Below the pieces are notes generated by a model. It was given only the letters and a program-made list of their open reading frames with translations. It was not told the origin of the DNA and searched no databases. Below, piece after piece: positions 1-64,000 of a DNA stretch of 64,000 bases. Source of the DNA: an uncultured Spirochaetia bacterium (GTDB lineage: Bacteria; Spirochaetota; Spirochaetia; CAKZLE01); the NCBI GenBank assembly GCA_937125225.1, contig CAKZLE010000034.1:1-64000 (forward strand), in the 5' to 3' direction. The position numbers and the translations under genes are program-made. Numbering within the stretch: position 1 is the first letter of the stretch; each line of letters opens with the position of its first letter.

Positions 1-77
1 TTTTGAAGATTTGGGAGGCTACCAGGCGTAATCCAAAGGAGAGATCCTTTGAATTACACAGAAAAACTTCTTGAGCC

Positions 78-1190
78 TTACTTTACTGCTCGATAGATTG
101 TATAGGCTGAATTCTTTGTGACCATGCTGGCATGGGAAAAGAGTCTATCAAGTTCCTGAATATATCCCAGGTGATTGTTCGCAACGACCCAAAACGATCC
201 TCCCTTCTTCAGCACCCGTTGGGCGTCATTGAAGAAAGAGATAGCAATTTGCTGGGTGTTAGTAAATCCCTGATGATACGGCGGATTACTCACGACCATA
301 TCAACCGAATCTTCCGGTATGTCTTGTAGGCTGTGTTGTACCAAGAATTCTGCCTGAATAGATGATTCGATATTCCTCACCCAGTTTTCCTTCGTAGATT
401 GTATTGCTAGGAAGGAGTCATCAGAGAAGATGACCTTCTTCATCGTATGGTATTTTGCTAGGGTGATCCCTATGATACCATTCCCGCAGCCTAGATCAAT
501 GATCGTATCACTGGATTCAGGCTCTGGCAGAGTCTCTAGGAGTAACTTGGTCCCTCCATCGATCTTCCCACTGGAGAAGACTCCAGGATGTGAACAGATC
601 TCTAGACCTTTATAAGTCATTGACTGGGCAGGGGGCATACCTGAGAGAACCCTCTTATCCTCTTTCGGTCCTGAGGCGAATAAGAGTCGAGCCTTCTTCT
701 TTGCTAGTGAGGTATTTACGGTGTGAAAGTACTTCTCGAAGAGTTTGATAGTCGATGTGTGGATATGCTTGCTCATCCCTGAGAGGATTATGACACCTTC
801 GGGGCTCAGCAGTCTTGAGGCTTGAGCTACTTCGTAGGCTAGTAGATCGAGACTCTTCACCATCTTTATGATGATATGATCGAAACTCCCTGATGCTTCA
901 CCTAAGTGACAGGTCGCGGGTTCTCGGAGCGAGTTCAAACGGGCATTATTGCTAATCGCCTTACGGGTGCAGGCAGAATCACTCGTAGTGAGCATGTTCT
1001 TAGCGGATAAAGTTAATGATAAGAACCCGAAAGAATCGTTATATATCAAAAGAGATGAGATATCCTGTTGCCGGCAATGCTCATACAGATACTCATCTGC
1101 TGCATCCCACGCCTGTAGAGATCGATCACTGTTCCTGGGGAATCGTTCGAACTGATACTCATGATCAGCTAGCATGATGGTCTTCTTCAT
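78..1190 (-). CDS. rlmG: 23S rRNA (guanine-N2)-methyltransferase RlmG
   Basis: 370 residues, close to the roughly 378 of E. coli RlmG, which makes m2G1835 in 23S rRNA from S-adenosylmethionine. The N-terminal half carries the degenerate methyltransferase-like domain typical of RlmG/RsmC, including QAWDAADEYL near residue 26 and HTSTIKLFEK near residue 145. The C-terminal half is the active Rossmann domain, with DLGCGNGIIG near residue 232 for SAM binding and the SNPPYHQGF catalytic motif near residue 305. The HTST and AADEYL stretches favour RlmG over RsmC. No clear Shine-Dalgarno site precedes the ATG. The gene stands alone, with a hairpin between it and the hydroxylase operon. Confidence 0.88.
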   Translation of the reverse strand: MKKTIMLADHEYQFERFPRNSDRSLQAWDAADEYLYEHCRQQDISSLLIYNDSFGFLSLTLSAKNMLTTSDSACTRKAISNNARLNSLREPATCHLGEASGSFDHIIIKMVKSLDLLAYEVAQASRLLSPEGVIILSGMSKHIHTSTIKLFEKYFHTVNTSLAKKKARLLFASGPKEDKRVLSGMPPAQSMTYKGLEICSHPGVFSSGKIDGGTKLLLETLPEPESSDTIIDLGCGNGIIGITLAKYHTMKKVIFSDDSFLAIQSTKENWVRNIESSIQAEFLVQHSLQDIPEDSVDMVVSNPPYHQGFTNTQQIAISFFNDAQRVLKKGGSFWVVANNHLGYIQELDRLFSHASMVTKNSAYTIYRAVK

Positions 1191-1242
1191 GAATCAAATA
1201 CCGCTTTTCCTTTTATAGATATGGTCATACCTATAAACATGA

Positions 1243-1283
1243 AAGGTATCGTATACCTACTTAGTAAGTTCATACGATACCTT
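1243..1283 (-). terminator. Hairpin after the molybdenum hydroxylase operon
   Basis: A 12-base perfect inverted repeat (AAGGTATCGTAT and its complement) with a 17-base loop lies just past the end of the small-subunit gene. The following bases on the minus strand, TTCATGTTT, are only moderately T-rich, so termination efficiency is uncertain. It could also shape the 5' end of rlmG transcripts. Confidence 0.5.
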
Positions 1284-1303
1284 CGATTATGTTTAATCTG
1301 ATG

Positions 1304-1807
1304 TTATCTCAGACAACCTGCGAGAGGGGAAAGTCCCTGTTCTTCTATATACTTAGCAGCAAGCTGTACTGCATCGACGATCTGTTGGTATCCGGTGCAT
1401 CTGCATAGATTACCTCTCAGTGCTTTTCTTACCTCTTCTCTTGAAGGGTTAGGATTCTTGAGAAGCAAGGTATAGGATGACATGATCATTCCTGGAGTAC
1501 AGAAGCCACACTGTACAGCACCTGCATCGATGAATGCCTGCTGTAGTGGATGAATCGTACCATCTTCATATTCCATACCTTCTACGGTGATCACCGATTT
1601 GCCAAGAGCCTTCTCAACTGTCATCTTACAGGACCTCACAGCTCTGTCATCTAAGGATATGGTACAACTACCACAGAGACCCTTCTCACAACCGTTCTTC
1701 ACACCATGGAGGAATTGATTCTCTCTGAGGAAGGTGAGTAGGGACATACTCCTCTGCTCTTCGGTGACGGTAACCGGCTTATTGTTTATTGTTATGGTAT
1801 TGCTCAT
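1304..1807 (-). CDS. Molybdenum hydroxylase 2Fe-2S subunit (xanthine dehydrogenase family)
   Basis: 167 residues, the full length for a CoxS/XdhC-type iron-sulfur subunit. A plant-ferredoxin-type N-terminal half has the NGCEKGLCGSC cluster ligands (residues about 38-48) and a further Cys near 61. The C-terminal helical half has the second cluster, QCGFCTPG near residue 99 and LRGNLCRCTGYQ near 131. It carries electrons from the Mo centre towards an FAD subunit or another acceptor. Its start overlaps the end of the large-subunit gene by 4 bases, so the two are translationally coupled. No gene for an FAD (CoxM/XdhB) subunit is adjacent. The substrate cannot be read from this subunit. Confidence 0.9.
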   Translation of the reverse strand: MSNTITINNKPVTVTEEQRSMSLLTFLRENQFLHGVKNGCEKGLCGSCTISLDDRAVRSCKMTVEKALGKSVITVEGMEYEDGTIHPLQQAFIDAGAVQCGFCTPGMIMSSYTLLLKNPNPSREEVRKALRGNLCRCTGYQQIVDAVQLAAKYIEEQGLSPLAGCLR

Positions 1808-4062
1808 GCGAGATCCTCCGGATTGATTGTTAAGGGTAATGACTTACATCTGATACCGGTAGCATTATGAACTGCATTGGCAATAGCTGGTGCTATAAGC
1901 TCTAACGCAGGCTCTCCTATGCCCTTTGCACCGGTAAGAGAATGTGGGTCATAGTTCTCCACGACTATCCCAGTCATCTCTGGGAGATCAGTGGTTCTTG
2001 GAATCTTGTATTTATCGAAATTGAGACTCGTGGTTCGGCCCTCTTCAGAGGTGACCTCTTCCATGAGAGCATAACCGACACCCTGTGTGATTCCCCCATA
2101 GATCTGTCCCAATAGCATAGCTTTGTTGATCGCCTTCCCGATATCATGTGATGCCACGATATTGAGCAGTTTGATCTTCCCTGTCTTCTTGTTCACAGAG
2201 ACTTCAGCAGCCTGACAACTATAGACATAGGTGAAATAGGCATTTCCCTGTCCGTTCGTCTCATCCCAACTGACATCAGGAGCCTGGAAGGTCCCGAAGG
2301 CATATGGGGTCACTCTCTGCAGGAACAGCTCTTTCATCGCCTCTTCCCAGGTGAGACTCTGATCATAGGTCAATCCCCAGATCTTATCTCCATGGAAGGT
2401 TACCTCTTCGGGGGTACATTTGAGTCGTTCTGCAAGATGCTTAGAAAGAAGTTCCTTGAACTGCTTAGCTGCCAAAACGATCGAACTAGATCCCATGATC
2501 GTTCCACGAGTCGCGACTGTCGATCCACTATCTGGTATATTGCTGGTAGAGGATCTTTTGTATCTGATCCTCTTGAGATTCGTTCCAAGTTCCTCTGCGA
2601 GGACCATCATCATTACTGAATCAGAACCCTGCCCATTCTCATGGATTCCGGTCTCTACGAGGATAGAACCATCATACTGTCCATTGATGATAGCTGAGCA
2701 GAAATCCATCCCCTCAGCCCCAAGACTAGCTCCACGATAGCTTATTGCCAATCCGATACCATAGAGTTCGTCACTGTCACTCTTTCCAAGTGAACACTTC
2801 TCGAATTTCTTTCGGTATCCGATCTCATGTACGGTATTGTTCATGACCTCTTCCATACTTACCGTATGGTCATCAAGGACCTGTCCTGTGACAGTTGTAC
2901 TTCCCTGTTTTACCATGTTGATACGTCGTACACCTAGTGGATGCATCTTCAGCTTCTCAGCGATCATATCAATGATCTGTTCTGTAGCGAAATTCACCTG
3001 AGGGGATCCGAATCCTCTCATTGCTCCAGTGAACAGGTTATTGGTTGCGACTCCATAGACATCTGCATGGACGTTATCAACAGCGTAGGGACCACAGCAT
3101 TGTGCTGTAGATCTCCAGGTGACCCAAGGCGTGACTGATAGATAGGCTCCAGAGTCTGCATACATCTCTGTCTTCACTGCCTTGATCAGACCTTCACTAG
3201 TCACTCCGACTTTGTAGTGGAGTTTATAGGGATGTCGTTTATAAGATTCTCTGATAGACCATTCTCGAGTATAGGTCATCTTCACTGGTCGTCTTAGGAT
3301 TCGAGCTCCTAGTGCAGCTCTTGCACAGACGATTGCGGCAGTATCATCTTTACCACCAAAACCACCACCGACTGCGATGGTGTAGACTTCTATATTTGAT
3401 AGGGGTTCTCCTAGGAGGGCCCCGGTGAATCTTCTGGTACTGAAGGGGTGCTGCATAGATCCGTAGATCTCGATCACCCCATCTGAACGTGGTACACAGA
3501 TCGCTGACTCAGGCTCCATATAACCCTGTTCGATCATCTGAGTAGTGAAGTCTTCCTCGATGATCAGTTCACACTCATCGAAGAGCGGATCTGGATTCCC
3601 GTGTCTCATCTTATGATGGACGACAATATTGGAATCACCATAACTCGGGACGGTCCTAGCATAGGGGGACAGGGCCTCTTCCATGGTCAGGACTGGTTTG
3701 ATCGGGTCTGCAGTGATCTCTACAAGAGCTGCTGCTGCAAGAGCTATCTCTCGTGTCTCTGCGACTGTGAGTGCTAACACATCACCCCAAGAACGAATGG
3801 TGTCGGTGATGAGCATCGGATAATCTTGTTCGATCTGTCCGAAGTTAGTAATTCCCGGTACATCTTTTGCGGTGAGAACTCGAATACAACCTGGTAGGGC
3901 TTCAGCTTTACTGCTGTCGATCACGACGTTCTTCGCTGCAACATAATCTGCATAGACCGGTACCATATGAAGTGTCCCTGCAAATGAGATATCATCTGCA
4001 TAGGTTGCTCTACCGGTTACTTTTGCATAGCCATCATTTCTAAATGTTTTTCCTTCTGCCAT
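1804..4062 (-). CDS. Molybdenum hydroxylase large subunit, probable xanthine dehydrogenase
   Basis: 752 residues from the chosen ATG, which has GGGAG a few bases upstream. An ATG 51 bases earlier is open but lacks a ribosome site and precedes the conserved family start NDGYAKVTGRATYADD. Family motifs for molybdopterin-cytosine dinucleotide binding are visible: GGGFGGKDD near residue 233, AMRGFGSPQ near 345 and the catalytic glutamate in GIGEPALEL near 722. The RGFG form fits purine or related heterocycle hydroxylases rather than CO dehydrogenase, which has AYRCSFR. It is divergent from an NCS2 nucleobase permease, which supports a role in purine (hypoxanthine/xanthine) oxidation. The exact substrate is inferred. 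Confidence 0.85.
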   Translation of the reverse strand: MAEGKTFRNDGYAKVTGRATYADDISFAGTLHMVPVYADYVAAKNVVIDSSKAEALPGCIRVLTAKDVPGITNFGQIEQDYPMLITDTIRSWGDVLALTVAETREIALAAAALVEITADPIKPVLTMEEALSPYARTVPSYGDSNIVVHHKMRHGNPDPLFDECELIIEEDFTTQMIEQGYMEPESAICVPRSDGVIEIYGSMQHPFSTRRFTGALLGEPLSNIEVYTIAVGGGFGGKDDTAAIVCARAALGARILRRPVKMTYTREWSIRESYKRHPYKLHYKVGVTSEGLIKAVKTEMYADSGAYLSVTPWVTWRSTAQCCGPYAVDNVHADVYGVATNNLFTGAMRGFGSPQVNFATEQIIDMIAEKLKMHPLGVRRINMVKQGSTTVTGQVLDDHTVSMEEVMNNTVHEIGYRKKFEKCSLGKSDSDELYGIGLAISYRGASLGAEGMDFCSAIINGQYDGSILVETGIHENGQGSDSVMMMVLAEELGTNLKRIRYKRSSTSNIPDSGSTVATRGTIMGSSSIVLAAKQFKELLSKHLAERLKCTPEEVTFHGDKIWGLTYDQSLTWEEAMKELFLQRVTPYAFGTFQAPDVSWDETNGQGNAYFTYVYSCQAAEVSVNKKTGKIKLLNIVASHDIGKAINKAMLLGQIYGGITQGVGYALMEEVTSEEGRTTSLNFDKYKIPRTTDLPEMTGIVVENYDPHSLTGAKGIGEPALELIAPAIANAVHNATGIRCKSLPLTINPEDLA

Positions 4063-4325
4063 AAACTCCCTCATTATTTGCAACATTTTACAACAAGTTT
4101 CGGTAAAACACAATTGCCATCTGGTGGGGAGAAAGATAAACAGCTTGAAAATCTGTGAAGTTCTTTGGGCTTGGATTGGTGACCGTGTGTTTATTTGGGG
4201 GGGGTGCTCAGACCTGTGATTGAAAAGATAAAAACTTATCTATTGCAACAATCTGAAACAAAACGCTATGGGATTCTGACATTATGTGGTAAAATCTAAA
4301 AAACAATCATATTCTGGAGGCTTCT

Positions 4326-5750
4326 ATGAGCAAACATGCTTCAATGGAAGAGGCTCGAGCTGAATTAATTTTCGAGCTTGAGGATCGACCACCGTTTGGG
4401 CAGGCACTTGTTGCTGCATTACAACACTTGGCTGCTATCTTTATTGGAATCATCACCCCTGCTATCGTGATCTCAGGTGCTTTGGGTGTTGATGCAACTA
4501 TGAAAAGTTATCTGATCTCGATGTCATTATTGGTTTCAGGTGTCGCAACCTTCATTCAGGTCAAGAAGATCGGACCCATAGGTTCAGGACTGCTCTCTAT
4601 TCAGGGAACGAGTTTTACCTTCTTGGCTACAATCATTGGTATTGGATTCTATATCAAGGGTTCGGGTGGTTCACAAGAAGAGATGATGGCCGCTATCTTC
4701 GGTACCGTCCTCGTCTGTTCTATTGTAGAGATCGTATTCAGTCGGTTCATCCCGTTCTTGAAGAAGATCATTACTCCTCTCGTAAGTGGTGTAGTAGTAC
4801 TCTTGATCGGTTTCAATCTGATCAAAGTTGGTATCACCGATGTCGGTGGTGGAGCATGGTTACTAGCGAATAAACCAGAATTCTTTGGTTCATGGGACAA
4901 TCTGATGCTTGCAGCGATCGTTCTAGTATCTATTGTCGTCTTCAATAGATCAAAGAACAAATGGCTGAGAATGGGATCGATCTTCATTGGTATGATGATC
5001 GGTTATATCGTAGCAGCGATCCTTGGAAAAGTGAATTTTGCTGCAATGGGAGATCTAGGTTTGATCACAGCTCCCATCCCATTCAAATATGGATTCTCTA
5101 TCGCATGGCCCTATGTCATCCCAATGTGTCTTCTCTATCTGATCACAACTGTAGAGACCATGGGAGACCTTACTGCAACAAGTATGATCTCTGCACAGCC
5201 TGTAGAGGGTGAATTATATCTCAAACGAATCTCTGGTGGTGTACTTGGTGATGGAATCAACTCTGCTATAGCAGGTGTGTTCAACAGTTTCCCAAATACG
5301 ACTTTCAGTCAGAACAATGGGGTAATCCAGATGACTGGTGTTGCCAGCCGATATATCGGTATGTTCATCGCCGCTCTTCTTGCGATCATCGGTCTGTTCC
5401 CAATCGTCGGTGGAGTATTTAGTGTGATCCCTAATCCGGTAATCGGTGGTGCTATGATAGTCATGGCTGGAACCATCGCTGCAAGTGGTATCAGGATCAT
5501 CGCTACAAGCACAATAGACAGACGTGGTGTTCTGATCATCGCAATCAGTCTTGGTCTTGGATTTGGTGTTGTTCTTGTACCTGCAGTGATTGGAAACTTC
5601 TCTGCATTCTTCAAGAGTATGTTCTCTAGTCCTATCACCACTGGTGGTCTGACAGCGATCTTCTTGAATATCGTACTTCCTCGTGATCTGAAATCCAGAA
5701 AGATCCCTAAGGATCCTGCAAAGGATGTAATGGGTCAGGAAGAGATCTAA
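4326..5750 (+). CDS. NCS2 family nucleobase (xanthine/uracil) permease
   Basis: 474 residues with about 12-14 hydrophobic segments, as in the UraA/XanQ nucleobase:cation symporter-2 family. Diagnostic stretches are SIQGTSFTFL in the first third, the TM8 motif ETMGDLTATS and the TM10 region PNTTFSQNNGVIQMTGVASR, where family members bind the base. The FSQN..GV.Q.TGVASR form is closer to purine (xanthine/urate) permeases than to UraA. CTGGAGG lies 5 bases before the ATG. Transcription diverges from the molybdenum hydroxylase genes over a roughly 260-base intergenic region, so import and oxidation of a purine are probably co-ordinated. A strong terminator follows. Confidence 0.9.
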   Translation: MSKHASMEEARAELIFELEDRPPFGQALVAALQHLAAIFIGIITPAIVISGALGVDATMKSYLISMSLLVSGVATFIQVKKIGPIGSGLLSIQGTSFTFLATIIGIGFYIKGSGGSQEEMMAAIFGTVLVCSIVEIVFSRFIPFLKKIITPLVSGVVVLLIGFNLIKVGITDVGGGAWLLANKPEFFGSWDNLMLAAIVLVSIVVFNRSKNKWLRMGSIFIGMMIGYIVAAILGKVNFAAMGDLGLITAPIPFKYGFSIAWPYVIPMCLLYLITTVETMGDLTATSMISAQPVEGELYLKRISGGVLGDGINSAIAGVFNSFPNTTFSQNNGVIQMTGVASRYIGMFIAALLAIIGLFPIVGGVFSVIPNPVIGGAMIVMAGTIAASGIRIIATSTIDRRGVLIIAISLGLGFGVVLVPAVIGNFSAFFKSMFSSPITTGGLTAIFLNIVLPRDLKSRKIPKDPAKDVMGQEEI

Positions 5751-5773
5751 GAAACGAACTGATCTAAATACAG

Positions 5774-5807
5774 ACAGGCTACTGCATTGCAGTAGCCTGT
5801 TTTCTTA
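5774..5807 (+). terminator. Intrinsic terminator of the NCS2 permease gene
   Basis: Perfect 12-bp stem ACAGGCTACTGC / GCAGTAGCCTGT around an ATT loop, followed by TTTTCTT. It lies 23 bases after the permease stop codon. Confidence 0.9.
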
Positions 5808-5950
5808 TTACAGCCTTTCAAGGGTTTTCCGTCCCTCGAGGGCCGAAGAGAAACGAGCTTTTCTCGGTTTGTATTAAAAAGAGTCTTTTGAATTCTTATT
5901 CATAGTAGATCTGAAATATAGGGTTACCAACTCTATTTTTCCAGGAATCT

Positions 5951-6865
5951 CTATAGGATGGTACCCGGTCGTATCTTCAAGGCATTGAGAGCTCCACACT
6001 CCTGACCCTTATGTACGGCCTCTCCGACAGTCCCACCTTTGAGGATGATAGAGATCAGACCTGAGGTGAAGGCATCTCCTGAGCCGATGGTGTTCAACGG
6101 TACGATGCGCTTCACCGGTGATTGCCTGATCTCCTCATGTTCTACGAAGAGGGTGGGAAGGGCCCCATGAGTCAGAACACAGGTGGAGCCATACTCATGA
6201 TATAGCTCTAGCATCTTCTCTTTGATCTGTGAGGCTATTTGTTCATCATCTTCGTGTTCTTTTACCGTAAGACCTGGAAGGAACGTTGAGGCGAATTCTG
6301 TGAAGTTTGGATTGATATAATCGGGTCTGTATCGCATACAATCCAATAGGGTCTTCCCCCTGATATCGAGGACGACACATTTACCGGCAGCTTTTGCCTC
6401 TTTGACCATCTGGGGGTAGATATCGTCTGTATACCCGGGGGATAGGGATCCTGCGATAGTCAGGATGGTTATCTCAGGTAGGAGCTCTCTGAACTTTGCC
6501 ATTACCTTTTGCTGAGCGTCTTCAGCTACCCTTTGAGCCTCTTCGACTATCTCTGTGGTGGTATGCGCTTCACTATTGATGATCGAGTAGCAGGTTCTTA
6601 CTGTAGTCTTCGTATCTATAGATGCTATGGGTATGTGATCTCTTGCGTTCATATCAAGGTAATCTTTTGCATATGCTCCTCCCACGTGGGTGAGATGTAT
6701 GGCTGAGATACCGAGTTGGGTAAGGATCCTGGCCGTATTGAGGCCTTTACCGGCTACATCATAATAATATTCTGAGCTTCTATTAACCTCATTCTCCCAT
6801 AAGCGTGGGACGACGAAGGTTCGTTGGAAGGTGGGATTGAGACAGACAGCAAGGACTTCATGCAT
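5951..6865 (-). CDS. PfkB-family sugar kinase (1-phosphofructokinase/LacC-like)
   Basis: 304 residues, standard for the ribokinase/PfkB fold. The N-terminus LAVCLNPTFQRTF followed by GKGLNTARILTQLG matches the LacC/FruK branch (family form LNPAxD...GGKGxNVAxxL). The C-terminal signature NTIGSGDAFTSG near residue 257 carries the catalytic Asp. The common GAGD is GSGD here. It phosphorylates a sugar or sugar phosphate with ATP. The substrate is unclear because no PTS or transporter gene is adjacent. AAGGAG lies 6 bases before the ATG. It appears to be transcribed alone or after the deaminase gene. Confidence 0.8.
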   Translation of the reverse strand: MHEVLAVCLNPTFQRTFVVPRLWENEVNRSSEYYYDVAGKGLNTARILTQLGISAIHLTHVGGAYAKDYLDMNARDHIPIASIDTKTTVRTCYSIINSEAHTTTEIVEEAQRVAEDAQQKVMAKFRELLPEITILTIAGSLSPGYTDDIYPQMVKEAKAAGKCVVLDIRGKTLLDCMRYRPDYINPNFTEFASTFLPGLTVKEHEDDEQIASQIKEKMLELYHEYGSTCVLTHGALPTLFVEHEEIRQSPVKRIVPLNTIGSGDAFTSGLISIILKGGTVGEAVHKGQECGALNALKIRPGTIL

Positions 6866-6931
6866 AAGAGACTCCTTATGAAACGGTGTTGGTCTCTATG
6901 GTATCATAAGGTGGATCAGATGTCAGGTATC

Positions 6932-7432
6932 CTAATCGTCTACACTCAGGTCGAGTGTGATATGGGAATCCTTCAAGACGAGCTGTCTAAGAATCACTCC
7001 TGACTGGGAGAACATCCTCTTTGAGGCCCGTACGATATCCGTATCAGCATATTTGTCTGAAAGATAGACGACCTCTCTGATACCTGACTGAATGATCGCC
7101 TTCGCACATTCATTACAGGGAAAGAGGGCTACATAGATCGAGCACCCCTGAAGGTCTCGAGAGATACTGTTAAGGATAGCATTAAGCTCCGCATGGCAGA
7201 CGTAGGGGTATTTTGTATCAAGGAATTCTCCTTCCCGGTCCCAGGGAAGTTCGTCATCATCACATCCTATAGGGAAACCGTTATAACCGGTACCGACGAT
7301 CTTCTTATACCTGTTCACGATACAAGCCCCGACCTGAGTAGAGGGATCCTTACTTCTCTTTGAGGAGAGTATTGCCACTCCCATGAAATATTCATCCCAA
7401 CCGATATAGTCTGATCTCTTTGATATGCTCAT
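6932..7432 (-). CDS. dCMP deaminase (ComEB-like)
   Basis: 166 residues from the ATG preceded by AGGAGG 6 bases away. A longer reading with 18 extra residues has no ribosome site. The zinc-dependent cytidine/deoxycytidylate deaminase signature is present: [10 protein letters not shown], with the His ligand and catalytic Glu, then PCNECAKAI with the two Cys ligands. [14 protein letters not shown] near the N-terminus is the usual dCMP deaminase beginning. It converts dCMP to dUMP for thymidylate synthesis. It sits downstream of the oad operon terminator, so it should have its own promoter. Confidence 0.88.
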
Positions 7433-7488
7433 GATCGCCTCCTGTGATGTGTAGAAAGAATAGCATGTGAGTGTAGCTGTAGACAAAT

Positions 7489-7530
7489 AAAAAAAGAAGC
7501 TATCATGACTTTTACATCATAATAGCTTCT
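7489..7530 (-). terminator. Intrinsic terminator of oadGAB
   Basis: On the minus strand a 13-base stem GAAGCTATTATGA / TCATGATAGCTTC, with one mismatch, is followed by TTTTTTTATTTG. It lies about 57 bases after the oadB stop codon. Confidence 0.9.
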
Positions 7531-7586
7531 ATTCTATATGAATCTGCCAGTCTCAAAGAGTCCCGACAGAGAGGTGCATACTTCTG

Positions 7587-8747
7587 TTAGCCGGCGATGA
7601 CCGGTACGATAGCAAGTAATACACCAGCTGCTACTGCAGAGCCTAGGACTCCAGCTACGTTAGGTCCCATAGCATGCATGAGCAGGAAGTTGTGTGGATT
7701 CTCTTCCTGACCAACCTTGTTAGCTACACGAGCTGCCATTGGTACAGCAGAAACTCCTGCTGCCCCGATAAGCGGGTTGATAGGATGTTTCTTTGAGATC
7801 TTATTCATCAATTTAGCGAGTAATACACCGGTTGCTGTTCCGATAGAGAAAGCAACGAGTCCTAGTGCGAGGATCCCAAGTGTCTCAGCTTTGAGGAACT
7901 TGTCTGCCTGCATCTTAGAACCTACCGATAGACCTAGGAAGATCGTTACGATATTCATCAATGAATTCTGCATAGTATCAGAGAGTCGGTTGACTACACC
8001 ACACTCTTTTGCGAGGTTTCCGAACATCAGAGCACCGATCAGCGGTGTTGCTGATGGGAGGAGGATGATACAGACTGTAAGTACAGCGATAGGGAAGATG
8101 ATCTTCTCTAACTGTGTTACGTGTCTGAGCTGTTCCATCTTGATCTGACGCTCTTCTTTAGTGGTGAGTGCACGCATGATCGGTGGCTGGATGATAGGTA
8201 CTAAAGCCATATATGAATAGGCAGCTACCGCTATCGGACCCAATAGGTCCGGAGCTAAGCGGCTCGTCACATAGATAGCTGTAGGTCCATCAGCACCTCC
8301 GATGATACCGATCGAGGCTGCATCAAAGAGATTGAAGTCGATAAAGGAGGTTCCGCTCAGTGCGAGAGCTCCTAATAGTGCACAGAAAATACCGAACTGA
8401 GCCGCAGCACCAAGGATCAAAGTCTTTGGATTAGCGATAAGCGGACCGAAGTCTGTCATAGCTCCGACACCCATGAAGATCAAGAGTGGGAATAATCCCG
8501 TCTCGACACCCATGTGATAGAGGAGTCCTATGAAACCATTGACTTCATAGTTCGCGATCTCAGCTAATGGAATATTAGCGAGGATGGCACCGAATCCGAT
8601 TGGAACAAGCAACAGTGGTTCGAACCCCTTCTTGATTGCAAGAAAGAGCAGAACGAAACCGACTATGATCATTACGATCTGGCCGACTTCCATGTTCATG
8701 ACACCGGTGGACATCCAGAATTGTTTTAGGGCATATCCTAGATTCAT
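7587..8747 (-). CDS. oadB: Oxaloacetate decarboxylase beta subunit (Na+ pump)
   Basis: 386 residues, highly hydrophobic with about 9-11 membrane segments, typical of OadB/MmdB/GcdB. Conserved stretches include [50 protein letters not shown] and the C-terminal [18 protein letters not shown]. The aspartate in GGADGP and the following residues belong to the Na+ site in characterised family members. It decarboxylates carboxybiotin on OadA and exports Na+. Its AAGGAG site overlaps the end of oadA 10 bases upstream, so the two are translationally coupled. Last gene of oadG-oadA-oadB. Confidence 0.93.
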
Positions 8748-8757
8748 ATAATCTCCT

Positions 8758-10566
8758 TTAAGCGATGACTACAAGTACATCTCCAGCTTTCTTCTGATCA
8801 CCTTGGGTGACATTGATAGCTCTGATAGTACCAGCACATGGAGCAAAGATCTCTGTCTCCATCTTCATAGCTTCCATAACAAGAACGAGGTCACCATCAG
8901 CGACAGCCTCTCCAACCTGTTTCTCAATTCTCAGGATAAGTCCTGGCATTGGTGCCTTGACTTCTGTTCCTGGTCCAGCAGCTGCAGCAGGTGCTGCAAC
9001 AGCGGCATTTGAATCAATACCAGCTTTCACAGACACATCATAGGTTGTACCGTTGACGACAGCTTTGTCCCCTTCGAATTTCACAGCGTATGGTGTGTTA
9101 TTGATTGTTACGGTATATCCATCAGCTGAAGCCTCTGCAATAGGAGCTTCCTCTTTGGCAGTCTTGTCTATCTTTCGAACGCCGATTCTTGCATCACCCT
9201 TGAGGAACTGGATTCCCTTTTCCTTACAGGCAGCTGCAATGAAGATGTTCTCATCAGTCAAAGGAAGGTTTTCTTTCTTGAGCAGTTCAGTCGCTACAGG
9301 GATACCCTTTGTAGGATCTGCATCGTTGATATCAACAACGAGCTTATCGGTGACTTCACGTCCAAGTTGTTCTGCTGCGATCTTAATGATCTCTGGGTCT
9401 GGTGATACTGGAGTCTTACCGAAGTAACCGAGTACCATCTTTCCATAACCTTCAGCGATCTTCTTCCATGGTCCGAACATGACATTGTTGAATGCCTGCT
9501 GGAAATAGAACTGTGATACTGGTGTTACAGAGGTTCCGAAACCACCACGTTCAACTACTTCACCCATAGCCATAGTGATCTCATGGTATCTGTCCATCAG
9601 GTCATTGTCTCTGAGCATCTGAGTGTTGGCAGTAAGTGCTCCACCCGGTAGTGGTGAGAATGGGATCAACGGATTGACCATGGTAGCCTCTGGTGGAAGG
9701 AAGTAGTCTTTCATACATTCTTTGAAGACCTCTTCAGCTTCCATAACCTTGTTGATATCGATCCCAAGATCGTAATCGGTGTTTCTCAGGGCATGCCACA
9801 TGGTGATGATATCTGGCTGACAGGTACCACCTGAAGCAGGTGCCATCGAGAGGTCTACCTGAGTAGCTCCAGCTTCGATCGCAGACATATACTGCTGGAT
9901 CGATACACCGGCTGTCTCATGTGTATGGAATACGAGATTCATATCTTTCCCAAGAAGTTTTCTTGCTCGTTTGATCGTCTCGAATACTACTCGTGGAGTA
10001 GTGGTTCCTGATGCATCTTTGAAACATACTGAATCGTATGGGATTCCTGCATCGAGGATCTTCTTGAGGACTCCCTCATAGAAGTCTGGATCATGAGCAC
10101 CTTTGGCCTCTGGGGGAAGTGCCATCATGGTTACTACGACCTCATGTCTGAGACCTGCATCATGGATACACTGACCGGAGTAGATAAGGTTGTTGACATC
10201 ATTAAGGGCATCGAAGTTTCTAATAGTAGAGATTCCATGCTTCTTGAACATCTTTGCATGTAGGTCGATCACATCTCTTGGTTGTGAATCGAGACCTACG
10301 ACATTTACACCTCTTGCGAGGGTCTGAAGGTTCGCATCAGGACCGGCAGTTCTTCTGAACTCGTCCATCATATCGAATGCATCTTCATTAGAGTAGAAAT
10401 AGAGTGACTGGAATCGTGCTCCACCACCTGCTTCAAAATGATTGATACCAGCAGCTGATGCTGCTTCTACAGCAGGCATAAAGTCTTTGGTAAAGACTCT
10501 TGCTCCATAGACAGACTGGAATCCGTCTCGGAAAGCTGTACACATAAAGTTTACACGTTTTTTCAT
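8758..10566 (-). CDS. oadA: Oxaloacetate decarboxylase alpha subunit (carboxyltransferase with biotinyl domain)
   Basis: 602 residues. The N-terminal HMGL/pyruvate-carboxylase-type TIM barrel has [14 protein letters not shown] near residue 10, [10 protein letters not shown] near 185 and HTHETAG near 215. A conserved linker (PYC_OADA domain) follows, then an Ala/Pro-rich hinge ([13 protein letters not shown]) and a C-terminal lipoyl/biotinyl domain with [11 protein letters not shown], whose middle Lys is the biotinylation site. It moves CO2 from oxaloacetate (or a related beta-keto acid) to biotin, and OadB then releases it. The barrel cannot by itself separate oxaloacetate from other acceptors. 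AAGGAG precedes the ATG. Confidence 0.92.
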
Positions 10567-10586
10567 GAAAGCTCCTTGATCTTAAC

Positions 10587-10817
10587 TTAACGTTTGGATT
10601 GAGCTGCAGCAGCAGCAATTGCGAGGGCTATTTCAGCATCTGCTGAACCACCAATAATACGAGGGGCAGAGGCTTTGACCGGTACTTCCTTTTCAGGGAA
10701 GTATCGAGTAACCACTGCGGAAAGTATCTTCGTAACGAAGATTAAGATGACCAGAAAACTGAATACAACAGCCATACCGATCACCATGAGGACTAATCCT
10801 TGTTCCATCAACGACAC
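10587..10817 (-). CDS. oadG: Oxaloacetate decarboxylase gamma subunit
   Basis: 76 residues with one N-terminal membrane helix (LVLMVIGMAVVFSFLVILIFVTKIL) and a short polar, Ala-rich tail, the standard OadG shape. The tail of this family binds OadA and anchors the complex. Translation starts at GTG, with AAGGAG 6 bases upstream deciding the start. First gene of oadGAB, 20 bases before oadA. Only the small size and single helix support the call on their own; position makes it secure. Confidence 0.88.
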   Translation of the reverse strand: MSLMEQGLVLMVIGMAVVFSFLVILIFVTKILSAVVTRYFPEKEVPVKASAPRIIGGSADAEIALAIAAAAAQSKR

Positions 10818-11040
10818 TGTGTGCTCCTTGCGATATATTCTAGCGTCTCTTTCAGGGAATAATTTCGGGGTTATGCCAAGAAAGATTTAGACGCAAAATC
10901 GCTCAGGCTAACTATACAGATTTACGTGCAACCTTTCAAGGTGTATCAATTTACTTTCACTGAGAAAAACAGCCCCATGGATACCCCTCTTTCGAGATGT
11001 TAGAGTGGGCTAATATTTTTGATTATGCGACAAAGAAACG

Positions 11041-11069
11041 TTGACTAATGGGTAAAGAAGAATTACTGT
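11041..11069 (+). promoter_or_regulatory. Candidate promoter of the iron operon (leaderless start)
   Basis: TTGACT, a 17-base spacer and TACTGT. The -10 box is weak, but it ends 6 bases before the ATG at 11076 and the gene has no Shine-Dalgarno sequence. Both fit a leaderless mRNA. Confidence 0.4.
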
Positions 11070-11075
11070 GCAGAT

Positions 11076-13034
11076 ATGGCGAAGCAAACAGCTGAAACTC
11101 GAAAGATCATACTCACCGGTCTAGCGAACTCAGGAAAGACACAGATATTCAATAATCTTACCGGCTCCTATGGGGTCGTAGCAAACTATCCGATGACTAC
11201 CTTAGAGCAGGAATCATCGACCTTCTCTTTCAGGAACATCGAATGGGAACTTATTGATACACCAGGGGTGAATACCCTACAGGCCGACTCTTCTGAAGCT
11301 ATAGTATTTAGAAAGGCCCTGTTGAGACAACGACCTGATATTATCCTGCAATGTATTGATGCGAATAGACTGAGACAATCCCTTAGATTGACAGCCGAAC
11401 TCCTTGAATATGGTATTCCGATCGTTTTGAGTCTCAATGTCATAGATGAGACTGCGAAAAAGGGTATCCGTATCGATACCGGTAGATTATCGAGTCTTCT
11501 CGGTATCCCTGTGATCGAGACGGTCGCTCATGTGGGATCGGGGATGTATGATCTCAAAGAGGCCTTCTCCCATGCTCAAGTCTCACGAACGAAGATCGTC
11601 TTCTCAGGAGATATGAAAGAGATGGTAGAGTCTGTGGAAGGGGCCCTCTCTGAGGATACGCTCTACCGGCAGTTGATGGCAGTCCTTGCATTGACTGAAG
11701 ACCCTGAACTCAAGAATATCGAATTCAGTGAGAAGAATATTCATCCTATCTCTGCGGAGACCGTAAAGAGGATAGAAGAAGAGGCTAAGAGGCAGCGAAT
11801 AAATCATAAAGGTGACATGAAGACGATCATGAATCGTCAGATGGCTAAGTGGACTGATTCCCTCTATGAAAAGGTTGTCACAGAGCGAGCTGTCCCCCCT
11901 GTTGAGAGTTTTGCCTCGAAGATGGGCTATTACAGCAGACATCCCCTGTATGGATTCGGATTTCTACTCATATTCATCATCATATCCTATTTCTCGGTTG
12001 TGGTATTCGCAGGCTGGCTTGCGGGGGTCATGGAGACCTTCATCACTGAACCCATCATTGGATATCTAGGATCGATGATCACCAACGAGTTCCTTCATGA
12101 CTTTCTCATTGGAGACTTTGGGATACTTACCTTGGGTCTCTTCAATGCTATATGTACTATATTGCCGATTCTTTCTGTCTTCTTCTTCCTCTTTGGATTC
12201 TTAGAGGATGTCGGGTATCTACCGAATCTCTCAGTTCTCTTGAGAAGATCATTCACCAAGGTCGGTCTTTCAGGTCGAGCAGTCATGCCGATCATCCTCG
12301 GCTTCGGTTGTAAGACGATGGCTACCTTGACTACAAGATCTCTCAAATCCAGGAAAGAGCGACTCATCGCTATCTACCTCATAGCCTTTGCGATTCCCTG
12401 TTCTGCACAGCTCGCTCTTAATATCGCGATCCTTGGACGTGCAGGACCGCTCCCTTTTCTGATAGCTATGGTCTTTCTCGTGTTAGTCGAGCTTCTAGCA
12501 GGTAAGATCCTCAATAGGGTCATCAAAGACGATGGGAATCAGTTCTTCATACAAGAGTTACCTCCCTTCAGAGTCCCTATGATCGATGCCGTCTTCAAGA
12601 AGACAGGTTATCGCCTCCTCTGGTTCCTGAAAGAGGCGATTCCAGTTTTTATGCTGGCATCAGCGATCATCTTCTTCATCGATCTCATCGGTCTACTCGA
12701 TCTTCTGAAGGGCTTTCTCAGACCCATGGTCGTAGGATGGTTGGGATTACCTATCGAGATGGTCGAAGCTCTGATCCTTCTGATCGCACGAGAAGAGGCG
12801 GCAGCAGGATTGATACTCCGACTCTCTGATATGGGGATGCTCGATCCAATACAGAGTATCATAGCGGTCGTGGTAACGACCATGTTCGTCCCCTGTTTTG
12901 CGAATATCGTAGCGATGTTCAAGGAGGCTGGGGCAAAAGCTGGTATAATGATGTTGATAGGGATCAATATCTCAACGATATTGTTGGCTGGAATATTGAA
13001 CTTCTTACTGAGATCGGTACCGGGACTATTCTAA
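11076..13034 (+). CDS. FeoB-like ferrous iron transporter
   Basis: 652 residues. The N-terminal GTPase domain has P-loop GLANSGKTQIFNNL (residues about 15-28), DTPGVNTLQ near 62 for G3 and NVIDE near 122 for G4. After a linker to about residue 280, hydrophobic Gate domains follow, including GFGCKTMATLTTRSLKSRKER and the conserved second-gate region near 590-620. FeoB moves Fe2+ across the inner membrane. This version is shorter than classic FeoB (about 770), and its P-loop GLANSGKT differs from the usual GNPNSGKT. A metal other than iron is possible. The downstream DtxR-FeoA gene 12 bases away supports iron or manganese. Confidence 0.85.
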   Translation: MAKQTAETRKIILTGLANSGKTQIFNNLTGSYGVVANYPMTTLEQESSTFSFRNIEWELIDTPGVNTLQADSSEAIVFRKALLRQRPDIILQCIDANRLRQSLRLTAELLEYGIPIVLSLNVIDETAKKGIRIDTGRLSSLLGIPVIETVAHVGSGMYDLKEAFSHAQVSRTKIVFSGDMKEMVESVEGALSEDTLYRQLMAVLALTEDPELKNIEFSEKNIHPISAETVKRIEEEAKRQRINHKGDMKTIMNRQMAKWTDSLYEKVVTERAVPPVESFASKMGYYSRHPLYGFGFLLIFIIISYFSVVVFAGWLAGVMETFITEPIIGYLGSMITNEFLHDFLIGDFGILTLGLFNAICTILPILSVFFFLFGFLEDVGYLPNLSVLLRRSFTKVGLSGRAVMPIILGFGCKTMATLTTRSLKSRKERLIAIYLIAFAIPCSAQLALNIAILGRAGPLPFLIAMVFLVLVELLAGKILNRVIKDDGNQFFIQELPPFRVPMIDAVFKKTGYRLLWFLKEAIPVFMLASAIIFFIDLIGLLDLLKGFLRPMVVGWLGLPIEMVEALILLIAREEAAAGLILRLSDMGMLDPIQSIIAVVVTTMFVPCFANIVAMFKEAGAKAGIMMLIGINISTILLAGILNFLLRSVPGLF

Positions 13035-13046
13035 AGGTGGTATAGC

Positions 13047-13865
13047 ATGGCAACGAAAGAATCAAAGATGGTTGATGAATATATTGAGGCGATCTGGATG
13101 CTCACCGAACGTGGTGAGTGTACGATAACCTCTGTGAAAGACTACTTCTCCACAGATTATGATCAGAACTATTTCGATCAATTACTGAAGCTTGACCTGA
13201 TATCTACCGATGAGAAGGGAGCGATCACCTATACGGATGAAGGCTGGAAAAAGGGTCGTACACTGATCAGGGCACACCGAATCGCTGAACGTCTGCTTTA
13301 CGATGTGTTGAGGATCGAAGATTATGAGATGGCTGCCTGTGAGTTCGAGCATATAATCGACACCGATCTTATAGATGGTATCTGTACGTTATTAGGTCAT
13401 CCAAGACGATGCCCCGACGGCTTACCGATACCCCCGGGGGAATGTTGTAAGGCAGAACAGAAGATGATCAAGAGTCCTTCAGTATCACTCCTTGAACTGA
13501 AACCTGAGGAGTCTGGCCGGGTCGTCGCAGTCAATGCAGAGAATGATCATCAACTACATCTTCTCGATAACCTACAGATTCGACCTGGGACAGTCTTGAA
13601 GATTCATCAGGTTCAGCCCTCTATCGTCGTTGAATGTGATGGGTCCACCATTGCGATCGATGAGAAAGTGGCATCTTCTATATATGTATGGAAATTGACT
13701 GCTGATAGATATCAAGAGATTACACATCATCCGAGAAGAGGCAGGCACCATAAAGATCATGATCCTTCCTCTTATGATTGTGGTCCGAGAAGAGGGCTTG
13801 GATCTGGACGTCCACAGGGAAAGAGACGTGGCTGGCGATTTAAGAATAGTACCTCTGATACGTAG
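13047..13865 (+). CDS. DtxR-family metalloregulator with C-terminal FeoA domain
   Basis: 272 residues. An N-terminal winged helix (about 5-70) is followed by the DtxR metal-binding and dimer domain. Residues matching DtxR ligands are visible at H77 and E81 (HRIAERLL) and C98, E101, H102 (ACEFEH). The DtxR ancillary ligand His98 appears replaced by an acidic residue. HPRRCPDGLPIP near 118 is typical of the family. A FeoA/SH3-like domain covers about 148-222. The tail (about 228-272) is rich in His and Arg, unlike ordinary DtxR, and could bind metal or nucleic acid. It probably represses its operon when Fe2+ or Mn2+ is plentiful. AGGTGG precedes the ATG. Confidence 0.85.
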   Translation: MATKESKMVDEYIEAIWMLTERGECTITSVKDYFSTDYDQNYFDQLLKLDLISTDEKGAITYTDEGWKKGRTLIRAHRIAERLLYDVLRIEDYEMAACEFEHIIDTDLIDGICTLLGHPRRCPDGLPIPPGECCKAEQKMIKSPSVSLLELKPEESGRVVAVNAENDHQLHLLDNLQIRPGTVLKIHQVQPSIVVECDGSTIAIDEKVASSIYVWKLTADRYQEITHHPRRGRHHKDHDPSSYDCGPRRGLGSGRPQGKRRGWRFKNSTSDT

Positions 13866-13875
13866 GAGTCTTTAG

Positions 13876-14439
13876 ATGCAGAGATCCGAACATCGGTCGA
13901 TCACACGGTATGGGTTACAACAGGTATACCCAGATTTATCTGAACAGATAGTGAAGAGACTTGAAAGATGCTCTTCCCGGATGGAAGGTCGCCGAAGGAT
14001 GAGAAGGAATCCTGAGCAGTTTGGTCTCCGACCTCTCTATGCTAGTCAGGATGAAAGCCGAGAACTCATTGAGTTAGCCCTGCAGGAGAGGCTACTAGAG
14101 GCAGCAGATTTCCACCAACAGAAACAGAGATTTCGGCTTATTACAACCTTAGGTGAGTTATTACATCTTTTTCAGGATATTGCATACCATACGAGTCTTA
14201 TAGATCTAGGTGAAGAGTATCGTTCAAAAGTCATATCAGAAATCATGAAGAGGAAACACCTCAGTACGAGTATTTATCTGTATGCCATATCTGACAGAAC
14301 CTATACAGAGACGCCAGGGATGCTTCCTGATGATTGGAGTGATAAGCAGAAAGAGCAGAGGAAGGATCTTGCACTTAAAATGACTATCCTCTTTCTACAG
14401 GATATGAGTCATATGATGAAGAATCTCATGGATGAGTGA
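13876..14439 (+). CDS. Unknown protein of the iron operon
   Basis: 187 residues, mostly helical and charged, with no signal peptide or membrane segment. I do not recognise it securely. One stretch near residue 93, LGELLHLFQDIAYHTSLIDLG, resembles the LG-x-LH-x-x-QD-x-x-x-H-x-x-x-x-x-LG pattern of Het-C/zinc-phospholipase C-like helical proteins. The other metal-ligand motifs of that fold are not evident. It starts 10 bases after the DtxR-FeoA gene with AGGAG upstream and is followed by a terminator, so it is the third gene of the operon. A metal-linked role is inferred from context only. Confidence 0.6.
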   Translation: MQRSEHRSITRYGLQQVYPDLSEQIVKRLERCSSRMEGRRRMRRNPEQFGLRPLYASQDESRELIELALQERLLEAADFHQQKQRFRLITTLGELLHLFQDIAYHTSLIDLGEEYRSKVISEIMKRKHLSTSIYLYAISDRTYTETPGMLPDDWSDKQKEQRKDLALKMTILFLQDMSHMMKNLMDE

Positions 14440-14441
14440 TA

Positions 14442-14472
14442 GGGGACCTTGAAAGAAGGCCCCCATCTTTTT
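14442..14472 (+). terminator. Intrinsic terminator of the iron operon
   Basis: GGGGACCTT, GAAAG loop, AAGGCCCCC, then ATCTTTTT. It begins 2 bases after the last stop codon of the operon. Confidence 0.88.
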
Positions 14473-14474
14473 CG

Positions 14475-16076
14475 CTATTCGACAAGCTCTCCATCTAGAT
14501 AAACACTACCAGAGAAGATCCTGATCTCTTTTGGTGTTGAACCTCTTTCTGTAAAATAACCTACAAGGACCCCAGAATCATATTGACCAGTGAAGAGCCC
14601 TCCGGCAGGAAGGTTGATCGAGAATGATCCATCTTCCTGGATCTGAGAAAGATCGAGAGAGATATCAGGACCGAAGAATCCTCTAGTCCAGCCTGTATAG
14701 GACATCTTGAGAACACCATTCTTATAGCTTACAGAGTAGTTATCTGAGGATCCTCCAGTGTAGATGACACGATAGGTACCACTATACTTCACGTTAGTCC
14801 CTGTTGCGTTTATCTCATCTAACTCCATGATCGTATGTTTCCAGGGGTTAGCACTTAATGAGTTGGAATAGATCTTATCAACCTGCGAATAGGTCAGTAG
14901 GTTAGAGCTCGTATTCTTCAAACCGATCACGATCTCTTGAGTCTCATATTGATAGGGATTATCATTTCTCCAAGAGGAGACCTTGAGGGAGTTGATATTC
15001 TTTGATTGGAGTGAATTATCAGCATAGACTGCCTGAGAACGTACAACGGTCCTGAACCAGTTATCCGATTGAGTCTTTCCCTTCTTTGTCATGATCGGTT
15101 GGAGAATATAGGAGACTGCATCTCTATTGTTCTGGTTATTGTATTCAGCATAATAGGTCTTGACCTGAAAATCACCAAATCCGTTATTATCCTGAGTCAC
15201 ATTTCCAGTACCATAGGTCTGTACGAAATAATCACCACCAGTACGGGTTCTTGCGGGAGGGTCTAGGTCTGTAGCATCATTCTCTAAAGTGACCGCTGAA
15301 TTATCCCAATGGTCGGTGATAGTGTAGGTATAGAGATTCTCGTTCGCTGCAGTGATTGCAGGAGTTGTTATGGTATATACTGTCTGAGCATCTGCAGAGT
15401 CAGCATATGTATAGCTGGCATCCAAGACCTCTTTCTCGACATAGGACTTATCGTAATAGACAGATTCTAATGAGATGAAGCCTTTATCGACACCATTCTC
15501 TTCATAGAAGGCCCAGCTTGTATCATCGGCTTTTACGAGATACTTCTCATATTCATATTTCAGGTAGAGGTTCGAATGGTCATAGATGAAGAGTTCTATA
15601 TAATATTCAGTAGTACCCTTCTTTGTCATCTTGAAATAGGCCTCTAACCCCTCATCTCCATAGAAATTAGTGATAAGGACCTTCTTGTTCGGCTTACCTG
15701 GTACGTATGCTGAATTACCAGATTCATACAGAGTGTATACTTGAGCAGGTGTCAATATGGTTCCCGAATCATCATGAAGGTAGTCATAGACATCGGTTGA
15801 GATCGAGGGAATATCTCCAGCAGATGGATTCAAGGATCTCGCCTGATCCTCTTCGATCTGAGGCTCTTCAGATAGTGAAAGATTCAAGGATCTGTTCTCT
15901 ATATCGAGATCTGAGGCTAGAAGAGTCATCACAGATGTGAGATTGGCATTCAATACTGTCAACGTCTCAAGATCTCGATCTGTTCCACTACTTGAATAGT
16001 ACTCACATGAGGTCAACATAGATACGAGCAACAGTGAGATACTGAGAATTATGAGACTTCTTAAACTTTTTTTCAT
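14475..16076 (-). CDS. Large lipoprotein of unknown function
   Basis: 533 residues. The N-terminus is a lipoprotein signal: KK, then hydrophobic LIILSISLLLVSML, then lipobox LTSC with Cys near residue 24. The mature part is rich in Ser, Thr, Tyr, Asn and Asp, the composition of an extracytoplasmic beta-rich protein. The C-terminal 100 residues look like short beta-strands (GTYRVIY, YSVSYKNGVLKMSY, GSFSINLPAGG). No enzyme motif is seen. GAGGG precedes the ATG, and a perfect palindrome lies just upstream. It is probably anchored in the outer or cytoplasmic membrane and possibly surface-exposed. Confidence 0.8.
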   Translation of the reverse strand: MKKSLRSLIILSISLLLVSMLTSCEYYSSSGTDRDLETLTVLNANLTSVMTLLASDLDIENRSLNLSLSEEPQIEEDQARSLNPSAGDIPSISTDVYDYLHDDSGTILTPAQVYTLYESGNSAYVPGKPNKKVLITNFYGDEGLEAYFKMTKKGTTEYYIELFIYDHSNLYLKYEYEKYLVKADDTSWAFYEENGVDKGFISLESVYYDKSYVEKEVLDASYTYADSADAQTVYTITTPAITAANENLYTYTITDHWDNSAVTLENDATDLDPPARTRTGGDYFVQTYGTGNVTQDNNGFGDFQVKTYYAEYNNQNNRDAVSYILQPIMTKKGKTQSDNWFRTVVRSQAVYADNSLQSKNINSLKVSSWRNDNPYQYETQEIVIGLKNTSSNLLTYSQVDKIYSNSLSANPWKHTIMELDEINATGTNVKYSGTYRVIYTGGSSDNYSVSYKNGVLKMSYTGWTRGFFGPDISLDLSQIQEDGSFSINLPAGGLFTGQYDSGVLVGYFTERGSTPKEIRIFSGSVYLDGELVE

Positions 16077-16094
16077 TGGTTTCCCTCTTTTAAC

Positions 16095-16109
16095 TTGTAA
16101 TCATTACAA
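16095..16109. promoter_or_regulatory. Perfect 15-base palindrome upstream of the lipoprotein gene
   Basis: TTGTAAT-C-ATTACAA is a perfect 7-1-7 inverted repeat, 19 bases before the lipoprotein ATG and within its likely 5' region. It has the size and symmetry of an operator. The regulator is unknown. Confidence 0.45.
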
Positions 16110-16175
16110 ATACAATATCAATATACTCCACTTGAAGTTAATTGTCACTATATTATATATGAGATAAGGGGTGTT

Positions 16176-17120
16176 TTATGCGTTCCGTCTGAATGACCGT
16201 TTAATCTTGCCTAGTATCGCTTTATAGGGGACCCTAGCCTCTTTCTCTATAGGCTCTTTACTCTCTAGTCCCATGATAGCATGTACAGTCTGTGTATCAA
16301 GGCGTTGGGTAAGTCGGGAGATCCTCTCTGATACCTCTAGCTTCTTTCTGGCTATCTGATGTGAGGTCCTGCGTGCATACTTCTCCTCTTTTGAGGGCTT
16401 TCTTGAGAGTTCCTCGAGACTTTTCTCGAGAAGATCATCGATATCCTCTAGGAAAGTCCCTCTTTTCATATAGAAAGCTAGCATGCAGGTCGTAGCGGAC
16501 ATGGTTATCAACCCATGATAGGCGGTATCTATCGTATCTAGGTACATGTTCCATCTCCAAGAATAGAGAAAACGGTTCTTGCCTTTCTCTAAGAAGAGCC
16601 TCACTAGTCCGAACACTCCGATGAAGATGATACTCATCTGCGGGATGGATACTGCCTTGTTGATTGCCTGTGATATCTGGGTCACTAAGACCACGATCAA
16701 GAAAGTGAGGAGGATCTCTGCTGTAGAGATCAGGAAGGTAGCGGTCTTGAAGGCTCTTGAATAATTCGCAGTCTTCTTGATCTTGGTCGTCAGGTGTTGT
16801 TCGATCACTGAGAACTTAGTGAGGATGACATCCTTACGCTCTCGATTCTTATGGGCCTCTGCATGTCCGAGTATCTGGTCCTTTACCTTTTTCGTGAAGA
16901 TATGGGAGAGTTCATGCTGTAGTTTCTCATGGGCGTAGGAGAAGGCCCAAGAGGGATTGTACCGTTCGCGCTGCTGAGAGATCTTGATGAGTTCGTTATA
17001 ATCACATTCAAGGGTAGAGACTGTTCCTCTGAAAGGTTCAATGATCTTTTCTGGTGAGATTGTGTGATCGAATCCTTCGATCATAGAGGTGATACGTCTT
17101 GTGATATCAGAAGCTCTCAT
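16176..17120 (-). CDS. Membrane protein of unknown function
   Basis: 314 residues. A charged helical N-terminal domain (about 1-130) is followed by two or three membrane segments (FLISTAEILLTFLIVVLVTQI near 136, MSIIFIGVFGLVRLFL near 168, and a weaker one near 212). The C-terminal half is strongly basic and probably coiled-coil (DDLLEKSLEELSRK, RRTSHQIARKKLEVSERISRL). No known domain is recognised. There is no Shine-Dalgarno site. A promoter with its -10 box ending 9 bases before the ATG suggests a leaderless message. Confidence 0.7.
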   Translation of the reverse strand: MRASDITRRITSMIEGFDHTISPEKIIEPFRGTVSTLECDYNELIKISQQRERYNPSWAFSYAHEKLQHELSHIFTKKVKDQILGHAEAHKNRERKDVILTKFSVIEQHLTTKIKKTANYSRAFKTATFLISTAEILLTFLIVVLVTQISQAINKAVSIPQMSIIFIGVFGLVRLFLEKGKNRFLYSWRWNMYLDTIDTAYHGLITMSATTCMLAFYMKRGTFLEDIDDLLEKSLEELSRKPSKEEKYARRTSHQIARKKLEVSERISRLTQRLDTQTVHAIMGLESKEPIEKEARVPYKAILGKIKRSFRRNA

Positions 17121-17129
17121 ATAATCAAC

Positions 17130-17158
17130 ATATTACTGTAGAACTGATTCAAGGACAA
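17130..17158 (-). promoter_or_regulatory. Candidate promoter of the 314-residue membrane protein (near-leaderless)
   Basis: On the minus strand TTGTCC, a 17-base spacer and TAATAT. The -10 box ends 9 bases before the ATG at 17120, and no ribosome site is present. Confidence 0.45.
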
Positions 17159-17239
17159 TCATTGATCCGGAAAGATTCTTCTTGAAATCTTGAGGATTAT
17201 CGTAATAATAGGAGATAAGAAAGAGAAACAGGTGGTATT

Positions 17240-17815
17240 TTGAGCATGAACGGTTTAGCCTATCCCTTTAAAAAACTCATGTATTGTCCCGCATGTGGGG
17301 CACCGACCTTTAAACCGAAGAAGATAGATAAGTCACCAACGGGGCAACTGAAGACCAAACAGTTCGGCTGTACGACCTGTGGCTTCGAGTTCTTCAGGAA
17401 TGCTGCTGCAAGTACCATGGCTGTCATCATGAAGGATGAGGATACCATCCTCATGATCAGAAGAGCACGGGAGCCTGCTAAAGGGACCCTTGATCTTCCC
17501 GGTGGGTTCGTGGATCCCGGGGAACGGTCTGAGATCGCTATGATCCGGGAGGTCTATGAAGAGACCAATCTCCATGTCTCCTCCTATGAGGTTCATCCGA
17601 AGACCTACTGTAATGAATATCTATTCGGAGGGGTCCTCTACGATACACTTGATATCGTCTATATCTGCAGAGTCAAGAACTGGGATGATCTGAGAAGTAA
17701 TGATCCTGAAGAGGGAGAGCCTCTTCTCATCAAGCTAGATGAGCTTGATCCGAAAGAGGTCGGACTTGATTCAGTTCGGCGGTTCGTTACCGATTTCCTG
17801 CACTCTAGAGGATAG
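17240..17815 (+). CDS. Nudix hydrolase with N-terminal zinc ribbon
   Basis: 191 residues. A zinc ribbon comes first (CPACG near 15-19 and CTTCG near 43-47). The Nudix domain follows, with the box G-x5-E-x7-REVYEETNL near residues 88-110; the usual Gly of EEXG is Asn. This architecture resembles NudC-like and ADP-ribose/NADH pyrophosphatases. It cleaves a nucleoside diphosphate linked to another group. The substrate is not predictable. The reading starts at TTG with AGGTGG 5 bases away; an ATG two codons on (17246) is the alternative. Its last 11 bases overlap the convergent AEC gene. Confidence 0.85.
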   Translation: MSMNGLAYPFKKLMYCPACGAPTFKPKKIDKSPTGQLKTKQFGCTTCGFEFFRNAAASTMAVIMKDEDTILMIRRAREPAKGTLDLPGGFVDPGERSEIAMIREVYEETNLHVSSYEVHPKTYCNEYLFGGVLYDTLDIVYICRVKNWDDLRSNDPEEGEPLLIKLDELDPKEVGLDSVRRFVTDFLHSRG

Positions 17816-18707
17816 AGACCATAAAGGGAAAGACGAAGGGAGTGATGACCGTTGTGAGGATGATCAGTGATATGATGAGCTCCTTGTCCATATCAAATCG
17901 ATCACTCAGGGCGAACACGGTGATCGCTACCGGCATCGATGCCTCCAATATTGCCACATCGAAAGACTCCCCAAGAGGTAAGAGTCTTGAAACAAGAAAG
18001 AACACAGCAGGGAAGATGATCATCTTGAGAGTCGCTAAGGCAGCGATAGGCTTCCAGAGTTTCTTCAGTGATATCTTCCTATGCATAAAGATACCGAGCC
18101 CGATGAGCACTACCGGTGATGCAGAGCCTTCGATCATCTTCACTGTCTTCAGTATCGGTTGAGGAAGCTTGATCTGTAACAGGACTACGATAAGACCTCC
18201 CGCTATAGCTATGATAAAAGGGCTCGAGATGATCTGTCTCAAGATCTCTGAAATGTGTTTTTCCTCTCCTGAGAGGGTCTCAAGAAGAAAGAGGCCTAAG
18301 GTGAATAGACTGATACTGTAGGCTGCCGTGATGATACTGATGGTAGCTCCCGTCTCGGGTGCTATCGATGTGATCAGCGGAAAACCAAGATACCCTATAT
18401 TTCCAAAATACCCCGCAATCAGGATGACCATCCCGATCTCTTTCGGTATATGAAAGGCTCTTATGAGAAAATAGGCGAGCAACATGAAGGCGCAGATAAT
18501 GGCTAGAGTGGTCACAAGGGTAGGTACCTGATGTGCAAGCACCTCCTTGTCGATATCGATGAGGTTCGAGAAGATCAGTATTGGGAATCCTATATAGAGT
18601 CCATACTTGTTGAGGATCGGGACCCATGAATCATGAGCTATCTTGATAATACTCAGGAAGAATCCAAAAACGATTATCAGGAATACGGGTAGAATCTGCG
18701 CTATCAT
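17805..18707 (-). CDS. AEC-family transporter (auxin efflux carrier-like), copy 1
   Basis: 300 residues with about 10 membrane helices in two five-helix halves, the AEC/PIN-like fold. Typical spots are GLYIGFPILIFSNL near residue 37, NIGYLGFPLI near 104 and PVVLIGLGIFM near 200. Family members export or exchange small organic anions such as malate or malonate; the substrate is unknown here. GAGAGG precedes the ATG. A paralogue lies directly upstream in the same direction and aligns without gaps over its whole length. Confidence 0.85.
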   Translation of the reverse strand: MIAQILPVFLIIVFGFFLSIIKIAHDSWVPILNKYGLYIGFPILIFSNLIDIDKEVLAHQVPTLVTTLAIICAFMLLAYFLIRAFHIPKEIGMVILIAGYFGNIGYLGFPLITSIAPETGATISIITAAYSISLFTLGLFLLETLSGEEKHISEILRQIISSPFIIAIAGGLIVVLLQIKLPQPILKTVKMIEGSASPVVLIGLGIFMHRKISLKKLWKPIAALATLKMIIFPAVFFLVSRLLPLGESFDVAILEASMPVAITVFALSDRFDMDKELIISLIILTTVITPFVFPFMVSIL

Positions 18708-18746
18708 GAGAACCTCTCACCTTCTATTAGTACAGCATTAGTATCA

Positions 18747-18773
18747 TAAAAAGCAGCTAATGCAAACATGCTG
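18747..18773 (-). terminator. Terminator between the two AEC genes
   Basis: Minus-strand hairpin CAGCATG-TTTG-CAT-TA-GCTG with a 2-base bulge, followed by CTTTTTATG. It separates the two AEC genes into different transcripts, or lowers expression of copy 1. Confidence 0.6.
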
Positions 18774-18796
18774 ATTTCGTTTTTCAGATAAGTTTT

Positions 18797-19702
18797 CTAA
18801 GAGATCAGTGCGACATACATAGGGAAGAGGAGAGGTGAGATAAGCGTAGAGATGACTATCATCGAGGCAGCTAGCTCCTTGTCGAAAGGGTATCGGTCAC
18901 TCAGGGCGAAGATACTCACTGCCGAGGGCATCGCAGCCTCTAGGGAGGCTATCTGAAAGGCTTTCCCTAACGATAGGATCGAGCCGGTGAACATGAAGAC
19001 TGCAGGGAATACGACCATCTTCACAACGAACAGAAGCAAAAAGGGGAGGAGGATAGATCTGATCGATATTTTTCGAAACATGAATATCCCAAGACTCACT
19101 AGTACCACCGGACCTGCAGCTGCTTCTATCATATAGAAGGAGCTCATCAGCGGCTCCGGCAGCTGGATCTCTGTATAGATCACGATGACCCCGCAGATGA
19201 TAGCTATAAGAAAGGGGCTGGTGATGATCTGCCTGAATTGTGCAGCAGGGGATCTATTCTCACCTGTCAATGAATCCAAAAGAAATATTCCCACGGTATA
19301 GAGTGATATCGTATAGGCTGCGACTATCAGACCTATCGTCGGTTCACTACCTGGTATGATGGCAGTTATGAGGGGGAATCCAAGATATCCCGTATTCCCA
19401 TTGAACACGGCTACGATTAAGAGGGTGCCGATCGAGAGCGGTACCTGAAAGACTCTGATTGTGAGGTAGGTGATTAGCATGAAGGTGCAGATGATCGCTA
19501 TGGTGATACCTACTACCGGAAGTTGTGAGATAAGTAGTTCTCGGTCTAACTCGATCATATTCACAAAGATCAGAATAGGAAAGCCCACATAAAGTCCGAA
19601 CTTATTGAGAACAGGAACCCAATCTTTAGAAGCTACTCGCAGAAGCGAGAGCACAAAACCGAAGGAGATCACGAGGAATATTGGTACGATTTGCTGTATC
19701 AT
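18797..19702 (-). CDS. AEC-family transporter, copy 2
   Basis: 301 residues, about 10 membrane helices, aligning end to end with the neighbouring copy; about half of the residues look identical by eye. Shared blocks include WVPVLNKFGLYVGFPILIF near residue 28, NTGYLGFPLITAI near 104 and FALSDRYPFDKEL near 267. The pair is a tandem duplication that has diverged. No strong ribosome site is seen: AAGGTG lies about 13 bases upstream. The substrate is unknown. Confidence 0.84.
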   Translation of the reverse strand: MIQQIVPIFLVISFGFVLSLLRVASKDWVPVLNKFGLYVGFPILIFVNMIELDRELLISQLPVVGITIAIICTFMLITYLTIRVFQVPLSIGTLLIVAVFNGNTGYLGFPLITAIIPGSEPTIGLIVAAYTISLYTVGIFLLDSLTGENRSPAAQFRQIITSPFLIAIICGVIVIYTEIQLPEPLMSSFYMIEAAAGPVVLVSLGIFMFRKISIRSILLPFLLLFVVKMVVFPAVFMFTGSILSLGKAFQIASLEAAMPSAVSIFALSDRYPFDKELAASMIVISTLISPLLFPMYVALIS

Positions 19703-19889
19703 AACACCATAACACCTTGTTTGGAATGATCAACTCTATCATGTAGAACCAATCATATCTAGATATAAAGATGTAATTAGATGAGAAACAACTGTAATAT
19801 AACAGTAGAACACATAGAGTTTGACACTACTTCTTAAAGGGTCTTACTGTCTAAGGGGTTCAGTGAATAACCACGAAGAATAAAAGTAC

Positions 19890-19917
19890 TTGACAAAAAA
19901 CATAATACTTATATAAT
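19890..19917 (+). promoter_or_regulatory. Consensus sigma70 promoter of the MarR/peptide-modification operon
   Basis: TTGACA at 19890-19895, a 16-base spacer and TATAAT at 19912-19917. Both boxes match consensus fully, the strongest promoter in the window. Transcription should start near 19924, inside the operator-like repeats. Confidence 0.85.
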
Positions 19918-19945
19918 TGCTATTAACAATAATTGCTAATGGCAA
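19917..19945. promoter_or_regulatory. Paired operator-like sites for the MarR regulator
   Basis: Two 13-base copies, TTGCTATTAACAA (19917-19929) and TTGCTAATGGCAA (19933-19945), agree at 10 of 13 positions. The second is a palindrome with TTGC/GCAA arms. They touch the -10 box and cover the expected start of transcription, so a bound dimer would block the promoter. Autoregulation by the MarR protein is inferred. Confidence 0.55.
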
Positions 19946-19961
19946 CTATAAAGGGAAGTAT

Positions 19962-20357
19962 ATGATAGATTCGATCCTGGAATTAAAAAGCAGATGTTCA
20001 TTCGCCGAAGAGATCGGCAAGACCCATAACCTGACTGCACGTGATGTGAGTTGTCTTAGTATGATAGCGATGCATGGTGGTATCTCACTCAAAGAGATCG
20101 CAGAGGAGATTGGTCTATCAACCTCAAGAGGCAGTAGGGTCGTCAACCGATTGAAAGAACGTGGATTCATCGTGGTGATTCCCGATGAGGTCGATCGTAG
20201 GGCGGTGAAACTCTCACTGTCTGATTCTGGGAATGAATGCTATCAAGATCTCATCAAAGAGAAGCTTGCCTGTGAACAACGTTTGAGTTCAGGTCTTACC
20301 CCTGAAGAACAGAAAAAGATACAAGAGGGGTTATCTCTCCTCTTGAAAGTGATGTAG
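19962..20357 (+). CDS. MarR-family transcriptional regulator
   Basis: 131 residues from the ATG with AAGGGAAG just upstream. An earlier in-frame ATG at 19917 lies inside the promoter and is rejected. The winged-helix core is clear: LTARDVSCLSMIAMHGGISLKEIAEEIGLSTS, then SRVVNRLKERGFI and the wing DEVDRRAVKLSLSDSG. Flanking helices form the usual dimer domain. MarR proteins often sense phenolics, oxidants or thiol-reactive agents. One cysteine near residue 13 and one near 33 could be sensors, but this is speculative. First gene of the operon, 14 bases before the methyltransferase. Confidence 0.87.
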   Translation: MIDSILELKSRCSFAEEIGKTHNLTARDVSCLSMIAMHGGISLKEIAEEIGLSTSRGSRVVNRLKERGFIVVIPDEVDRRAVKLSLSDSGNECYQDLIKEKLACEQRLSSGLTPEEQKKIQEGLSLLLKVM

Positions 20358-20371
20358 GAGAAGTACAGGAG

Positions 20372-21022
20372 ATGAATACACAGACAACGAATGCGATAAA
20401 CATCAGATATTCTGAATTAGCAGAGACTAGCTGCTGCCTCTCATGTGGAGGAGCTATCAATCATAGTAATGCGACCAACGGAGAGATCTGTGTCGATCTC
20501 GGTAGTGGAAGAGGAACAGATGTCCTCAGACTCGCCGAATCGGTAGGGGCTCAGGGCTTCGTCTTTGGTGTCGATATCTCAGATGGGATGTTGGCAAAGG
20601 CAGAGAGACAAGCTGCAAGATTGGGTGTCACGAATGTGGATTTCATCAAATCTGATCTGGAGACGATACCACTTGAGAGTGATACGGTTGATCTCCTGAT
20701 CTCGAACTGTACTATCAATCATGCGAATGACAAGCAGACGGTCTGGAATGAGGTCTTCAGAGTACTGAAGCCTGGTGGGAGATTCACCGTCAGCGACATC
20801 TTCTCGTTACAACCAGTACCTGAAGAGTATCGGAACGATCCCGCTGCAGTGGCAGAATGCTGGGCTGGGTCGGTAACGAAAGAACTCTATAGTGAACAGC
20901 TTCAAAAAGCAGGATTTTTGGATGTGCAGGTTCTCGAGGAGAGTGAAGCCTATCCGAAAGGGGCGATCGAAGTAGTGAGTTGGACTATCCTGGGGTATAA
21001 ACCTACCCTGGATGATAAATAG
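20372..21022 (+). CDS. ArsM-like SAM-dependent methyltransferase
   Basis: 216 residues, a class I methyltransferase. SAM motif VDLGSGRGTDVLRLA sits at 41-55, GVDISDGML at 66-74 and LKPGGRFTVSDI at 132-143. SNCTINHANDKQTVWNEVFRVLKPGGR and AECWAGSV closely resemble arsenite methyltransferase. The two ArsM cysteines of the SNC and C-x-GA positions are kept (C113, C163), and an N-terminal CCLSC (C21, C22, C25) may supply the third thiol. It is shorter than usual ArsM. It may methylate As(III), another soft metalloid or a thiol. The setting beside a Cys peptide and a radical SAM enzyme makes a peptide-linked substrate possible. AGGAG abuts the ATG. Confidence 0.75.
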   Translation: MNTQTTNAINIRYSELAETSCCLSCGGAINHSNATNGEICVDLGSGRGTDVLRLAESVGAQGFVFGVDISDGMLAKAERQAARLGVTNVDFIKSDLETIPLESDTVDLLISNCTINHANDKQTVWNEVFRVLKPGGRFTVSDIFSLQPVPEEYRNDPAAVAECWAGSVTKELYSEQLQKAGFLDVQVLEESEAYPKGAIEVVSWTILGYKPTLDDK

Positions 21023-21053
21023 GTAATAGACCTTAGTCTATAGGAGGAATTTG

Positions 21054-21149
21054 ATGAGAACACTTATCAAAAAACGACCTGCAGAGCAGAAAGCGGTAGC
21101 TCAGTGCTGCGCTAAGAATTCAAAAGTGGTAGCAGGTTGCCACGACTAA
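21054..21149 (+). CDS. 31-residue cysteine-containing peptide, candidate modified-peptide precursor
   Basis: A small gene between the methyltransferase and radical SAM genes. AGGAGG lies 6 bases before its ATG, one of the best ribosome sites in the window. The product starts MRTLIKKRPAEQKAVA, a basic leader-like half, and ends QCCAKNSKVVAGCHD, with C18, C19 and C29. It stops at TAA, so there is no selenocysteine reading. A stable hairpin follows directly. Short peptide, strong translation start, hairpin, then a SPASM maturase is the typical order of RiPP precursor genes. I do not recognise the sequence as a named family, and a metal-binding or thiol-donor peptide is an alternative. Confidence 0.72.
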   Translation: MRTLIKKRPAEQKAVAQCCAKNSKVVAGCHD

Positions 21150-21157
21150 GTTTTTTA

Positions 21158-21188
21158 GGCAGACAGTCTGGCTTACAGGCTGTCTGCC
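21158..21188 (+). terminator. Attenuator-like hairpin between peptide gene and radical SAM gene
   Basis: 13-bp stem GGCAGACAGTCTG / CAGGCTGTCTGCC, with one G-U pair and a 5-base loop. It is followed only by ATCTTTGACC, so partial termination or mRNA stabilisation is likely. Either would raise peptide output relative to the downstream enzymes. Confidence 0.7.
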
Positions 21189-21215
21189 ATCTTTGACCGG
21201 AAAAGGATGACATTC

Positions 21216-22532
21216 ATGGAAAAATCAAAATATCTTCTATTTGGAAGACTCAAAGACTCTCAGGAGTACTTCATCATCAACCCCCTGACAAAGCAGGCAG
21301 ACATCATGGAGGCTGCTACAGCAGAGGCCTTCTTGAAGGGTGAATATGAGAATGAGGCAGACCTGATCGAGAAGGGTTACCTTGTGGATCCCCAAGAGGA
21401 GAGCAGAGCCTATAAGCGTGCATACCTGGATTTCATAGATGAAAGAGATGCCGATGAGATTCAGATCTTCTATGTTCCCACCTATGCCTGCAACTTCTCC
21501 TGCTCCTACTGCTATCAGGCAGAGTATACTGAACAGAGTCTAGCCTATCAGCCTGAGATCATAGATGCGTTCTTCTCCTATGTTGATAGAGAGTTTGCCG
21601 GTAGAGATAAATATATCACGATCTTCGGAGGAGAACCGCTGCTCTCGAATGAACCAACGAAGAAGAATATCGCTAAACTGTTGGAAGAGGCTACGAAAAG
21701 ATCTCTCGGGATAGCGATCGTGACCAATGGTTATACTCTTAAAGACTATGTACCGCTTTTCTCTGATGCATTCATCAAAGAGATCCAGGTCACCGTCGAT
21801 GGGCCACAGGAGATCCATGATCAGAGAAGGATGCTCCACGGTGGGGCGGGGACATTCTCTCAGATCATCGAGGGGATCGATGCCGCTCTTGAGGCTGGGA
21901 TCCCTATTAATCTGAGAGCTGTCGTAGATAAAGAGAACTTCCCTCACCTTATTGAGCTCGCACATTTTGCGACCGAAAGGGGGTGGAGTGAGAATCCTCT
22001 ATTCAAGACTCAGCTTGGACGAAACTATGAGCTTCATAGTTGCCAATCGGATCAATCAAAACTCTACGATCGGGTGAGTCTCTATGAGGATCTGTATGAG
22101 ATGATCAAAGAACATCCAGAGTTCCTGACCTTTCATACCCCTGCATATTCCCTGTCGAAGTTCCTCTTCGAGCATGGTGAGATGCCAGACCCTCTTTTCG
22201 ATTCCTGTCCGGCCTGTAAGACCGAATGGGCCTTCGATTCTTCAGGTAGGATCTACTCCTGTACAGCGACGGTCGGAAAGGACGATGAGGTACTCGGGAC
22301 CTTCTACCCGAAGGTGACAAGAGCCGATGATATTATCGAACAATGGGAAGAACGAGATGTGACTACGATTCCCGAATGTAAAGACTGTGGATTACAACTA
22401 GCTTGTGGAGGTGGTTGTGGTTCGGTGGCAAAGAATAGAACCGGTTGTATTCAGTCCTCTGATTGTAGACCGGTAGATAAGCTGTTGGGCATGGGGTTAT
22501 CACTCTATTTCCAGCAATTAACACAAGATTAA
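21216..22532 (+). CDS. Radical SAM/SPASM protein, candidate peptide maturase
   Basis: 438 residues from the ATG with AAAAGGA 8 bases upstream; an ATG three codons earlier overlaps that site. The N-terminal 60 residues (FIINPLTKQADIM...LIEKGYLV) resemble the leader-recognition front end of SPASM maturases. The radical SAM core has C92-x3-C96-x2-C99 (CNFSCSYCYQ) for the SAM-bound 4Fe-4S, GGEPLLSN near 145 and VTVDGPQEIHDQRR near 190. The C-terminal SPASM region has CPACKTEW, YSCTATVG and CKDCGLQLACGGGC for auxiliary clusters. Such enzymes install thioether, C-C or epimer changes in peptides. The 31-residue peptide is the obvious candidate substrate. Confidence 0.85.
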   Translation: MEKSKYLLFGRLKDSQEYFIINPLTKQADIMEAATAEAFLKGEYENEADLIEKGYLVDPQEESRAYKRAYLDFIDERDADEIQIFYVPTYACNFSCSYCYQAEYTEQSLAYQPEIIDAFFSYVDREFAGRDKYITIFGGEPLLSNEPTKKNIAKLLEEATKRSLGIAIVTNGYTLKDYVPLFSDAFIKEIQVTVDGPQEIHDQRRMLHGGAGTFSQIIEGIDAALEAGIPINLRAVVDKENFPHLIELAHFATERGWSENPLFKTQLGRNYELHSCQSDQSKLYDRVSLYEDLYEMIKEHPEFLTFHTPAYSLSKFLFEHGEMPDPLFDSCPACKTEWAFDSSGRIYSCTATVGKDDEVLGTFYPKVTRADDIIEQWEERDVTTIPECKDCGLQLACGGGCGSVAKNRTGCIQSSDCRPVDKLLGMGLSLYFQQLTQD

Positions 22533-22563
22533 GCTAAAAGAACAGATATATTAGGAGAGAACA

Positions 22564-23844
22564 ATGGCTGGAAAGATTAAAGAGATACAGGCAGCAGATT
22601 ATAAGGATGAGGTACTGAACAAAGAGAGGGTCGTCGTAGATTTCTATTCGACAGAATGCCCTCCTTGTGAAGCGTTAGCAACTAAATATGAGGCACTCAG
22701 TGAGCTCTATGGTAACCATATCTCCTTCGTGAAGATCTTCAGACAGGGGAATAAAGAGCTTGCACAAGAGCTTGATGTCACAGGATCCCCTACGGTCCTC
22801 TTCTATGAGAAGGGTGAACTCGTAGGTGATAGACTCAGTGGAGGGATCAAGAGATCTGCTCTGATGGAGAATCTTGATTCACTCTTGAATGAGCAAGAGG
22901 TCAAAGAGGTCAAAGCTGAGATCACACCTATAGAGACTAAGAGCGATGTCATAGTGCTTGGAGGAGGACCTGCAGGACTGACTGCCGGGATCTATCTTGC
23001 TCAGGCTCATGCCAAGGTCATTCTTGTCGATCCTGCACTTCCTGGTGGATATGTAGCAACTACTCATCAGGTATCGAACTATCCTGGATTCGTCGACCCA
23101 CAACCGGGATTCATGCTCTCACACTTCATGAGTGAACAGGCTAAGGCTAATGGAGTCGAATATCGTGTAGCTGTGGACGTCTCAGATATCGATCTTGAGA
23201 AGAAGCAGGTTGTCATCGATGGAGTAGAGACTATCAAGGCTAAGCATATCGTCATCGCGACCGGTTCAAGACCGAGACCCCTCGGACTTCCAGGAGAGAA
23301 CGAATATCGGGGTAATGGTATCTCCTACTGTGCTACCTGTGATGCAAAATACTTCGATGATAAAGAGGTTATTGTCATCGGTGGAGGTAATTCCGCTATC
23401 GAAGAGTCTTTATTCATTACCAGATTCGCCAAGAAGGTGACGATCGTTCACCAGTTCGCAGAACTTCAGGCGAACATGGCAGCTCAGCAGGAGGCTTTTG
23501 ACAATCCTAAGATCGAGATCCTCTTCGAGCATGAACCAAGAGAGTTCAAGAAACATGGGACAATGGATATGGGAGTTGTTGTCGAAGATCTCAAGACTGG
23601 AGAGCTCAAAGAGCTCAAGAGCGCTGGAATCTTCGTCTTCGTAGGATTCCTCCCGAACATAGACTCCTTCTCTGAGGAACTTACTCTTGATCAGTGGGGT
23701 TACCTTGATGCGGATGAGTCGATGAAGATGAACCTCGATGGGGTATATGCAGTCGGTGATGTGAGATCTAAAGCCTATAGACAGATAACTACCGCTGTTG
23801 CAGATGGTACGATCGCCGCGATCACGATCTCTAAACAGCTATAG
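22564..23844 (+). CDS. Thioredoxin-thioredoxin reductase fusion
   Basis: 426 residues. A thioredoxin domain (about 1-110) has a CPPC active site at 32-35. A thioredoxin-reductase-type flavoprotein (about 125-426) has FAD motif GGGPAG at 133-138, redox CATC at 256-259 and C-terminal FAD site GVYAVGDV. The second nucleotide motif is GGGNSA, and the HRRxxxR residues that bind NADPH phosphate are missing (VHQFAELQ instead). NADH, ferredoxin or another donor is therefore likely. The order Trx-TrxR is the reverse of the Mycobacterium leprae fusion. It should reduce disulfides for its operon partners, as ArsM needs. AGGAG lies upstream. Confidence 0.88.
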   Translation: MAGKIKEIQAADYKDEVLNKERVVVDFYSTECPPCEALATKYEALSELYGNHISFVKIFRQGNKELAQELDVTGSPTVLFYEKGELVGDRLSGGIKRSALMENLDSLLNEQEVKEVKAEITPIETKSDVIVLGGGPAGLTAGIYLAQAHAKVILVDPALPGGYVATTHQVSNYPGFVDPQPGFMLSHFMSEQAKANGVEYRVAVDVSDIDLEKKQVVIDGVETIKAKHIVIATGSRPRPLGLPGENEYRGNGISYCATCDAKYFDDKEVIVIGGGNSAIEESLFITRFAKKVTIVHQFAELQANMAAQQEAFDNPKIEILFEHEPREFKKHGTMDMGVVVEDLKTGELKELKSAGIFVFVGFLPNIDSFSEELTLDQWGYLDADESMKMNLDGVYAVGDVRSKAYRQITTAVADGTIAAITISKQL

Positions 23845-23845
23845 T

Positions 23846-24418
23846 ATGAACTGTCTAGCATGTAAGAACAAATCCTGCAGGTCGACGGTATCCTGCGGGA
23901 TAGAGAGCTTCGATACCACAAAGAGTCTTGAGCTCTACCATGCCGATGAACAACAAGAGATCGTCCAGAAGGCAGCCTACCTCGTCGATGGGGGAAGGGC
24001 TGGTGAACTCTCAAGGATCGAAGAGGTCATCGAGTTCGCAAAGACTATGGGCTATAAGAGGGTCGGGCTTGCCTACTGTTATGGGATGGAACCGCTTGCG
24101 ATGAAGGTACAACGACTCTTCAAGGCTGCAAAGGTTCCCGTCGTCGGGGTCTCCTGTACGGTCGGAGGAGTGGCCCAGAAGGATATCAACAGGGAGAGTG
24201 ATCTTCCAGGCGTATCCTGTAATCCAGTGAATCAGGCCTCTCAGCTTAATGCACAGGGTGTGGACCTCGCTGTCACTATCGGATTATGTATGGGACATGA
24301 TATCCTGTTCAACAGGATCTTCGAAAAGGATATCACTAACCTCGTCGTGAAAGATAGAGTCTATGGCCATGCTCCTAGCAAGGGGATCGATGCTCAACAT
24401 GAGAGACTCGATAGCTGA
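23846..24418 (+). CDS. DUF1847 cysteine-rich protein
   Basis: 190 residues, starting 1 base after the fusion gene; MNCLACKNKSC matches the family's cysteine-rich beginning. Further conserved-looking cysteines occur in AYCYGMEPLAMKVQRLF, VSCTVGG, GVSCNPVNQA and IGLCMGHD. DUF1847 is common in anaerobes and has no established function; the cysteines suggest metal or metalloid binding. Tight coupling to the redox fusion suggests a shared pathway. It has no ribosome site of its own beyond the preceding stop region. It appears to be the last gene of the MarR operon. Confidence 0.78.
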   Translation: MNCLACKNKSCRSTVSCGIESFDTTKSLELYHADEQQEIVQKAAYLVDGGRAGELSRIEEVIEFAKTMGYKRVGLAYCYGMEPLAMKVQRLFKAAKVPVVGVSCTVGGVAQKDINRESDLPGVSCNPVNQASQLNAQGVDLAVTIGLCMGHDILFNRIFEKDITNLVVKDRVYGHAPSKGIDAQHERLDS

Positions 24419-24490
24419 TGAAGATCCCATGAACTTATCTTCTCTCATATGATATACTCAAATGAAAGATAAGAAATCATGGAGGATCAA

Positions 24491-24700
24491 ATGGAAAACA
24501 GTTGGACTTGCCCTAAATGTGGTAATACAGGATATCAGACAGATCAGATGGCGGCTACCGGTGGAGGACTCTCGAAATTCCTTGATGTCCAGAGTAAGAG
24601 GTTCAATACCATATCCTGTACGAATTGCGGTTTTACCGAATTCTATCGGGCGGAGACTAGCGGTATAGAGAATCTCTTCGATCTATTCCTCAGTCATTGA
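24491..24700 (+). CDS. Small zinc-ribbon protein (COG3478-like)
   Basis: 69 residues with CPKCG near 7-11 and CTNCGFTEFYR near 43-53, forming a two-knuckle zinc ribbon. It resembles small predicted nucleic-acid-binding Zn-ribbon proteins found singly in many bacteria. GGAGG lies 5 bases before the chosen ATG; an ATG four codons earlier overlaps that site. About 70 bases separate it from DUF1847, so it may or may not belong to that transcript. Confidence 0.75.
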   Translation: MENSWTCPKCGNTGYQTDQMAATGGGLSKFLDVQSKRFNTISCTNCGFTEFYRAETSGIENLFDLFLSH

Positions 24701-24702
24701 TC

Positions 24703-25206
24703 CTAGGAGATCCGGATCCCATCAGTATCTGAGAGGATACTGATAGAATCCAGATCCATTGAGTCTATATTGATTTGATGATCAGCGAGAGGGGCTGATT
24801 CTCTTGCTGAACTCTTCTGTTCTGAATGGTCACTAGATAAAAGGATGAAGCAGTCGGGTTCGATGAAGGACCTCGCACTTGTTGATTCTAGGATGATAAG
24901 ATCGATACCCTCTACTGAGATTAACTCCAATAATTTTTCTATCGCCTCTCCGATCCTATCGTTGTGGGACCTTATGAGGTAGACATGATCCGCACCTGCG
25001 GCTCTCATCTTCCTAGTGTCTCCTCGATCTTCAGGTTTCTTTGAGACCTCCTCAATTGAACAAGCATCATCACAAATCGGAATGATCTTTATCGCAGCGA
25101 TACGGTGTTCCTCTCTCAATTGTCTAATGAAAGAACAGATTAGCGTTGTCTTCCCGAGATGTTTATGTGTTGATCCTATGAGGACTATCTGAGGCACTTT
25201 ATCCAT
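24703..25206 (-). CDS. MobB-like P-loop GTPase
   Basis: 167 residues. The P-loop GSTHKHLGKTTLICSF (about 11-26) and DTRKMRAAGADHVYLIRS (about 63-80) match MobB, which assists attachment of a nucleotide to molybdopterin. The C-terminal part, LIILESTS, ends in a variable region. A role in molybdenum cofactor supply to the hydroxylase at 1.3-4 kb is an inference from function, not from adjacency. There is no Shine-Dalgarno site; an extended -10 promoter ends 9 bases before the ATG. It converges on the Zn-ribbon gene 3 bases away. Confidence 0.68.
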   Translation of the reverse strand: MDKVPQIVLIGSTHKHLGKTTLICSFIRQLREEHRIAAIKIIPICDDACSIEEVSKKPEDRGDTRKMRAAGADHVYLIRSHNDRIGEAIEKLLELISVEGIDLIILESTSARSFIEPDCFILLSSDHSEQKSSARESAPLADHQINIDSMDLDSISILSDTDGIRIS

Positions 25207-25215
25207 GATGTGTTG

Positions 25216-25224
25216 ATTATACCA
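25216..25224 (-). promoter_or_regulatory. Extended -10 promoter of the MobB-like gene
   Basis: Minus-strand TGGTATAAT, an ideal extended -10 element, ends 9 bases before the ATG at 25206. No -35 box and no ribosome site are evident. Confidence 0.5.
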
Positions 25225-25281
25225 TGATTTTTGATTCTATATTTAGTTTGAAAAATAACTATTAGTGTAAGAGTACATCTC

Positions 25282-25310
25282 TTGAGAGAATTCATATTAT
25301 TCGGTACTAT
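25282..25310 (+). promoter_or_regulatory. Promoter of the acyl-CoA dehydratase activase gene
   Basis: TTGAGA, a 17-base spacer and TACTAT, about 30 bases before the start codon. Confidence 0.55.
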
Positions 25311-25340
25311 ACTGCTTAACTCATTACTGAGGTGAATAAA

Positions 25341-28300
25341 ATGAAGAACTATTACTTAGGTATAGATATAGGCTCTACAACGGCCAAAGTCATTCTCACG
25401 ACTGAAGAGGGTAAGATCCTCATGAGTGACTATCAGAGACATAATGCAGAGGTATTCACGATACTGCTCAAGATGCTCGATAAGATAAAAGAGATAATCG
25501 ATCTAGATGATACCATTTCTGTCCTGTTCACAGGGACTGCTGGGATGGGGGTCGCAGAGAAGGCAGAACTTCCGTTCGTTCAGGAGGTCGTAGCATCAGG
25601 AGAGGTCGTGAAACAGTACCTTCCTGAGGTTCGGACCTTCGTCGATCTTGGTGGTGAGGATGCGAAGATCATCTTCTTTGATGACAACTTGAAACCTGAC
25701 ATCAGGATGAACGGTAACTGTGCAGGCGGGACTGGAGCCTTTATCGATCAGATGGCAGAACTCCTGAATGTACCGGTCTCTAAACTCAGCGACGTCGCTA
25801 GAGAACATAAGACCTGTCACCCGATCGCATCGCGTTGTGGTGTGTTTGCCAAGACTGACATTCAGAACCTGATCAGTCGGGATGTACCACCCTCCGATAT
25901 CTCAGCATCGATATACCGGTCAGTATCATTCCAGATTATCAGCGCCCTTGCCCGAGGTATGGATATAACACCGAAACTTCTTTTTGCCGGTGGTCCCTTC
26001 ACCTTTCAACCTATGCTCAAAGAGACCTTCCTTGAAGTCCTGGGCCTCACAGAAGATGATGTAGTCGATCCTCAGAAGATAGATGTGAAACTCACTACTG
26101 AGTTCATCCCTGCTGCCGGTGCCGCACTACGGGCAAAGACACGGGGGGTACCCTTCTCGATAGGTGATCTGATCAAGAAGATCTCTGCTTCACAGAACAT
26201 CAAACTTGCAGCAGCTGCCACGTTACCGAGACTCTTTGCCAATGCTGATGAATTCCATGCCTGGGAGAAGAGATTCGATCGTTATAAGATCAAGCAGGTT
26301 GAACTCAAAGACCTTGATGGTAAGGATGTCATCCTCGGGATCGATTCAGGTTCTACTACGACGAAGATCGTCTTGATCGATGAAGATGGTAGGTTAGCCT
26401 TTACCTACTATTCCTCAAATAAGGGTAATCCGGTAGATACCGTCTTGGGTGGTCTTCAGGAGTTAGCTCAGAAGATCAAGGAAAGCGGTTCTTCGGTCAA
26501 TCTGGTAAGGACAGCCTCAACAGGTTATGGAGAGGACCTTATCAAGTTCGCCTTCGATCTGGATGACAGCTATGTCGAGACGATAGCCCACTATAGGGGG
26601 GCACGGTTCTTCGAACCCGATGTCTCGTTCATCATGGATATCGGTGGACAGGATATGAAGGCGATAACAGTCAAGGATCGAATCATACAGAACATCGAAT
26701 TGAATGAGTCCTGCTCTTCAGGGTCTGGATCGTTCATCGAGACATTCGCTAAATCGATGAGTACGACAGTCCAGGATTTCGCTGCTGCAGCATGTCTTGC
26801 AGATAATCCCTATGATCTAGGTACTCGATGTACGGTTTTTATGAACTCCAAAGTGAAACAGGTCCTCCGAGAGGGTGGAGCCCTCGGTGATATCTCAGCA
26901 GGTCTTGCCTATTCGGTCATCAAGAACTGTCTCAATAAGGTCCTTAAGATCTCAGATCCAAAGAGTCTTGGAGAGCATATCGTAGTGCAGGGGGGAACCT
27001 TCAGGAATCCTGCAGTCCTACGTGCGATGGAACTGGTCGCAGGAAGATCAGTGATCAGGCCTGACCGTTCTGAGTTGATGGGAGCCTGGGGTGCGGCACT
27101 CCTTTCGAGAGACCTCTATCAGAAACAGGAGAAGTCAGTTGAATCCTCCTTCATCGGATGGGAGAATCTTGGACTTGCTGCAGCCTATGAGAAGAAGAAC
27201 CTAACTTGTAGAGGGTGTGAGAATCTATGCGCAGTCGTACGGCTTTCCTATCCAGAGAGAAAGAAAGAAGATGGCACAAAAGCTCAGTTCTATACCGGTA
27301 ACAAGTGCGAGAAGATATTCTCTAATCAGGCAAGGGGCTCCCGTACCGGAGTGAACCTTCCCGAGATCAAACGAGAGTTGCTCTTCAGTAGATCAGGTTC
27401 CCCGGTGACGACTTCGAGCAGGGGTAGGATCGGTATCCCGAGAGTCTTGAATATCTGGGACGATTTCCCCTTTTGGAATACTCTGTTCACCTCCTGTGGA
27501 TTCGAAGTCGTTCTCTCAGATCCTTCAACACAGGACCTTGTGACTAAAGGGTATAGTTCCGTGATGTCAGAGAATATCTGCTTCCCGGCGAAGATCACGA
27601 ACGGCCATATTCTCAATCTGGTTGAGAAGGGTGTTGATCGTATCTTCTACCCGAAGATCAGGTACACCAAAGAAGAGTACAGTAATGTATTGAACAGCTA
27701 TAATTGCCCTGTAGTCACAGGTTATCCACAGGTGATAGAATCATCTATCGATCCTAATACACGGTATGGTGTTCCTCTCGATAATCCCTCCTTCAGCTTC
27801 GACAGAAAGAAACTTCTGATCAAACGTAGCATCAGCTACTTCAGTGAGTTAGGTGTCCCCAAGGATGTTGTGGCCAATGCTGTTCGGAAGGCTATCAAAG
27901 AGAGTGAGAGTGTAAAAGCAGAGCTGAGAAACAGGACTGAGAAGATCATCAAAGATGCTGAACATGAGGGGAGGAAGGTGATTCTTCTTCTCGGGCGTCC
28001 CTATCATATAGACCCCTTCGTGAACATGAAGATTCCTGAGATCGTGAGTGCTCTCGGCTTCGATGTGATCACTGAGGATTCAGTTCCACTGCCGCCACAA
28101 CAGAAGCTTAGAGATGTTCAGGTATTGACTCAATGGACCTATCCTAACAGACTCTACCATGCTGCTAGTTGGGCAGGACATCAAGATAATGTCGAAGTCA
28201 TTCAACTCAACTCTTTTGGGTGTGGACCTGATGCCATCACTGTCGATGAGGTCAAATCGATCCTCAATCAGTATGGTAAGAATCCGACACTCATCAAGAT

Positions 28301-29681
28301 CGATGAGATGACAAGTCCCGGCTCTGTGAAACTTCGTGTACGATCTCTCATAGAATCTCTCAAGGGGAGAAAGATGAATTTCAAGGGGTCTAAGATCGAA
28401 CGGATCCAGACTAGGATCTTCACGAAGAAAGATAAGAAGCGAACGGTCATTGCACCACAGTTCTCTCCCTTCTATACAGACTTCATCATCGCTGCATTCA
28501 GGCATCAGGGCTATACGATCGATGTACTCCCCATGGCAGACAGAGAAAGCATCGAACTTGGTCTCAGATATTCTAACAATGATATCTGTTACCCTGCCAC
28601 CATTGTCATCGGAGATCTCATAAAAGCTTTACGTAGCGGTAAATACGACCTGAAGAACGTTGCAGTCGGGTTGACTCAGACTGGTGGTCAATGTCGTGCT
28701 TCTAGCTATGTGTCTCTATTGAAACGGGCGCTGGTGAGAGCCGGCTATGATGATATTCCTGTAGTGACAGCCTCGACGAACAACAGGTCGAGTAGGATGC
28801 TCAATGACCAGCCTGGCTTCTCTGTCAGGAAACTCCCGTTCACCCTTACTGGGCTCTACGGGATGGTCTATGGAGATGTCCTTGCGAAGCTCTACTACTA
28901 TGCTGCGGTAAGAGAGGTCGAGAAGGGTTCAGCTATGAAATTGGTGAACATCTATCTTGATAAAGGTAAGAGAATAATAGACCATAAATCCCAGAAGAAG
29001 ATGTTCAGACTCCTTGAAGAGGCAGTCGATGCGTTCAATGCTCTTCCCATGCATGATCGACCCGATATCCCCAAGGTGGGGATCGTAGGTGAGATCTATG
29101 TGAAGTTCAATCCCTTTGGGAATCTCTATACAACTGACTGGCTCATAGCAAAGGGAATCCAGCCTGAAGTCCCACCTCTTATAGACTTCTTCCTGATACC
29201 TCTGATCTCGACTCAGTACAATGCTAAGAACAATATCGAAGAGGTGAAACTGTTTATCATTCACTTGCTTTCAAGAGCCGAGGGATATGTAGACCGGTTC
29301 TTCTCAAGGGCGAACAATATACTCAAACAGTTCGATGGTGAGTTGACTCCATTCCACTCGATCAAGAAGATGGCTCATAGGGCGGAAAGTATCATAGACC
29401 TGATCAATCAGTTCGGTGAGACCTGGCTTCTCTCCGGTGATATCGTGACATTTGCAGAGGAGGGGGTAGATACGATCGTCTGTCTACAGCCCTTTGGTTG
29501 TATTGCTAACCATGTCATCGCTAAAGGGGTAGAGAAGAGGATTCGCACACTTTATCCACAATTGAATCTTCTCTTTCTCGATATGGATTCAGGGATGAGT
29601 GAAGTCAATGTCGCGAACAGGATGGAGTTCTTAGTAGATTCCCTTATCTCTGATGAGGTAGTCCAGAAACAGAACTCATAG
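25341..29681 (+). CDS. Two-module acyl-CoA dehydratase activase (2-hydroxyacyl-CoA dehydratase activator family)
   Basis: 1446 residues. There are two BcrA/BadF-type ATPase modules. The first starts GIDIGSTTAKVIL and has NGNCAGGTGAFIDQMA near 125. The second starts GIDSGSTTTKIVLID near 335 and has NESCSSGSGSFIETFAKSM near 455. The GIG/CAGGTG cysteines bind the bridging 4Fe-4S of such activators. After a CRGCENLC cluster near 625 comes a long region related to DUF2229 and the dehydratase D component. Activators inject an electron into 2-hydroxyacyl-CoA dehydratases at the cost of ATP. No dehydratase subunits are nearby. ATG at 25341 with GAGG upstream; a GTG nine bases earlier is possible. Confidence 0.85.
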   Translation: MKNYYLGIDIGSTTAKVILTTEEGKILMSDYQRHNAEVFTILLKMLDKIKEIIDLDDTISVLFTGTAGMGVAEKAELPFVQEVVASGEVVKQYLPEVRTFVDLGGEDAKIIFFDDNLKPDIRMNGNCAGGTGAFIDQMAELLNVPVSKLSDVAREHKTCHPIASRCGVFAKTDIQNLISRDVPPSDISASIYRSVSFQIISALARGMDITPKLLFAGGPFTFQPMLKETFLEVLGLTEDDVVDPQKIDVKLTTEFIPAAGAALRAKTRGVPFSIGDLIKKISASQNIKLAAAATLPRLFANADEFHAWEKRFDRYKIKQVELKDLDGKDVILGIDSGSTTTKIVLIDEDGRLAFTYYSSNKGNPVDTVLGGLQELAQKIKESGSSVNLVRTASTGYGEDLIKFAFDLDDSYVETIAHYRGARFFEPDVSFIMDIGGQDMKAITVKDRIIQNIELNESCSSGSGSFIETFAKSMSTTVQDFAAAACLADNPYDLGTRCTVFMNSKVKQVLREGGALGDISAGLAYSVIKNCLNKVLKISDPKSLGEHIVVQGGTFRNPAVLRAMELVAGRSVIRPDRSELMGAWGAALLSRDLYQKQEKSVESSFIGWENLGLAAAYEKKNLTCRGCENLCAVVRLSYPERKKEDGTKAQFYTGNKCEKIFSNQARGSRTGVNLPEIKRELLFSRSGSPVTTSSRGRIGIPRVLNIWDDFPFWNTLFTSCGFEVVLSDPSTQDLVTKGYSSVMSENICFPAKITNGHILNLVEKGVDRIFYPKIRYTKEEYSNVLNSYNCPVVTGYPQVIESSIDPNTRYGVPLDNPSFSFDRKKLLIKRSISYFSELGVPKDVVANAVRKAIKESESVKAELRNRTEKIIKDAEHEGRKVILLLGRPYHIDPFVNMKIPEIVSALGFDVITEDSVPLPPQQKLRDVQVLTQWTYPNRLYHAASWAGHQDNVEVIQLNSFGCGPDAITVDEVKSILNQYGKNPTLIKIDEMTSPGSVKLRVRSLIESLKGRKMNFKGSKIERIQTRIFTKKDKKRTVIAPQFSPFYTDFIIAAFRHQGYTIDVLPMADRESIELGLRYSNNDICYPATIVIGDLIKALRSGKYDLKNVAVGLTQTGGQCRASSYVSLLKRALVRAGYDDIPVVTASTNNRSSRMLNDQPGFSVRKLPFTLTGLYGMVYGDVLAKLYYYAAVREVEKGSAMKLVNIYLDKGKRIIDHKSQKKMFRLLEEAVDAFNALPMHDRPDIPKVGIVGEIYVKFNPFGNLYTTDWLIAKGIQPEVPPLIDFFLIPLISTQYNAKNNIEEVKLFIIHLLSRAEGYVDRFFSRANNILKQFDGELTPFHSIKKMAHRAESIIDLINQFGETWLLSGDIVTFAEEGVDTIVCLQPFGCIANHVIAKGVEKRIRTLYPQLNLLFLDMDSGMSEVNVANRMEFLVDSLISDEVVQKQNS

Positions 29682-29682
29682 A

Positions 29683-31926
29683 TTAGTCTGTATAACCCTC
29701 ATTGATATCGTGATCGATATCGGTGAACTCCACCTCGATGGCTCTACTCTGGTGGGTCTCTCTCTGCTCAGGTTTCAACTCGAGGTTGGTGAACTCCTTG
29801 GTGATGGTGAAGGGATATCCTGGGTATTCATAGATTGGGATCCGAGGTTCGATATATCCAGCTGAATATCCCCAGATACTCTCATATTCCTCATGTCTCT
29901 CACCATTGACGACCAATTGTCTGAGATAGGATGCTACAGATTTGGACTCTATGATGATGACCCTGTTCATCGTCTCAACAATAGGGCTGTGTGCTCTGCT
30001 GTGGTCCTGTTCGAAGGATAGGATCCTTCTTCCGTTCTCCGTGATCCCGATGGTCCTGTAGGTGTTACTCTTCCCGACACCAGGGAGGTTTATCGTATTC
30101 CTGTCTGTTGCGAGAAACGGTATCTCCTCTGCATTCCTGATCTCTTCGATCTGCTCTATCATATGAGTCGGAGATTTCATAAAACCTCTGATCTGACTGT
30201 AGTATTTCGGATCGACTCTACCGATCGATTTCTCTTCGACCTGTTCCTGGATGGATCTGGAATTATTGGCGAAGTAGTGCTTGTTCTCATGGTATCCTTT
30301 GACGGTGAAGGTATAGTAGGGAAGGACCCCGATGCTATTGAGCGTCTCTCTCAGTTTCGCAGTATGGCCCCTTCTCGAAGCTGCGACGGTGAAGACCTCC
30401 TGATTGGTCACGATCCAACCTGCGGAGAGCAATCGTGATACTGCGATCCTTGAGGAGGGGGTGATCTCCATGGCACTCGAGAAATGGGTCTGTATGATGA
30501 ACTGCTTGATACCGATCTTCTCTGCTCTCTCCTTGAACTCCTTCAGGAGGGCTACCCGTTGTGTCGAGATCCTTTGAGGGAGATAGATCGGGATCTTGGT
30601 ACCTAGACGTACCCGAACGATCTCTGCATACTTCTCTCCGCTCGCTCGCGTTCTGTTTGCCTCGATCTTATGTTCTGCCATCGTATAGACTGCATCAAGA
30701 ACTTGCCCCAGAGATTCGATAGAGCTCATCATGGCATCCCCACCGGTAATGAGGATATCCTGTAACTGAGAGTCCTCTTCGAAGTACTTCATCAGTTTCT
30801 GTAGTCTTGTTTCCCAACCTACATGGGGTTTGAGTCTTTCGAGATCGAAGTTGAATCTTCCATTCTGGAAGTCATACATCCTCTGACAATATGCACAGAG
30901 GCCACCACAGGCACGGCCCATGGTCGAGGGGATGAAGATCGCAACATTGGGATAACGTCTATGGATATTGTTCGAAGGGAGGACCCAGCCTGCCGCATTC
31001 GGCTTCCCCGGCTCCATGATATCCTCTTTTTCCCAGGCTGAGATATTACCGAACTCATCAACGAGTTCCTGGGAATAGAGCACATAGTCTCTGATCGCTG
31101 AATCTGCATGGGTGTATTTCTTGTAGGGACGAATCAATAACATGGAGAGGAAGTAGGGAGTGACGAAGATGGGGATTCCCTTCTTGGTCGCTTCGGTCAT
31201 GATCCTCAAGGTCTCATCTGATAAGGAGTCATCAAGGTACTTCTGCAGCTCATCGACTCCCTTGATAGCATAACTGAGATGGAAGATATCATTCTCCCAC
31301 CAGGCTTCGATCTGCTTGATCGCAGTATGTTCATCGGTATCCGGTGGTAGTGAGAACCTCTCTGTCTGTTTGCCTGCCTTCATATCTTCGAATAGGAGTC
31401 TCATGATCCGTTGCTTGTTCTTGTTCCTCATCTGGATGATATCATCATCGAGTCCGCTTGGATGCCGTGCCATCCAGTCAAGGACCTGTTGCCTCGAAGG
31501 GATCTCGGGACGATCTATCCCATTGAGTTGTCTGAGTAGATGGAGTAGGTCCTCGTAGAAGTCTGCAGTCGCACGATAGTTGCCTCTCTGCACTGCATCT
31601 TGTAAGAGTGCGAAGGGGTGAGATAGGACTATCTTTCCATGGAGGTTCTGGTCTTCGAAGCTCTCTCCCTCATGCTCGAGATAATCGAGGATCCTGATGA
31701 AGGCGAAATCTCTCCAGGAGAGTTTGAAGTAGGCCTTCTCCCCATGCTCCTTTCCCGTATAATAGGCATAAGCTTTGGGATGTTCCTTCAAGAGTCGAAG
31801 AAGGACCCGTTTGATGAGATCGAGTTTCTCATTGAACTCAATAGTAGTGTCTCCTAAGATATGAGTGATCTCAGGATTCTCCTTGATGATCAATTTGACG
31901 AGAGTTTCCCTAGCGTTCTGAACCAT
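29683..31926 (-). CDS. KamA-family radical SAM aminomutase, long form
   Basis: 747 residues against about 420 for lysine 2,3-aminomutase. The core has CGGLCAYCQRMYDF (C-x3-C-x2-C near residue 335), ILITGGDAMM near 390 and YLPQRISTQRVALLKEF near 450. LPGVGKSNTYRTIGI near 620 corresponds to the PLP-lysine loop (PGGGGK in KamA), so the PLP site looks intact. About 300 extra N-terminal residues, largely helical, have no recognised domain. The reaction is probably a 2,3-amino shift on lysine or a related amino acid; substrate uncertain. CTGGAG precedes the ATG. It converges on the activase gene with a 1-base gap. Confidence 0.8.
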   Translation of the reverse strand: MVQNARETLVKLIIKENPEITHILGDTTIEFNEKLDLIKRVLLRLLKEHPKAYAYYTGKEHGEKAYFKLSWRDFAFIRILDYLEHEGESFEDQNLHGKIVLSHPFALLQDAVQRGNYRATADFYEDLLHLLRQLNGIDRPEIPSRQQVLDWMARHPSGLDDDIIQMRNKNKQRIMRLLFEDMKAGKQTERFSLPPDTDEHTAIKQIEAWWENDIFHLSYAIKGVDELQKYLDDSLSDETLRIMTEATKKGIPIFVTPYFLSMLLIRPYKKYTHADSAIRDYVLYSQELVDEFGNISAWEKEDIMEPGKPNAAGWVLPSNNIHRRYPNVAIFIPSTMGRACGGLCAYCQRMYDFQNGRFNFDLERLKPHVGWETRLQKLMKYFEEDSQLQDILITGGDAMMSSIESLGQVLDAVYTMAEHKIEANRTRASGEKYAEIVRVRLGTKIPIYLPQRISTQRVALLKEFKERAEKIGIKQFIIQTHFSSAMEITPSSRIAVSRLLSAGWIVTNQEVFTVAASRRGHTAKLRETLNSIGVLPYYTFTVKGYHENKHYFANNSRSIQEQVEEKSIGRVDPKYYSQIRGFMKSPTHMIEQIEEIRNAEEIPFLATDRNTINLPGVGKSNTYRTIGITENGRRILSFEQDHSRAHSPIVETMNRVIIIESKSVASYLRQLVVNGERHEEYESIWGYSAGYIEPRIPIYEYPGYPFTITKEFTNLELKPEQRETHQSRAIEVEFTDIDHDINEGYTD

Positions 31927-32100
31927 GTTCGAGCTCCAGTAGTTTACATTTTCTTTAGATTCTCAATATATAATAGTGTCGTCTAAGACAGGTTTATTCA
32001 TTACAAAACACTACGATGTGTGGCTCACGTGCTGATGAGGTATCTATTACTATATCATTTTCTTGTCTGATTGGCAAATTGGGTGGTTTAGAAGATTAGA

Positions 32101-32142
32101 ACAGCCCCTTCTTATGGTATGGACACCATGAGAAGGGGCTGT
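32101..32142 (-). terminator. Hairpin at the end of the purine operon
   Basis: 12-base perfect arms ACAGCCCCTTCT / AGAAGGGGCTGT enclose a second small palindrome (ATGGT..ACCAT). It lies 23 bases beyond the purH stop. The following minus-strand bases (TCTAATCTTCTAA) are only partly T-rich. Confidence 0.7.
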
Positions 32143-32165
32143 CATATAGGGGGGACGAATCGTGT

Positions 32166-33716
32166 CTAACCGTGATTGAAACAACGTACCCCAGTGAAGA
32201 CCATAGCTATTCCATGTTCATCACAGGCGTCGATCACCTCCTGATCTCGCACTGAACCACCTGGTTGTATGATCGCTTTGATTCCGGTCTGCGCAAGAGA
32301 GTCGATACTGTCTCTGAAGGGGAAGAAGGCATCTGATGCAAGGATCGCACCCTGTGTATCAGCGCTCTTTCTCACTGCGACCTTCACTGCATCTACTCTT
32401 GATACCTGTCCTGGTCCTATTCCCAATGTAGTCTGATCTTTGGCAATGAGGATACCGTTCGATTTCACATGTTTGAGGACTTTCCAGCCAAAGAGCATAT
32501 CAGCGATCTCCTGTTTTGTTGGTGTGTTCTTCGTTACCACCTTAAGATCGCTGTTCTCAATGACCGCACAATCTCTATCTTGTAGGAGTAGTCCTCCCCC
32601 TACGAACTTATTGAATTGGATCTGATTCAGAGGTGGTACCTCACCGAGTCTCAGGACTCTCAGATTCTTCTTCTGTCGTAATATCTCCAAAGCTTCCGGT
32701 TCATAATCTGGTGCCATGAAGATCTCAAAGAATATCTTCCTGAAGTACTGTGCGATCTCTTTCGTACAGGTTCGGTTTATCGCAACGAGGCCTCCGAAGG
32801 CAGAGAGTCTGTCGGCTTCGAACGCAGCTTTGGTCACCTCGAGGAGATTCTCTCCTGTTGCAGCCCCACAGGGGTTCGCATGTTTGACTACGATACAGGT
32901 CGGATCACTGAACTCTCTAAGGGTCTCGATCGTCCCGGTCGCATCATTGAGGTTATTATAGGAGAGTTGTTTACCATTGAGGATCTCAGCATCTAGGATC
33001 GAGAGGGCCTCTTTCTTAGCAGGTGGTACGACCTCTTTATAGGCTGCGGCACTCTGATGGGGGTTCTCTCCGTATCGAAGTGGACTGAATTTTCTGTAGG
33101 TGAGAGTCACCTCTTCTGGGAAGGGTTCCTCTGTCAGATAGGCTCCGATCAAAGCGTCATAGGAGGCTGTGTGTCTGAAGGCAGCAGCACAGAGACTCTT
33201 TCTCGTCTCATAGGTCACGGTTGAACTCTCTTTGAGCTCAGAGAGGACCTTCTCATAGTCTGAAGGGTTTACGATCACCGATACCCAACCCACATTCTTC
33301 GCAGCAGATCTGATCATAGTAGGTCCACCGATATCGATCTGTTCTACTGCCTGCTCGAGTCTTACATCCTCTTTGTTGATCGTGGCTTCGAAGGGGTAGA
33401 GGTTGCAGACTACAAGGTCGATCCAAGGGATACCGTGTTCAGTAGCAGCTGCTGCATGGGCATCTCTCAGGCCAAGGATCCCTCCATGAACGAGTGGGTG
33501 TAGAGTCTTCACTCTTCCATCCATCATCTCAGGGAAACCTGTCAGTTCTGATACCCCTTTGACTGGGATATCATTCTCTAGAAGGATCCGTTTTGTCCCT
33601 CCAGTGGAGATGAGTTCCACACCCATCTCACTGAGACCTTTTGCAAACTCTACGATCCCACTTTTATCTGATACAGATAAGAGTGCTCGTTTCACTGGTG
33701 TCGGTTGTGTATTCAT
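32166..33716 (-). CDS. purH: Bifunctional AICAR formyltransferase/IMP cyclohydrolase
   Basis: 516 residues, full length. The N-terminal cyclohydrolase (MGS-like) domain has RALLSVSDKSGIVEFAKGL and STGGTKRIL, then DGRVKTLHP near 67. The AICAR transformylase domain has LRYGENPHQSAA near 213, the catalytic KHANPCGAA near 258 and the C-terminal IIQPGGSVRDQEVI. It performs the last two steps of IMP synthesis. Its start overlaps purN by 4 bases. Last gene of the purine operon. Confidence 0.96.
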   Translation of the reverse strand: MNTQPTPVKRALLSVSDKSGIVEFAKGLSEMGVELISTGGTKRILLENDIPVKGVSELTGFPEMMDGRVKTLHPLVHGGILGLRDAHAAAATEHGIPWIDLVVCNLYPFEATINKEDVRLEQAVEQIDIGGPTMIRSAAKNVGWVSVIVNPSDYEKVLSELKESSTVTYETRKSLCAAAFRHTASYDALIGAYLTEEPFPEEVTLTYRKFSPLRYGENPHQSAAAYKEVVPPAKKEALSILDAEILNGKQLSYNNLNDATGTIETLREFSDPTCIVVKHANPCGAATGENLLEVTKAAFEADRLSAFGGLVAINRTCTKEIAQYFRKIFFEIFMAPDYEPEALEILRQKKNLRVLRLGEVPPLNQIQFNKFVGGGLLLQDRDCAVIENSDLKVVTKNTPTKQEIADMLFGWKVLKHVKSNGILIAKDQTTLGIGPGQVSRVDAVKVAVRKSADTQGAILASDAFFPFRDSIDSLAQTGIKAIIQPGGSVRDQEVIDACDEHGIAMVFTGVRCFNHG

Positions 33717-34309
33717 GAATTACCTCTTATTGGTTTATATTGTTCGATTATCTCTATGAGAGCTTTTCCTTCAAGCTTCTGTACTCTATCTTTCAAAGTC
33801 TGAGGAGTATCTTCTTCTCGTACCTCACATCGTTTCTGTAGGAGAATGGGACCTTCATCGACCTGTTCTGTGACCAGGTGAACGGTACATCCACTCTCTC
33901 TATTCCCTGATGCTATCACAGCTTGGTGAACATCTCCATCCATTCCCCCCGCAAAAGCAGGGAGAAGGGAGGGATGTACATTCACCAGGCGATTCTCCCA
34001 GGCTCTGCAGAACCAGGGGGAGACGATCCTCATATAGCCTATGAGCAGGACTAACTCTACATCAGCTGCTCTTAAGTGTTCATCTACCTCTCGGTCATAT
34101 ACCTCGCGATCTTTACGTAGCCCATCTCTCTTTGCCGGTATATGTACCGATTCTATATCATAGGAGCGGGCTCTCTCAAGTATCCCTGCACGTAACCTGT
34201 CGGAGATCACGATCGCGATCTCGGCTGACAGGGCGCCAGTATCGATCGCATCGATGATCGCCTGCATATCAGTCCCTCTTGTGGACCCGAGTATTGCGAT
34301 GCGTCTCAT
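33713..34309 (-). CDS. purN: Phosphoribosylglycinamide formyltransferase
   Basis: 198 residues. RIAILGSTRGTDMQAIIDAI at the N-terminus matches the GAR-binding loop. The active-site region near 90-115 (IGYMRIVSPWFCRAWENRLVNVHPSLLPAF) shows the HPSLLPAF motif with the catalytic His, and VTEQVDEGPIL carries the catalytic Asp. In place of the common NGxGSN loop it has STRGTD, a variant worth noting. It uses 10-formyl-THF to make FGAR. It overlaps purD and purH by 4 bases each. Confidence 0.9.
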   Translation of the reverse strand: MRRIAILGSTRGTDMQAIIDAIDTGALSAEIAIVISDRLRAGILERARSYDIESVHIPAKRDGLRKDREVYDREVDEHLRAADVELVLLIGYMRIVSPWFCRAWENRLVNVHPSLLPAFAGGMDGDVHQAVIASGNRESGCTVHLVTEQVDEGPILLQKRCEVREEDTPQTLKDRVQKLEGKALIEIIEQYKPIRGNS

Positions 34310-35619
34310 GCGCGTAGATCCTTCATTGCTTTGATCCTCAACTCTATGAGGGGTGTTGTCCCGATATCATCACGATGGAAGAGGTCTCCATTGATACGTC
34401 TTATCTGGGCCTCTGCGATTCTTTCAGCCTCTTCGATGGTATCTCCGATCGCAATACAGGCTGCGGTCCGGGAACCTCCTGTCACGAGTCTTCCCTCCTT
34501 GAGGTCAACTGAGCCAAGGAAGAGCCGGCAAGAATCATCGATCTTACTTATATCGATCTCAGCTCCTTTGTTCGAGACGGTCGGGTACCCTTCAGGTACG
34601 ACATACTTACAGACTGAGGCCTTGGGAAGGAGATCGATCGTTACTTCCTTCAATGTACCGACAGCTGCCTGATAGAAGAGCTCCGAGAAATCGGTCTGGA
34701 CGACTGAAAGAAGATTCATGACCTCAGGATCACCGAATCTCGCATTATACTCGATGATCATGACCCCATCGTCTACTGCCATGAACCCACCATACAGGAC
34801 TCCCCGGTAGGGCTTCCCATTATCTTCAGCCAAAGCACCGATGACCTTCTCGTTGAGTTCTCTTGCAGACACGATATCCTCTTCTGACAAGAAAGGGAGA
34901 CTGTGGTCGGTATCGGTATAGCTTCCCATACCTCCGGTATTCGGCCCCTTGTCTCCGTTATAGGCTCTTTTATGATCCTGAACTGCCGGAAGGTGGATCG
35001 AAGTCTCACCATCGGTGATAGTCATCAGAGAGAACTCTTGGCCGATAAGTTTCTCCTCGATCACACATTGAGTGCTCGATTGAAGCAGTTCTTTCACATA
35101 GGAGAGGGCCTCTTGATGGTTATGAAGATGGTCTCCTGCGACTTGAACACCTTTTCCACCCATGAGTCCATCTGCTTTGATCACATAGTAGTCTCCGAGT
35201 CTGCCGAGTAACTTCTCAGCCTCTGCCTCATTTCTTATGACCTGATAGATCGGACTTGACTCAGGTACGATCGTCTCGAGTAGGTCTCTTGTATAGGACT
35301 TACTCGTCTCGATCCTTGCAAGACTCCTGTCTGGTCCGAAGACTGGGATACCCTCTGCTCTCAGAGCATCGGCGACACCGGTACTCAAGGGGGCCTCCGG
35401 CCCTATGACCGCAAGACCGATATTCCAGGAGGTGATACTCTGAAGTATGAACTCCACATCTGTGATATCTCCTACGGTATAATCGTAGCAGAGTTCTTTG
35501 ATCGCAGGATTGACTGTAGAACCGATACAGTAGAGTCGGTTCTGACTATCCGATTCACTGATGCTGTAGGCTAGTACATGTTCACGGGCTCCTGAACCGA
35601 TGATGAGTATATCTCTCAT
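34306..35619 (-). CDS. purD: Phosphoribosylamine-glycine ligase
   Basis: 437 residues with an ATP-grasp fold. It begins DILIIGSGAREHVLAYSIS, the family N-terminus. The middle shows VIKADGLMGGKGVQVA, GEEF-like EEKLIGQEFSLMTITDG, and AVQDHKRAYNGDKGPNTGGMGSYTDT near 215. The metal site YNARFGDPEVMNLL is near 290. It joins glycine to phosphoribosylamine. 4-base overlaps with purF and purN show tight coupling. Confidence 0.95.
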   Translation of the reverse strand: MRDILIIGSGAREHVLAYSISESDSQNRLYCIGSTVNPAIKELCYDYTVGDITDVEFILQSITSWNIGLAVIGPEAPLSTGVADALRAEGIPVFGPDRSLARIETSKSYTRDLLETIVPESSPIYQVIRNEAEAEKLLGRLGDYYVIKADGLMGGKGVQVAGDHLHNHQEALSYVKELLQSSTQCVIEEKLIGQEFSLMTITDGETSIHLPAVQDHKRAYNGDKGPNTGGMGSYTDTDHSLPFLSEEDIVSARELNEKVIGALAEDNGKPYRGVLYGGFMAVDDGVMIIEYNARFGDPEVMNLLSVVQTDFSELFYQAAVGTLKEVTIDLLPKASVCKYVVPEGYPTVSNKGAEIDISKIDDSCRLFLGSVDLKEGRLVTGGSRTAACIAIGDTIEEAERIAEAQIRRINGDLFHRDDIGTTPLIELRIKAMKDLRA

Positions 35620-37061
35620 TCTGATTCCTCTCTCTCTTTATGAATATAGGTCCCACCGAGGCAGGCATAACAGGGGGTGTCGATATGATGATCACCCTTT
35701 CTTGTGACCGCTTCGATAAGATCCTCTGTCTCCTGATAGAGAAGGATCTCTGCTTCGAGGAACGCTCTGATCTCCTCGCAATCCTTATCTGATGCGATGA
35801 GTTCTTCAGTAGTCGGTATATCGACTCCATAATAGCAGGGATTGGTGACCGGAGGACAGGCCGATACGAAATAGACTTTGTTCGCTCCGAACTCTTTGAC
35901 CATCCGAACGATCTCTCTACTCGTGGTACCTCTGACGATACTGTCATCGACTATCATGATATCCTTTCCCTGGATCTCGAGTCGTTGAGGATTGAGTTTA
36001 TAACGTACGGATTGTCTTCTTTGACTCTGGTCTGCCATGATGAAGGTCCTTCCTATGAAGGTGTTCTTATAGAGTCCCTCAGAATAGTTCACACCGAGAA
36101 TCTTCGCCATGGAAAGGGCCATGGTGTTTGAGGTAGAGGGAGCTGGGATGATGACATCGGGTCTGAGATCCTTGTATCTCTTGATCCAGAGTTTTCCGAG
36201 ATTCTCACCCATCCTCAATCTTGAACGATAGACATTGATATTGTTCATCATCGTATCAGGTCGTGCAAAATAGACATATTCGAAGATACAGGGGGTGAAT
36301 TTCTCATGTCGTACCGTACGAGAGTAGAACTCCCCGGATTCTGAGATATAAATGATCTCTCCCGGTGCGACATCTCTGACGATCTGATACCCGAGCATAT
36401 AGAACATGGAGTCCTCAGAGGCGAAGATATACTCTTTTCCACCCTCTTCACTGATTCGCTCTCCCATCACGAGAGGTCTGATCCCATGGGGGTCTCTGAA
36501 GGCTATGAGCCCTCTGTCCTTGATCACAGAGACTGCTGAGATCGACCCCTTAGTCAGTCCGAACAGCTCAGAGGCTGAGATGCACAGCCCATCGAAGAAG
36601 GTGGCATCAGAGATCATATGAGCAGGATTATGTCCGATACAACGTTGCAGGACATCAGCGAAGAGCTGCATGAGCATCTCCGAGTCGCTGTAGGAGTTCA
36701 GATATCGTTTCCGATTGGTGATGACCTCTTTACGCAACTCCGCATAGTTCACGATGTTCCCGTTATGGGCGAAGGCAATCCCGTTCGGGACACTCGTGGT
36801 GAAGGGTTGGACCTCATCGTTACTCTTCTCCCCACTCGTGGGATAACGGGTGTGCCCTATTCCCATATGTCCTTTGAGCCGCTCCATGTGTCTTGCCTGA
36901 AAGATATCACGGACGAGACCGGTACCTTTCTTGATATGGAGACTCTCATTACAGGTGATGATACCTGCGGCATCCTGTCCCCGGTGCTGCAACTGGACAA
37001 GACTGTCATAGATCTCTGTAGCTACAGGCTTCTGTGCTATGATCCCGACGATACCGCACAT
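35616..37061 (-). CDS. purF: Amidophosphoribosyltransferase
   Basis: 481 residues. MCGIVGI places the N-terminal nucleophile Cys2 immediately after the initiator, with no propeptide. The glutaminase has GIGHTRYPTSG near 72 and FAHNGNIVNY near 96. The phosphoribosyltransferase half has the PRPP loop IMIVDDSIVRGTTSR near 365. A C-terminal CYACLGGTY could be an iron-sulfur ligand set as in B. subtilis-type PurF, which would make the enzyme oxygen-sensitive. First committed step of purine synthesis, starting directly after purE. Confidence 0.95.
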   Translation of the reverse strand: MCGIVGIIAQKPVATEIYDSLVQLQHRGQDAAGIITCNESLHIKKGTGLVRDIFQARHMERLKGHMGIGHTRYPTSGEKSNDEVQPFTTSVPNGIAFAHNGNIVNYAELRKEVITNRKRYLNSYSDSEMLMQLFADVLQRCIGHNPAHMISDATFFDGLCISASELFGLTKGSISAVSVIKDRGLIAFRDPHGIRPLVMGERISEEGGKEYIFASEDSMFYMLGYQIVRDVAPGEIIYISESGEFYSRTVRHEKFTPCIFEYVYFARPDTMMNNINVYRSRLRMGENLGKLWIKRYKDLRPDVIIPAPSTSNTMALSMAKILGVNYSEGLYKNTFIGRTFIMADQSQRRQSVRYKLNPQRLEIQGKDIMIVDDSIVRGTTSREIVRMVKEFGANKVYFVSACPPVTNPCYYGVDIPTTEELIASDKDCEEIRAFLEAEILLYQETEDLIEAVTRKGDHHIDTPCYACLGGTYIHKEREESE

Positions 37062-37487
37062 CTAAGCTTCATCCTGGTCGGCAAGTGCGAGGATCCGTAA
37101 AGCAGCAAGGGCTGCATTACCTGGATCGATCACGGTGAGGACCGGGGTCTTGCTTGGCATCTGCAAGGTGGAGTTTATATTTACGAGCATATCGACCTTA
37201 TCGGCAAATGGAGGGCAGGCTATGACTGGGAAGGTGCAGTTCGCTGCACAGAATCCAGACAGTGCATTGGACCTGCCTGCGATCGTGATATAGACTAGGG
37301 CCTTATGCTCTTTATGAGCATCAAGTACTCCAAGGACTTTTAAGGGGTCCTTATGAGCTGAGGCGGTATAGACGTCGATCGAACATTCTGAAATGTCATA
37401 CCCATCTACCTGCTTCATACCGGCTATGATCTTGTCTGCATGTGGTTTGTCTGATGAGGAACCCATGATAATAACTATCTTCTTCAT
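37062..37487 (-). CDS. purE: Class II PurE, AIR carboxylase
   Basis: 141 residues. The N-terminus KKIVIIMGSSSDKPHADKI and the SAHKDPLKVL loop are shared by all PurE. The active-site segment ITIAGRSNALSGF followed by IACPP is the class II form known from Treponema denticola and animals, rather than class I AGGAAHLPG. Class II enzymes carboxylate AIR directly with CO2 and need no PurK; none is present in this operon. Upstream ribosome site GAGGAG. Confidence 0.92.
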   Translation of the reverse strand: MKKIVIIMGSSSDKPHADKIIAGMKQVDGYDISECSIDVYTASAHKDPLKVLGVLDAHKEHKALVYITIAGRSNALSGFCAANCTFPVIACPPFADKVDMLVNINSTLQMPSKTPVLTVIDPGNAALAALRILALADQDEA

Positions 37488-37512
37488 ACTGTTTTCTCCT
37501 CTGATTTTGTCT

Positions 37513-38505
37513 CTATCTCACATATGCTTCAAGGTTCTTGGTAAGTCTCTGTGTTACCGGAATACCTTGATCCGTTGGTTCTGGGAAATCGAACTGCTCA
37601 CCGGTGATCATCTCATAGAGTCGGATGTATCTCGAAGAGAGTTCTATGATCAGTTCTTCGGGGGCTTTGGGAAGAATCTCATCATGATAGGGGTCACAGT
37701 TCTCTCTGAACCATAATCTGAGGAACTCCTTGTCTATATTGGCAGGCTCCTCACCTTCTGCGATCCTCTGTTCATAGGAATCTGCGAGCCAGTATCTACT
37801 GGAATCGGGAGTATGGATCTCATCAATGAGGAGGATATTACCCTCAGCATCCTTTCCCATCTCATATTTCGTATCAACGAGGATAAGCCCATGTTCTGCA
37901 GCTATCTGCTGTCCATAGGTGAAGAGGTTCATCGCATAGGTACTTGCTGCCTCCCAGTCCTCCTTACTCATCCAACCCTCCTCGATGATCTCCTTCGGGG
38001 AGATAGGTCGGTCGTGATGCTCCTCTTTTGTCGTAGGAGTGATCACCGGTGTTGCGAGCTTCTGGTTCTTCTTAAGACCTTCAGGGAATTCAATACCACA
38101 GTAGTTCCTGACCCCACTGTTATATTGGGTCCATAGGGAGGTGTCGGTCGTTCCGGTGATATAGCCACGCATGACGAACTCGATAGGGAATACGGTGCAG
38201 GTCTTGCCGACTGTCGTATTGGGGTCTGGTACCTCGAGGAGATGGTTCGCCACGATATGGGCGGTCTTCTTGAACCACCAGGCACTCGTGAGGTTCAGCA
38301 CCTGTCCCTTGAAGGGGACAGCTGCAAGGATTCGGTCGAAGGCGCTCTGTCTATCGGTAGTCACGAAGATCATAGAATCCTCAAGGGTGTAACTGTCACG
38401 GACTTTACCTCGTCTCTTTCCTGGAAGATCGAGTTCTGTCTCGACCATACAATTATTGAGGTACCCTTTTATCATACTCTTATACTCTTTCTGATCGATC
38501 TTCAT
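37513..38505 (-). CDS. purC: SAICAR synthetase
   Basis: 330 residues, the longer form of PurC. RRGKVRDSYTLEDSMIFVTTDRQSAFDRIL near residue 30, FPIEFVMRGYITGTTDTSLW near 108 and LVDTKYEMG..GNILLIDEIHTPDSSRYW near 208 are the ATP and CAIR/aspartate binding regions. It couples CAIR with aspartate. AGGAGG lies 8 bases before the ATG, inside the 3' end of purQ, which it overlaps by 26 bases. Confidence 0.95.
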   Translation of the reverse strand: MKIDQKEYKSMIKGYLNNCMVETELDLPGKRRGKVRDSYTLEDSMIFVTTDRQSAFDRILAAVPFKGQVLNLTSAWWFKKTAHIVANHLLEVPDPNTTVGKTCTVFPIEFVMRGYITGTTDTSLWTQYNSGVRNYCGIEFPEGLKKNQKLATPVITPTTKEEHHDRPISPKEIIEEGWMSKEDWEAASTYAMNLFTYGQQIAAEHGLILVDTKYEMGKDAEGNILLIDEIHTPDSSRYWLADSYEQRIAEGEEPANIDKEFLRLWFRENCDPYHDEILPKAPEELIIELSSRYIRLYEMITGEQFDFPEPTDQGIPVTQRLTKNLEAYVR

Positions 38506-39793
38506 AGATCATCCTCCTATGTGCTATGGGATTTGCCAACAGGTGAGTGTTCTCTACCTGTGTTATCGTCTGTTCTGCATGTTCTTTATCATCAGGTATG
38601 ATCGTCCAGATCACCCCATGGGAGATCTGTGCGATACCTTCGATAGAGAACCAACTTTTCAGTGCATGGGTCGTATGATCTCCGATACAGTCCTCTTTCT
38701 CTCGTACGAGAAAGGATCTTGCAGAGGGCTCCTCTGTGAGTGAACTTCCCAATACGAACTCCTTATTGGAGTTGTAGAGCTCCCCGCTCTTATCGATCCT
38801 CTTAAGTATCTCCTCACGTTCTGCGAGTGAGGTACTCTCCTCATAAGAGATCTCCCAATGTACATGTTTCTTGACTGCTGCAGCGATCCCTCGTTGTCTC
38901 AAGGCGTTCTCGACTGATACTGCCTCATTGTCAGTGATCACGAGTGCAATGACCACTTGATCGCTTATGGTCTCAGGGATATAGCGTTCGGGTCTGCAAG
39001 GACCTGTTAGGACTTCGGGGTCGATCGAGAGGGTGGCTCTCTGAGAGTCGAAGGGGCCGAACCTCTCGATATACATTCTCATAGAGGAGAAGATCCTGTC
39101 TCCTTCCGGTACTCTTTCCGGATGGGGCATGAGGGCCAATACGGTTCCCTCTCGGTTACAGATCCCTGCGATGTTATAGACTGATCCGTTAGGATTGACT
39201 GGGAAGTCTGTCTGATAGTCCCCTTGGTCATCGGCATAGCGAAAGATGGTCATCTTCTGCTCGATCATATAAGAGAGAAGTTCATCGGGGATGAGAAACC
39301 TTCCTTCAGCATGTGCTGCAGGGATCTTCATCATCTCCCCCTCCACACAATCAAGGGTGAAGGCGCAATCTTTTGGGGACTCATCAAGTCTTATATTGAT
39401 CCAGGCATTGTAGAAACCGGTACCAAGGACCTCATCTCCATCCATTCTTCGGTTGGTTGTCAGAGCTACTGATTGGGCATACTCCTCGGCTCCCGGTACG
39501 AGTCCCGACTCGACGAGGATCTGTGCCCCGTTACAGATTCCCAGTACCGGTTTTCCCTTTCTGCTCTCCTGTTTGATCTGATCCATGATAGGGTCCTGTG
39601 CTGCGATGATCCCTGAACGGGAACGATCCTCATAGGAGAACCCTCCAGCAATGACGAATCCGTCGTAATCGGATAGAAGCTCTTTGTCCATATTCCATCG
39701 GTGATGGACAGGATCCATCCCTGCACGACGGATCGCTTGAGCAGTCTCTCTCTCACAGTTCGTCCCGGGGAACTGAATGACTCCTATTCGCAT
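38480..39793 (-). CDS. purQ: FGAM synthase glutaminase PurQ with PurS-like C-terminal extension
   Basis: 437 residues, against about 230 for PurQ alone. Residues 1-265 are class I glutaminase: IQFPGTNCERET, nucleophile C87 in GICNGAQ, and the PHPER His/Glu near 223. The last 170 residues are extra. Their end (about 360-430, FSIEGIAQISHGVIWTI then LLANPIAHRRMIYE) resembles PurS, whose C-terminus reads LLANPVI, though similarity is short. No separate purS lies in the operon and PurL is the small form that needs PurS, so the extension probably supplies it. The middle part (about 275-345) is unassigned. Confidence 0.85.
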   Translation of the reverse strand: MRIGVIQFPGTNCERETAQAIRRAGMDPVHHRWNMDKELLSDYDGFVIAGGFSYEDRSRSGIIAAQDPIMDQIKQESRKGKPVLGICNGAQILVESGLVPGAEEYAQSVALTTNRRMDGDEVLGTGFYNAWINIRLDESPKDCAFTLDCVEGEMMKIPAAHAEGRFLIPDELLSYMIEQKMTIFRYADDQGDYQTDFPVNPNGSVYNIAGICNREGTVLALMPHPERVPEGDRIFSSMRMYIERFGPFDSQRATLSIDPEVLTGPCRPERYIPETISDQVVIALVITDNEAVSVENALRQRGIAAAVKKHVHWEISYEESTSLAEREEILKRIDKSGELYNSNKEFVLGSSLTEEPSARSFLVREKEDCIGDHTTHALKSWFSIEGIAQISHGVIWTIIPDDKEHAEQTITQVENTHLLANPIAHRRMIYEDRSERV

Positions 39794-40866
39794 GAAACAC
39801 CTCCTGTGACTCCGGTGATGACCGTGTTGCCATCTCCCCTACAGATGGTCCCAAGAGCGATAGGTCTCACCCCGAAACTCTCCAAGATGATCTTCTCTGC
39901 AAGCTGTCTCTGTGACGGTGGTACTACGATCGTATAACCGATTCCCATGTTGAAGGCATGATACATCTCTACCTCTGGTATATTCCCGAGTTCTGCCATA
40001 TAGGAGAAGATCGGTGGGATAGTCCAGCTTGTAGGGTCGATGACTGCGCTGAGCTCTTTCGGTAGAGTTCTTGGAACGTTCTCGATCAGACCTCCACCGG
40101 TTATATGAGACATGCTCCTCACCTCTAGTTCACTTGCGAGCATCTGTGCGACAGCTGCAGCATAGTTGGTATGGGGTTCTAAGAGGATCTCTCCGATATT
40201 CCTGTTTCCCGAGTCTCCGAAACGGGAGGGGATCCTATCGTTCACAGAAAGTCCCGCATGATCGAAGAGGACCTTTCTTGCAAGAGAGTAGCCGTTCGTA
40301 TGTAATCCGCTTGAGGGTATCCCGAAGATCACATCTCCCGGGGTGACCTCTTCACCGTTGATGATTCTGTCTTTCTCTACGAAGCCTGTGACGATACCTA
40401 CCAGATCGTGTTCTCCTTCTCGGTAGGTTCCCGGCATCTCTGCAGTCTCTCCACCAACAAGGCTGACCCCTGCCTCAAGACATCCATCTGCCATTCCCTG
40501 GACCATCTGTGCGACCACTTCAGGCTCTAGTCTGTCATTTGCGATATAATCGAGGAAGGTTACCGGTGTTGCCCCATGTACGATGATATCATTACAACAG
40601 GCACTCAAAAGATCTCGTCCGATAGTAGAGTAGTCACCGGTCATCGAGGTAACCATGATCTTGGTCCCGACCCCATCGATACTCTGGACCATCACTGGAT
40701 GCTCATATTCATTGACGATCGCCTTCAAGTCATAGAAGGATCCGAAACTTCCCAATCCAGTCAAGACTGCCGGTGTGAAGGTGGAAGCTGCACTTCCCTT
40801 GATCCTCTCTACGACTTCATTGCCCGCTTCGATATCTACCCCTGCTGATTTATAACTGATACTCAT
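39784..40866 (-). CDS. purM: Phosphoribosylformylglycinamidine cyclo-ligase (AIR synthetase)
   Basis: 360 residues from the ATG with AAGGAG upstream. A longer reading with 10 extra residues lies inside purL. YKSAGVDIEAGNEVVERIK is the family N-terminus. LLSACCNDIIVHGATPVTFLDYIA near 80 and SLVGGETAEMPGTY near 130 are the ATP-site motifs. HITGGGLIENVPR near 243 is also conserved. It closes FGAM to AIR. A 4-base overlap with purL and a 10-base overlap with purQ. Confidence 0.95.
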   Translation of the reverse strand: MSISYKSAGVDIEAGNEVVERIKGSAASTFTPAVLTGLGSFGSFYDLKAIVNEYEHPVMVQSIDGVGTKIMVTSMTGDYSTIGRDLLSACCNDIIVHGATPVTFLDYIANDRLEPEVVAQMVQGMADGCLEAGVSLVGGETAEMPGTYREGEHDLVGIVTGFVEKDRIINGEEVTPGDVIFGIPSSGLHTNGYSLARKVLFDHAGLSVNDRIPSRFGDSGNRNIGEILLEPHTNYAAAVAQMLASELEVRSMSHITGGGLIENVPRTLPKELSAVIDPTSWTIPPIFSYMAELGNIPEVEMYHAFNMGIGYTIVVPPSQRQLAEKIILESFGVRPIALGTICRGDGNTVITGVTGGVSCE

Positions 40867-43184
40867 GATAATCTCCTTCGCAGACCCTGCGACCACTGTT
40901 TTTTTGCCTCTGTGACAGGGACTCTGATAAGTTCTCCGATCCTGATCTCAGGAATCTCGGGTGTCGTTTCCCCTATATGGATGAGGGGGATCCCCTCTTC
41001 TGTGAATATTGTTCTACAGGTCTCTGTATGCTCTTTCTTTATGGCTAGGAGGAACCCGAACGACTCCCCGTACAAAAATGGTATGGTCTGTGCATCCTCG
41101 GGTATATCGATCGAAACTCCGATCTCATTCGTGAAGAGCATCTCGCTCAAGGAGGTGGCGAGGCCCCCTTCTGAGATATCATGGCAGGCTTCGATGTGGT
41201 GGTTTCCTGCACACTTCCTGATAGCTCTTCCTGCTGCTAGCAGCTCTGAAAGATCCGGTCTGGGGATCGTGTTTCCCAGGACACCGTTCAGATCATAATA
41301 GACACTTCCACCGAGTTCTCGCTTTCGTTTCCCGATCAGATACAGTTCACAACTCTCATCGGGTATATGTGAACCGATCGCCTTGTCCACGTCATCGAGT
41401 CTTCCCATGATCGCTATCATCGGACTTGGAGGGATCGAACCATTCCCTGATTCATTATAGAGAGAGACATTACCTGCTATCACAGGTACTCCCAAGGTAG
41501 AGGAGCTGTCAGCGACCCCTTTACAACCGTCTACGAACAGTCTCATCTGTTCAGGCTTCTCCGGGTTTCCGTAACACAGACAGTCTGAGAGAGCTACCGG
41601 TACCGCACCTACGGCGATCGTGTTGCAGTAGGCCTCAGCGACTGCATTGACCGCTCCCTGATAGGCATCTATCTGGTTCTGTCTCGGATTCTGATCTGTC
41701 GTGAGAGTCACTGCCACTTTATGGAGTTCCTCTGGGTAGGTATCATCATTGAAGGGGGTCATGATCCCTGAATCACCTTTCCCTGCTTCGACTGCCGTTC
41801 TTCCCTGCACCTGTTTGTCATATTGTTCATAAAGTGGATGGCGTGATGCGATGTTCTCATGTCCGAGAAGGGTGAGCAACACCTCGTTATGATCTGAGGG
41901 TTCAGTGAGTACCGGCTCTTCTGGTACCGGTGCTTTCTCTCCCACCTCTCTGTGGTAGAGAAAGCCTCTCGTGACTTCACCTGCAGGTGCATCTACGAGT
42001 TTCTCTCCCTTATAGGTCACAATATAGTCGGTCTGTTCTGTGACATGACCAATCACCCGTGCTTCAGCTCCCTTTGAGATCTCAGGTAGTGCATACTCCC
42101 TGTTGTAGTGGTCAAGGATCATTGGGGTCAGATCCTTTGGGGATACCCACATGTATCGCTCTTGAGTCTCTGCACAGAGGATTACATGGGGTTCATATTC
42201 CCCATCTGCGATATGGATCTTCTCGACCTCGATCACTGCACCGTAACCTGCCTCATCTACGAGTTCTACACTCGCACAGGCAATACCCCCGGCGCCAAGG
42301 TCTTTGAAACCTACCCGATCGATGGCATCGATCTTCTTCAGCTTAGCAAAGAGCTCGTTTGAGGATTTGATCATATGTCGACCGAGGAAGGCATTGGGTT
42401 CCTGAACGGCCCCCTTGTTCTGTTCGTGCTGGTCCTCTTCGAGTTCGAAGCTCGCAAAGCTCGCTCCGCCAAAGCCACTGTTATCTGTTGGTTTACCCAC
42501 AAGGATCAGATCATAGCCCTGTGCATTTTCCGGTGCGAAGGAGTGGAGAATAGCATCGGCATCGAGCATCCCTAAAGAGACGACCGTGACAAGACAGTTA
42601 TCATCATAACCAGGATCGAACTGAAGTCCTCCTGCAAGGTTAGGAACCCCGATAGGGTTACCATAACCTGCGATCCCTGATACGACACCCTCATAGATCC
42701 ATTTGTTCTTAGGGTTATCGATCGAGCCGAATCGAAGATCATCTGCCTGAGCGATGACCTCTCCACCCATGCAACAGACATCCCGGACATTACCCCCGAC
42801 TCCAGTCGCTGCTCCCTCATAGGGTACGAGCTGTGATGGGTGGTTATGTGATTCATGACTCATGATGATCGCATATTCCTTACCTGAATCATCTGTAGCT
42901 ATCCGAACTACACCTGCATCCTCTTTAGCCCCGAGGATGACATCCTCACCCTCTGTGGTGAATAGGCCAAGGTAGGGGCGACTGCTCTTATAAGAACAGT
43001 GTTCAGACCCCTCGATACCGAAGAGTATCAGCTCAGCAAGTGTCGGACCTCTTTGGAGAATCTCGAACTGCAGCTTCTTTGCCTCTTCGATCGTCAGCCC
43101 AATGGTATGCTCATTCAGTAGAGATGTGATCTGTTGATCATCCATCTGACTAAGATCATACGTAAGAACGTGTGTGTGTGACAT
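40863..43184 (-). CDS. purL: FGAM synthase large subunit, small-type PurL
   Basis: 773 residues, the size of the PurL that works with separate PurQ and PurS. EGSEHCSYKSSRPYL near 58 includes the catalytic His. SHESHNHPSQLVPYEGAATGVGGNVRDV near 108 and FKDLGAGGIACASVELV near 298 are ATP and FGAR binding regions. HDISEGGLATSLSEM is near 665. GAGGGAG lies 6 bases before the ATG. First gene of the purL-M-Q(S)-C-E-F-D-N-H operon, preceded by a long leader with a terminator. Confidence 0.95.
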   Translation of the reverse strand: MSHTHVLTYDLSQMDDQQITSLLNEHTIGLTIEEAKKLQFEILQRGPTLAELILFGIEGSEHCSYKSSRPYLGLFTTEGEDVILGAKEDAGVVRIATDDSGKEYAIIMSHESHNHPSQLVPYEGAATGVGGNVRDVCCMGGEVIAQADDLRFGSIDNPKNKWIYEGVVSGIAGYGNPIGVPNLAGGLQFDPGYDDNCLVTVVSLGMLDADAILHSFAPENAQGYDLILVGKPTDNSGFGGASFASFELEEDQHEQNKGAVQEPNAFLGRHMIKSSNELFAKLKKIDAIDRVGFKDLGAGGIACASVELVDEAGYGAVIEVEKIHIADGEYEPHVILCAETQERYMWVSPKDLTPMILDHYNREYALPEISKGAEARVIGHVTEQTDYIVTYKGEKLVDAPAGEVTRGFLYHREVGEKAPVPEEPVLTEPSDHNEVLLTLLGHENIASRHPLYEQYDKQVQGRTAVEAGKGDSGIMTPFNDDTYPEELHKVAVTLTTDQNPRQNQIDAYQGAVNAVAEAYCNTIAVGAVPVALSDCLCYGNPEKPEQMRLFVDGCKGVADSSSTLGVPVIAGNVSLYNESGNGSIPPSPMIAIMGRLDDVDKAIGSHIPDESCELYLIGKRKRELGGSVYYDLNGVLGNTIPRPDLSELLAAGRAIRKCAGNHHIEACHDISEGGLATSLSEMLFTNEIGVSIDIPEDAQTIPFLYGESFGFLLAIKKEHTETCRTIFTEEGIPLIHIGETTPEIPEIRIGELIRVPVTEAKKQWSQGLRRRLS

Positions 43185-43240
43185 TCATGACTCCCTCTGT
43201 CATAGTTTTTGGTTACGCTGGCCTCTTTACAGCTCTAGAG

Positions 43241-43273
43241 AAACAAAAAGACCCCGGAATTATTCCGGGGTCT
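43241..43273 (-). terminator. Intrinsic terminator inside the purL leader (attenuator)
   Basis: Minus-strand perfect inverted repeat AGACCCCGGAAT / ATTCCGGGGTCT followed by TTTTGTTT. It lies 57 bases before the purL ATG, downstream of the likely promoter, so it must be read through for operon expression. No plus-strand gene ends here, and the T-run is on the minus strand only. Confidence 0.8.
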
Positions 43274-43276
43274 GTA

Positions 43277-43408
43277 TCATACAGGTATATAGGTAAGTTG
43301 CATCGGTGCAAGACTAGTGTCTATGGCCGCATGCAGTCGATCCCACAAAAAATAGGGGATTCCTACGTTATCTGACTGTCTCTTATGTATTGAGATCGAG
43401 CGATTCAT
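43277..43408 (-). CDS. Possible 43-codon leader ORF of the purine operon
   Basis: Starts MNRSISIHKR and ends MQLTYIPV. AAGAGG lies 9 bases before its ATG, and its TGA is 3 bases before the terminator hairpin. That position would allow translation to influence terminator folding. The composition is not purine-related or obviously protein-like, so it may be chance. No homologue is recognised. Confidence 0.3.
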   Translation of the reverse strand: MNRSISIHKRQSDNVGIPYFLWDRLHAAIDTSLAPMQLTYIPV

Positions 43409-43469
43409 TGTGTAAACCTCTTGATTTCTCATGATAGACCAATTCTGGCATATCGTTGATTATAGGCAT

Positions 43470-43499
43470 GTTATACTTTATTTTGTTGTTGATATGCAA
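43470..43499 (-). promoter_or_regulatory. Candidate promoter of the purine operon leader
   Basis: Minus-strand TTGCAT, an 18-base spacer and TATAAC, with another TATAAT at 43459-43464. A start here gives a leader of about 270-280 bases before purL. The interval 43274-43458 holds several short hairpins (TTGCA-CCGA-TGCAA, CTGTA-TGA-TACAG) but matches no riboswitch consensus that I know. Confidence 0.4.
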
Positions 43500-43603
43500 C
43501 ATGCCGATGGGGTAAATAGTGATAAATCTCATAAATTTGTAATTATGTTGCAACAACATACAGAGAATGCAACAAGGATGGGGGCCATCCATGACGGTAT
43601 ATA

Positions 43604-43951
43604 TTATGATTGGTGTAAGAAATCAAGAGGAGCTGAGAAATCATAGAGATAAGCACCCAGATTGACATTACCATCCTGGTCTACTAAGACTCCCTCTGAT
43701 TGGAGGAGAGAGGCCTGTTCCTCAAGGCCCTGCCCTGATGCCATGGCAATATGTCCCTGCTGGTTGATGACTCGGTGCCAGGGGAGATCACGGGTATGGG
43801 AGGAGGAGTGGAGGAGTCGTACGACCTGCCTTGCTCCTCTCGGAGACCCGGCGAGCTGTGCGATCTGTCCGTAGGTGGCGACCCGCCCCTTTGGGATCTG
43901 CTTAATAAGAGTTATCACCTGTAGTGAAAACTCCGTCAATTGCTCTCTCAT
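43604..43951 (-). CDS. Alkyltransferase-like (ATL) DNA repair protein
   Basis: 115 residues, the C-terminal domain of the MGMT/Ogt family. IPKGRVATYGQIAQLAG near 19-35 and SPRGARQVVRLL near 36-47 (the DNA-binding helix with its Arg finger) are kept. The active-site PCHR is PWHR here, with W58 in place of the acceptor Cys. It therefore cannot accept alkyl groups and should act as an ATL, which binds O6-alkylguanine and recruits nucleotide excision repair, as E. coli YbaZ and yeast Atl1 do. GAGGAG precedes the ATG. A 13-base palindrome TTTTAC-T-GTAAAA lies about 45 bases upstream (43997-44009). Confidence 0.88.
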   Translation of the reverse strand: MREQLTEFSLQVITLIKQIPKGRVATYGQIAQLAGSPRGARQVVRLLHSSSHTRDLPWHRVINQQGHIAMASGQGLEEQASLLQSEGVLVDQDGNVNLGAYLYDFSAPLDFLHQS

Positions 43952-44247
43952 GAAATTCTCCTCATTGTCTCCGTTTGGTTTTTCGATTATAACCTATTTT
44001 ACTGTAAAAATATAGTGATGGCCCAACATTGCGATGAGAGATGTACTCACCGGCTCAGAAGATAGGGGTGATTATCTAACATCAGGTCTGTTTGCTGTAT
44101 AGAAGAGCCTAAAGACCTGCTTATGACCTCAGAGCCCCGATACTCTTCACTATTCTGTGCGAGCAGAGGAGTCAGGAGAGGGGGAAATGATAGGATGAGG
44201 GGGAAGAGAACTCTTGTTTAAATCGCTGAGCTACTCTTTTTAAGGAA
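43952..44247. other. Intergenic region between the ATL gene and the pheST promoter
   Basis: About 300 bases without a convincing gene. It contains the TTTTACTGTAAAA palindrome at 43997-44009 near the expected ATL promoter. No RNA gene or other element is recognised. Confidence 0.5.
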
Positions 44248-44275
44248 TTGACATATTCGCTTATATCCCTATAAT
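44248..44275 (+). promoter_or_regulatory. Promoter of the pheST operon
   Basis: TTGACA at 44248-44253, a 16-base spacer and TATAAT at 44270-44275, a full consensus match. Transcription should start near 44282, only a few bases before the leader-peptide ATG. Confidence 0.85.
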
Positions 44276-44285
44276 ATTTGTTACT

Positions 44286-44348
44286 ATGACAGGAAAACAC
44301 TTCTATTATGACTTTTTCTCATGTTTCTTTTTTATGAAAGGTTGTTGA
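44286..44348 (+). CDS. pheST attenuator leader peptide (PheM-like)
   Basis: 20 codons. The peptide begins MTGKHFYYDFF, continues SCFFFMKGC and contains 6 Phe, including FF and FFF, plus 2 Tyr. This is the logic of E. coli pheM: scarcity of charged tRNA-Phe stalls the ribosome on these codons and prevents terminator formation. The stop codon TGA (44346-44348) is immediately followed by the antiterminator arm. There is no Shine-Dalgarno site, and the ATG lies only about 4 bases from the predicted transcript start, so translation is probably leaderless. Confidence 0.85.
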   Translation: MTGKHFYYDFFSCFFFMKGC

Positions 44349-44406
44349 GGGAGTCCTGTGTTTATAAAAATGAACGATTGACTCCCTTTTAGGGGAGTTT
44401 TTTTTT
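44349..44406 (+). promoter_or_regulatory. pheST transcription attenuator
   Basis: Arm 2 GGGAGTC (44349-44355) can pair with arm 3 GACTCCC (44380-44386) to form an antiterminator. Arm 3 can instead pair with GGGAGT (44393-44398) to form a terminator followed by nine T. The two structures exclude each other. A ribosome at the leader stop would cover arm 2 and favour termination. A ribosome stalled on Phe codons leaves arm 2 free. Confidence 0.85.
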
Positions 44407-44423
44407 ATTCTAAGGAGTAGACC

Positions 44424-45467
44424 ATGCTGCAGAAGCTGGAAGAGCTGAAGAAAGAATTTCGAGAGTCCGTAGAGGGCCTGACAGATAAGAATAGTCTTGC
44501 TAAGTTCAAGTCTGATTATCTAGGCAAGAAGGGAAAGTTGAACGATATCCTCAAGGGGATGCGCTCAGCAACCACAGATGTGAAGAAGAGTGTAGGTGCG
44601 GCTGCTAACGAGTTCAAGCAGGAGATTCAGGAATCTCTCGTGAAGCAGCTTGCCAAGATCGAGATAGATGAGATAAATTCCCAACTCAAGAAGAGCTGGC
44701 AGGATGTGACGTTGACTGATGATGTTCAGGTCAAAGGGTTGCAGGCCTCCGGATATCATCCGGTGACGCTCATTCAACGAGAGATCGAAGATATCTTCAT
44801 CTCTATGGGCTTCGATATTCTTGACGGTCCCCATATTGAAGATGACTTTCACAACTTCGAAGCGTTGAACATTCCAGCTACCCATCCGGCAAGAGATATG
44901 CAGGATACCTTCTGGTTTACCGATATGGCACACCTCTTGAGGACACACACCTCCTGTATACAGGTACGGGGTATGGAGGCTCATGAGCCTCCGTTCAAGT
45001 TCGTCGGACCGGGGAAGGTCTTTCGATGTGAAGCCACCGATGCAAGCCATGAGATGGCCTTTCATCAGCTTGAGGGCATGATGGTGGGCAAGGATATATC
45101 TGTTGCCAACCTCATCTATTTTATGAAGACTCTCCTTTCTGAAATATTCCGAAAGGATGTGAACGTACGGCTTCGACCGGGCTTCTTTCCCTTCGTGGAA
45201 CCCGGTTTCGAACTGGATATCGAATGTCTGATCTGCGGTGGAACCGGCTGTAAAGTCTGTAAGCAGTCAGGTTGGGTCGAATTGTTACCCTGTGGTATGG
45301 TTCATCCAAATGTTCTTCGTGCTGGGGGTATCGACCCGGAACAGTGGAATGGCTTTGCCTTCGGACTGGGGTTGGACAGACTTGTCATGATGCGTTATCA
45401 CATTGACGATATTCGTCATCTCCACAGTGGGGATCTGCGTTTCGTTGAACAGTTCAAGGCTTACTAG
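44424..45467 (+). CDS. pheS: Phenylalanyl-tRNA synthetase alpha subunit
   Basis: 347 residues, full length. An N-terminal coiled coil (about 1-90) for tRNA binding is followed by the class II core: motif 1 near HPVTLIQREIEDIFISMGF, motif 2 GKVFRCEATDASHEMAFHQLEGMMV near 195, and motif 3 GFAFGLGLDRLVMMRYHIDDIR near 315. FNPFVEP-like PGFFPFVEPGFELDI is the Phe-binding region. It contains an extra CLICGGTGCKVCKQSGW zinc-knuckle-like insert, also seen in many bacterial PheS. AAGGAG precedes the ATG. Confidence 0.96.
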   Translation: MLQKLEELKKEFRESVEGLTDKNSLAKFKSDYLGKKGKLNDILKGMRSATTDVKKSVGAAANEFKQEIQESLVKQLAKIEIDEINSQLKKSWQDVTLTDDVQVKGLQASGYHPVTLIQREIEDIFISMGFDILDGPHIEDDFHNFEALNIPATHPARDMQDTFWFTDMAHLLRTHTSCIQVRGMEAHEPPFKFVGPGKVFRCEATDASHEMAFHQLEGMMVGKDISVANLIYFMKTLLSEIFRKDVNVRLRPGFFPFVEPGFELDIECLICGGTGCKVCKQSGWVELLPCGMVHPNVLRAGGIDPEQWNGFAFGLGLDRLVMMRYHIDDIRHLHSGDLRFVEQFKAY

Positions 45468-45479
45468 AGGGAGAAAGAG

Positions 45480-47903
45480 ATGAATATTAGCATAAATTGG
45501 ATAAAAGACTACGTGGATCTACCGGATGATATCACCCTTGGAGAGTTGGGAACCCGCTTCACCTTGGCCACTTGTGAGGTCGAGGGGGTGGAGACTACCG
45601 GCGAGCATCTGAAAGCTGTGAAGATAGTTGAGATCACTGAGATCGAGCAGCATCCCGATGCGGATAGGCTGAATCTTGTCACCTTCAATACTGGTGAGGA
45701 GCAAAGACGGGTAGTCTGCGGTGCTCCCAATGTAGCGGTCGGGAAGAAGGTCCCTTTCGCCTCTATAGGAACGACCCTTCCGGGTGGTTTTACCTTAGTC
45801 CCAAAGAAGATCAGAGGTATAGCTAGTGAGGGGATGCTCTGTGCTGAGGATGAACTCGGCCTTGGAGAGGCTCACGATGGGCTACTGATCCTCGATGATG
45901 ATGCTCAGATAGGTATGAGCCTTGCTGACTACCTGGGCACCGAAAGTGATATCGTTTTCGAGATAGATAATAAATCGATCACTCATAGACCAGATCTATG
46001 GGGACATTATGGTATGGCTCGTGAGTTCGCGGCTGTGTTCGGAAGACCTCTCAAAGATGTGTTCTCCAAAGAATGGAGGGAGGGACTGAAGGCTCTCTAT
46101 ACAGATGAAGAACCTCCTGTGACGATAACCGTGGAAGAGGATTCCTGCTGTCTAGGCTTCACGGGGATCTCCATGGAGAATGTGACGGTCAAACCGAGTC
46201 CTCAGTGGATGCAGGATCGACTGAGCACTTGTGGGATGAGACCTATCAATAATATTGTGGATATCTCGAACTATGTGATGCTCGAAACGGGAATGCCAAA
46301 CCATATCTATGATCGGGATACGATCAAGGGTGGAGAGATCATCGTTCGCCGTATGGGGGAGGACGGGGTATTCGTGACCCTCGATGAGCAGGAACGTAAT
46401 ATGATCGCTACAGACACCATGGTCTGTGATAAAGAACGTATCTCCGGTATCGGTGGTATCATGGGTGGTCTCGACTCATCTATCAAGGATAGTACGAGTC
46501 GGATCTTCTTGGAATCTGCCAACTGGAGGGATTCGGAGGTCCGTAAGACTAGTGTTCGTCTGGGGCTTCGAACCGATGCCTCACAACGCTATGAAAAGAG
46601 CCTTGATACGAATCTTCTAGAGCAGTCACTCCTAAGATTGGTCGAGTTACTCAAAGAGAGCTGTCCCGAAGCCGTCGTGGTAGGTCCTATGCAGAAAACT
46701 GCCATGCAGCCGACTCCAGAGCTGAAGATCACCTGTTCTGCTGACAGGATCGCCCGAGTCCTTGGAGAGACCGTTGCGGCCGAACGGATCGTAGAGATCC
46801 TGGAATCCCTAGATTTCAAGGTAACTGTTGATGGCGATGTTCTGATCGTTGATGTACCTAGCTACCGAGCGACTAAAGATATCGAGTTCGAAGCAGATAT
46901 CATCGAAGAGATCGGTCGTGTCATCGGTTATGATAATATCACACCAGTCTCTCCGATAAATCTGGCAGAGACGACAAGGCTCTCCGATGCCAAGCAGATG
47001 CAGAGGAAGATACAGGACTATATGGTATTTCATGCTCGAGCCCTAGAAGTCATGACCTATCCAATGATCGGAAAGAAACTGCTTGAACAGGCTAGTTGGC
47101 CCATTAAGAATGAGAAGTTGACACTCGTGAACGCTCTCGCACCGGAATTGAGCCGTATGCGACCTAGTATGGTTCCAACCCTCTTGGAAAAGGCAGCTCA
47201 GAACCAGAAGAACTTCAACTCCTTCCGTTTCTTCGAGATGGGAAGGTCCTATGAGAGTCTAGAGGGGCAGGCGTATAGTAAAGACCGATACCAACTCGGA
47301 GTGGTCTTCTTTGATAAGACAGGTTCTCCCTTTCTCGATCTCCTGAATGTGATGAAACCGTTGATGAACTTTTTGAATCTGAAGGCTCAGTTCGAACCTG
47401 CCAATGAGAAGTATCCCAATCCTGTCATGCCTGCAGAATGGTCAGGTGTACATCCTCATGAGTATCTTAACATCAAAGTGATGGGTAAGAACTGTGGTAT
47501 AGTCAATACCGTTCACCCGATCATCACACGTCAGTTCAAGATCAAGGGGAATGTAGCTGTGGCTATCTTCGATATTACTGATTTTATGGATCGGGAGATC
47601 AAGGATAAGACAAAGTATACTGCATTGCCTAAGTTCCCTTCGAGTAAGTTCGATTGTACAGTCGTCGCTGATGCCCAGACTCCTGTGAGTGATATTCTCA
47701 GAGTAATGAACAAACTGAAAGTAAAAGAGGCTGAAGGTGTCAAGATCCTTGATGTGTTCAAGATGAGTGAAGAACAGAAGACTGTGACGATCAGGACTAC
47801 CTTCCTCGATCGTGAGAAGACATTGTCTCCTGAGGTCCTCAGAGAGGCAGAAGACAAGGTCGTTGCTACTCTCAAGAAGGCAGGATTTCCCCTTAAGGTG
47901 TGA
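45480..47903 (+). CDS. pheT: Phenylalanyl-tRNA synthetase beta subunit
   Basis: 807 residues, standard for bacterial PheT. The N-terminal region has a tRNA-binding (EMAP-like) domain near 40-150 (ITEIEQHPDADRLNLVTF, VCGAPNVAVGKKVPFASIG). The B3/B4 editing region with NNIVDISNYVMLETG near 255 follows, then B5 near 410-480, the catalytic-like core, and a C-terminal anticodon-binding FDX domain (LPKFPSSKFDCTVV). GGGAG lies upstream, 12 bases after pheS. Confidence 0.96.
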   Translation: MNISINWIKDYVDLPDDITLGELGTRFTLATCEVEGVETTGEHLKAVKIVEITEIEQHPDADRLNLVTFNTGEEQRRVVCGAPNVAVGKKVPFASIGTTLPGGFTLVPKKIRGIASEGMLCAEDELGLGEAHDGLLILDDDAQIGMSLADYLGTESDIVFEIDNKSITHRPDLWGHYGMAREFAAVFGRPLKDVFSKEWREGLKALYTDEEPPVTITVEEDSCCLGFTGISMENVTVKPSPQWMQDRLSTCGMRPINNIVDISNYVMLETGMPNHIYDRDTIKGGEIIVRRMGEDGVFVTLDEQERNMIATDTMVCDKERISGIGGIMGGLDSSIKDSTSRIFLESANWRDSEVRKTSVRLGLRTDASQRYEKSLDTNLLEQSLLRLVELLKESCPEAVVVGPMQKTAMQPTPELKITCSADRIARVLGETVAAERIVEILESLDFKVTVDGDVLIVDVPSYRATKDIEFEADIIEEIGRVIGYDNITPVSPINLAETTRLSDAKQMQRKIQDYMVFHARALEVMTYPMIGKKLLEQASWPIKNEKLTLVNALAPELSRMRPSMVPTLLEKAAQNQKNFNSFRFFEMGRSYESLEGQAYSKDRYQLGVVFFDKTGSPFLDLLNVMKPLMNFLNLKAQFEPANEKYPNPVMPAEWSGVHPHEYLNIKVMGKNCGIVNTVHPIITRQFKIKGNVAVAIFDITDFMDREIKDKTKYTALPKFPSSKFDCTVVADAQTPVSDILRVMNKLKVKEAEGVKILDVFKMSEEQKTVTIRTTFLDREKTLSPEVLREAEDKVVATLKKAGFPLKV

Positions 47904-47926
47904 GTCTCCGCTCTAAAACGTATCTC

Positions 47927-47953
47927 TCATACTGGCTGTAGTAGCCAGTATGA
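47927..47953 (+). terminator. Hairpin downstream of pheT
   Basis: A perfect 11-bp stem TCATACTGGCT / AGCCAGTATGA with loop GTAGT lies 23 bases after the pheT stop. No T-run follows, so it may protect the 3' end or need a factor. Confidence 0.5.
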
Positions 47954-48035
47954 AGGGAAAAGAGTTGCCTATTCTTTAACACGATCTGTTTAAGAGCCCT
48001 CGGACTCCTCTGAGAGGTTGTCCGATGGTATCAGG

Positions 48036-48620
48036 TCACTGAGCTAAAGCAAAACTACAGATGATCCCCTCATAACCGGCATACGTATCACGTATGTCGG
48101 TGCTGTTCAGGGGAAGAACACCTCTTGTGAAGATAGTATAAGGGAGAGTCTTATCCCCTGAATGTGTCAAGGTATAGATATCCTTGAGCTCTGTGATTGT
48201 TTGAGTACCTGCGATCAGGACTGGTCCCTCCTGATAGATATCTGAATCGATGAGCACTTGAACCTCGTAAACATCAGAGAATCTGATCACGGCGCCATCA
48301 TCACTCTTCGATTCGATGATCCCTGTTGTCGTGATGATCTCCGTCGATGAGATCTTCGCTACGTTCATGGGGATCAAATCGACGATCTCCGAGATGGTCC
48401 TTTTGTCAGCAGTGAGCACTGCGATCTGTGGGTTCTCTGCAGTGAGCAGGGCAATAAGATCTGTTTCGGACTCCCCACTCTGTTTGATTGCGATCGCTTT
48501 GACTGTCAACTCATCAAAGCTCTGGAACTTCAATCGAGAGTTGTCAATGACATAAGAGGGGGTCGCACAGGAGGTGAGTAGAAAGAGTAACAAGATGGAA
48601 GCAGTTATCAGTCTTCTCAT
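48036..48620 (-). CDS. Small lipoprotein of unknown function
   Basis: 194 residues. Signal RRLITASILLLFLLTSC has a lipobox LTSC with Cys at about 18. The mature protein mixes beta-rich segments (IAVLTADKRTISEIV, AVIRFSDVYEVQVLIDSD) with a C-terminal part ending GYEGIICSFALAQ. No known domain is recognised. Its ATG overlaps the end of the Bcp gene by 4 bases, so it is co-translated with that peroxiredoxin, which suggests an envelope or stress role without proving it. Confidence 0.75.
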   Translation of the reverse strand: MRRLITASILLLFLLTSCATPSYVIDNSRLKFQSFDELTVKAIAIKQSGESETDLIALLTAENPQIAVLTADKRTISEIVDLIPMNVAKISSTEIITTTGIIESKSDDGAVIRFSDVYEVQVLIDSDIYQEGPVLIAGTQTITELKDIYTLTHSGDKTLPYTIFTRGVLPLNSTDIRDTYAGYEGIICSFALAQ

Positions 48621-49081
48621 ATGTGTGCTTCCAATAGAGCTTTGATCTGCTCTGCATGGTCTTTGGTAGCGACCTTTGGATAACGGGCAAGGACCTTTCC
48701 CTCTCTATCGATCACATAGGTGCTACGTACAATCCCCATGGAGACCTTTCCAAAACTCTTCTTCTCTTTCCAGGCACCATATCTTTCGATCATCTCATGC
48801 TCAGGGTCAGATAACAGAAGAAAGGGGAGTTCGAACTTATCTCTGAACTTCTGGTGGCTTGCTTGAGTATCCTTACTGACTCCGAGAACGACCGCACCAA
48901 GATCGGTGAGAGGTTCGTTGATATCTCTGAAACCGCAGGCCTCTGTTGTACATCCGGGGGTATTATCACGTGGATAGAAATAGAGGACCACATATGATCC
49001 TACGAAATCGCTGAGCTTATGTTCGATGCCGTCTGCATCAGGCAGGCTGAATTCTGGTGCCTTAGTCCCTATTTCGAGCAT
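48617..49081 (-). CDS. bcp: Peroxiredoxin of the Bcp/PrxQ type
   Basis: 154 residues. YFYPRDNTPGCTTEACGFRD near 36-55 contains the peroxidatic Cys (TPGCT) and a resolving Cys five residues on, the Bcp pattern. VLGVSKDTQASHQKFRDKF and a conserved Arg region (VRSTYVIDREGKV) complete the fold. It reduces hydroperoxides with thioredoxin-type donors, which could include the Trx-TrxR fusion elsewhere in the window. AAGGAG precedes the ATG. Confidence 0.92.
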   Translation of the reverse strand: MLEIGTKAPEFSLPDADGIEHKLSDFVGSYVVLYFYPRDNTPGCTTEACGFRDINEPLTDLGAVVLGVSKDTQASHQKFRDKFELPFLLLSDPEHEMIERYGAWKEKKSFGKVSMGIVRSTYVIDREGKVLARYPKVATKDHAEQIKALLEAHI

Positions 49082-49101
49082 TTGAGTATCTCCTTATCGG
49101 T

Positions 49102-49434
49102 CTAATCTGAGAAGAGGCTGTTAAAGGTATCTACAGCACTCTTATGATCTTCATCTCTGTTCTTCCGACTCTTCGTGGACTCTGCGGGGACAAAATAGTC
49201 ACAGAAGTTCGCAGTTTCCTTGTTCTGTACCGGTTCTACGATATGCTCTTTGCATCCATGTGGAGCCTGTGCATCATAGAAACGGCAATGATAGCAGATC
49301 TTCAGCGGATTACCGCAGGAACTGCATAGAGTGGTTCGATATATTTTCTTGTCTGTTGGGATCTCAGTCCCGCAAAAGTAACAATTTGCCATAGGTGTAT
49401 TGTAATCATACAATACAGGAATTGCAATCTTCAT
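49102..49434 (-). CDS. Small zinc-finger protein of unknown function
   Basis: 110 residues with CYFCG, CSSCGNPLKICYHCRFYDAQAPHGC and NFCDYF, giving several Cys/His pairs for one or two zinc sites, followed by a charged tail. I do not recognise a named family. Two starts are possible: this ATG, which has an extended -10 box 6 bases before it and no ribosome site (leaderless), or an ATG at 49392 giving MANCYFCG. A perfect palindrome sits just upstream of the second. It is divergent from the lacI-type gene and their promoters overlap. Confidence 0.65.
   Translation of the reverse strand: MKIAIPVLYDYNTPMANCYFCGTEIPTDKKIYRTTLCSSCGNPLKICYHCRFYDAQAPHGCKEHIVEPVQNKETANFCDYFVPAESTKSRKNRDEDHKSAVDTFNSLFSD
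49396..49417. repeat. Perfect 9-4-9 palindrome before the zinc-finger domain
   Basis: TGTATTGTA, ATCA, TACAATACA. It lies between the two candidate starts of the zinc-finger gene. If the later start is right it is an operator or hairpin in the 5' region. If the earlier is right it is inside the coding sequence. Confidence 0.5.
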
Positions 49435-49462
49435 ATTTCTAGTATATCATGTAAACCGGTTT
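49422..49462 (+). promoter_or_regulatory. Promoter and LacI-type operator of the glycosidase operon
   Basis: TTGCAA (49422-49427), a 17-base spacer and TATCAT (49445-49450), then the perfect palindrome AAACCGGTTT (49453-49462) at the expected transcript start. LacI-family operators commonly have a central CG and A/T arms like this. An opposing extended -10 (TGATATACT, 49441-49449) for the zinc-finger gene overlaps, so the operator may affect both. Confidence 0.55.
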
Positions 49463-49473
49463 AGAAGGTGTGT

Positions 49474-50541
49474 ATGACAGAACATAAGACGAAAGAACAT
49501 AGAGTTACGATCTCAGATCTTGCAGAGGCTTCAGGCTACTCGAAGACTGCAGTCTCGTTTGCCTTCAATGATCCTACCAGGATCTCCAAACGAGCCTTTG
49601 AGATCATCATGGAGGCGGCAAGCCAGATCGGGTATGTACCGAATCCCATGGCAAGGAACCTCTCACTTCAGAGACATCTCTCGATTGGGCTCCTGTTACC
49701 ACAGCAGCTAGATGAGGTTATGCTCAATCCCTATATAGTCGAGGTTCTTCAGGGTATCGGGCTCGAATGTGAGCGTACCGGCTATGCTCTGACAATGATC
49801 CCTTTACTGCATGGATCGATCACGGATGCTATACGAGGGGCTGCTGTCGATGGGTTGATCACCCTTGGTATGCAGGCGGAGATGAAGGCTGTAGAACAGA
49901 TCCGATTAAGAAAGATCCCCTTCGTGACGATCGATGGGTCAGTCTCTCCTCAGATGCCCGGAGTGGTTATCGATGATGAGAGGGCTGCCTATGACCAGAT
50001 GAGACTCGTCCTGTCTCTCGGCCATCGGCAGATCGCATTGGTCCCTATGCCCCTAGACTTGGAAGGGACCTCTTCTGTTCATCGGGATATTACCGGTATG
50101 AGGATGAACGGTTATAAGTCGGCGTTAGCGGAGATAGGGTTGAAACTAGATGGTAAAGAGATTCGATGTTATCCTGCAGAGTGTACCCGAGAAGAAGGTA
50201 TCGCCGTAAGTAGGAAGCTTCAGGATGATGGCTTTGAACCTACGGTCGTGATCTGTATGAGTGATATAACTGCGATCGGTTGTATGATGGGGCTCAGGGG
50301 GCGTGGTTTGTCCATTCCTGATACCATCTCGGTAGTCGGTTTTGACGGTATCGATGCAGGGGAGATCGTGGAACCACCTCTTACCACCCTGAGTCAATCG
50401 GGTAAACAGAAAGGCAAAGCTGCGGCTAAGTTGCTCTTTTCCCTCATCAAAGATAATTCGGTAGAGGACTATCGGATCACTATACCCCATTCCATCATCA
50501 GAAGAGGCTCCTTATGCAAGAGAACTCCAAATATTGGATAG
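49474..50541 (+). CDS. LacI-family transcriptional regulator
   Basis: 355 residues from the ATG with AGAAGG upstream; an open GTG two codons earlier is less likely. The HTH VTISDLAEASGYSKTAVSFAFNDPTRIS and hinge IGYVPNPMARNLSLQRHLSIGLLLP are textbook LacI. The periplasmic-binding-like effector domain follows, with VICMSDITAIGCMMGL and VVGFDGIDAGEIVEPPLTTL near 300. It likely senses a maltodextrin or related sugar and controls the glycosidase whose start lies within its last 28 bases. Confidence 0.92.
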   Translation: MTEHKTKEHRVTISDLAEASGYSKTAVSFAFNDPTRISKRAFEIIMEAASQIGYVPNPMARNLSLQRHLSIGLLLPQQLDEVMLNPYIVEVLQGIGLECERTGYALTMIPLLHGSITDAIRGAAVDGLITLGMQAEMKAVEQIRLRKIPFVTIDGSVSPQMPGVVIDDERAAYDQMRLVLSLGHRQIALVPMPLDLEGTSSVHRDITGMRMNGYKSALAEIGLKLDGKEIRCYPAECTREEGIAVSRKLQDDGFEPTVVICMSDITAIGCMMGLRGRGLSIPDTISVVGFDGIDAGEIVEPPLTTLSQSGKQKGKAAAKLLFSLIKDNSVEDYRITIPHSIIRRGSLCKRTPNIG

Positions 50542-52394
50542 AGACTCTCAGTTCTGAGGTCAATCCCGATTTCATCTCTAATCCCTTCCCCGCTGAAGGG
50601 GAGAAGATCACCATCTCTCTGAGGGTAGTCAAGGCTGCTCCGATCTTTCATATCTGGATCACTGGTCTGATGGAGGGGGAGAACTTCAAAGCAGAACTCC
50701 TCAAAGGGGAGACTTGTCAGAGATTCAGCTATTATCAGATAGAGTTGCTCATGAAGGGTGATGCTCTTAACTATCATTTCATGATCGAGAGCAGTGAAGG
50801 CTTCTTCTATCTCAATTCGAGAGGGGTACAGACGATCCCTTCAGTCAAGCACGATGACTACACCATCCTTATGGATCTTAAGTACCCCTCTTGGGTCGCT
50901 GGCGCAGTCTTCTACCAGATCTTTCCCGATAGGTTCAGAAGCTCGGATGATGATCTGGGGGTAAGGGCTGGTGAGTATGAGTTCGATGGGGTAGCGACCT
51001 CAGAGATTCCCTGGAGTGAAGAACCTCCCGAGTTCGAGATGGGAAGATGTGTCGACTTCTATAATGGAGACCTAGGAGGTATTGCAGATTCGATCGATCA
51101 CTTTCAGAGGCTCTCTGTCGATGCCCTCTACCTGAATCCTATCTTCAGTGCTAAGACTAACCATCGCTATGATTGTACTGACTACTTCACGGTAGATGAA
51201 CATCTCGGTGGTAATGAGGCTCTCATAGATCTGACTGAAAGACTTCACAAAGCAGGAATGTCGATCATTGTTGATGTCTCGATCAATCATACCGGTACAG
51301 AACATGAATGGTTCAAGAGGGCTCAAGCTGACCCTGATTCTCTTGAGGCCTCTTACTACTATCGTAACGAGGATGACACCTTCGCCTATTGGTATGATGT
51401 TCCGACTCTTCCTCAACTCAATTATGGATCTGAGGAGCTCAGAAGAAAGATCTGGAAAGACCCTGATGCCCTGGTGAGATCCTTTATCGCTGAACCCTTT
51501 AATCTTGATGGTTGGCGGTTCGATGTGGCCAATGAGGTGGGTAGAAGAGGTAAGGATCAATTCTGCCATGAGATCTGGCAAGAGGTCAGAAGGGTTGTCA
51601 AAGACCAGAACCCTGAGAGTTATATCATAGGAGAGCATTGGGAAGATGCTTCGGCATATCTACAGGGAGATCAATGGGATGGTTCGATGAACTATTTCGG
51701 CGCCGGTAGACCTATTCGAAGCTGGTTGGGTGAACTTGACCGCTTTCTGATGGCGAATTGGGGACATGACCCTAAGATGGGCCGTCACTTCACTGGTGTG
51801 GAGCTAAAGCAGGCGATCGAGCAGAGTCTTGAACAGATCCCTGACCAGCTTCACTATGTTCAGTATAACCTGGTGAACTCGCACGATACTCCGAGGCTCC
51901 AACATCATAAGGCTATCTGGGACTTTGACCTCTATAGTGGTGCTCTCTATCTCCTGTTCAGCCTTCCCGGGGCGGTCTCCTACTTTTATGGGGATGAGAT
52001 CGGGATCTCTGGGCATCCGAAGTCTGTTGAGGGAGCACGTTTTCCGATGGTCTGGGATAATTCTTCCTGGGATATGTCGATCTATGAGTTGTATCGTGAC
52101 CTTGGAGCTATGAGAAGAACGTATAGAAGGATCTTCTCCTTTGGGGGTTTCAAGAGTCTGTATGCCGATCAAAAAGTCTATGGTTGTGCACGTTACACAC
52201 TTGAAGAGGCCCTGATCACCGTGATCAATAGGTCTGATAGTGCTAGCTCGGTAGTGCTACCGACATCGGCATTTGGGATCAATAGTTGTAGGACCCTCCT
52301 TGGGGATGCGGATTTGAGACTCGGTACGGAATACATCGAACTCTCTCTCGCTCCACGAAAGTCTGTCATCTTGATCTGTGAATGTGTGAGATAG
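50514..52394 (+). CDS. GH13 alpha-glycosidase (cyclomaltodextrinase/neopullulanase/MalZ-like)
   Basis: 626 residues. An N-terminal beta domain (about 1-125, CBM34-like) precedes the GH13 barrel from WVAGAVFYQIFPDRF. Conserved regions are present: DVSINHTG near 250, GWRFDVANEV near 340 with the nucleophile Asp, IIGEHW near 380 with the acid/base Glu, and LVNSHDTPR near 455. This arrangement fits enzymes that open cyclodextrins and trim short maltodextrins. There is no signal peptide, so it is cytoplasmic. It overlaps the lacI-type gene by 28 bases. With malQ at 58 kb it can process maltodextrin. Confidence 0.9.
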   Translation: MQENSKYWIETLSSEVNPDFISNPFPAEGEKITISLRVVKAAPIFHIWITGLMEGENFKAELLKGETCQRFSYYQIELLMKGDALNYHFMIESSEGFFYLNSRGVQTIPSVKHDDYTILMDLKYPSWVAGAVFYQIFPDRFRSSDDDLGVRAGEYEFDGVATSEIPWSEEPPEFEMGRCVDFYNGDLGGIADSIDHFQRLSVDALYLNPIFSAKTNHRYDCTDYFTVDEHLGGNEALIDLTERLHKAGMSIIVDVSINHTGTEHEWFKRAQADPDSLEASYYYRNEDDTFAYWYDVPTLPQLNYGSEELRRKIWKDPDALVRSFIAEPFNLDGWRFDVANEVGRRGKDQFCHEIWQEVRRVVKDQNPESYIIGEHWEDASAYLQGDQWDGSMNYFGAGRPIRSWLGELDRFLMANWGHDPKMGRHFTGVELKQAIEQSLEQIPDQLHYVQYNLVNSHDTPRLQHHKAIWDFDLYSGALYLLFSLPGAVSYFYGDEIGISGHPKSVEGARFPMVWDNSSWDMSIYELYRDLGAMRRTYRRIFSFGGFKSLYADQKVYGCARYTLEEALITVINRSDSASSVVLPTSAFGINSCRTLLGDADLRLGTEYIELSLAPRKSVILICECVR

Positions 52395-52396
52395 GA

Positions 52397-52798
52397 TTAA
52401 AAACTCAACAATCTTCCGAACTCGAGCATCTCCTCGTCCGCGTAGGACTCCTTCAATAGTCGGGGGGTCTTCCCATCCTTCGTGAATCTTGGGATCACAT
52501 GGATATGGAGATGAGGGACCTCCTGACCTGAAGCGGGTCTATTATTGATCATGATATTGAAACCGTCTATGTCTAGGACCTCTTCCATCTTCAGCGCTGC
52601 TATCTTCGCGACCTGCATGAGCTTGGAGAGTTCCTCATCCGGGCATTCAGTGATCGTCTCATACTCGTTTCTTGATATGACTAATGCATGGCCCTTGTTT
52701 ATCGGTGATATATCTAGGATGACGACACAGTACTCGTCTTCATGGATCTTTACTGAGGGGATGTCACCTGCTATGATCTTTGTGAATAATGTTGCCAT
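52397..52798 (-). CDS. HIT-family nucleotide hydrolase/transferase
   Basis: 133 residues. TLFTKIIAGDIPSVKIHEDE is the classical Hint-branch N-terminus, and HLHIHVIPRF near 96-105 is the histidine triad. Family members hydrolyse nucleoside phosphoramidates and related AMP conjugates. GGGAG lies just before the ATG. It converges on the glycosidase gene with 2 bases between. Confidence 0.9.
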   Translation of the reverse strand: MATLFTKIIAGDIPSVKIHEDEYCVVILDISPINKGHALVISRNEYETITECPDEELSKLMQVAKIAALKMEEVLDIDGFNIMINNRPASGQEVPHLHIHVIPRFTKDGKTPRLLKESYADEEMLEFGRLLSF

Positions 52799-53138
52799 AT
52801 TTGCTCCCTATCTTGTTGCTAGTATAAGAGAATGATACCACCAAACAGAGCTGCCCGTATAGTTGGGACCTATGAAAAAAAAGATAGAAAGAACTTGTGA
52901 TCTTTAGCGATTCACCCCCCCCTTTCAGGTGGCAAATTCATAACATTTTCATATAATCCACATAAGATTAGAAAAACGCAAATATTTAATACAAAAGGGA
53001 TTGAAAAAAAAGATGAACTATACTAAACTCCTCACCCGATACCCTTTTTATTGGGTTGTAGGATTATGAGTTCATATCCTGCGAAAATAGGTTGTATGGA
53101 GCCTTCCAGAAGTACTATTCATTTGAACAGTAGCAACA
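52799..53138. other. Noncoding region upstream of the fusA promoter
   Basis: About 340 bases, unusually A/T-rich, with a run of C at about 52914-52922. No gene or RNA is recognised. It may hold further promoters for the divergent fusA and HIT genes. Confidence 0.5.
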
Positions 53139-53167
53139 TTGACCTCAATACAGTATTTATGTACTTT
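53139..53167 (+). promoter_or_regulatory. Candidate fusA promoter
   Basis: TTGACC, a 17-base spacer and TACTTT. It would give a leader of about 70 bases before the fusA start. Confidence 0.4.
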
Positions 53168-53242
53168 GTTGTGGGAAATAATAAGGGACCATGTAGGTAG
53201 AGATCGAAATTTTTATTATTCATTAGAATGAGAGGAAAACAT

Positions 53243-55333
53243 ATGGCAGAATTCACTAATATGAGAAACATTGGTATCAGTGCACATATCGACTCAGGAA
53301 AGACTACTCTTTCAGAGCGTATTTTGTACTACTGTAACCGAATCCATTCAATCCACGAGGTTCGTGGTAAAGATGGTGTTGGTGCAACCATGGATTCAAT
53401 GGAACTAGAGAAGGAACGTGGAATCACTATTGCTTCAGCAGCAACGAACGTTACTTGGAAAGGTGTTGATATCAACATCATCGATACCCCCGGACACGTT
53501 GACTTCACTATTGAGGTAGAACGATCTTTACGTGTACTTGACGGAGCGATTCTTGTCCTCTGTTCTGTTGGTGGTGTTCAGTCACAATCAATCACTGTAG
53601 ACCGACAGATGAAACGATATAATGTACCTCGTGTCGCATTCATCAATAAGTGTGACAGAACTGGTGCTGATCCATTCAAGGTCACCTCACAGCTTCGAGA
53701 TAAACTCGGACACAATGCGGTCATGATGCAGATCCCAATCGGTCTTGAAGATCGACTTGAGGGTGTTGTTGACCTCATCACAATGAAAGCTGTCTATTTT
53801 GATGGTCCTTCAGGTGACGATGTTCGATACGAAGAGATCCCTGCTGAATTACAAGACCTCGCAGAAGAGAAACGAGAAGTGATGCTTGATGCTATCTCTA
53901 TGTTCTCTGATGAACTGATGGAGGCTATGCTTGAAGGTGAGATCTCAGAAGAGATGATCCATGAAGCTGTTCGAATCGGAACACTTTCGCTTGACCTTAC
54001 ACCTGTCTATATGGGTTCTGCCTATAAGAACAAAGGTGTTCAGTCTCTCATGGATGCGGTCCTCAAGTATCTACCAAATCCAACTGAAGTTGAGAACATC
54101 GCATTGGATCTTGATGCAGATGAGGCTGAGATCAAAGTCTCAGCTGGAAATGAGAAGAAGACTGTCTCTCTTGCATTCAAGCTTGAGGATGGACAGTATG
54201 GTCAGTTGACCTATATTCGAATATATCAGGGTAAGATAAAGAAGGGTGATGAGCTCTACAATACCCGATCACGAAAGAAGTTCAAGGTTGGTCGTCTGAT
54301 CAAGATGCATGCGAGCAGCATGGAAGATATCCTTGAAGCTGGTAGTGGTGACATCGCTGCTCTCTTCGGTGTTGATTGTGCTTCAGGTGATACATTCTGT
54401 CATCCTAGTCTCAACTACTCGATGACTAGTATGTTCGTTCCTAACCCGGTAATCACCTTGGCTATCGATCCAATAGATAAGAAAGCTGCAGATAGTATGG
54501 CTAAGGCCCTTAACCGATTCACCAAAGAGGACCCTACCTTCCGAACCTACGTAGACCCTGAATCAAATCAGACTATCGTACAGGGAATGGGAGAACTTCA
54601 CCTCGAGGTATATATCGAGAGAATGAAGAGAGAATATGGTGCTGAAGTCGAAACTGGACAACCTCAGGTAGCTTACCGAGAGGCAATCAGTAAACGAGCT
54701 GAATTCAACTATACTCATAAGAAACAGACCGGTGGTTCAGGACAGTATGCACGTGTTGCAGGATTCATCGAACCGAACGAAGAAGAAAATTATGAGTTTG
54801 TTAACAAGATCAAGGGAGGATCTATTCCTAACGAATATATCCCATCTTGTGATAAGGGATTCCAGAGTGCTATGGTCAAAGGAACCCTTATTGGTTTCCC
54901 GATCGTAAATGTTCGTGCATCTATTAACGATGGACAGTACCATGCGGTAGACTCTTCAGACCAGGCTTTCCAGACAGCATCATTGAATGCTTTCAGAGAT
55001 GCCTACACTCGAGCGAAACCAATCATTCTCGAACCAATCATGAAAGTAAACGTTGAAGGACCTACAGAGTTCCAGGGAAATATTTTTGCAAGTATTAACC
55101 AGAGACGAGGTATCATCATTAGTTCTGCTGAAGATGGTATGTTCTGTACTGTTGAAGCTGACGTCCCATTAAGTGAGATGTTCGGTTACTCAACTATTCT
55201 TAGATCTCTTACACAGGGTAAGGCTGAATACACTATGGAAGTGAACAAATATGGTAAAGTACCTCAGTCTGTATCTGAAGAGCTGAAGAAGGCCTACGAA
55301 GATAAACGAAAAGCAGAATCTTCAAAGAAATAA
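53243..55333 (+). CDS. fusA: Elongation factor G (spd/mitochondrial-type EF-G1)
   Basis: 696 residues from the ATG with AGAGGA 6 bases before; an ATG five codons earlier overlaps that site. The GTPase motifs are [15 protein letters not shown] (G1), [11 protein letters not shown] (G2), DTPGHVDF (G3) and NKCDRTGAD (G4). The phrase [27 protein letters not shown] and the overall form resemble the spirochaete-planctomycete-delta/mitochondrial EF-G1 group rather than the E. coli group. It catalyses ribosomal translocation. No ribosomal-protein genes are adjacent. Assignment to the spd branch is by eye. Confidence 0.93.
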
Positions 55334-55346
55334 TCTGTTCACAAGG

Positions 55347-55373
55347 ACTCCGGTATTATTTACCGGGGTTTTC
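55347..55373 (+). terminator. Intrinsic terminator of fusA
   Basis: ACTCCGGTA, TTATT loop, TACCGGGGT, then TTTTC, 13 bases after the stop codon. Confidence 0.88.
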
Positions 55374-55435
55374 GTACAGGTGTATGAGAAGATATGGTAC
55401 AATAAGTTAAGAATAGAGCTGGAGGATAATCTTAT

Positions 55436-56140
55436 ATGATCAGAGCTGAATTGAATAAAAGAAGTCCATTACGGGTATTCGAGAAATCCATACATGGTGG
55501 ATTAGGAAAAGGCAATATTGGTGTCATCGCTTCAAGGCATGGAATTGGAAAGACCGCATGTCTCGTACATATGGCTACAGATAAATTGTTTAGAGATGAG
55601 CATGTGATTCATATCTCATTCTCACAGAATGTAAATCATGTGATTGCATGGTACGAAGATATCTTCAAGGAGATCTCAACAAAGAGAGAGCTTGAAGCTG
55701 CGATGGATGTCCATGACAATATCATCAAGAATCGTGTGATCATGAACTTCAGTCAGGATAATATATCAGTTGAACAGATCATCCGATCATTGAAGACCAT
55801 GATCGAAGATGGTGGATTCAAAGCTGATTCTATCTTCTTTGATGGTTACAAAATGACTACTGTTGAACATGATGCAGTCGAAAGACTCAAAGAATTTGCT
55901 AAGAACATGGATGTTGAACTCTGGTTCAGCGTATCTCCTGTCTTAGATGGTGTTGATTTTGACGAGTATGGTGTTCCTGAGACTCTTGCTAATATCGAGG
56001 ATGTCGTTGATGTTCTTATTGGTATGAAGTATGACGGAGAAGAGATCGTTATGACTGTGGTCAAGGATCATGGAGAAGCTAACCCTTCTCAGATGGCGAT
56101 CAAGTTAGATCCTAAGACTATGCTGATTTCACGATTATAA
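55436..56140 (+). CDS. RecA/KaiC-fold ATPase of unknown role
   Basis: 234 residues. Walker A ASRHGIGKTACLVHMA is near residue 32, and a Walker B-like DSIFFDGYKMTTVEHD near 135. LWFSVSPVLDG near 160 recalls the sensor strand of RecA-like proteins. The opening KSIHGGLGKGNIGVIASRHGIGKT resembles KaiC/DnaB-type RecA folds, but it is a single short domain. I do not know a characterised family. GGAGG lies 11 bases before the ATG; the gene has its own strong terminator and so is probably monocistronic. Confidence 0.72.
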   Translation: MIRAELNKRSPLRVFEKSIHGGLGKGNIGVIASRHGIGKTACLVHMATDKLFRDEHVIHISFSQNVNHVIAWYEDIFKEISTKRELEAAMDVHDNIIKNRVIMNFSQDNISVEQIIRSLKTMIEDGGFKADSIFFDGYKMTTVEHDAVERLKEFAKNMDVELWFSVSPVLDGVDFDEYGVPETLANIEDVVDVLIGMKYDGEEIVMTVVKDHGEANPSQMAIKLDPKTMLISRL

Positions 56141-56178
56141 GTTGATACAGGGCTGAAAAGCCTATAATTATAGAGAGG

Positions 56179-56216
56179 CCGTTGGACTGCTTTTAAAGTG
56201 GTTCGGCGGTTTTTTT
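56179..56216 (+). terminator. Intrinsic terminator of the RecA-fold ATPase gene
   Basis: A long stem with several G-U pairs, CCGTTGGACTGC / GTGGTTCGGCGG, is followed by seven T. It ends at the stop codon of the convergent ispF. Confidence 0.85.
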
Positions 56217-56709
56217 ATACCCACATCTCAGGTGGTTCCTCGGTGAGAAGCACTACTGCATGTGCTTCGATACTCTGGAGTCTGCCGACTGAATCAAGAC
56301 CCTCAGCACTCTTTGCCTTCACTGATACCGAATCAATGTTCATATCTAGTGATTCTGCGATTGTGGTTCTGATTGCTGGCAGAAAATCTGCAAGTCTTGG
56401 TTTCTCGAGTATGACCGTAGCATCAATATTGCCTACGAGCATCCGAGAGGAGCGGATCTTTTCATAGATGATCTGCAGAAGTACGAGGCTATCAGCATTC
56501 TTCCATCTACTATCAGATGGCGGGAAGTGGGTTCCGATATCTCCCAATGCTGCTGCACCAAGAAGTGCATCGATGATCGCATGGAGGAGGACATCCCCGT
56601 CTGAATGCCCATCTTCGCCTAGTGTCGAGGTATCGATCTCGATCCCTCCGAGCATTAGTGCTCTTCCTTCTACGAGGCGGTGTGAATCCCAGCCGTGTCC
56701 GATTCTCAT
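56215..56709 (-). CDS. ispF: 2-C-methyl-D-erythritol 2,4-cyclodiphosphate synthase
   Basis: 164 residues. MRIGHGWDSHRLVEG is the family N-terminus with metal ligands Asp and His. EDGHSDGDVLLHAIIDALLGAAALGDIGTHFPPSD near 32-66 is the signature. It makes the cyclic diphosphate in the MEP route to isoprenoids. It overlaps ispD by 4 bases, and GAAGGAG precedes its ATG. Confidence 0.96.
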   Translation of the reverse strand: MRIGHGWDSHRLVEGRALMLGGIEIDTSTLGEDGHSDGDVLLHAIIDALLGAAALGDIGTHFPPSDSRWKNADSLVLLQIIYEKIRSSRMLVGNIDATVILEKPRLADFLPAIRTTIAESLDMNIDSVSVKAKSAEGLDSVGRLQSIEAHAVVLLTEEPPEMWV

Positions 56710-57392
56710 ACGTGCTCCTTCAAATCAGTCCTGTAGGTGATCTTGAGGTTATCAGGATCTCCTGGAACCACAGCTACGTTACCACCATAATCTGTGTAGA
56801 CCTCTGTATCATCGATATATTGTTTAGCGCTTTTGGATGCCTTTCTATGGGCAGAGAGGATCTGTTCGTATCTGAAGATCTGAGGTGTCTGGATCTCAAC
56901 GATCTTCCCTCTCTCATGATGCTCGGTGATGATGTTGTTCTTATCGATATTCTTCAATGCATTGCGTGAGGGCAGTCCTGGGGCGGCTCCACCGGTCTTA
57001 AGCGCTTCTCTGTAGGTGTTGTCTATCAATTCTGAGGTGATCCATGGACGTGCACCGTCATGGATGATAACCATCTCTGGTGAGTATGGTCTCATAGCCT
57101 CAAGGCCTTTTCTTACTGAGTCTTGACGAGTCTTTCCTCCAGAGATCGGAACTATCTTGCATGTGTTCTCATATTGGAGTGAAAGGGATGAGATATGTTC
57201 AAGCATAAACTTGTCACCTTCAGGGTGAGTTATGATAATCAGTTTGATATAGGGGAGTAAGATACACTGAGATACACATCTATGCAAAGAACTCATACCG
57301 TCGATAGATATGAGCTCTTTTTTCTGTTGCGAATGTGCTGTGTTAAATCTTGTGCTTAAACCAGCAGCAGTTATCAATGCAGCTGCCTGCAT
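56706..57392 (-). CDS. ispD: 2-C-methyl-D-erythritol 4-phosphate cytidylyltransferase
   Basis: 228 residues. AALITAAGLSTRFN is the nucleotide-binding start, followed by KKELISIDGMSSL. GGKTRQDSVRKGLEAM and VIIHDGARPWIT near 108-119 are signature segments. EIQTPQIFRYEQIL near 168 and TDDTEVY-like IDDTEVYTDYGG near 192 complete it. It is weaker than average near the first loop but complete. Middle gene of carD-ispD-ispF, 3 bases after carD. Confidence 0.94.
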   Translation of the reverse strand: MQAAALITAAGLSTRFNTAHSQQKKELISIDGMSSLHRCVSQCILLPYIKLIIITHPEGDKFMLEHISSLSLQYENTCKIVPISGGKTRQDSVRKGLEAMRPYSPEMVIIHDGARPWITSELIDNTYREALKTGGAAPGLPSRNALKNIDKNNIITEHHERGKIVEIQTPQIFRYEQILSAHRKASKSAKQYIDDTEVYTDYGGNVAVVPGDPDNLKITYRTDLKEHV

Positions 57393-57395
57393 GGA

Positions 57396-57920
57396 CTACT
57401 CTGCTTCTAACCGCATGAAGACCATCTTCTCGACCTCTTTCTTAGGCTTTTCGAGTGAGAAGGATATCTCGTCAATAAGAATCTTCATTGCACTGTCAAA
57501 GAGTTTTCTCTCTTGAACAGGTAACTCTTTGATCTTACTTCTGTGGTACAGTGTCTGTACGACAGTTGCGATCGAAGTGACCGTACCTTCCTTGAGAAGG
57601 TCCAGGTTCATCTGGTATCGCATCTTCCAATCGATTGCAACCGGCTCATAGGTACTTGTGATAGTCTCTAAAGCTGCCTTTGCCTCTTTTGGTTTTACGA
57701 TGGCTCGAATCCCTAGCTCATAGGCTTTATCAACGGGGATCATTACTGTCATGTCTGAGATATCGAGATAGATGATATAATAGAGAATCTCGTTGTTTTT
57801 GAATGACTTACTTTGGATATCTTGGACTAGTCCAACCCCTTGAAGAGGATAGACGACATGTTCACCAACTAAGAACTGCTTCTCTGCCGGTGACTTGGTT
57901 TTTTTTTCTGCAGAATTCAT
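57396..57920 (-). CDS. CarD/CdnL-type RNA polymerase-binding regulator
   Basis: 174 residues. The N-terminal Tudor-like RID module begins FLVGEHVVYPLQGVGLVQDI and continues LYYIIYLDISDMTVMIPVDKAYELGIR. An all-helical C-terminal domain follows (about 85-170). CarD-family proteins bind the RNA polymerase beta subunit and stabilise open complexes, often at rRNA promoters. There is no Shine-Dalgarno site. A good promoter ends 6 bases before the ATG, so its own mRNA is probably leaderless. First gene of an operon with ispD and ispF, a common arrangement. Confidence 0.92.
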   Translation of the reverse strand: MNSAEKKTKSPAEKQFLVGEHVVYPLQGVGLVQDIQSKSFKNNEILYYIIYLDISDMTVMIPVDKAYELGIRAIVKPKEAKAALETITSTYEPVAIDWKMRYQMNLDLLKEGTVTSIATVVQTLYHRSKIKELPVQERKLFDSAMKILIDEISFSLEKPKKEVEKMVFMRLEAE

Positions 57921-57926
57921 GGGTTC

Positions 57927-57955
57927 ACTATACTCAATATCATGAGGATAGTCAA
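57927..57955 (-). promoter_or_regulatory. Promoter of carD-ispD-ispF (leaderless start)
   Basis: Minus-strand TTGACT, a 17-base spacer and TATAGT. The -10 box ends 6 bases before the carD ATG, so the expected transcript starts at or beside the A of the start codon. Confidence 0.65.
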
Positions 57956-57970
57956 AGGGTTCCTATTGTC

Positions 57971-57985
57971 GTATACTAAGTATAC
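57971..57985. promoter_or_regulatory. Perfect palindrome directly before malQ
   Basis: GTATACT-A-AGTATAC, a perfect 7-1-7 repeat that ends 1 base before the malQ ATG and contains two TATACT -10-like hexamers. It could be an operator for a sugar regulator or a symmetric promoter core. Confidence 0.45.
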
Positions 57986-57986
57986 T

Positions 57987-59516
57987 ATGAAAAAACTACG
58001 CCAAGCAGGGATTTTATTCCATCCGACATCACTACCTAGCCGCCATGGAATCGGTGATCTCGGTAATAATGCATATACTTTCGTCGACTTTCTTGTATCT
58101 TCTGGGACTAAACTATGGCAGATTCTGCCATTAGGACCTACAGGATACGGGAATTCACCCTATTCAGCACGTTCTACCTTTGCTGGAAACGAGTTGTTGA
58201 TCAGCCTTGACCGCCTCCTAGAGATGGGAATGCTCAGTGAGGAACTCATCGAGACTCACCCCGATTTTCAGGAAGAGACTGTCGAATATGACAGGGTCTA
58301 TAGTTGGAAGATGAGATTACTCAAAAAGGCTGCCCTCGAGTTCCAAACAGTCTCAACTGCAAAGCATATTCAAGCCTTCAGGGAATTCTGTTCTAAACAG
58401 TCTAGATGGCTCGATGACTATGCTCTTTTCATGAGTATCTATGAAGAGTATCAGGATGCGAGATGGTACAGTGTCTGGGCTTCAGATATCGGATTCAGAG
58501 ATCCTGAAGCGATTGCACAGTGGACTGAGAAGAAGGCTGCGGAGATCCTCATCTGGAAGACCCTGCAGTATCTGTTCTTCCTGCAATGGAAAGAGTTGAG
58601 AAGTTATGCCAATGAGAGAGGGATCCAACTTGTTGGGGACATCCCTATCTTCGTTGCATCAGATAGCGTCGATACCTGGTCGAACCTCCATCTATTCAAG
58701 ACTGATGCGAAAGGGGCGTTCTCGGCGATCTCAGGGGTCCCTCCTGATTTCTTCAGTGAGACTGGACAGTTATGGGGTACTCCCGTCTATGACTGGGAGG
58801 TCAATGAGAAAGAGGGCTTCTCCTGGTGGTTAAGCAGGATCGATGCTGCTTTGGACCTTACAGATATAATTAGGATCGACCACTTTAGAGGATTCGCTGC
58901 CTACTGGGAAGTTCCTGCAGGTGAGAAGACTGCGATCAATGGGAGTTGGGTGAAAGCTCCGGGAAAAGAGCTCTTTGAAGCGATTCGTGAACATAGAGGG
59001 GCTATCCCTATCATAGCAGAGGACCTTGGGGTCATGACCCCTGATGTGGAGGAACTGCGAGACAGTAATGGACTACCCGGGATGAAGATCTTTCAGTTCG
59101 CTTTCGATTATCTTGGACCGGGTCTACTCGATCCGGACAATGATTTCCTTCCGCATAACTTTCCCTACAACTGCGTAGCTTATACCGGGACCCATGATAA
59201 TAATACCACCATGGGTTGGTATGAAGACCTTCCTGAGGAGTATCGTGATCTCGTAAGACGATATCTTGCGAGGGGAGATGAGGATATCTCCTGGTCCATG
59301 ATCAGGATGTTGATGAGTTCTGCAGCAAAATATGTGGTGATACCAATGCAGGATCTTCTCAATCTCAATGCCTCTGCACGAATGAACACTCCTGCCACTG
59401 CCGGAGACCATAACTGGAGTTGGAGACTCAGATCCAATGCTCTTAGCGACTTTGTAGCTAGCAGGTTCAAAGATATCGTGGAGATCTATGGACGTGGAGA
59501 GAAGCCAAAGAGTTAG
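57987..59516 (+). CDS. malQ: 4-alpha-glucanotransferase (amylomaltase)
   Basis: 509 residues from an ATG whose product MKKLRQAGILFHPTSLPSRHGIGDLG matches the family start. An upstream ATG adds 15 residues without a ribosome site and overlaps the carD promoter. GH77 motifs are present: IRIDHFRGFAAYWEVPAG near 290 with the nucleophile Asp, IIAEDLGVMTPDVEELRD near 345 with the acid/base Glu, and YTGTHDNNTTMGWY near 395. It transfers glucan chains between maltodextrins, complementing the GH13 glycosidase at 50.5 kb. There is no Shine-Dalgarno site. Confidence 0.93.
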   Translation: MKKLRQAGILFHPTSLPSRHGIGDLGNNAYTFVDFLVSSGTKLWQILPLGPTGYGNSPYSARSTFAGNELLISLDRLLEMGMLSEELIETHPDFQEETVEYDRVYSWKMRLLKKAALEFQTVSTAKHIQAFREFCSKQSRWLDDYALFMSIYEEYQDARWYSVWASDIGFRDPEAIAQWTEKKAAEILIWKTLQYLFFLQWKELRSYANERGIQLVGDIPIFVASDSVDTWSNLHLFKTDAKGAFSAISGVPPDFFSETGQLWGTPVYDWEVNEKEGFSWWLSRIDAALDLTDIIRIDHFRGFAAYWEVPAGEKTAINGSWVKAPGKELFEAIREHRGAIPIIAEDLGVMTPDVEELRDSNGLPGMKIFQFAFDYLGPGLLDPDNDFLPHNFPYNCVAYTGTHDNNTTMGWYEDLPEEYRDLVRRYLARGDEDISWSMIRMLMSSAAKYVVIPMQDLLNLNASARMNTPATAGDHNWSWRLRSNALSDFVASRFKDIVEIYGRGEKPKS

Positions 59517-59519
59517 TGG

Positions 59520-61136
59520 TTAATAGGATCTTAGTGCTGAATCAGTATGGTTGAGACTCATATACTTGAAGGGGTGGATATTCAATAGATTCGGATACCA
59601 CCCTGATACCTGATCACTATCGATGAAATTGACAGATACCCCATGTGCTATAGGGATCACCATCGCTGTATCGAGTAACTGCTGTTCAGCCTCTTTGAAG
59701 ACATCATATCGTTTAGCATCAGTCTCCTGATTCAAAGCCTCTTCGATAAGACTATCATATTGCTCATCATGATACCTGCTTGGATTGAATCCACTGTTCG
59801 AGGTCCAAAGACTCAAGAAGCTGTAGGGATCATAGAAATCTCCGATCCACGTGATATAAGCCATGGCATAGGGAGATTCTTCAGGATTGTCGATATAGAC
59901 AGAGAAGGGGACGACATCGATGATGATCATCATACCGAGCTCTTCACTCCAGACGTCTGTGATGATATCGGTCATCTTCTCAAGTTTTGCATTCGGATAG
60001 ATAGCGATCTCCATAGTGGGGAGACCTTCCCCCTTGGGATAGCCAGCCTTCTCGAGGATCGCAAAGGCCTCATCTGTATCTTTCTGTTCAAACCCGGAGT
60101 TACCATGATAGTTCCTATCCTGAGGCACGAGTGTATCGGTCGTATAGATCGATGCCGATTCCTCCCTGACATCATCCCATGGGATCATCAATGCAAGTGC
60201 TCTTCGTACTTCTGGATCAGCATAGGGGCCTGACGTGGCAGAGAAGTAGAAGAAACTCGTTGAGTATTCTGGGAAGACGGTGACATCATCCTCTTCCATG
60301 AGCATCTGTATGGGGAGATAGGTCTCTGACCAGTGGACAAGACCCTCCGTGAATTCTGATAATAGCTGGATCGATGACTCTCTGAGCTCTATTCTCAAGG
60401 ATTCGAGTTCTACTGAATCTCTATCCCAATAGTAGGGGTTCTTCTCAAGGAGAATCTCATCATCGGACATCTCTTTGATCCTGAAAGCTCCACTGCTGAC
60501 GAAGGTATCTGATCTAAGGATCCTCTGATTATTCAGATTTGCTGGATGCATCGCTGCAAAAGAGTGGTGACAGAGGATATCGAGAAGATAGGGGGAGGGA
60601 GCGTTGAGTTCTAGGGTGAGAGTCTGAAGGTCAAGCAGTCTGATCCCGACATGATCCTCATCAGGATCCACTCCAGTCCTATAGTCTTTTACCCCTGTTA
60701 CCATATCAAGAAGGTTGGAGAGGTCTCCCGGGCTATCTGGATCGAGGAGGTTCATCCAAGAATCTCTATAGGTCTTAGCAGTGATCCTGTCTCCATTGCT
60801 GAAGCGTGCATCGGATCTGATCTTGATGGTCCATAACAGTTTGTCATCCGATTGGATGATCGATGCTGCAGTTCCCGGCCCAGGAGAGAGGGTGACAGGG
60901 TTATAGGATACGATACCCTCTGCAAGAGCTGTGAACAGCTGTGCGGAGTTGATATTCGTTGATTTGTGAATATTGAAGGAGAGGGGTTCTTCGTTCATAT
61001 CGAAAGCGACCACGAGTTCCTGTGCCTCGATGAGAGAATAGGCATCAGTACTTTTCTCTGGTATGAAGGCTGTCAGAGGGGTAGCTATGCATAAAAGGAC
61101 AAGCAAGGTGAACCACCTGTGCGTTCTTCTCATCAA
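59520..61136 (-). CDS. Oligopeptide ABC transporter substrate-binding protein (OppA-like)
   Basis: 538 residues, family 5 extracellular solute-binding protein. It has a signal peptide with RRTHRW and LVLLCIATPLTA before FIPEKS; the lone Cys within the hydrophobic core is not a clear lipobox. LVVAFDMNEEPLSFNIHKSTNINSAQLF is the usual beginning, and a DARFSNGDRITAKTYRDSW segment near 110 is the family signature. It captures peptides (or another solute) in the periplasm. No permease or ATPase genes are adjacent. AAGGAG precedes the ATG. Confidence 0.88.
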   Translation of the reverse strand: MMRRTHRWFTLLVLLCIATPLTAFIPEKSTDAYSLIEAQELVVAFDMNEEPLSFNIHKSTNINSAQLFTALAEGIVSYNPVTLSPGPGTAASIIQSDDKLLWTIKIRSDARFSNGDRITAKTYRDSWMNLLDPDSPGDLSNLLDMVTGVKDYRTGVDPDEDHVGIRLLDLQTLTLELNAPSPYLLDILCHHSFAAMHPANLNNQRILRSDTFVSSGAFRIKEMSDDEILLEKNPYYWDRDSVELESLRIELRESSIQLLSEFTEGLVHWSETYLPIQMLMEEDDVTVFPEYSTSFFYFSATSGPYADPEVRRALALMIPWDDVREESASIYTTDTLVPQDRNYHGNSGFEQKDTDEAFAILEKAGYPKGEGLPTMEIAIYPNAKLEKMTDIITDVWSEELGMMIIIDVVPFSVYIDNPEESPYAMAYITWIGDFYDPYSFLSLWTSNSGFNPSRYHDEQYDSLIEEALNQETDAKRYDVFKEAEQQLLDTAMVIPIAHGVSVNFIDSDQVSGWYPNLLNIHPFKYMSLNHTDSALRSY

Positions 61137-61246
61137 AAAAGGCTCCTTGTGAGAGAAGTATATGCTATTTTCTCTATTGTTGGAAGGGAGAAATGTCGTT
61201 TGACTTGGAGAACTCTTTCACAGTAGGATTACGAAGGAGCTAATAT

Positions 61247-61978
61247 ATGAAGTACAAACTCGAGACGATCCCGGTATGGGATGCGATGCATGAAGATACC
61301 GAATGCCTGTTCTGTTCTCTGATGGAAAAGGCTGAACGACGTTATATAGATTTCTATCTCGGATCTTCAGTAATGAATCCAGAGACGAGGGTGAAAGTCA
61401 ACAGTGTAGGTTTCTGCCCTACCCACTATTCAGCTCTTTCAGAGGAGCCGAAGCCCCAGGGTCTCGCTCTTATTTCCCATACACATCTTCTCGAAACTCA
61501 AAGGGCACTTGGTCCTCTGCAGGATTCCCTCAAACATATCAAGAAGGGTAAGAGAGCTAAGAAGATCATCGAACAGATCAGAGAGGTGTTGAGATCGCGT
61601 GAATCTGGATGTCTTATCTGTGAGAATATGGAGATGACACTACTTCGCTATGCCTATACCTATGTCTTTCTCTGGGGCTCTGAACCCGAGTTCAGAGATG
61701 CTGTGGAGAAATCCAAGGGAATCTGCCTTCACCACTATCCGGTCGTCCTCGATATGGCGTCTCAGGCCCTCGAAGGAGGACAGCAAGAGGAATTCTTAAG
61801 AACTATCGCCTCATCAATGGACAGATGGCTCTCAAAAATGGCCGAAGATGTACATTGGCAGACCCAGATGTACAAATCAGAGAATCGTGATAAGGATTGG
61901 AGGGGAACTCAAGATGCACATAAACGTGCGATCCATCATGAGACCGGCAGTGTACGATTCATCAAGAAAGAGAGCTGA
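61247..61978 (+). CDS. DUF6062 cysteine-rich protein
   Basis: 243 residues. Four Cys/His clusters are spaced along it: CLFCSLME near 21, GFCPTHYSAL near 57, SGCLICENM near 124 and GICLHHYPVV near 162. This repeated C-x2-C then C-x2-HY pattern is that of DUF6062, whose function is unknown; zinc or an iron-sulfur cluster is likely. GAAGGAG lies 7 bases before the ATG. It overlaps the convergent lplA gene by 17 bases. Confidence 0.75.
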   Translation: MKYKLETIPVWDAMHEDTECLFCSLMEKAERRYIDFYLGSSVMNPETRVKVNSVGFCPTHYSALSEEPKPQGLALISHTHLLETQRALGPLQDSLKHIKKGKRAKKIIEQIREVLRSRESGCLICENMEMTLLRYAYTYVFLWGSEPEFRDAVEKSKGICLHHYPVVLDMASQALEGGQQEEFLRTIASSMDRWLSKMAEDVHWQTQMYKSENRDKDWRGTQDAHKRAIHHETGSVRFIKKES

Positions 61979-62975
61979 TACCCTCTATGAGAAAATGTGA
62001 ACATTCAGCGATCTTATCTGCATGTTCCTGCATCTTCTCAGATACCGCATTGAGGGACGAATGAATATCTTGACTGTTGAATCTGATCCCGTGTAGAGCT
62101 TCCATCATAGCCTTCACCATGTCGGGGACAAGAGAGTCTGAGAAGATATGGACCTCTTCGATCTTTCCATGCTTCGTATCAAAATGAAAACTCATCTTTC
62201 CCCAGTCGAAGCGGTGTGAGATCTCATATTCGAACTCTGGTGTCTTTCCGAATCTCCAGTCCCAATCTCTCATCTTATCGTAATAGGAGGTGAGATGGGG
62301 GATCTCTGTGATCGTATCATAGGAGAGCTCTTCGATCTCGCATCTCTCACCATAGGTCTTAAAGAACTCCTCGACGATCTGTGCGGTCAACTCTTCATGG
62401 GTTATATCAGGTTTGTATTCGACAAGGTTTGTCACTCGTGATTTGACGGATTTGATCCCTTTAGCCTTCAGCTTATCCTTGTCTGGAGTGAGGTATTCTC
62501 CCAAACGGGTCATATCGGCATTGATGAGCATCGTCCCATGATGGAAGGCTCGCTCCTTGGAGAGTTTGAAGGCACTTCCTGAGAATTTCCTCTCATCTAC
62601 GATCAGGTCATTCCTGCCTGATGCAGTCGCTTCGATCCCGAGATTCCTCAATGCACCGATGATGATACTGTTATTTCTTTCTTTACTGTATTCAGCCCTG
62701 CTGGACATGAAGGTGAAGTTGGTGTTTCCCAGATCATGGTATACTGCGCCACCACCACTCTGGCGTCTAGCGAGTTTTACCCCATCGTTCTCCATCTGTT
62801 CCAGATTACACTCCTGCCAGGGGTTCTGATACCGACCGATGACTACCGTAGGACTGTTTCTCCAGAGAAAGAGGACATTCTGATTTGGATCCATATCATG
62901 GTAGAGCCAGTCCTCAGTAGCCAGGTTCAGCCAGGGATCGAACTCTTTTGCAAAGAATACTTTAACAGAACTCAT
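61962..62975 (-). CDS. lplA: Lipoate-protein ligase A
   Basis: 337 residues from the ATG with GGAGAG 6 bases before. An open stretch of 73 codons further upstream lacks family similarity and is rejected. SSVKVFFAKEFDPWLNLATEDWL is the E. coli LplA-like N-terminus. RRQSGGGAVYHDLGNTNFTF near 68-87 is the lipoyl-AMP loop, and KDKLKAKGIKSVKSRVTNL near 168 follows, with an accessory C-terminal domain. It activates and attaches lipoate to 2-oxoacid dehydrogenase and glycine cleavage H proteins. Confidence 0.92.
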   Translation of the reverse strand: MSSVKVFFAKEFDPWLNLATEDWLYHDMDPNQNVLFLWRNSPTVVIGRYQNPWQECNLEQMENDGVKLARRQSGGGAVYHDLGNTNFTFMSSRAEYSKERNNSIIIGALRNLGIEATASGRNDLIVDERKFSGSAFKLSKERAFHHGTMLINADMTRLGEYLTPDKDKLKAKGIKSVKSRVTNLVEYKPDITHEELTAQIVEEFFKTYGERCEIEELSYDTITEIPHLTSYYDKMRDWDWRFGKTPEFEYEISHRFDWGKMSFHFDTKHGKIEEVHIFSDSLVPDMVKAMMEALHGIRFNSQDIHSSLNAVSEKMQEHADKIAECSHFLIEGISSLS

Positions 62976-63376
62976 ATCTTCTCTCCAGATTACAGGTATT
63001 TTCATCATATCATAGTTAGAGGAGAGGAAAAAAGCAATAACACCGGAGACCAGTGCTATCGCTCTATGATATGGATAATATGAGAATGGTTTAGAGATAG
63101 AAGCGGAGAATGATACTTCCGGTCGTATTTGTTGTTGATAGACTCGTGGGGATGACATCACCAGGATCTGAACCATACGCATACGTAGCCTCACCTTCGA
63201 GATTCCTTATGGTGAATGAGAGCTCTCCAGATAGGGAGCAATGATCAGTGATAGAATACTCGGCACCTCATACAGGGGAGGACTTTGCTATTCTCAAACA
63301 TGTTGCAGGGGCATACATCCCTATTAAAGAGTGCTGTACTATGTTTGGATTTCTATCTCTTTCGAGAGTGAAATCC
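62976..63376. other. Noncoding region between lplA and rsmE
   Basis: About 400 bases without a supported gene. Open frames running through it on the minus strand are extensions of lplA without similarity. No RNA gene is recognised. Confidence 0.5.
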
Positions 63377-63405
63377 TTGGGTCAACTTTTGAAACATGGT
63401 ATAAC
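63377..63405 (+). promoter_or_regulatory. Candidate rsmE promoter (leaderless start)
   Basis: TTGGGT, a 17-base spacer and TATAAC, ending 7 bases before the ATG at 63413. No ribosome site is present. Confidence 0.5.
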
Positions 63406-63412
63406 AAGATAT

Positions 63413-64000
63413 ATGAATATTATCCTGTTTGATAAGCGGCCTGAAGAAGATCTCATCCCGATGAGTGATGAGCGGGCAAGACATATGAAGAAGATCCTCA
63501 AAGTAGTACCTGGAGACCAGGTGCTGATGGGGCTCATAGATGGCCTAATGGGGAATGCGACAGTCAAAGAGATCAGTGAGGAAGGGGTCAGGATAGATTG
63601 GGAGCCAACGTTAGAGTCGACCCCCTTCTCTCCGGTAGAGCTAGTCGTAGCCCAGGTGAGACCTATCTGCATGAAGAGGATCCTTCGGGAGGCGGTGAGT
63701 CTTGGGGTCCGGAAGATCCATGTCGTAGGGGCAGACACTGCTGAGAAGTCCTATGCAAGATCACATCTGTGGACGAAAGGGGAGTATAAGAGCTATCTCC
63801 TCCATGGGGCGACACAGTCAGTCTCTACGAAGATCCCCGAGTGTATCACCTATCGATCGGTCGACCAGTTGGACTTCGATGATATTCCCACTCGAATCCT
63901 CCTTGATAATATCCATCCTGCCGGTGATATCATGGATATTCCCATAAGTGAACCGGTAGTCCTTGCCATTGGTCCCGAAAGAGGATGGACAGATCGAGAG
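63413..64000 (+). CDS. rsmE: 16S rRNA m3U1498 methyltransferase RsmE (cut by window end)
   Basis: 196 codons remain open to the last base, so the C-terminus is missing (usual length about 245). It starts MNIILFDKRPEED, with the PUA-like N-terminal domain containing ARHMKKILKVVPGDQVLMGLIDG. The SPOUT domain follows: LVVAQVRPICMKRILREAVSLGV near 85, EKSYARS near 117 and VLAIGPERGWTDRE at the end, the GPEGG-type knot motif, here GPERGW. It methylates U1498 at the ribosomal decoding site. Confidence 0.9.
   Translation, partial: MNIILFDKRPEEDLIPMSDERARHMKKILKVVPGDQVLMGLIDGLMGNATVKEISEEGVRIDWEPTLESTPFSPVELVVAQVRPICMKRILREAVSLGVRKIHVVGADTAEKSYARSHLWTKGEYKSYLLHGATQSVSTKIPECITYRSVDQLDFDDIPTRILLDNIHPAGDIMDIPISEPVVLAIGPERGWTDRE

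Follow-up and report, generated by a model that had tools for sequence, protein, structure and literature searches.

What is the purpose of encoding an ArsM-like methyltransferase, a radical SAM/SPASM enzyme and a thioredoxin-thioredoxin reductase (Trx-TrxR) fusion around an open reading frame of only 31 residues? The question is raised by the window analysed here, namely a stretch of 64,000 nucleotides from the genome (G000) of an uncultured Spirochaetia bacterium, which amounts to 3.43 Mb in 36 contigs and is 97% complete. Six co-directional genes were read from the sequence in the order of MarR regulator, ArsM-like methyltransferase, peptide, radical SAM/SPASM enzyme, Trx-TrxR fusion and DUF1847 protein, with intergenic gaps of 14, 31, 66, 31 and 1 bases. 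This re-reading agreed with the gene order and gap lengths of a preliminary description made from the DNA letters, and the consensus promoter noted there was also borne out. Pfam and NCBIfam scans confirmed the gene families (MarR_2, Methyltransf_31/ArsM-type, Radical_SAM, Thioredoxin plus Pyr_redox_2, and DUF1847), and the features of the operon are as follows.

19890..19917, + strand: promoter TTGACA-N16-TATAAT, matching the consensus at 12 of 12 positions
19913..19944, + strand: 16-nt element present as two direct repeats, ATAATTGCTATTAACA and ATAATTGCTAATGGCA, 81% identical, spacing 16
19962..20357, + strand: MarR-family regulator (Pfam MarR_2, E 3e-14)
20372..21022, + strand: ArsM-like SAM methyltransferase, 216 aa (NCBIfam PRK11873, alignment with CmArsM, tree)
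21054..21149, + strand: precursor peptide, 31 aa (tblastn, locus comparison, core conservation)
21158..21188, + strand: hairpin with a 13-bp stem between the peptide and maturase genes (z = -6.0)
21216..22532, + strand: radical SAM/SPASM peptide maturase, 438 aa (Pfam Radical_SAM, SPASM motif, AlphaFold fold match)
22564..23844, + strand: Trx-TrxR fusion, 426 aa (Pfam Thioredoxin plus Pyr_redox_2)
23846..24418, + strand: DUF1847 protein, accessory (PF08901, E 5e-35)

The two copies of the 16-nt element, which overlap the -10 box of the promoter, are a candidate operator for the MarR regulator, the gene of which keeps its position in most Spirochaetia loci and is mostly missing from the loci of other phyla. 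An alternative upstream ATG (21207) is possible for the radical SAM gene. As to the flanks, two similar adjoining genes resembling AEC-type transporters (17805-19702, - strand) are divergent from the operon, and one such gene is retained beside the operon in the nearest relative (L021). Downstream are a Zn-ribbon gene (24479-24700), common only to L021 among the Spirochaetia loci compared, and a gene (25332-29681) whose 1449-aa product has two activase stretches and belongs to the CoA-dehydratase activase (BcrA/BadF) type.

A conserved peptide and its co-inherited enzymes

The 31-residue open reading frame (MRTLIKKRPAEQKAVAQCCAKNSKVVAGCHD) is a real gene, far beyond chance. It is composed here of the leader MRTLIKK and the C-terminal 16-residue core AQCCAKNSKVVAGCHD, with a linker between them that varies in length among loci. 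The leader is generally MK(S/T)L(I/V)KK, chiefly MKSL(I/V)KK, and the core is a near-invariant AQCC(A/S/T)K-x-S-x4-GCHD with fixed spacing. Indeed, when 30 diverse peptides were aligned, A16, Q17, C18, C19, K21, G28, C29, H30 and D31 were found to be invariant, with slight variation at A20 (A/S/T) and S23 (S/T/A). Among 82 distinct core DNAs matching AQCCAKxSx4GCHD, furthermore, third codon positions drift freely and the key residues stay fixed, which is the signature of a translated and selected peptide. The peptide hence has the marks of a RiPP precursor, namely a leader with a conserved core under purifying selection, as judged from sequence comparison, and a conserved short gene co-inherited with a modifying enzyme. 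The linker of some precursors (L060, L088, L106, L118 and L148-L153) contains an additional CC pair (or CGC), and AQCC is duplicated in the L060 precursor. An NCBIfam scan of the 30 peptides gave no family match; VcpD (ArsD-related) was considered as the peptide family and, with an E value of 0.1 in 2 of the 30 peptides only, was rejected as a coincidence of the CC motif.

Upon searching 84,980 species genomes, 80 loci were kept from at least 258 relatives, and these span Spirochaetota, Bacteroidota, Ignavibacteriota, Myxococcota, Elusimicrobiota, Margulisbacteria and Acidobacteriota, plus one record titled delta proteobacterium. A conserved small reading frame with CC and GCHD-like ends, for which the preliminary description had suggested looking between the ArsM-like and SPASM genes, was present in 77 of the 80 loci; the ArsM-like protein was found in 76, Trx-TrxR in 74 and DUF1847 in 21. 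Many of the absences coincide with contig ends, and four of the six loci without Trx-TrxR have no more than 354 nt of contig downstream. In a tblastn search with the 31-mer, 12 further Spirochaetia loci had the peptide between the ArsM-like and radical SAM genes, ending in AQCCAKxSxxxAGCHD every time. As for the four Spirochaetia loci without the peptide, three (L031, L032 and L034) are cut inside the radical SAM gene by the contig end, and the fourth (L036) has a different radical SAM family with 31% identity.

The link between the peptide and the enzyme was also evident from their co-occurrence in 393 Spirochaetota genomes. Core DNA in its exact pattern was found in 29 of these genomes, with no match of the reversed-pattern control, and matches to the radical SAM profile in 38; the two occurred together in 28 (Fisher p 2.5e-33). 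In the single genome with the pattern only, the contig ends about 380 bases past the peptide, and 9 of the 10 genomes with the radical SAM enzyme only have near-identical cores (CCSK, CCTK or other) outside the exact pattern, the tenth being cut by a contig end. Near-identical CCSK/CCTK cores persist even where the identity of the radical SAM enzyme falls to 36-45%. The core is rarer in Bacteroidota (5 of 297 sampled genomes, the centre genome counted). Two Bacteroidota loci (L081 and L098) have the radical SAM and Trx-TrxR genes with no peptide; in both genomes, the core is found elsewhere, adjoining an ArsM-like gene. These split genomes still hold all of the parts, which are thus considered to be inherited together. 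The preliminary description had named homologous loci lacking the peptide gene and a separation of the genes in relatives as observations that would speak against it, and both points came out in its favour, given the counts of the peptide described above and the retention of peptide and ArsM-like genes in the two split genomes.

A second, more divergent class of the radical SAM enzyme (L154-L163; 36-45% identity) accompanies cores ending in SGCHD; in several of these loci, Trx-TrxR precedes the ArsM-like gene. Radical SAM relatives of 28-32% identity in two genomes were set aside, one (G034) without an adjacent peptide or ArsM and the other (G011) by identity alone. A tblastn search of plasmids gave nothing beyond radical SAM relatives of 25-30% identity, and no match was found in the viral contigs searched.

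Comparative genomics therefore supports the peptide-modification operon that the preliminary description had proposed, with the 31-mer as the conserved partner of the SPASM and ArsM-like enzymes and with the Trx-TrxR reductant co-inherited. Maturation of the peptide by the enzymes of the operon is well supported by genomics, and the radical SAM and ArsM-like enzymes very probably act on it.

The modifying enzymes and a proposed pathway

The radical SAM enzyme has the cluster motif CX3CX2C (residues 92/96/99) and a seven-Cys SPASM motif (C331, C349, C388, C391, C397, C401 and C417), and all ten Cys residues are invariant in 56 of 56 sequences. Its AlphaFold model (pLDDT 92.4) was best matched in the PDB by CteB (5wgg; E 3e-18, TM 0.70), followed by anSME, SuiB and ChlB, and CteB was also the best PDB match in a sequence-profile search. 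As modelled, the enzyme is thus a SPASM maturase nearest in fold to the thioether-forming CteB, albeit with approximately 16% identity in the fold alignment. The scores were nonetheless under every curated NCBIfam cut-off (CefB, 135 of 600 bits; PapB, 118 of 340; SCIFF, 89 of 425; mycofactocin maturase, 63 of 265), so that the reaction is not assignable from family. The ranthipeptide maturases CteB-SCIFF, PapB and CefB have in common with our system a radical SAM/SPASM enzyme with an N-terminal extension and an adjoining tiny Cys-rich precursor; here, in contrast, the precursor belongs to no NCBIfam family and is accompanied by the ArsM-like and Trx-TrxR partners. PapB belongs to a related family and tolerates Cys-Xn-Asp spacings of n = 0-6 (PMC9413430); here the core terminates in C-H-D, with which a thioether or related cross-link would be consistent.

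The ArsM-like methyltransferase scores 195 bits on PRK11873, below the cut-off of 263 for canonical arsenite methyltransferase. Its C25, C113 and C163 are nonetheless aligned with C72, C174 and C224 of CmArsM (4fr0), the cysteines reported to be conserved in ArsM (PMC7248198), and this three-Cys As(III) site is kept in 89 of 89 ArsM-like sequences. While sharing the fold family and the Cys triad with ArsM (PRK11873/NF008823), the ArsM-like proteins have a short N-terminus (SCCLSCG) and SNC-x-INH where canonical ArsM has INLS, and they form a separate clade, divided from canonical ArsM in the tree by a 99/93 branch. Scores on the ArsM model also fall into classes: 173-198 bits for the ArsM-like proteins, at least 245 for full-length canonical ArsM, and no more than 76 for the rest bar one truncated match. 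In relatives, the ArsM-like protein occurs only at the peptide locus, and several genomes hold both kinds; because genomes with canonical ArsM keep both, their roles would differ. At three loci (L169, L173 and L174), the canonical ArsM gene contains an in-frame TGA within its coding sequence and probably encodes a selenoprotein ArsM of a known kind. ArsM is also paired with a radical SAM enzyme in the arsenosugar (ArsM and ArsS) and arsinothricin (ArsL and ArsM) pathways, but these have small-molecule substrates and no known precursor peptide, and the ArsM models of both are far under cut-off here.

The Trx-TrxR fusion has the catalytic motifs CPPC (32/35) and CATC (256/259), and the four Cys residues are kept in 99 of 99 sequences; thioredoxin serves as a reductant of ArsM enzymes. 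The DUF1847 protein has eight invariant Cys residues and an LC(L/M)GHD motif in the alignment of loci, and its AlphaFold model is confident and Rossmann-like (pLDDT 90.6). A fold search gave no convincing PDB relative (best E 1e-3, a weak likeness to the Fe-S protein Dph2), and the protein was not mentioned in the papers searched.

Taken together, we consider it likely that the operon is a dedicated RiPP pathway, in which the 31-mer is controlled by MarR, cross-linked by the SPASM enzyme, methylated by the ArsM-like enzyme and reduced by Trx-TrxR, with the product kept in the cell. We infer the chemical steps and the biological role as follows. The MarR-controlled operon would give the 31-residue precursor. 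A stable hairpin follows the peptide gene in most loci and would permit more peptide than enzyme to be made; lying between the peptide and maturase genes, it probably sets their relative expression. As judged from the CteB-like fold, the N-terminal domain of the radical SAM enzyme probably reads the MK(S/T)L(I/V)KK leader. The enzyme would then cross-link the core AQCCAKxSxxxxGCHD, most likely through a thioether that involves one of the core's three invariant Cys residues, as in CteB- and PapB-type maturases, although the position of the cross-link is a guess. With its three-thiol As(III) site, the ArsM-like enzyme may then methylate a soft, thiolate-held centre, which would be either a sulfur of the peptide or a metalloid bound to the peptide thiols, and the fusion would supply the NADPH-driven thiol reduction that ArsM chemistry needs. 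The finished peptide would most likely remain intracellular, serving as a thiol ligand or a redox cofactor.

Possible roles of the product

One possible role, to be held tentatively, is in sulfur metabolism, where the modified peptide would serve inside the cell as a small carrier of redox equivalents or sulfur, following a logic like that of PQQ or mycofactocin; the peptide would be recycled by Trx-TrxR, and the ArsM-like enzyme would S-methylate or cap a Cys residue of the peptide. The near-invariance of the core across phyla is consistent with this role, and so are the neighbours of the Bacteroidota loci: DUF302 (26 loci), thioredoxin (24), DUF6132 (19) and a pyridine nucleotide-disulfide flavoprotein resembling sulfide:quinone reductase (13), with genes for YeeE/YedE sulfur transport and OsmC also recurring. 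This set of neighbours points to sulfur and thiol chemistry; in the Bacteroidota loci L054-L118, where the recurrent thioredoxin is secreted, it is a possible sulfur or thiol module. These neighbours are, however, not universal and are missing from the Spirochaetia operon, no client enzyme is recognised, and the role of a redox or sulfur carrier leaves the conserved As-site triad unexplained.

The triad itself, being invariant, argues for a trigonal thiolate-bound centre. Thiols of the mature peptide might accordingly bind As(III) (or Se, Sb, Te) and the ArsM-like enzyme methylate the bound metalloid, resulting in a peptide-based detoxification or an arsenopeptide, which we regard as doubtful. 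The co-inheritance of Trx-TrxR would suit an ArsM-type reaction, and Acr3 is commoner in genomes carrying the locus (12 of 15 versus 17 of 45 among 60 relatives, p 0.007), a difference confounded by ancestry and genome size. None of these 60 relatives, nonetheless, had Acr3 near the locus, and no ars gene (ArsR, Acr3/ArsB, ArsC) was recognised among the gene groups recurring in at least three loci, unlike in an arsenic resistance operon. Neither Acr3 nor canonical ArsM is present in this genome or in its nearest relative, the regulator is MarR or none and never ArsR, and the differing roles of the two methyltransferases, as discussed above, also argue against arsenic as the target, as do the sulfur- and thiol-related neighbours in Bacteroidota.

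Many SPASM-modified Cys peptides are secreted antimicrobial or signalling ranthipeptides, but such a role is improbable for the peptide described here. As far as their annotation reaches, the recurrent neighbours include no recognisable gene for a dedicated exporter, a processing protease or immunity, and the core is almost invariant between phyla, which is not the case for bacteriocins. These features make an intracellular ligand or cofactor likelier than an antimicrobial.

Very improbable is an attenuator, in which the reading frame would be a Cys-codon leader peptide with an idle product and the hairpin would control the radical SAM gene. Cys codons do precede a stable hairpin (z averages -3.1 across the 69 loci and is below -2 in 68% of them), but it is weak or absent (z above -1) in about a fifth of loci. 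The residues other than Cys (A, Q, K, S, G, H and D) change little or not at all although synonymous codons vary, the core is C-terminal with fixed spacing, and the peptide is away from the radical SAM gene in two genomes.

A probable peptide product shared among phyla

In the open-access papers searched, no description of the peptide or the operon was found, with subscription papers outside this scope and an earlier report thus possible; also, NCBIfam offers no model for the peptide family or for the gene set, and no modifying enzyme reaches the cut-off of a specific model. PQQ and mycofactocin, whose near-invariant cores proved to be those of cofactors, resemble our system in having a short precursor, a SPASM enzyme and a wide distribution, but the core differs here, the mycofactocin maturase model is far from its cut-off as described above, and no client enzyme is known here.

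In conclusion, the system is most likely a radical SAM RiPP family with an unusual set of enzymes and unusually strong conservation. Its 16-residue core, nearly unchanged in several phyla and nearly always accompanied by the same three enzymes, suggests one defined product under strong selection but not a variable natural product, and this product looks undescribed and widely used rather than a local curiosity. It may even be, although we put this forward as a possibility short of an expectation, that anaerobes of many phyla share one conserved peptide cofactor or ligand: a SPASM enzyme would build it, a metalloid-type methyltransferase would complete it, and it would carry arsenic, another soft element or sulfur. 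We know of no RiPP whose biosynthesis includes an enzyme of the ArsM family; if true, therefore, a SPASM-made peptide finished by such a methyltransferase would be the first, and the link of radical SAM peptide maturation to ArsM-type chemistry would join two fields.
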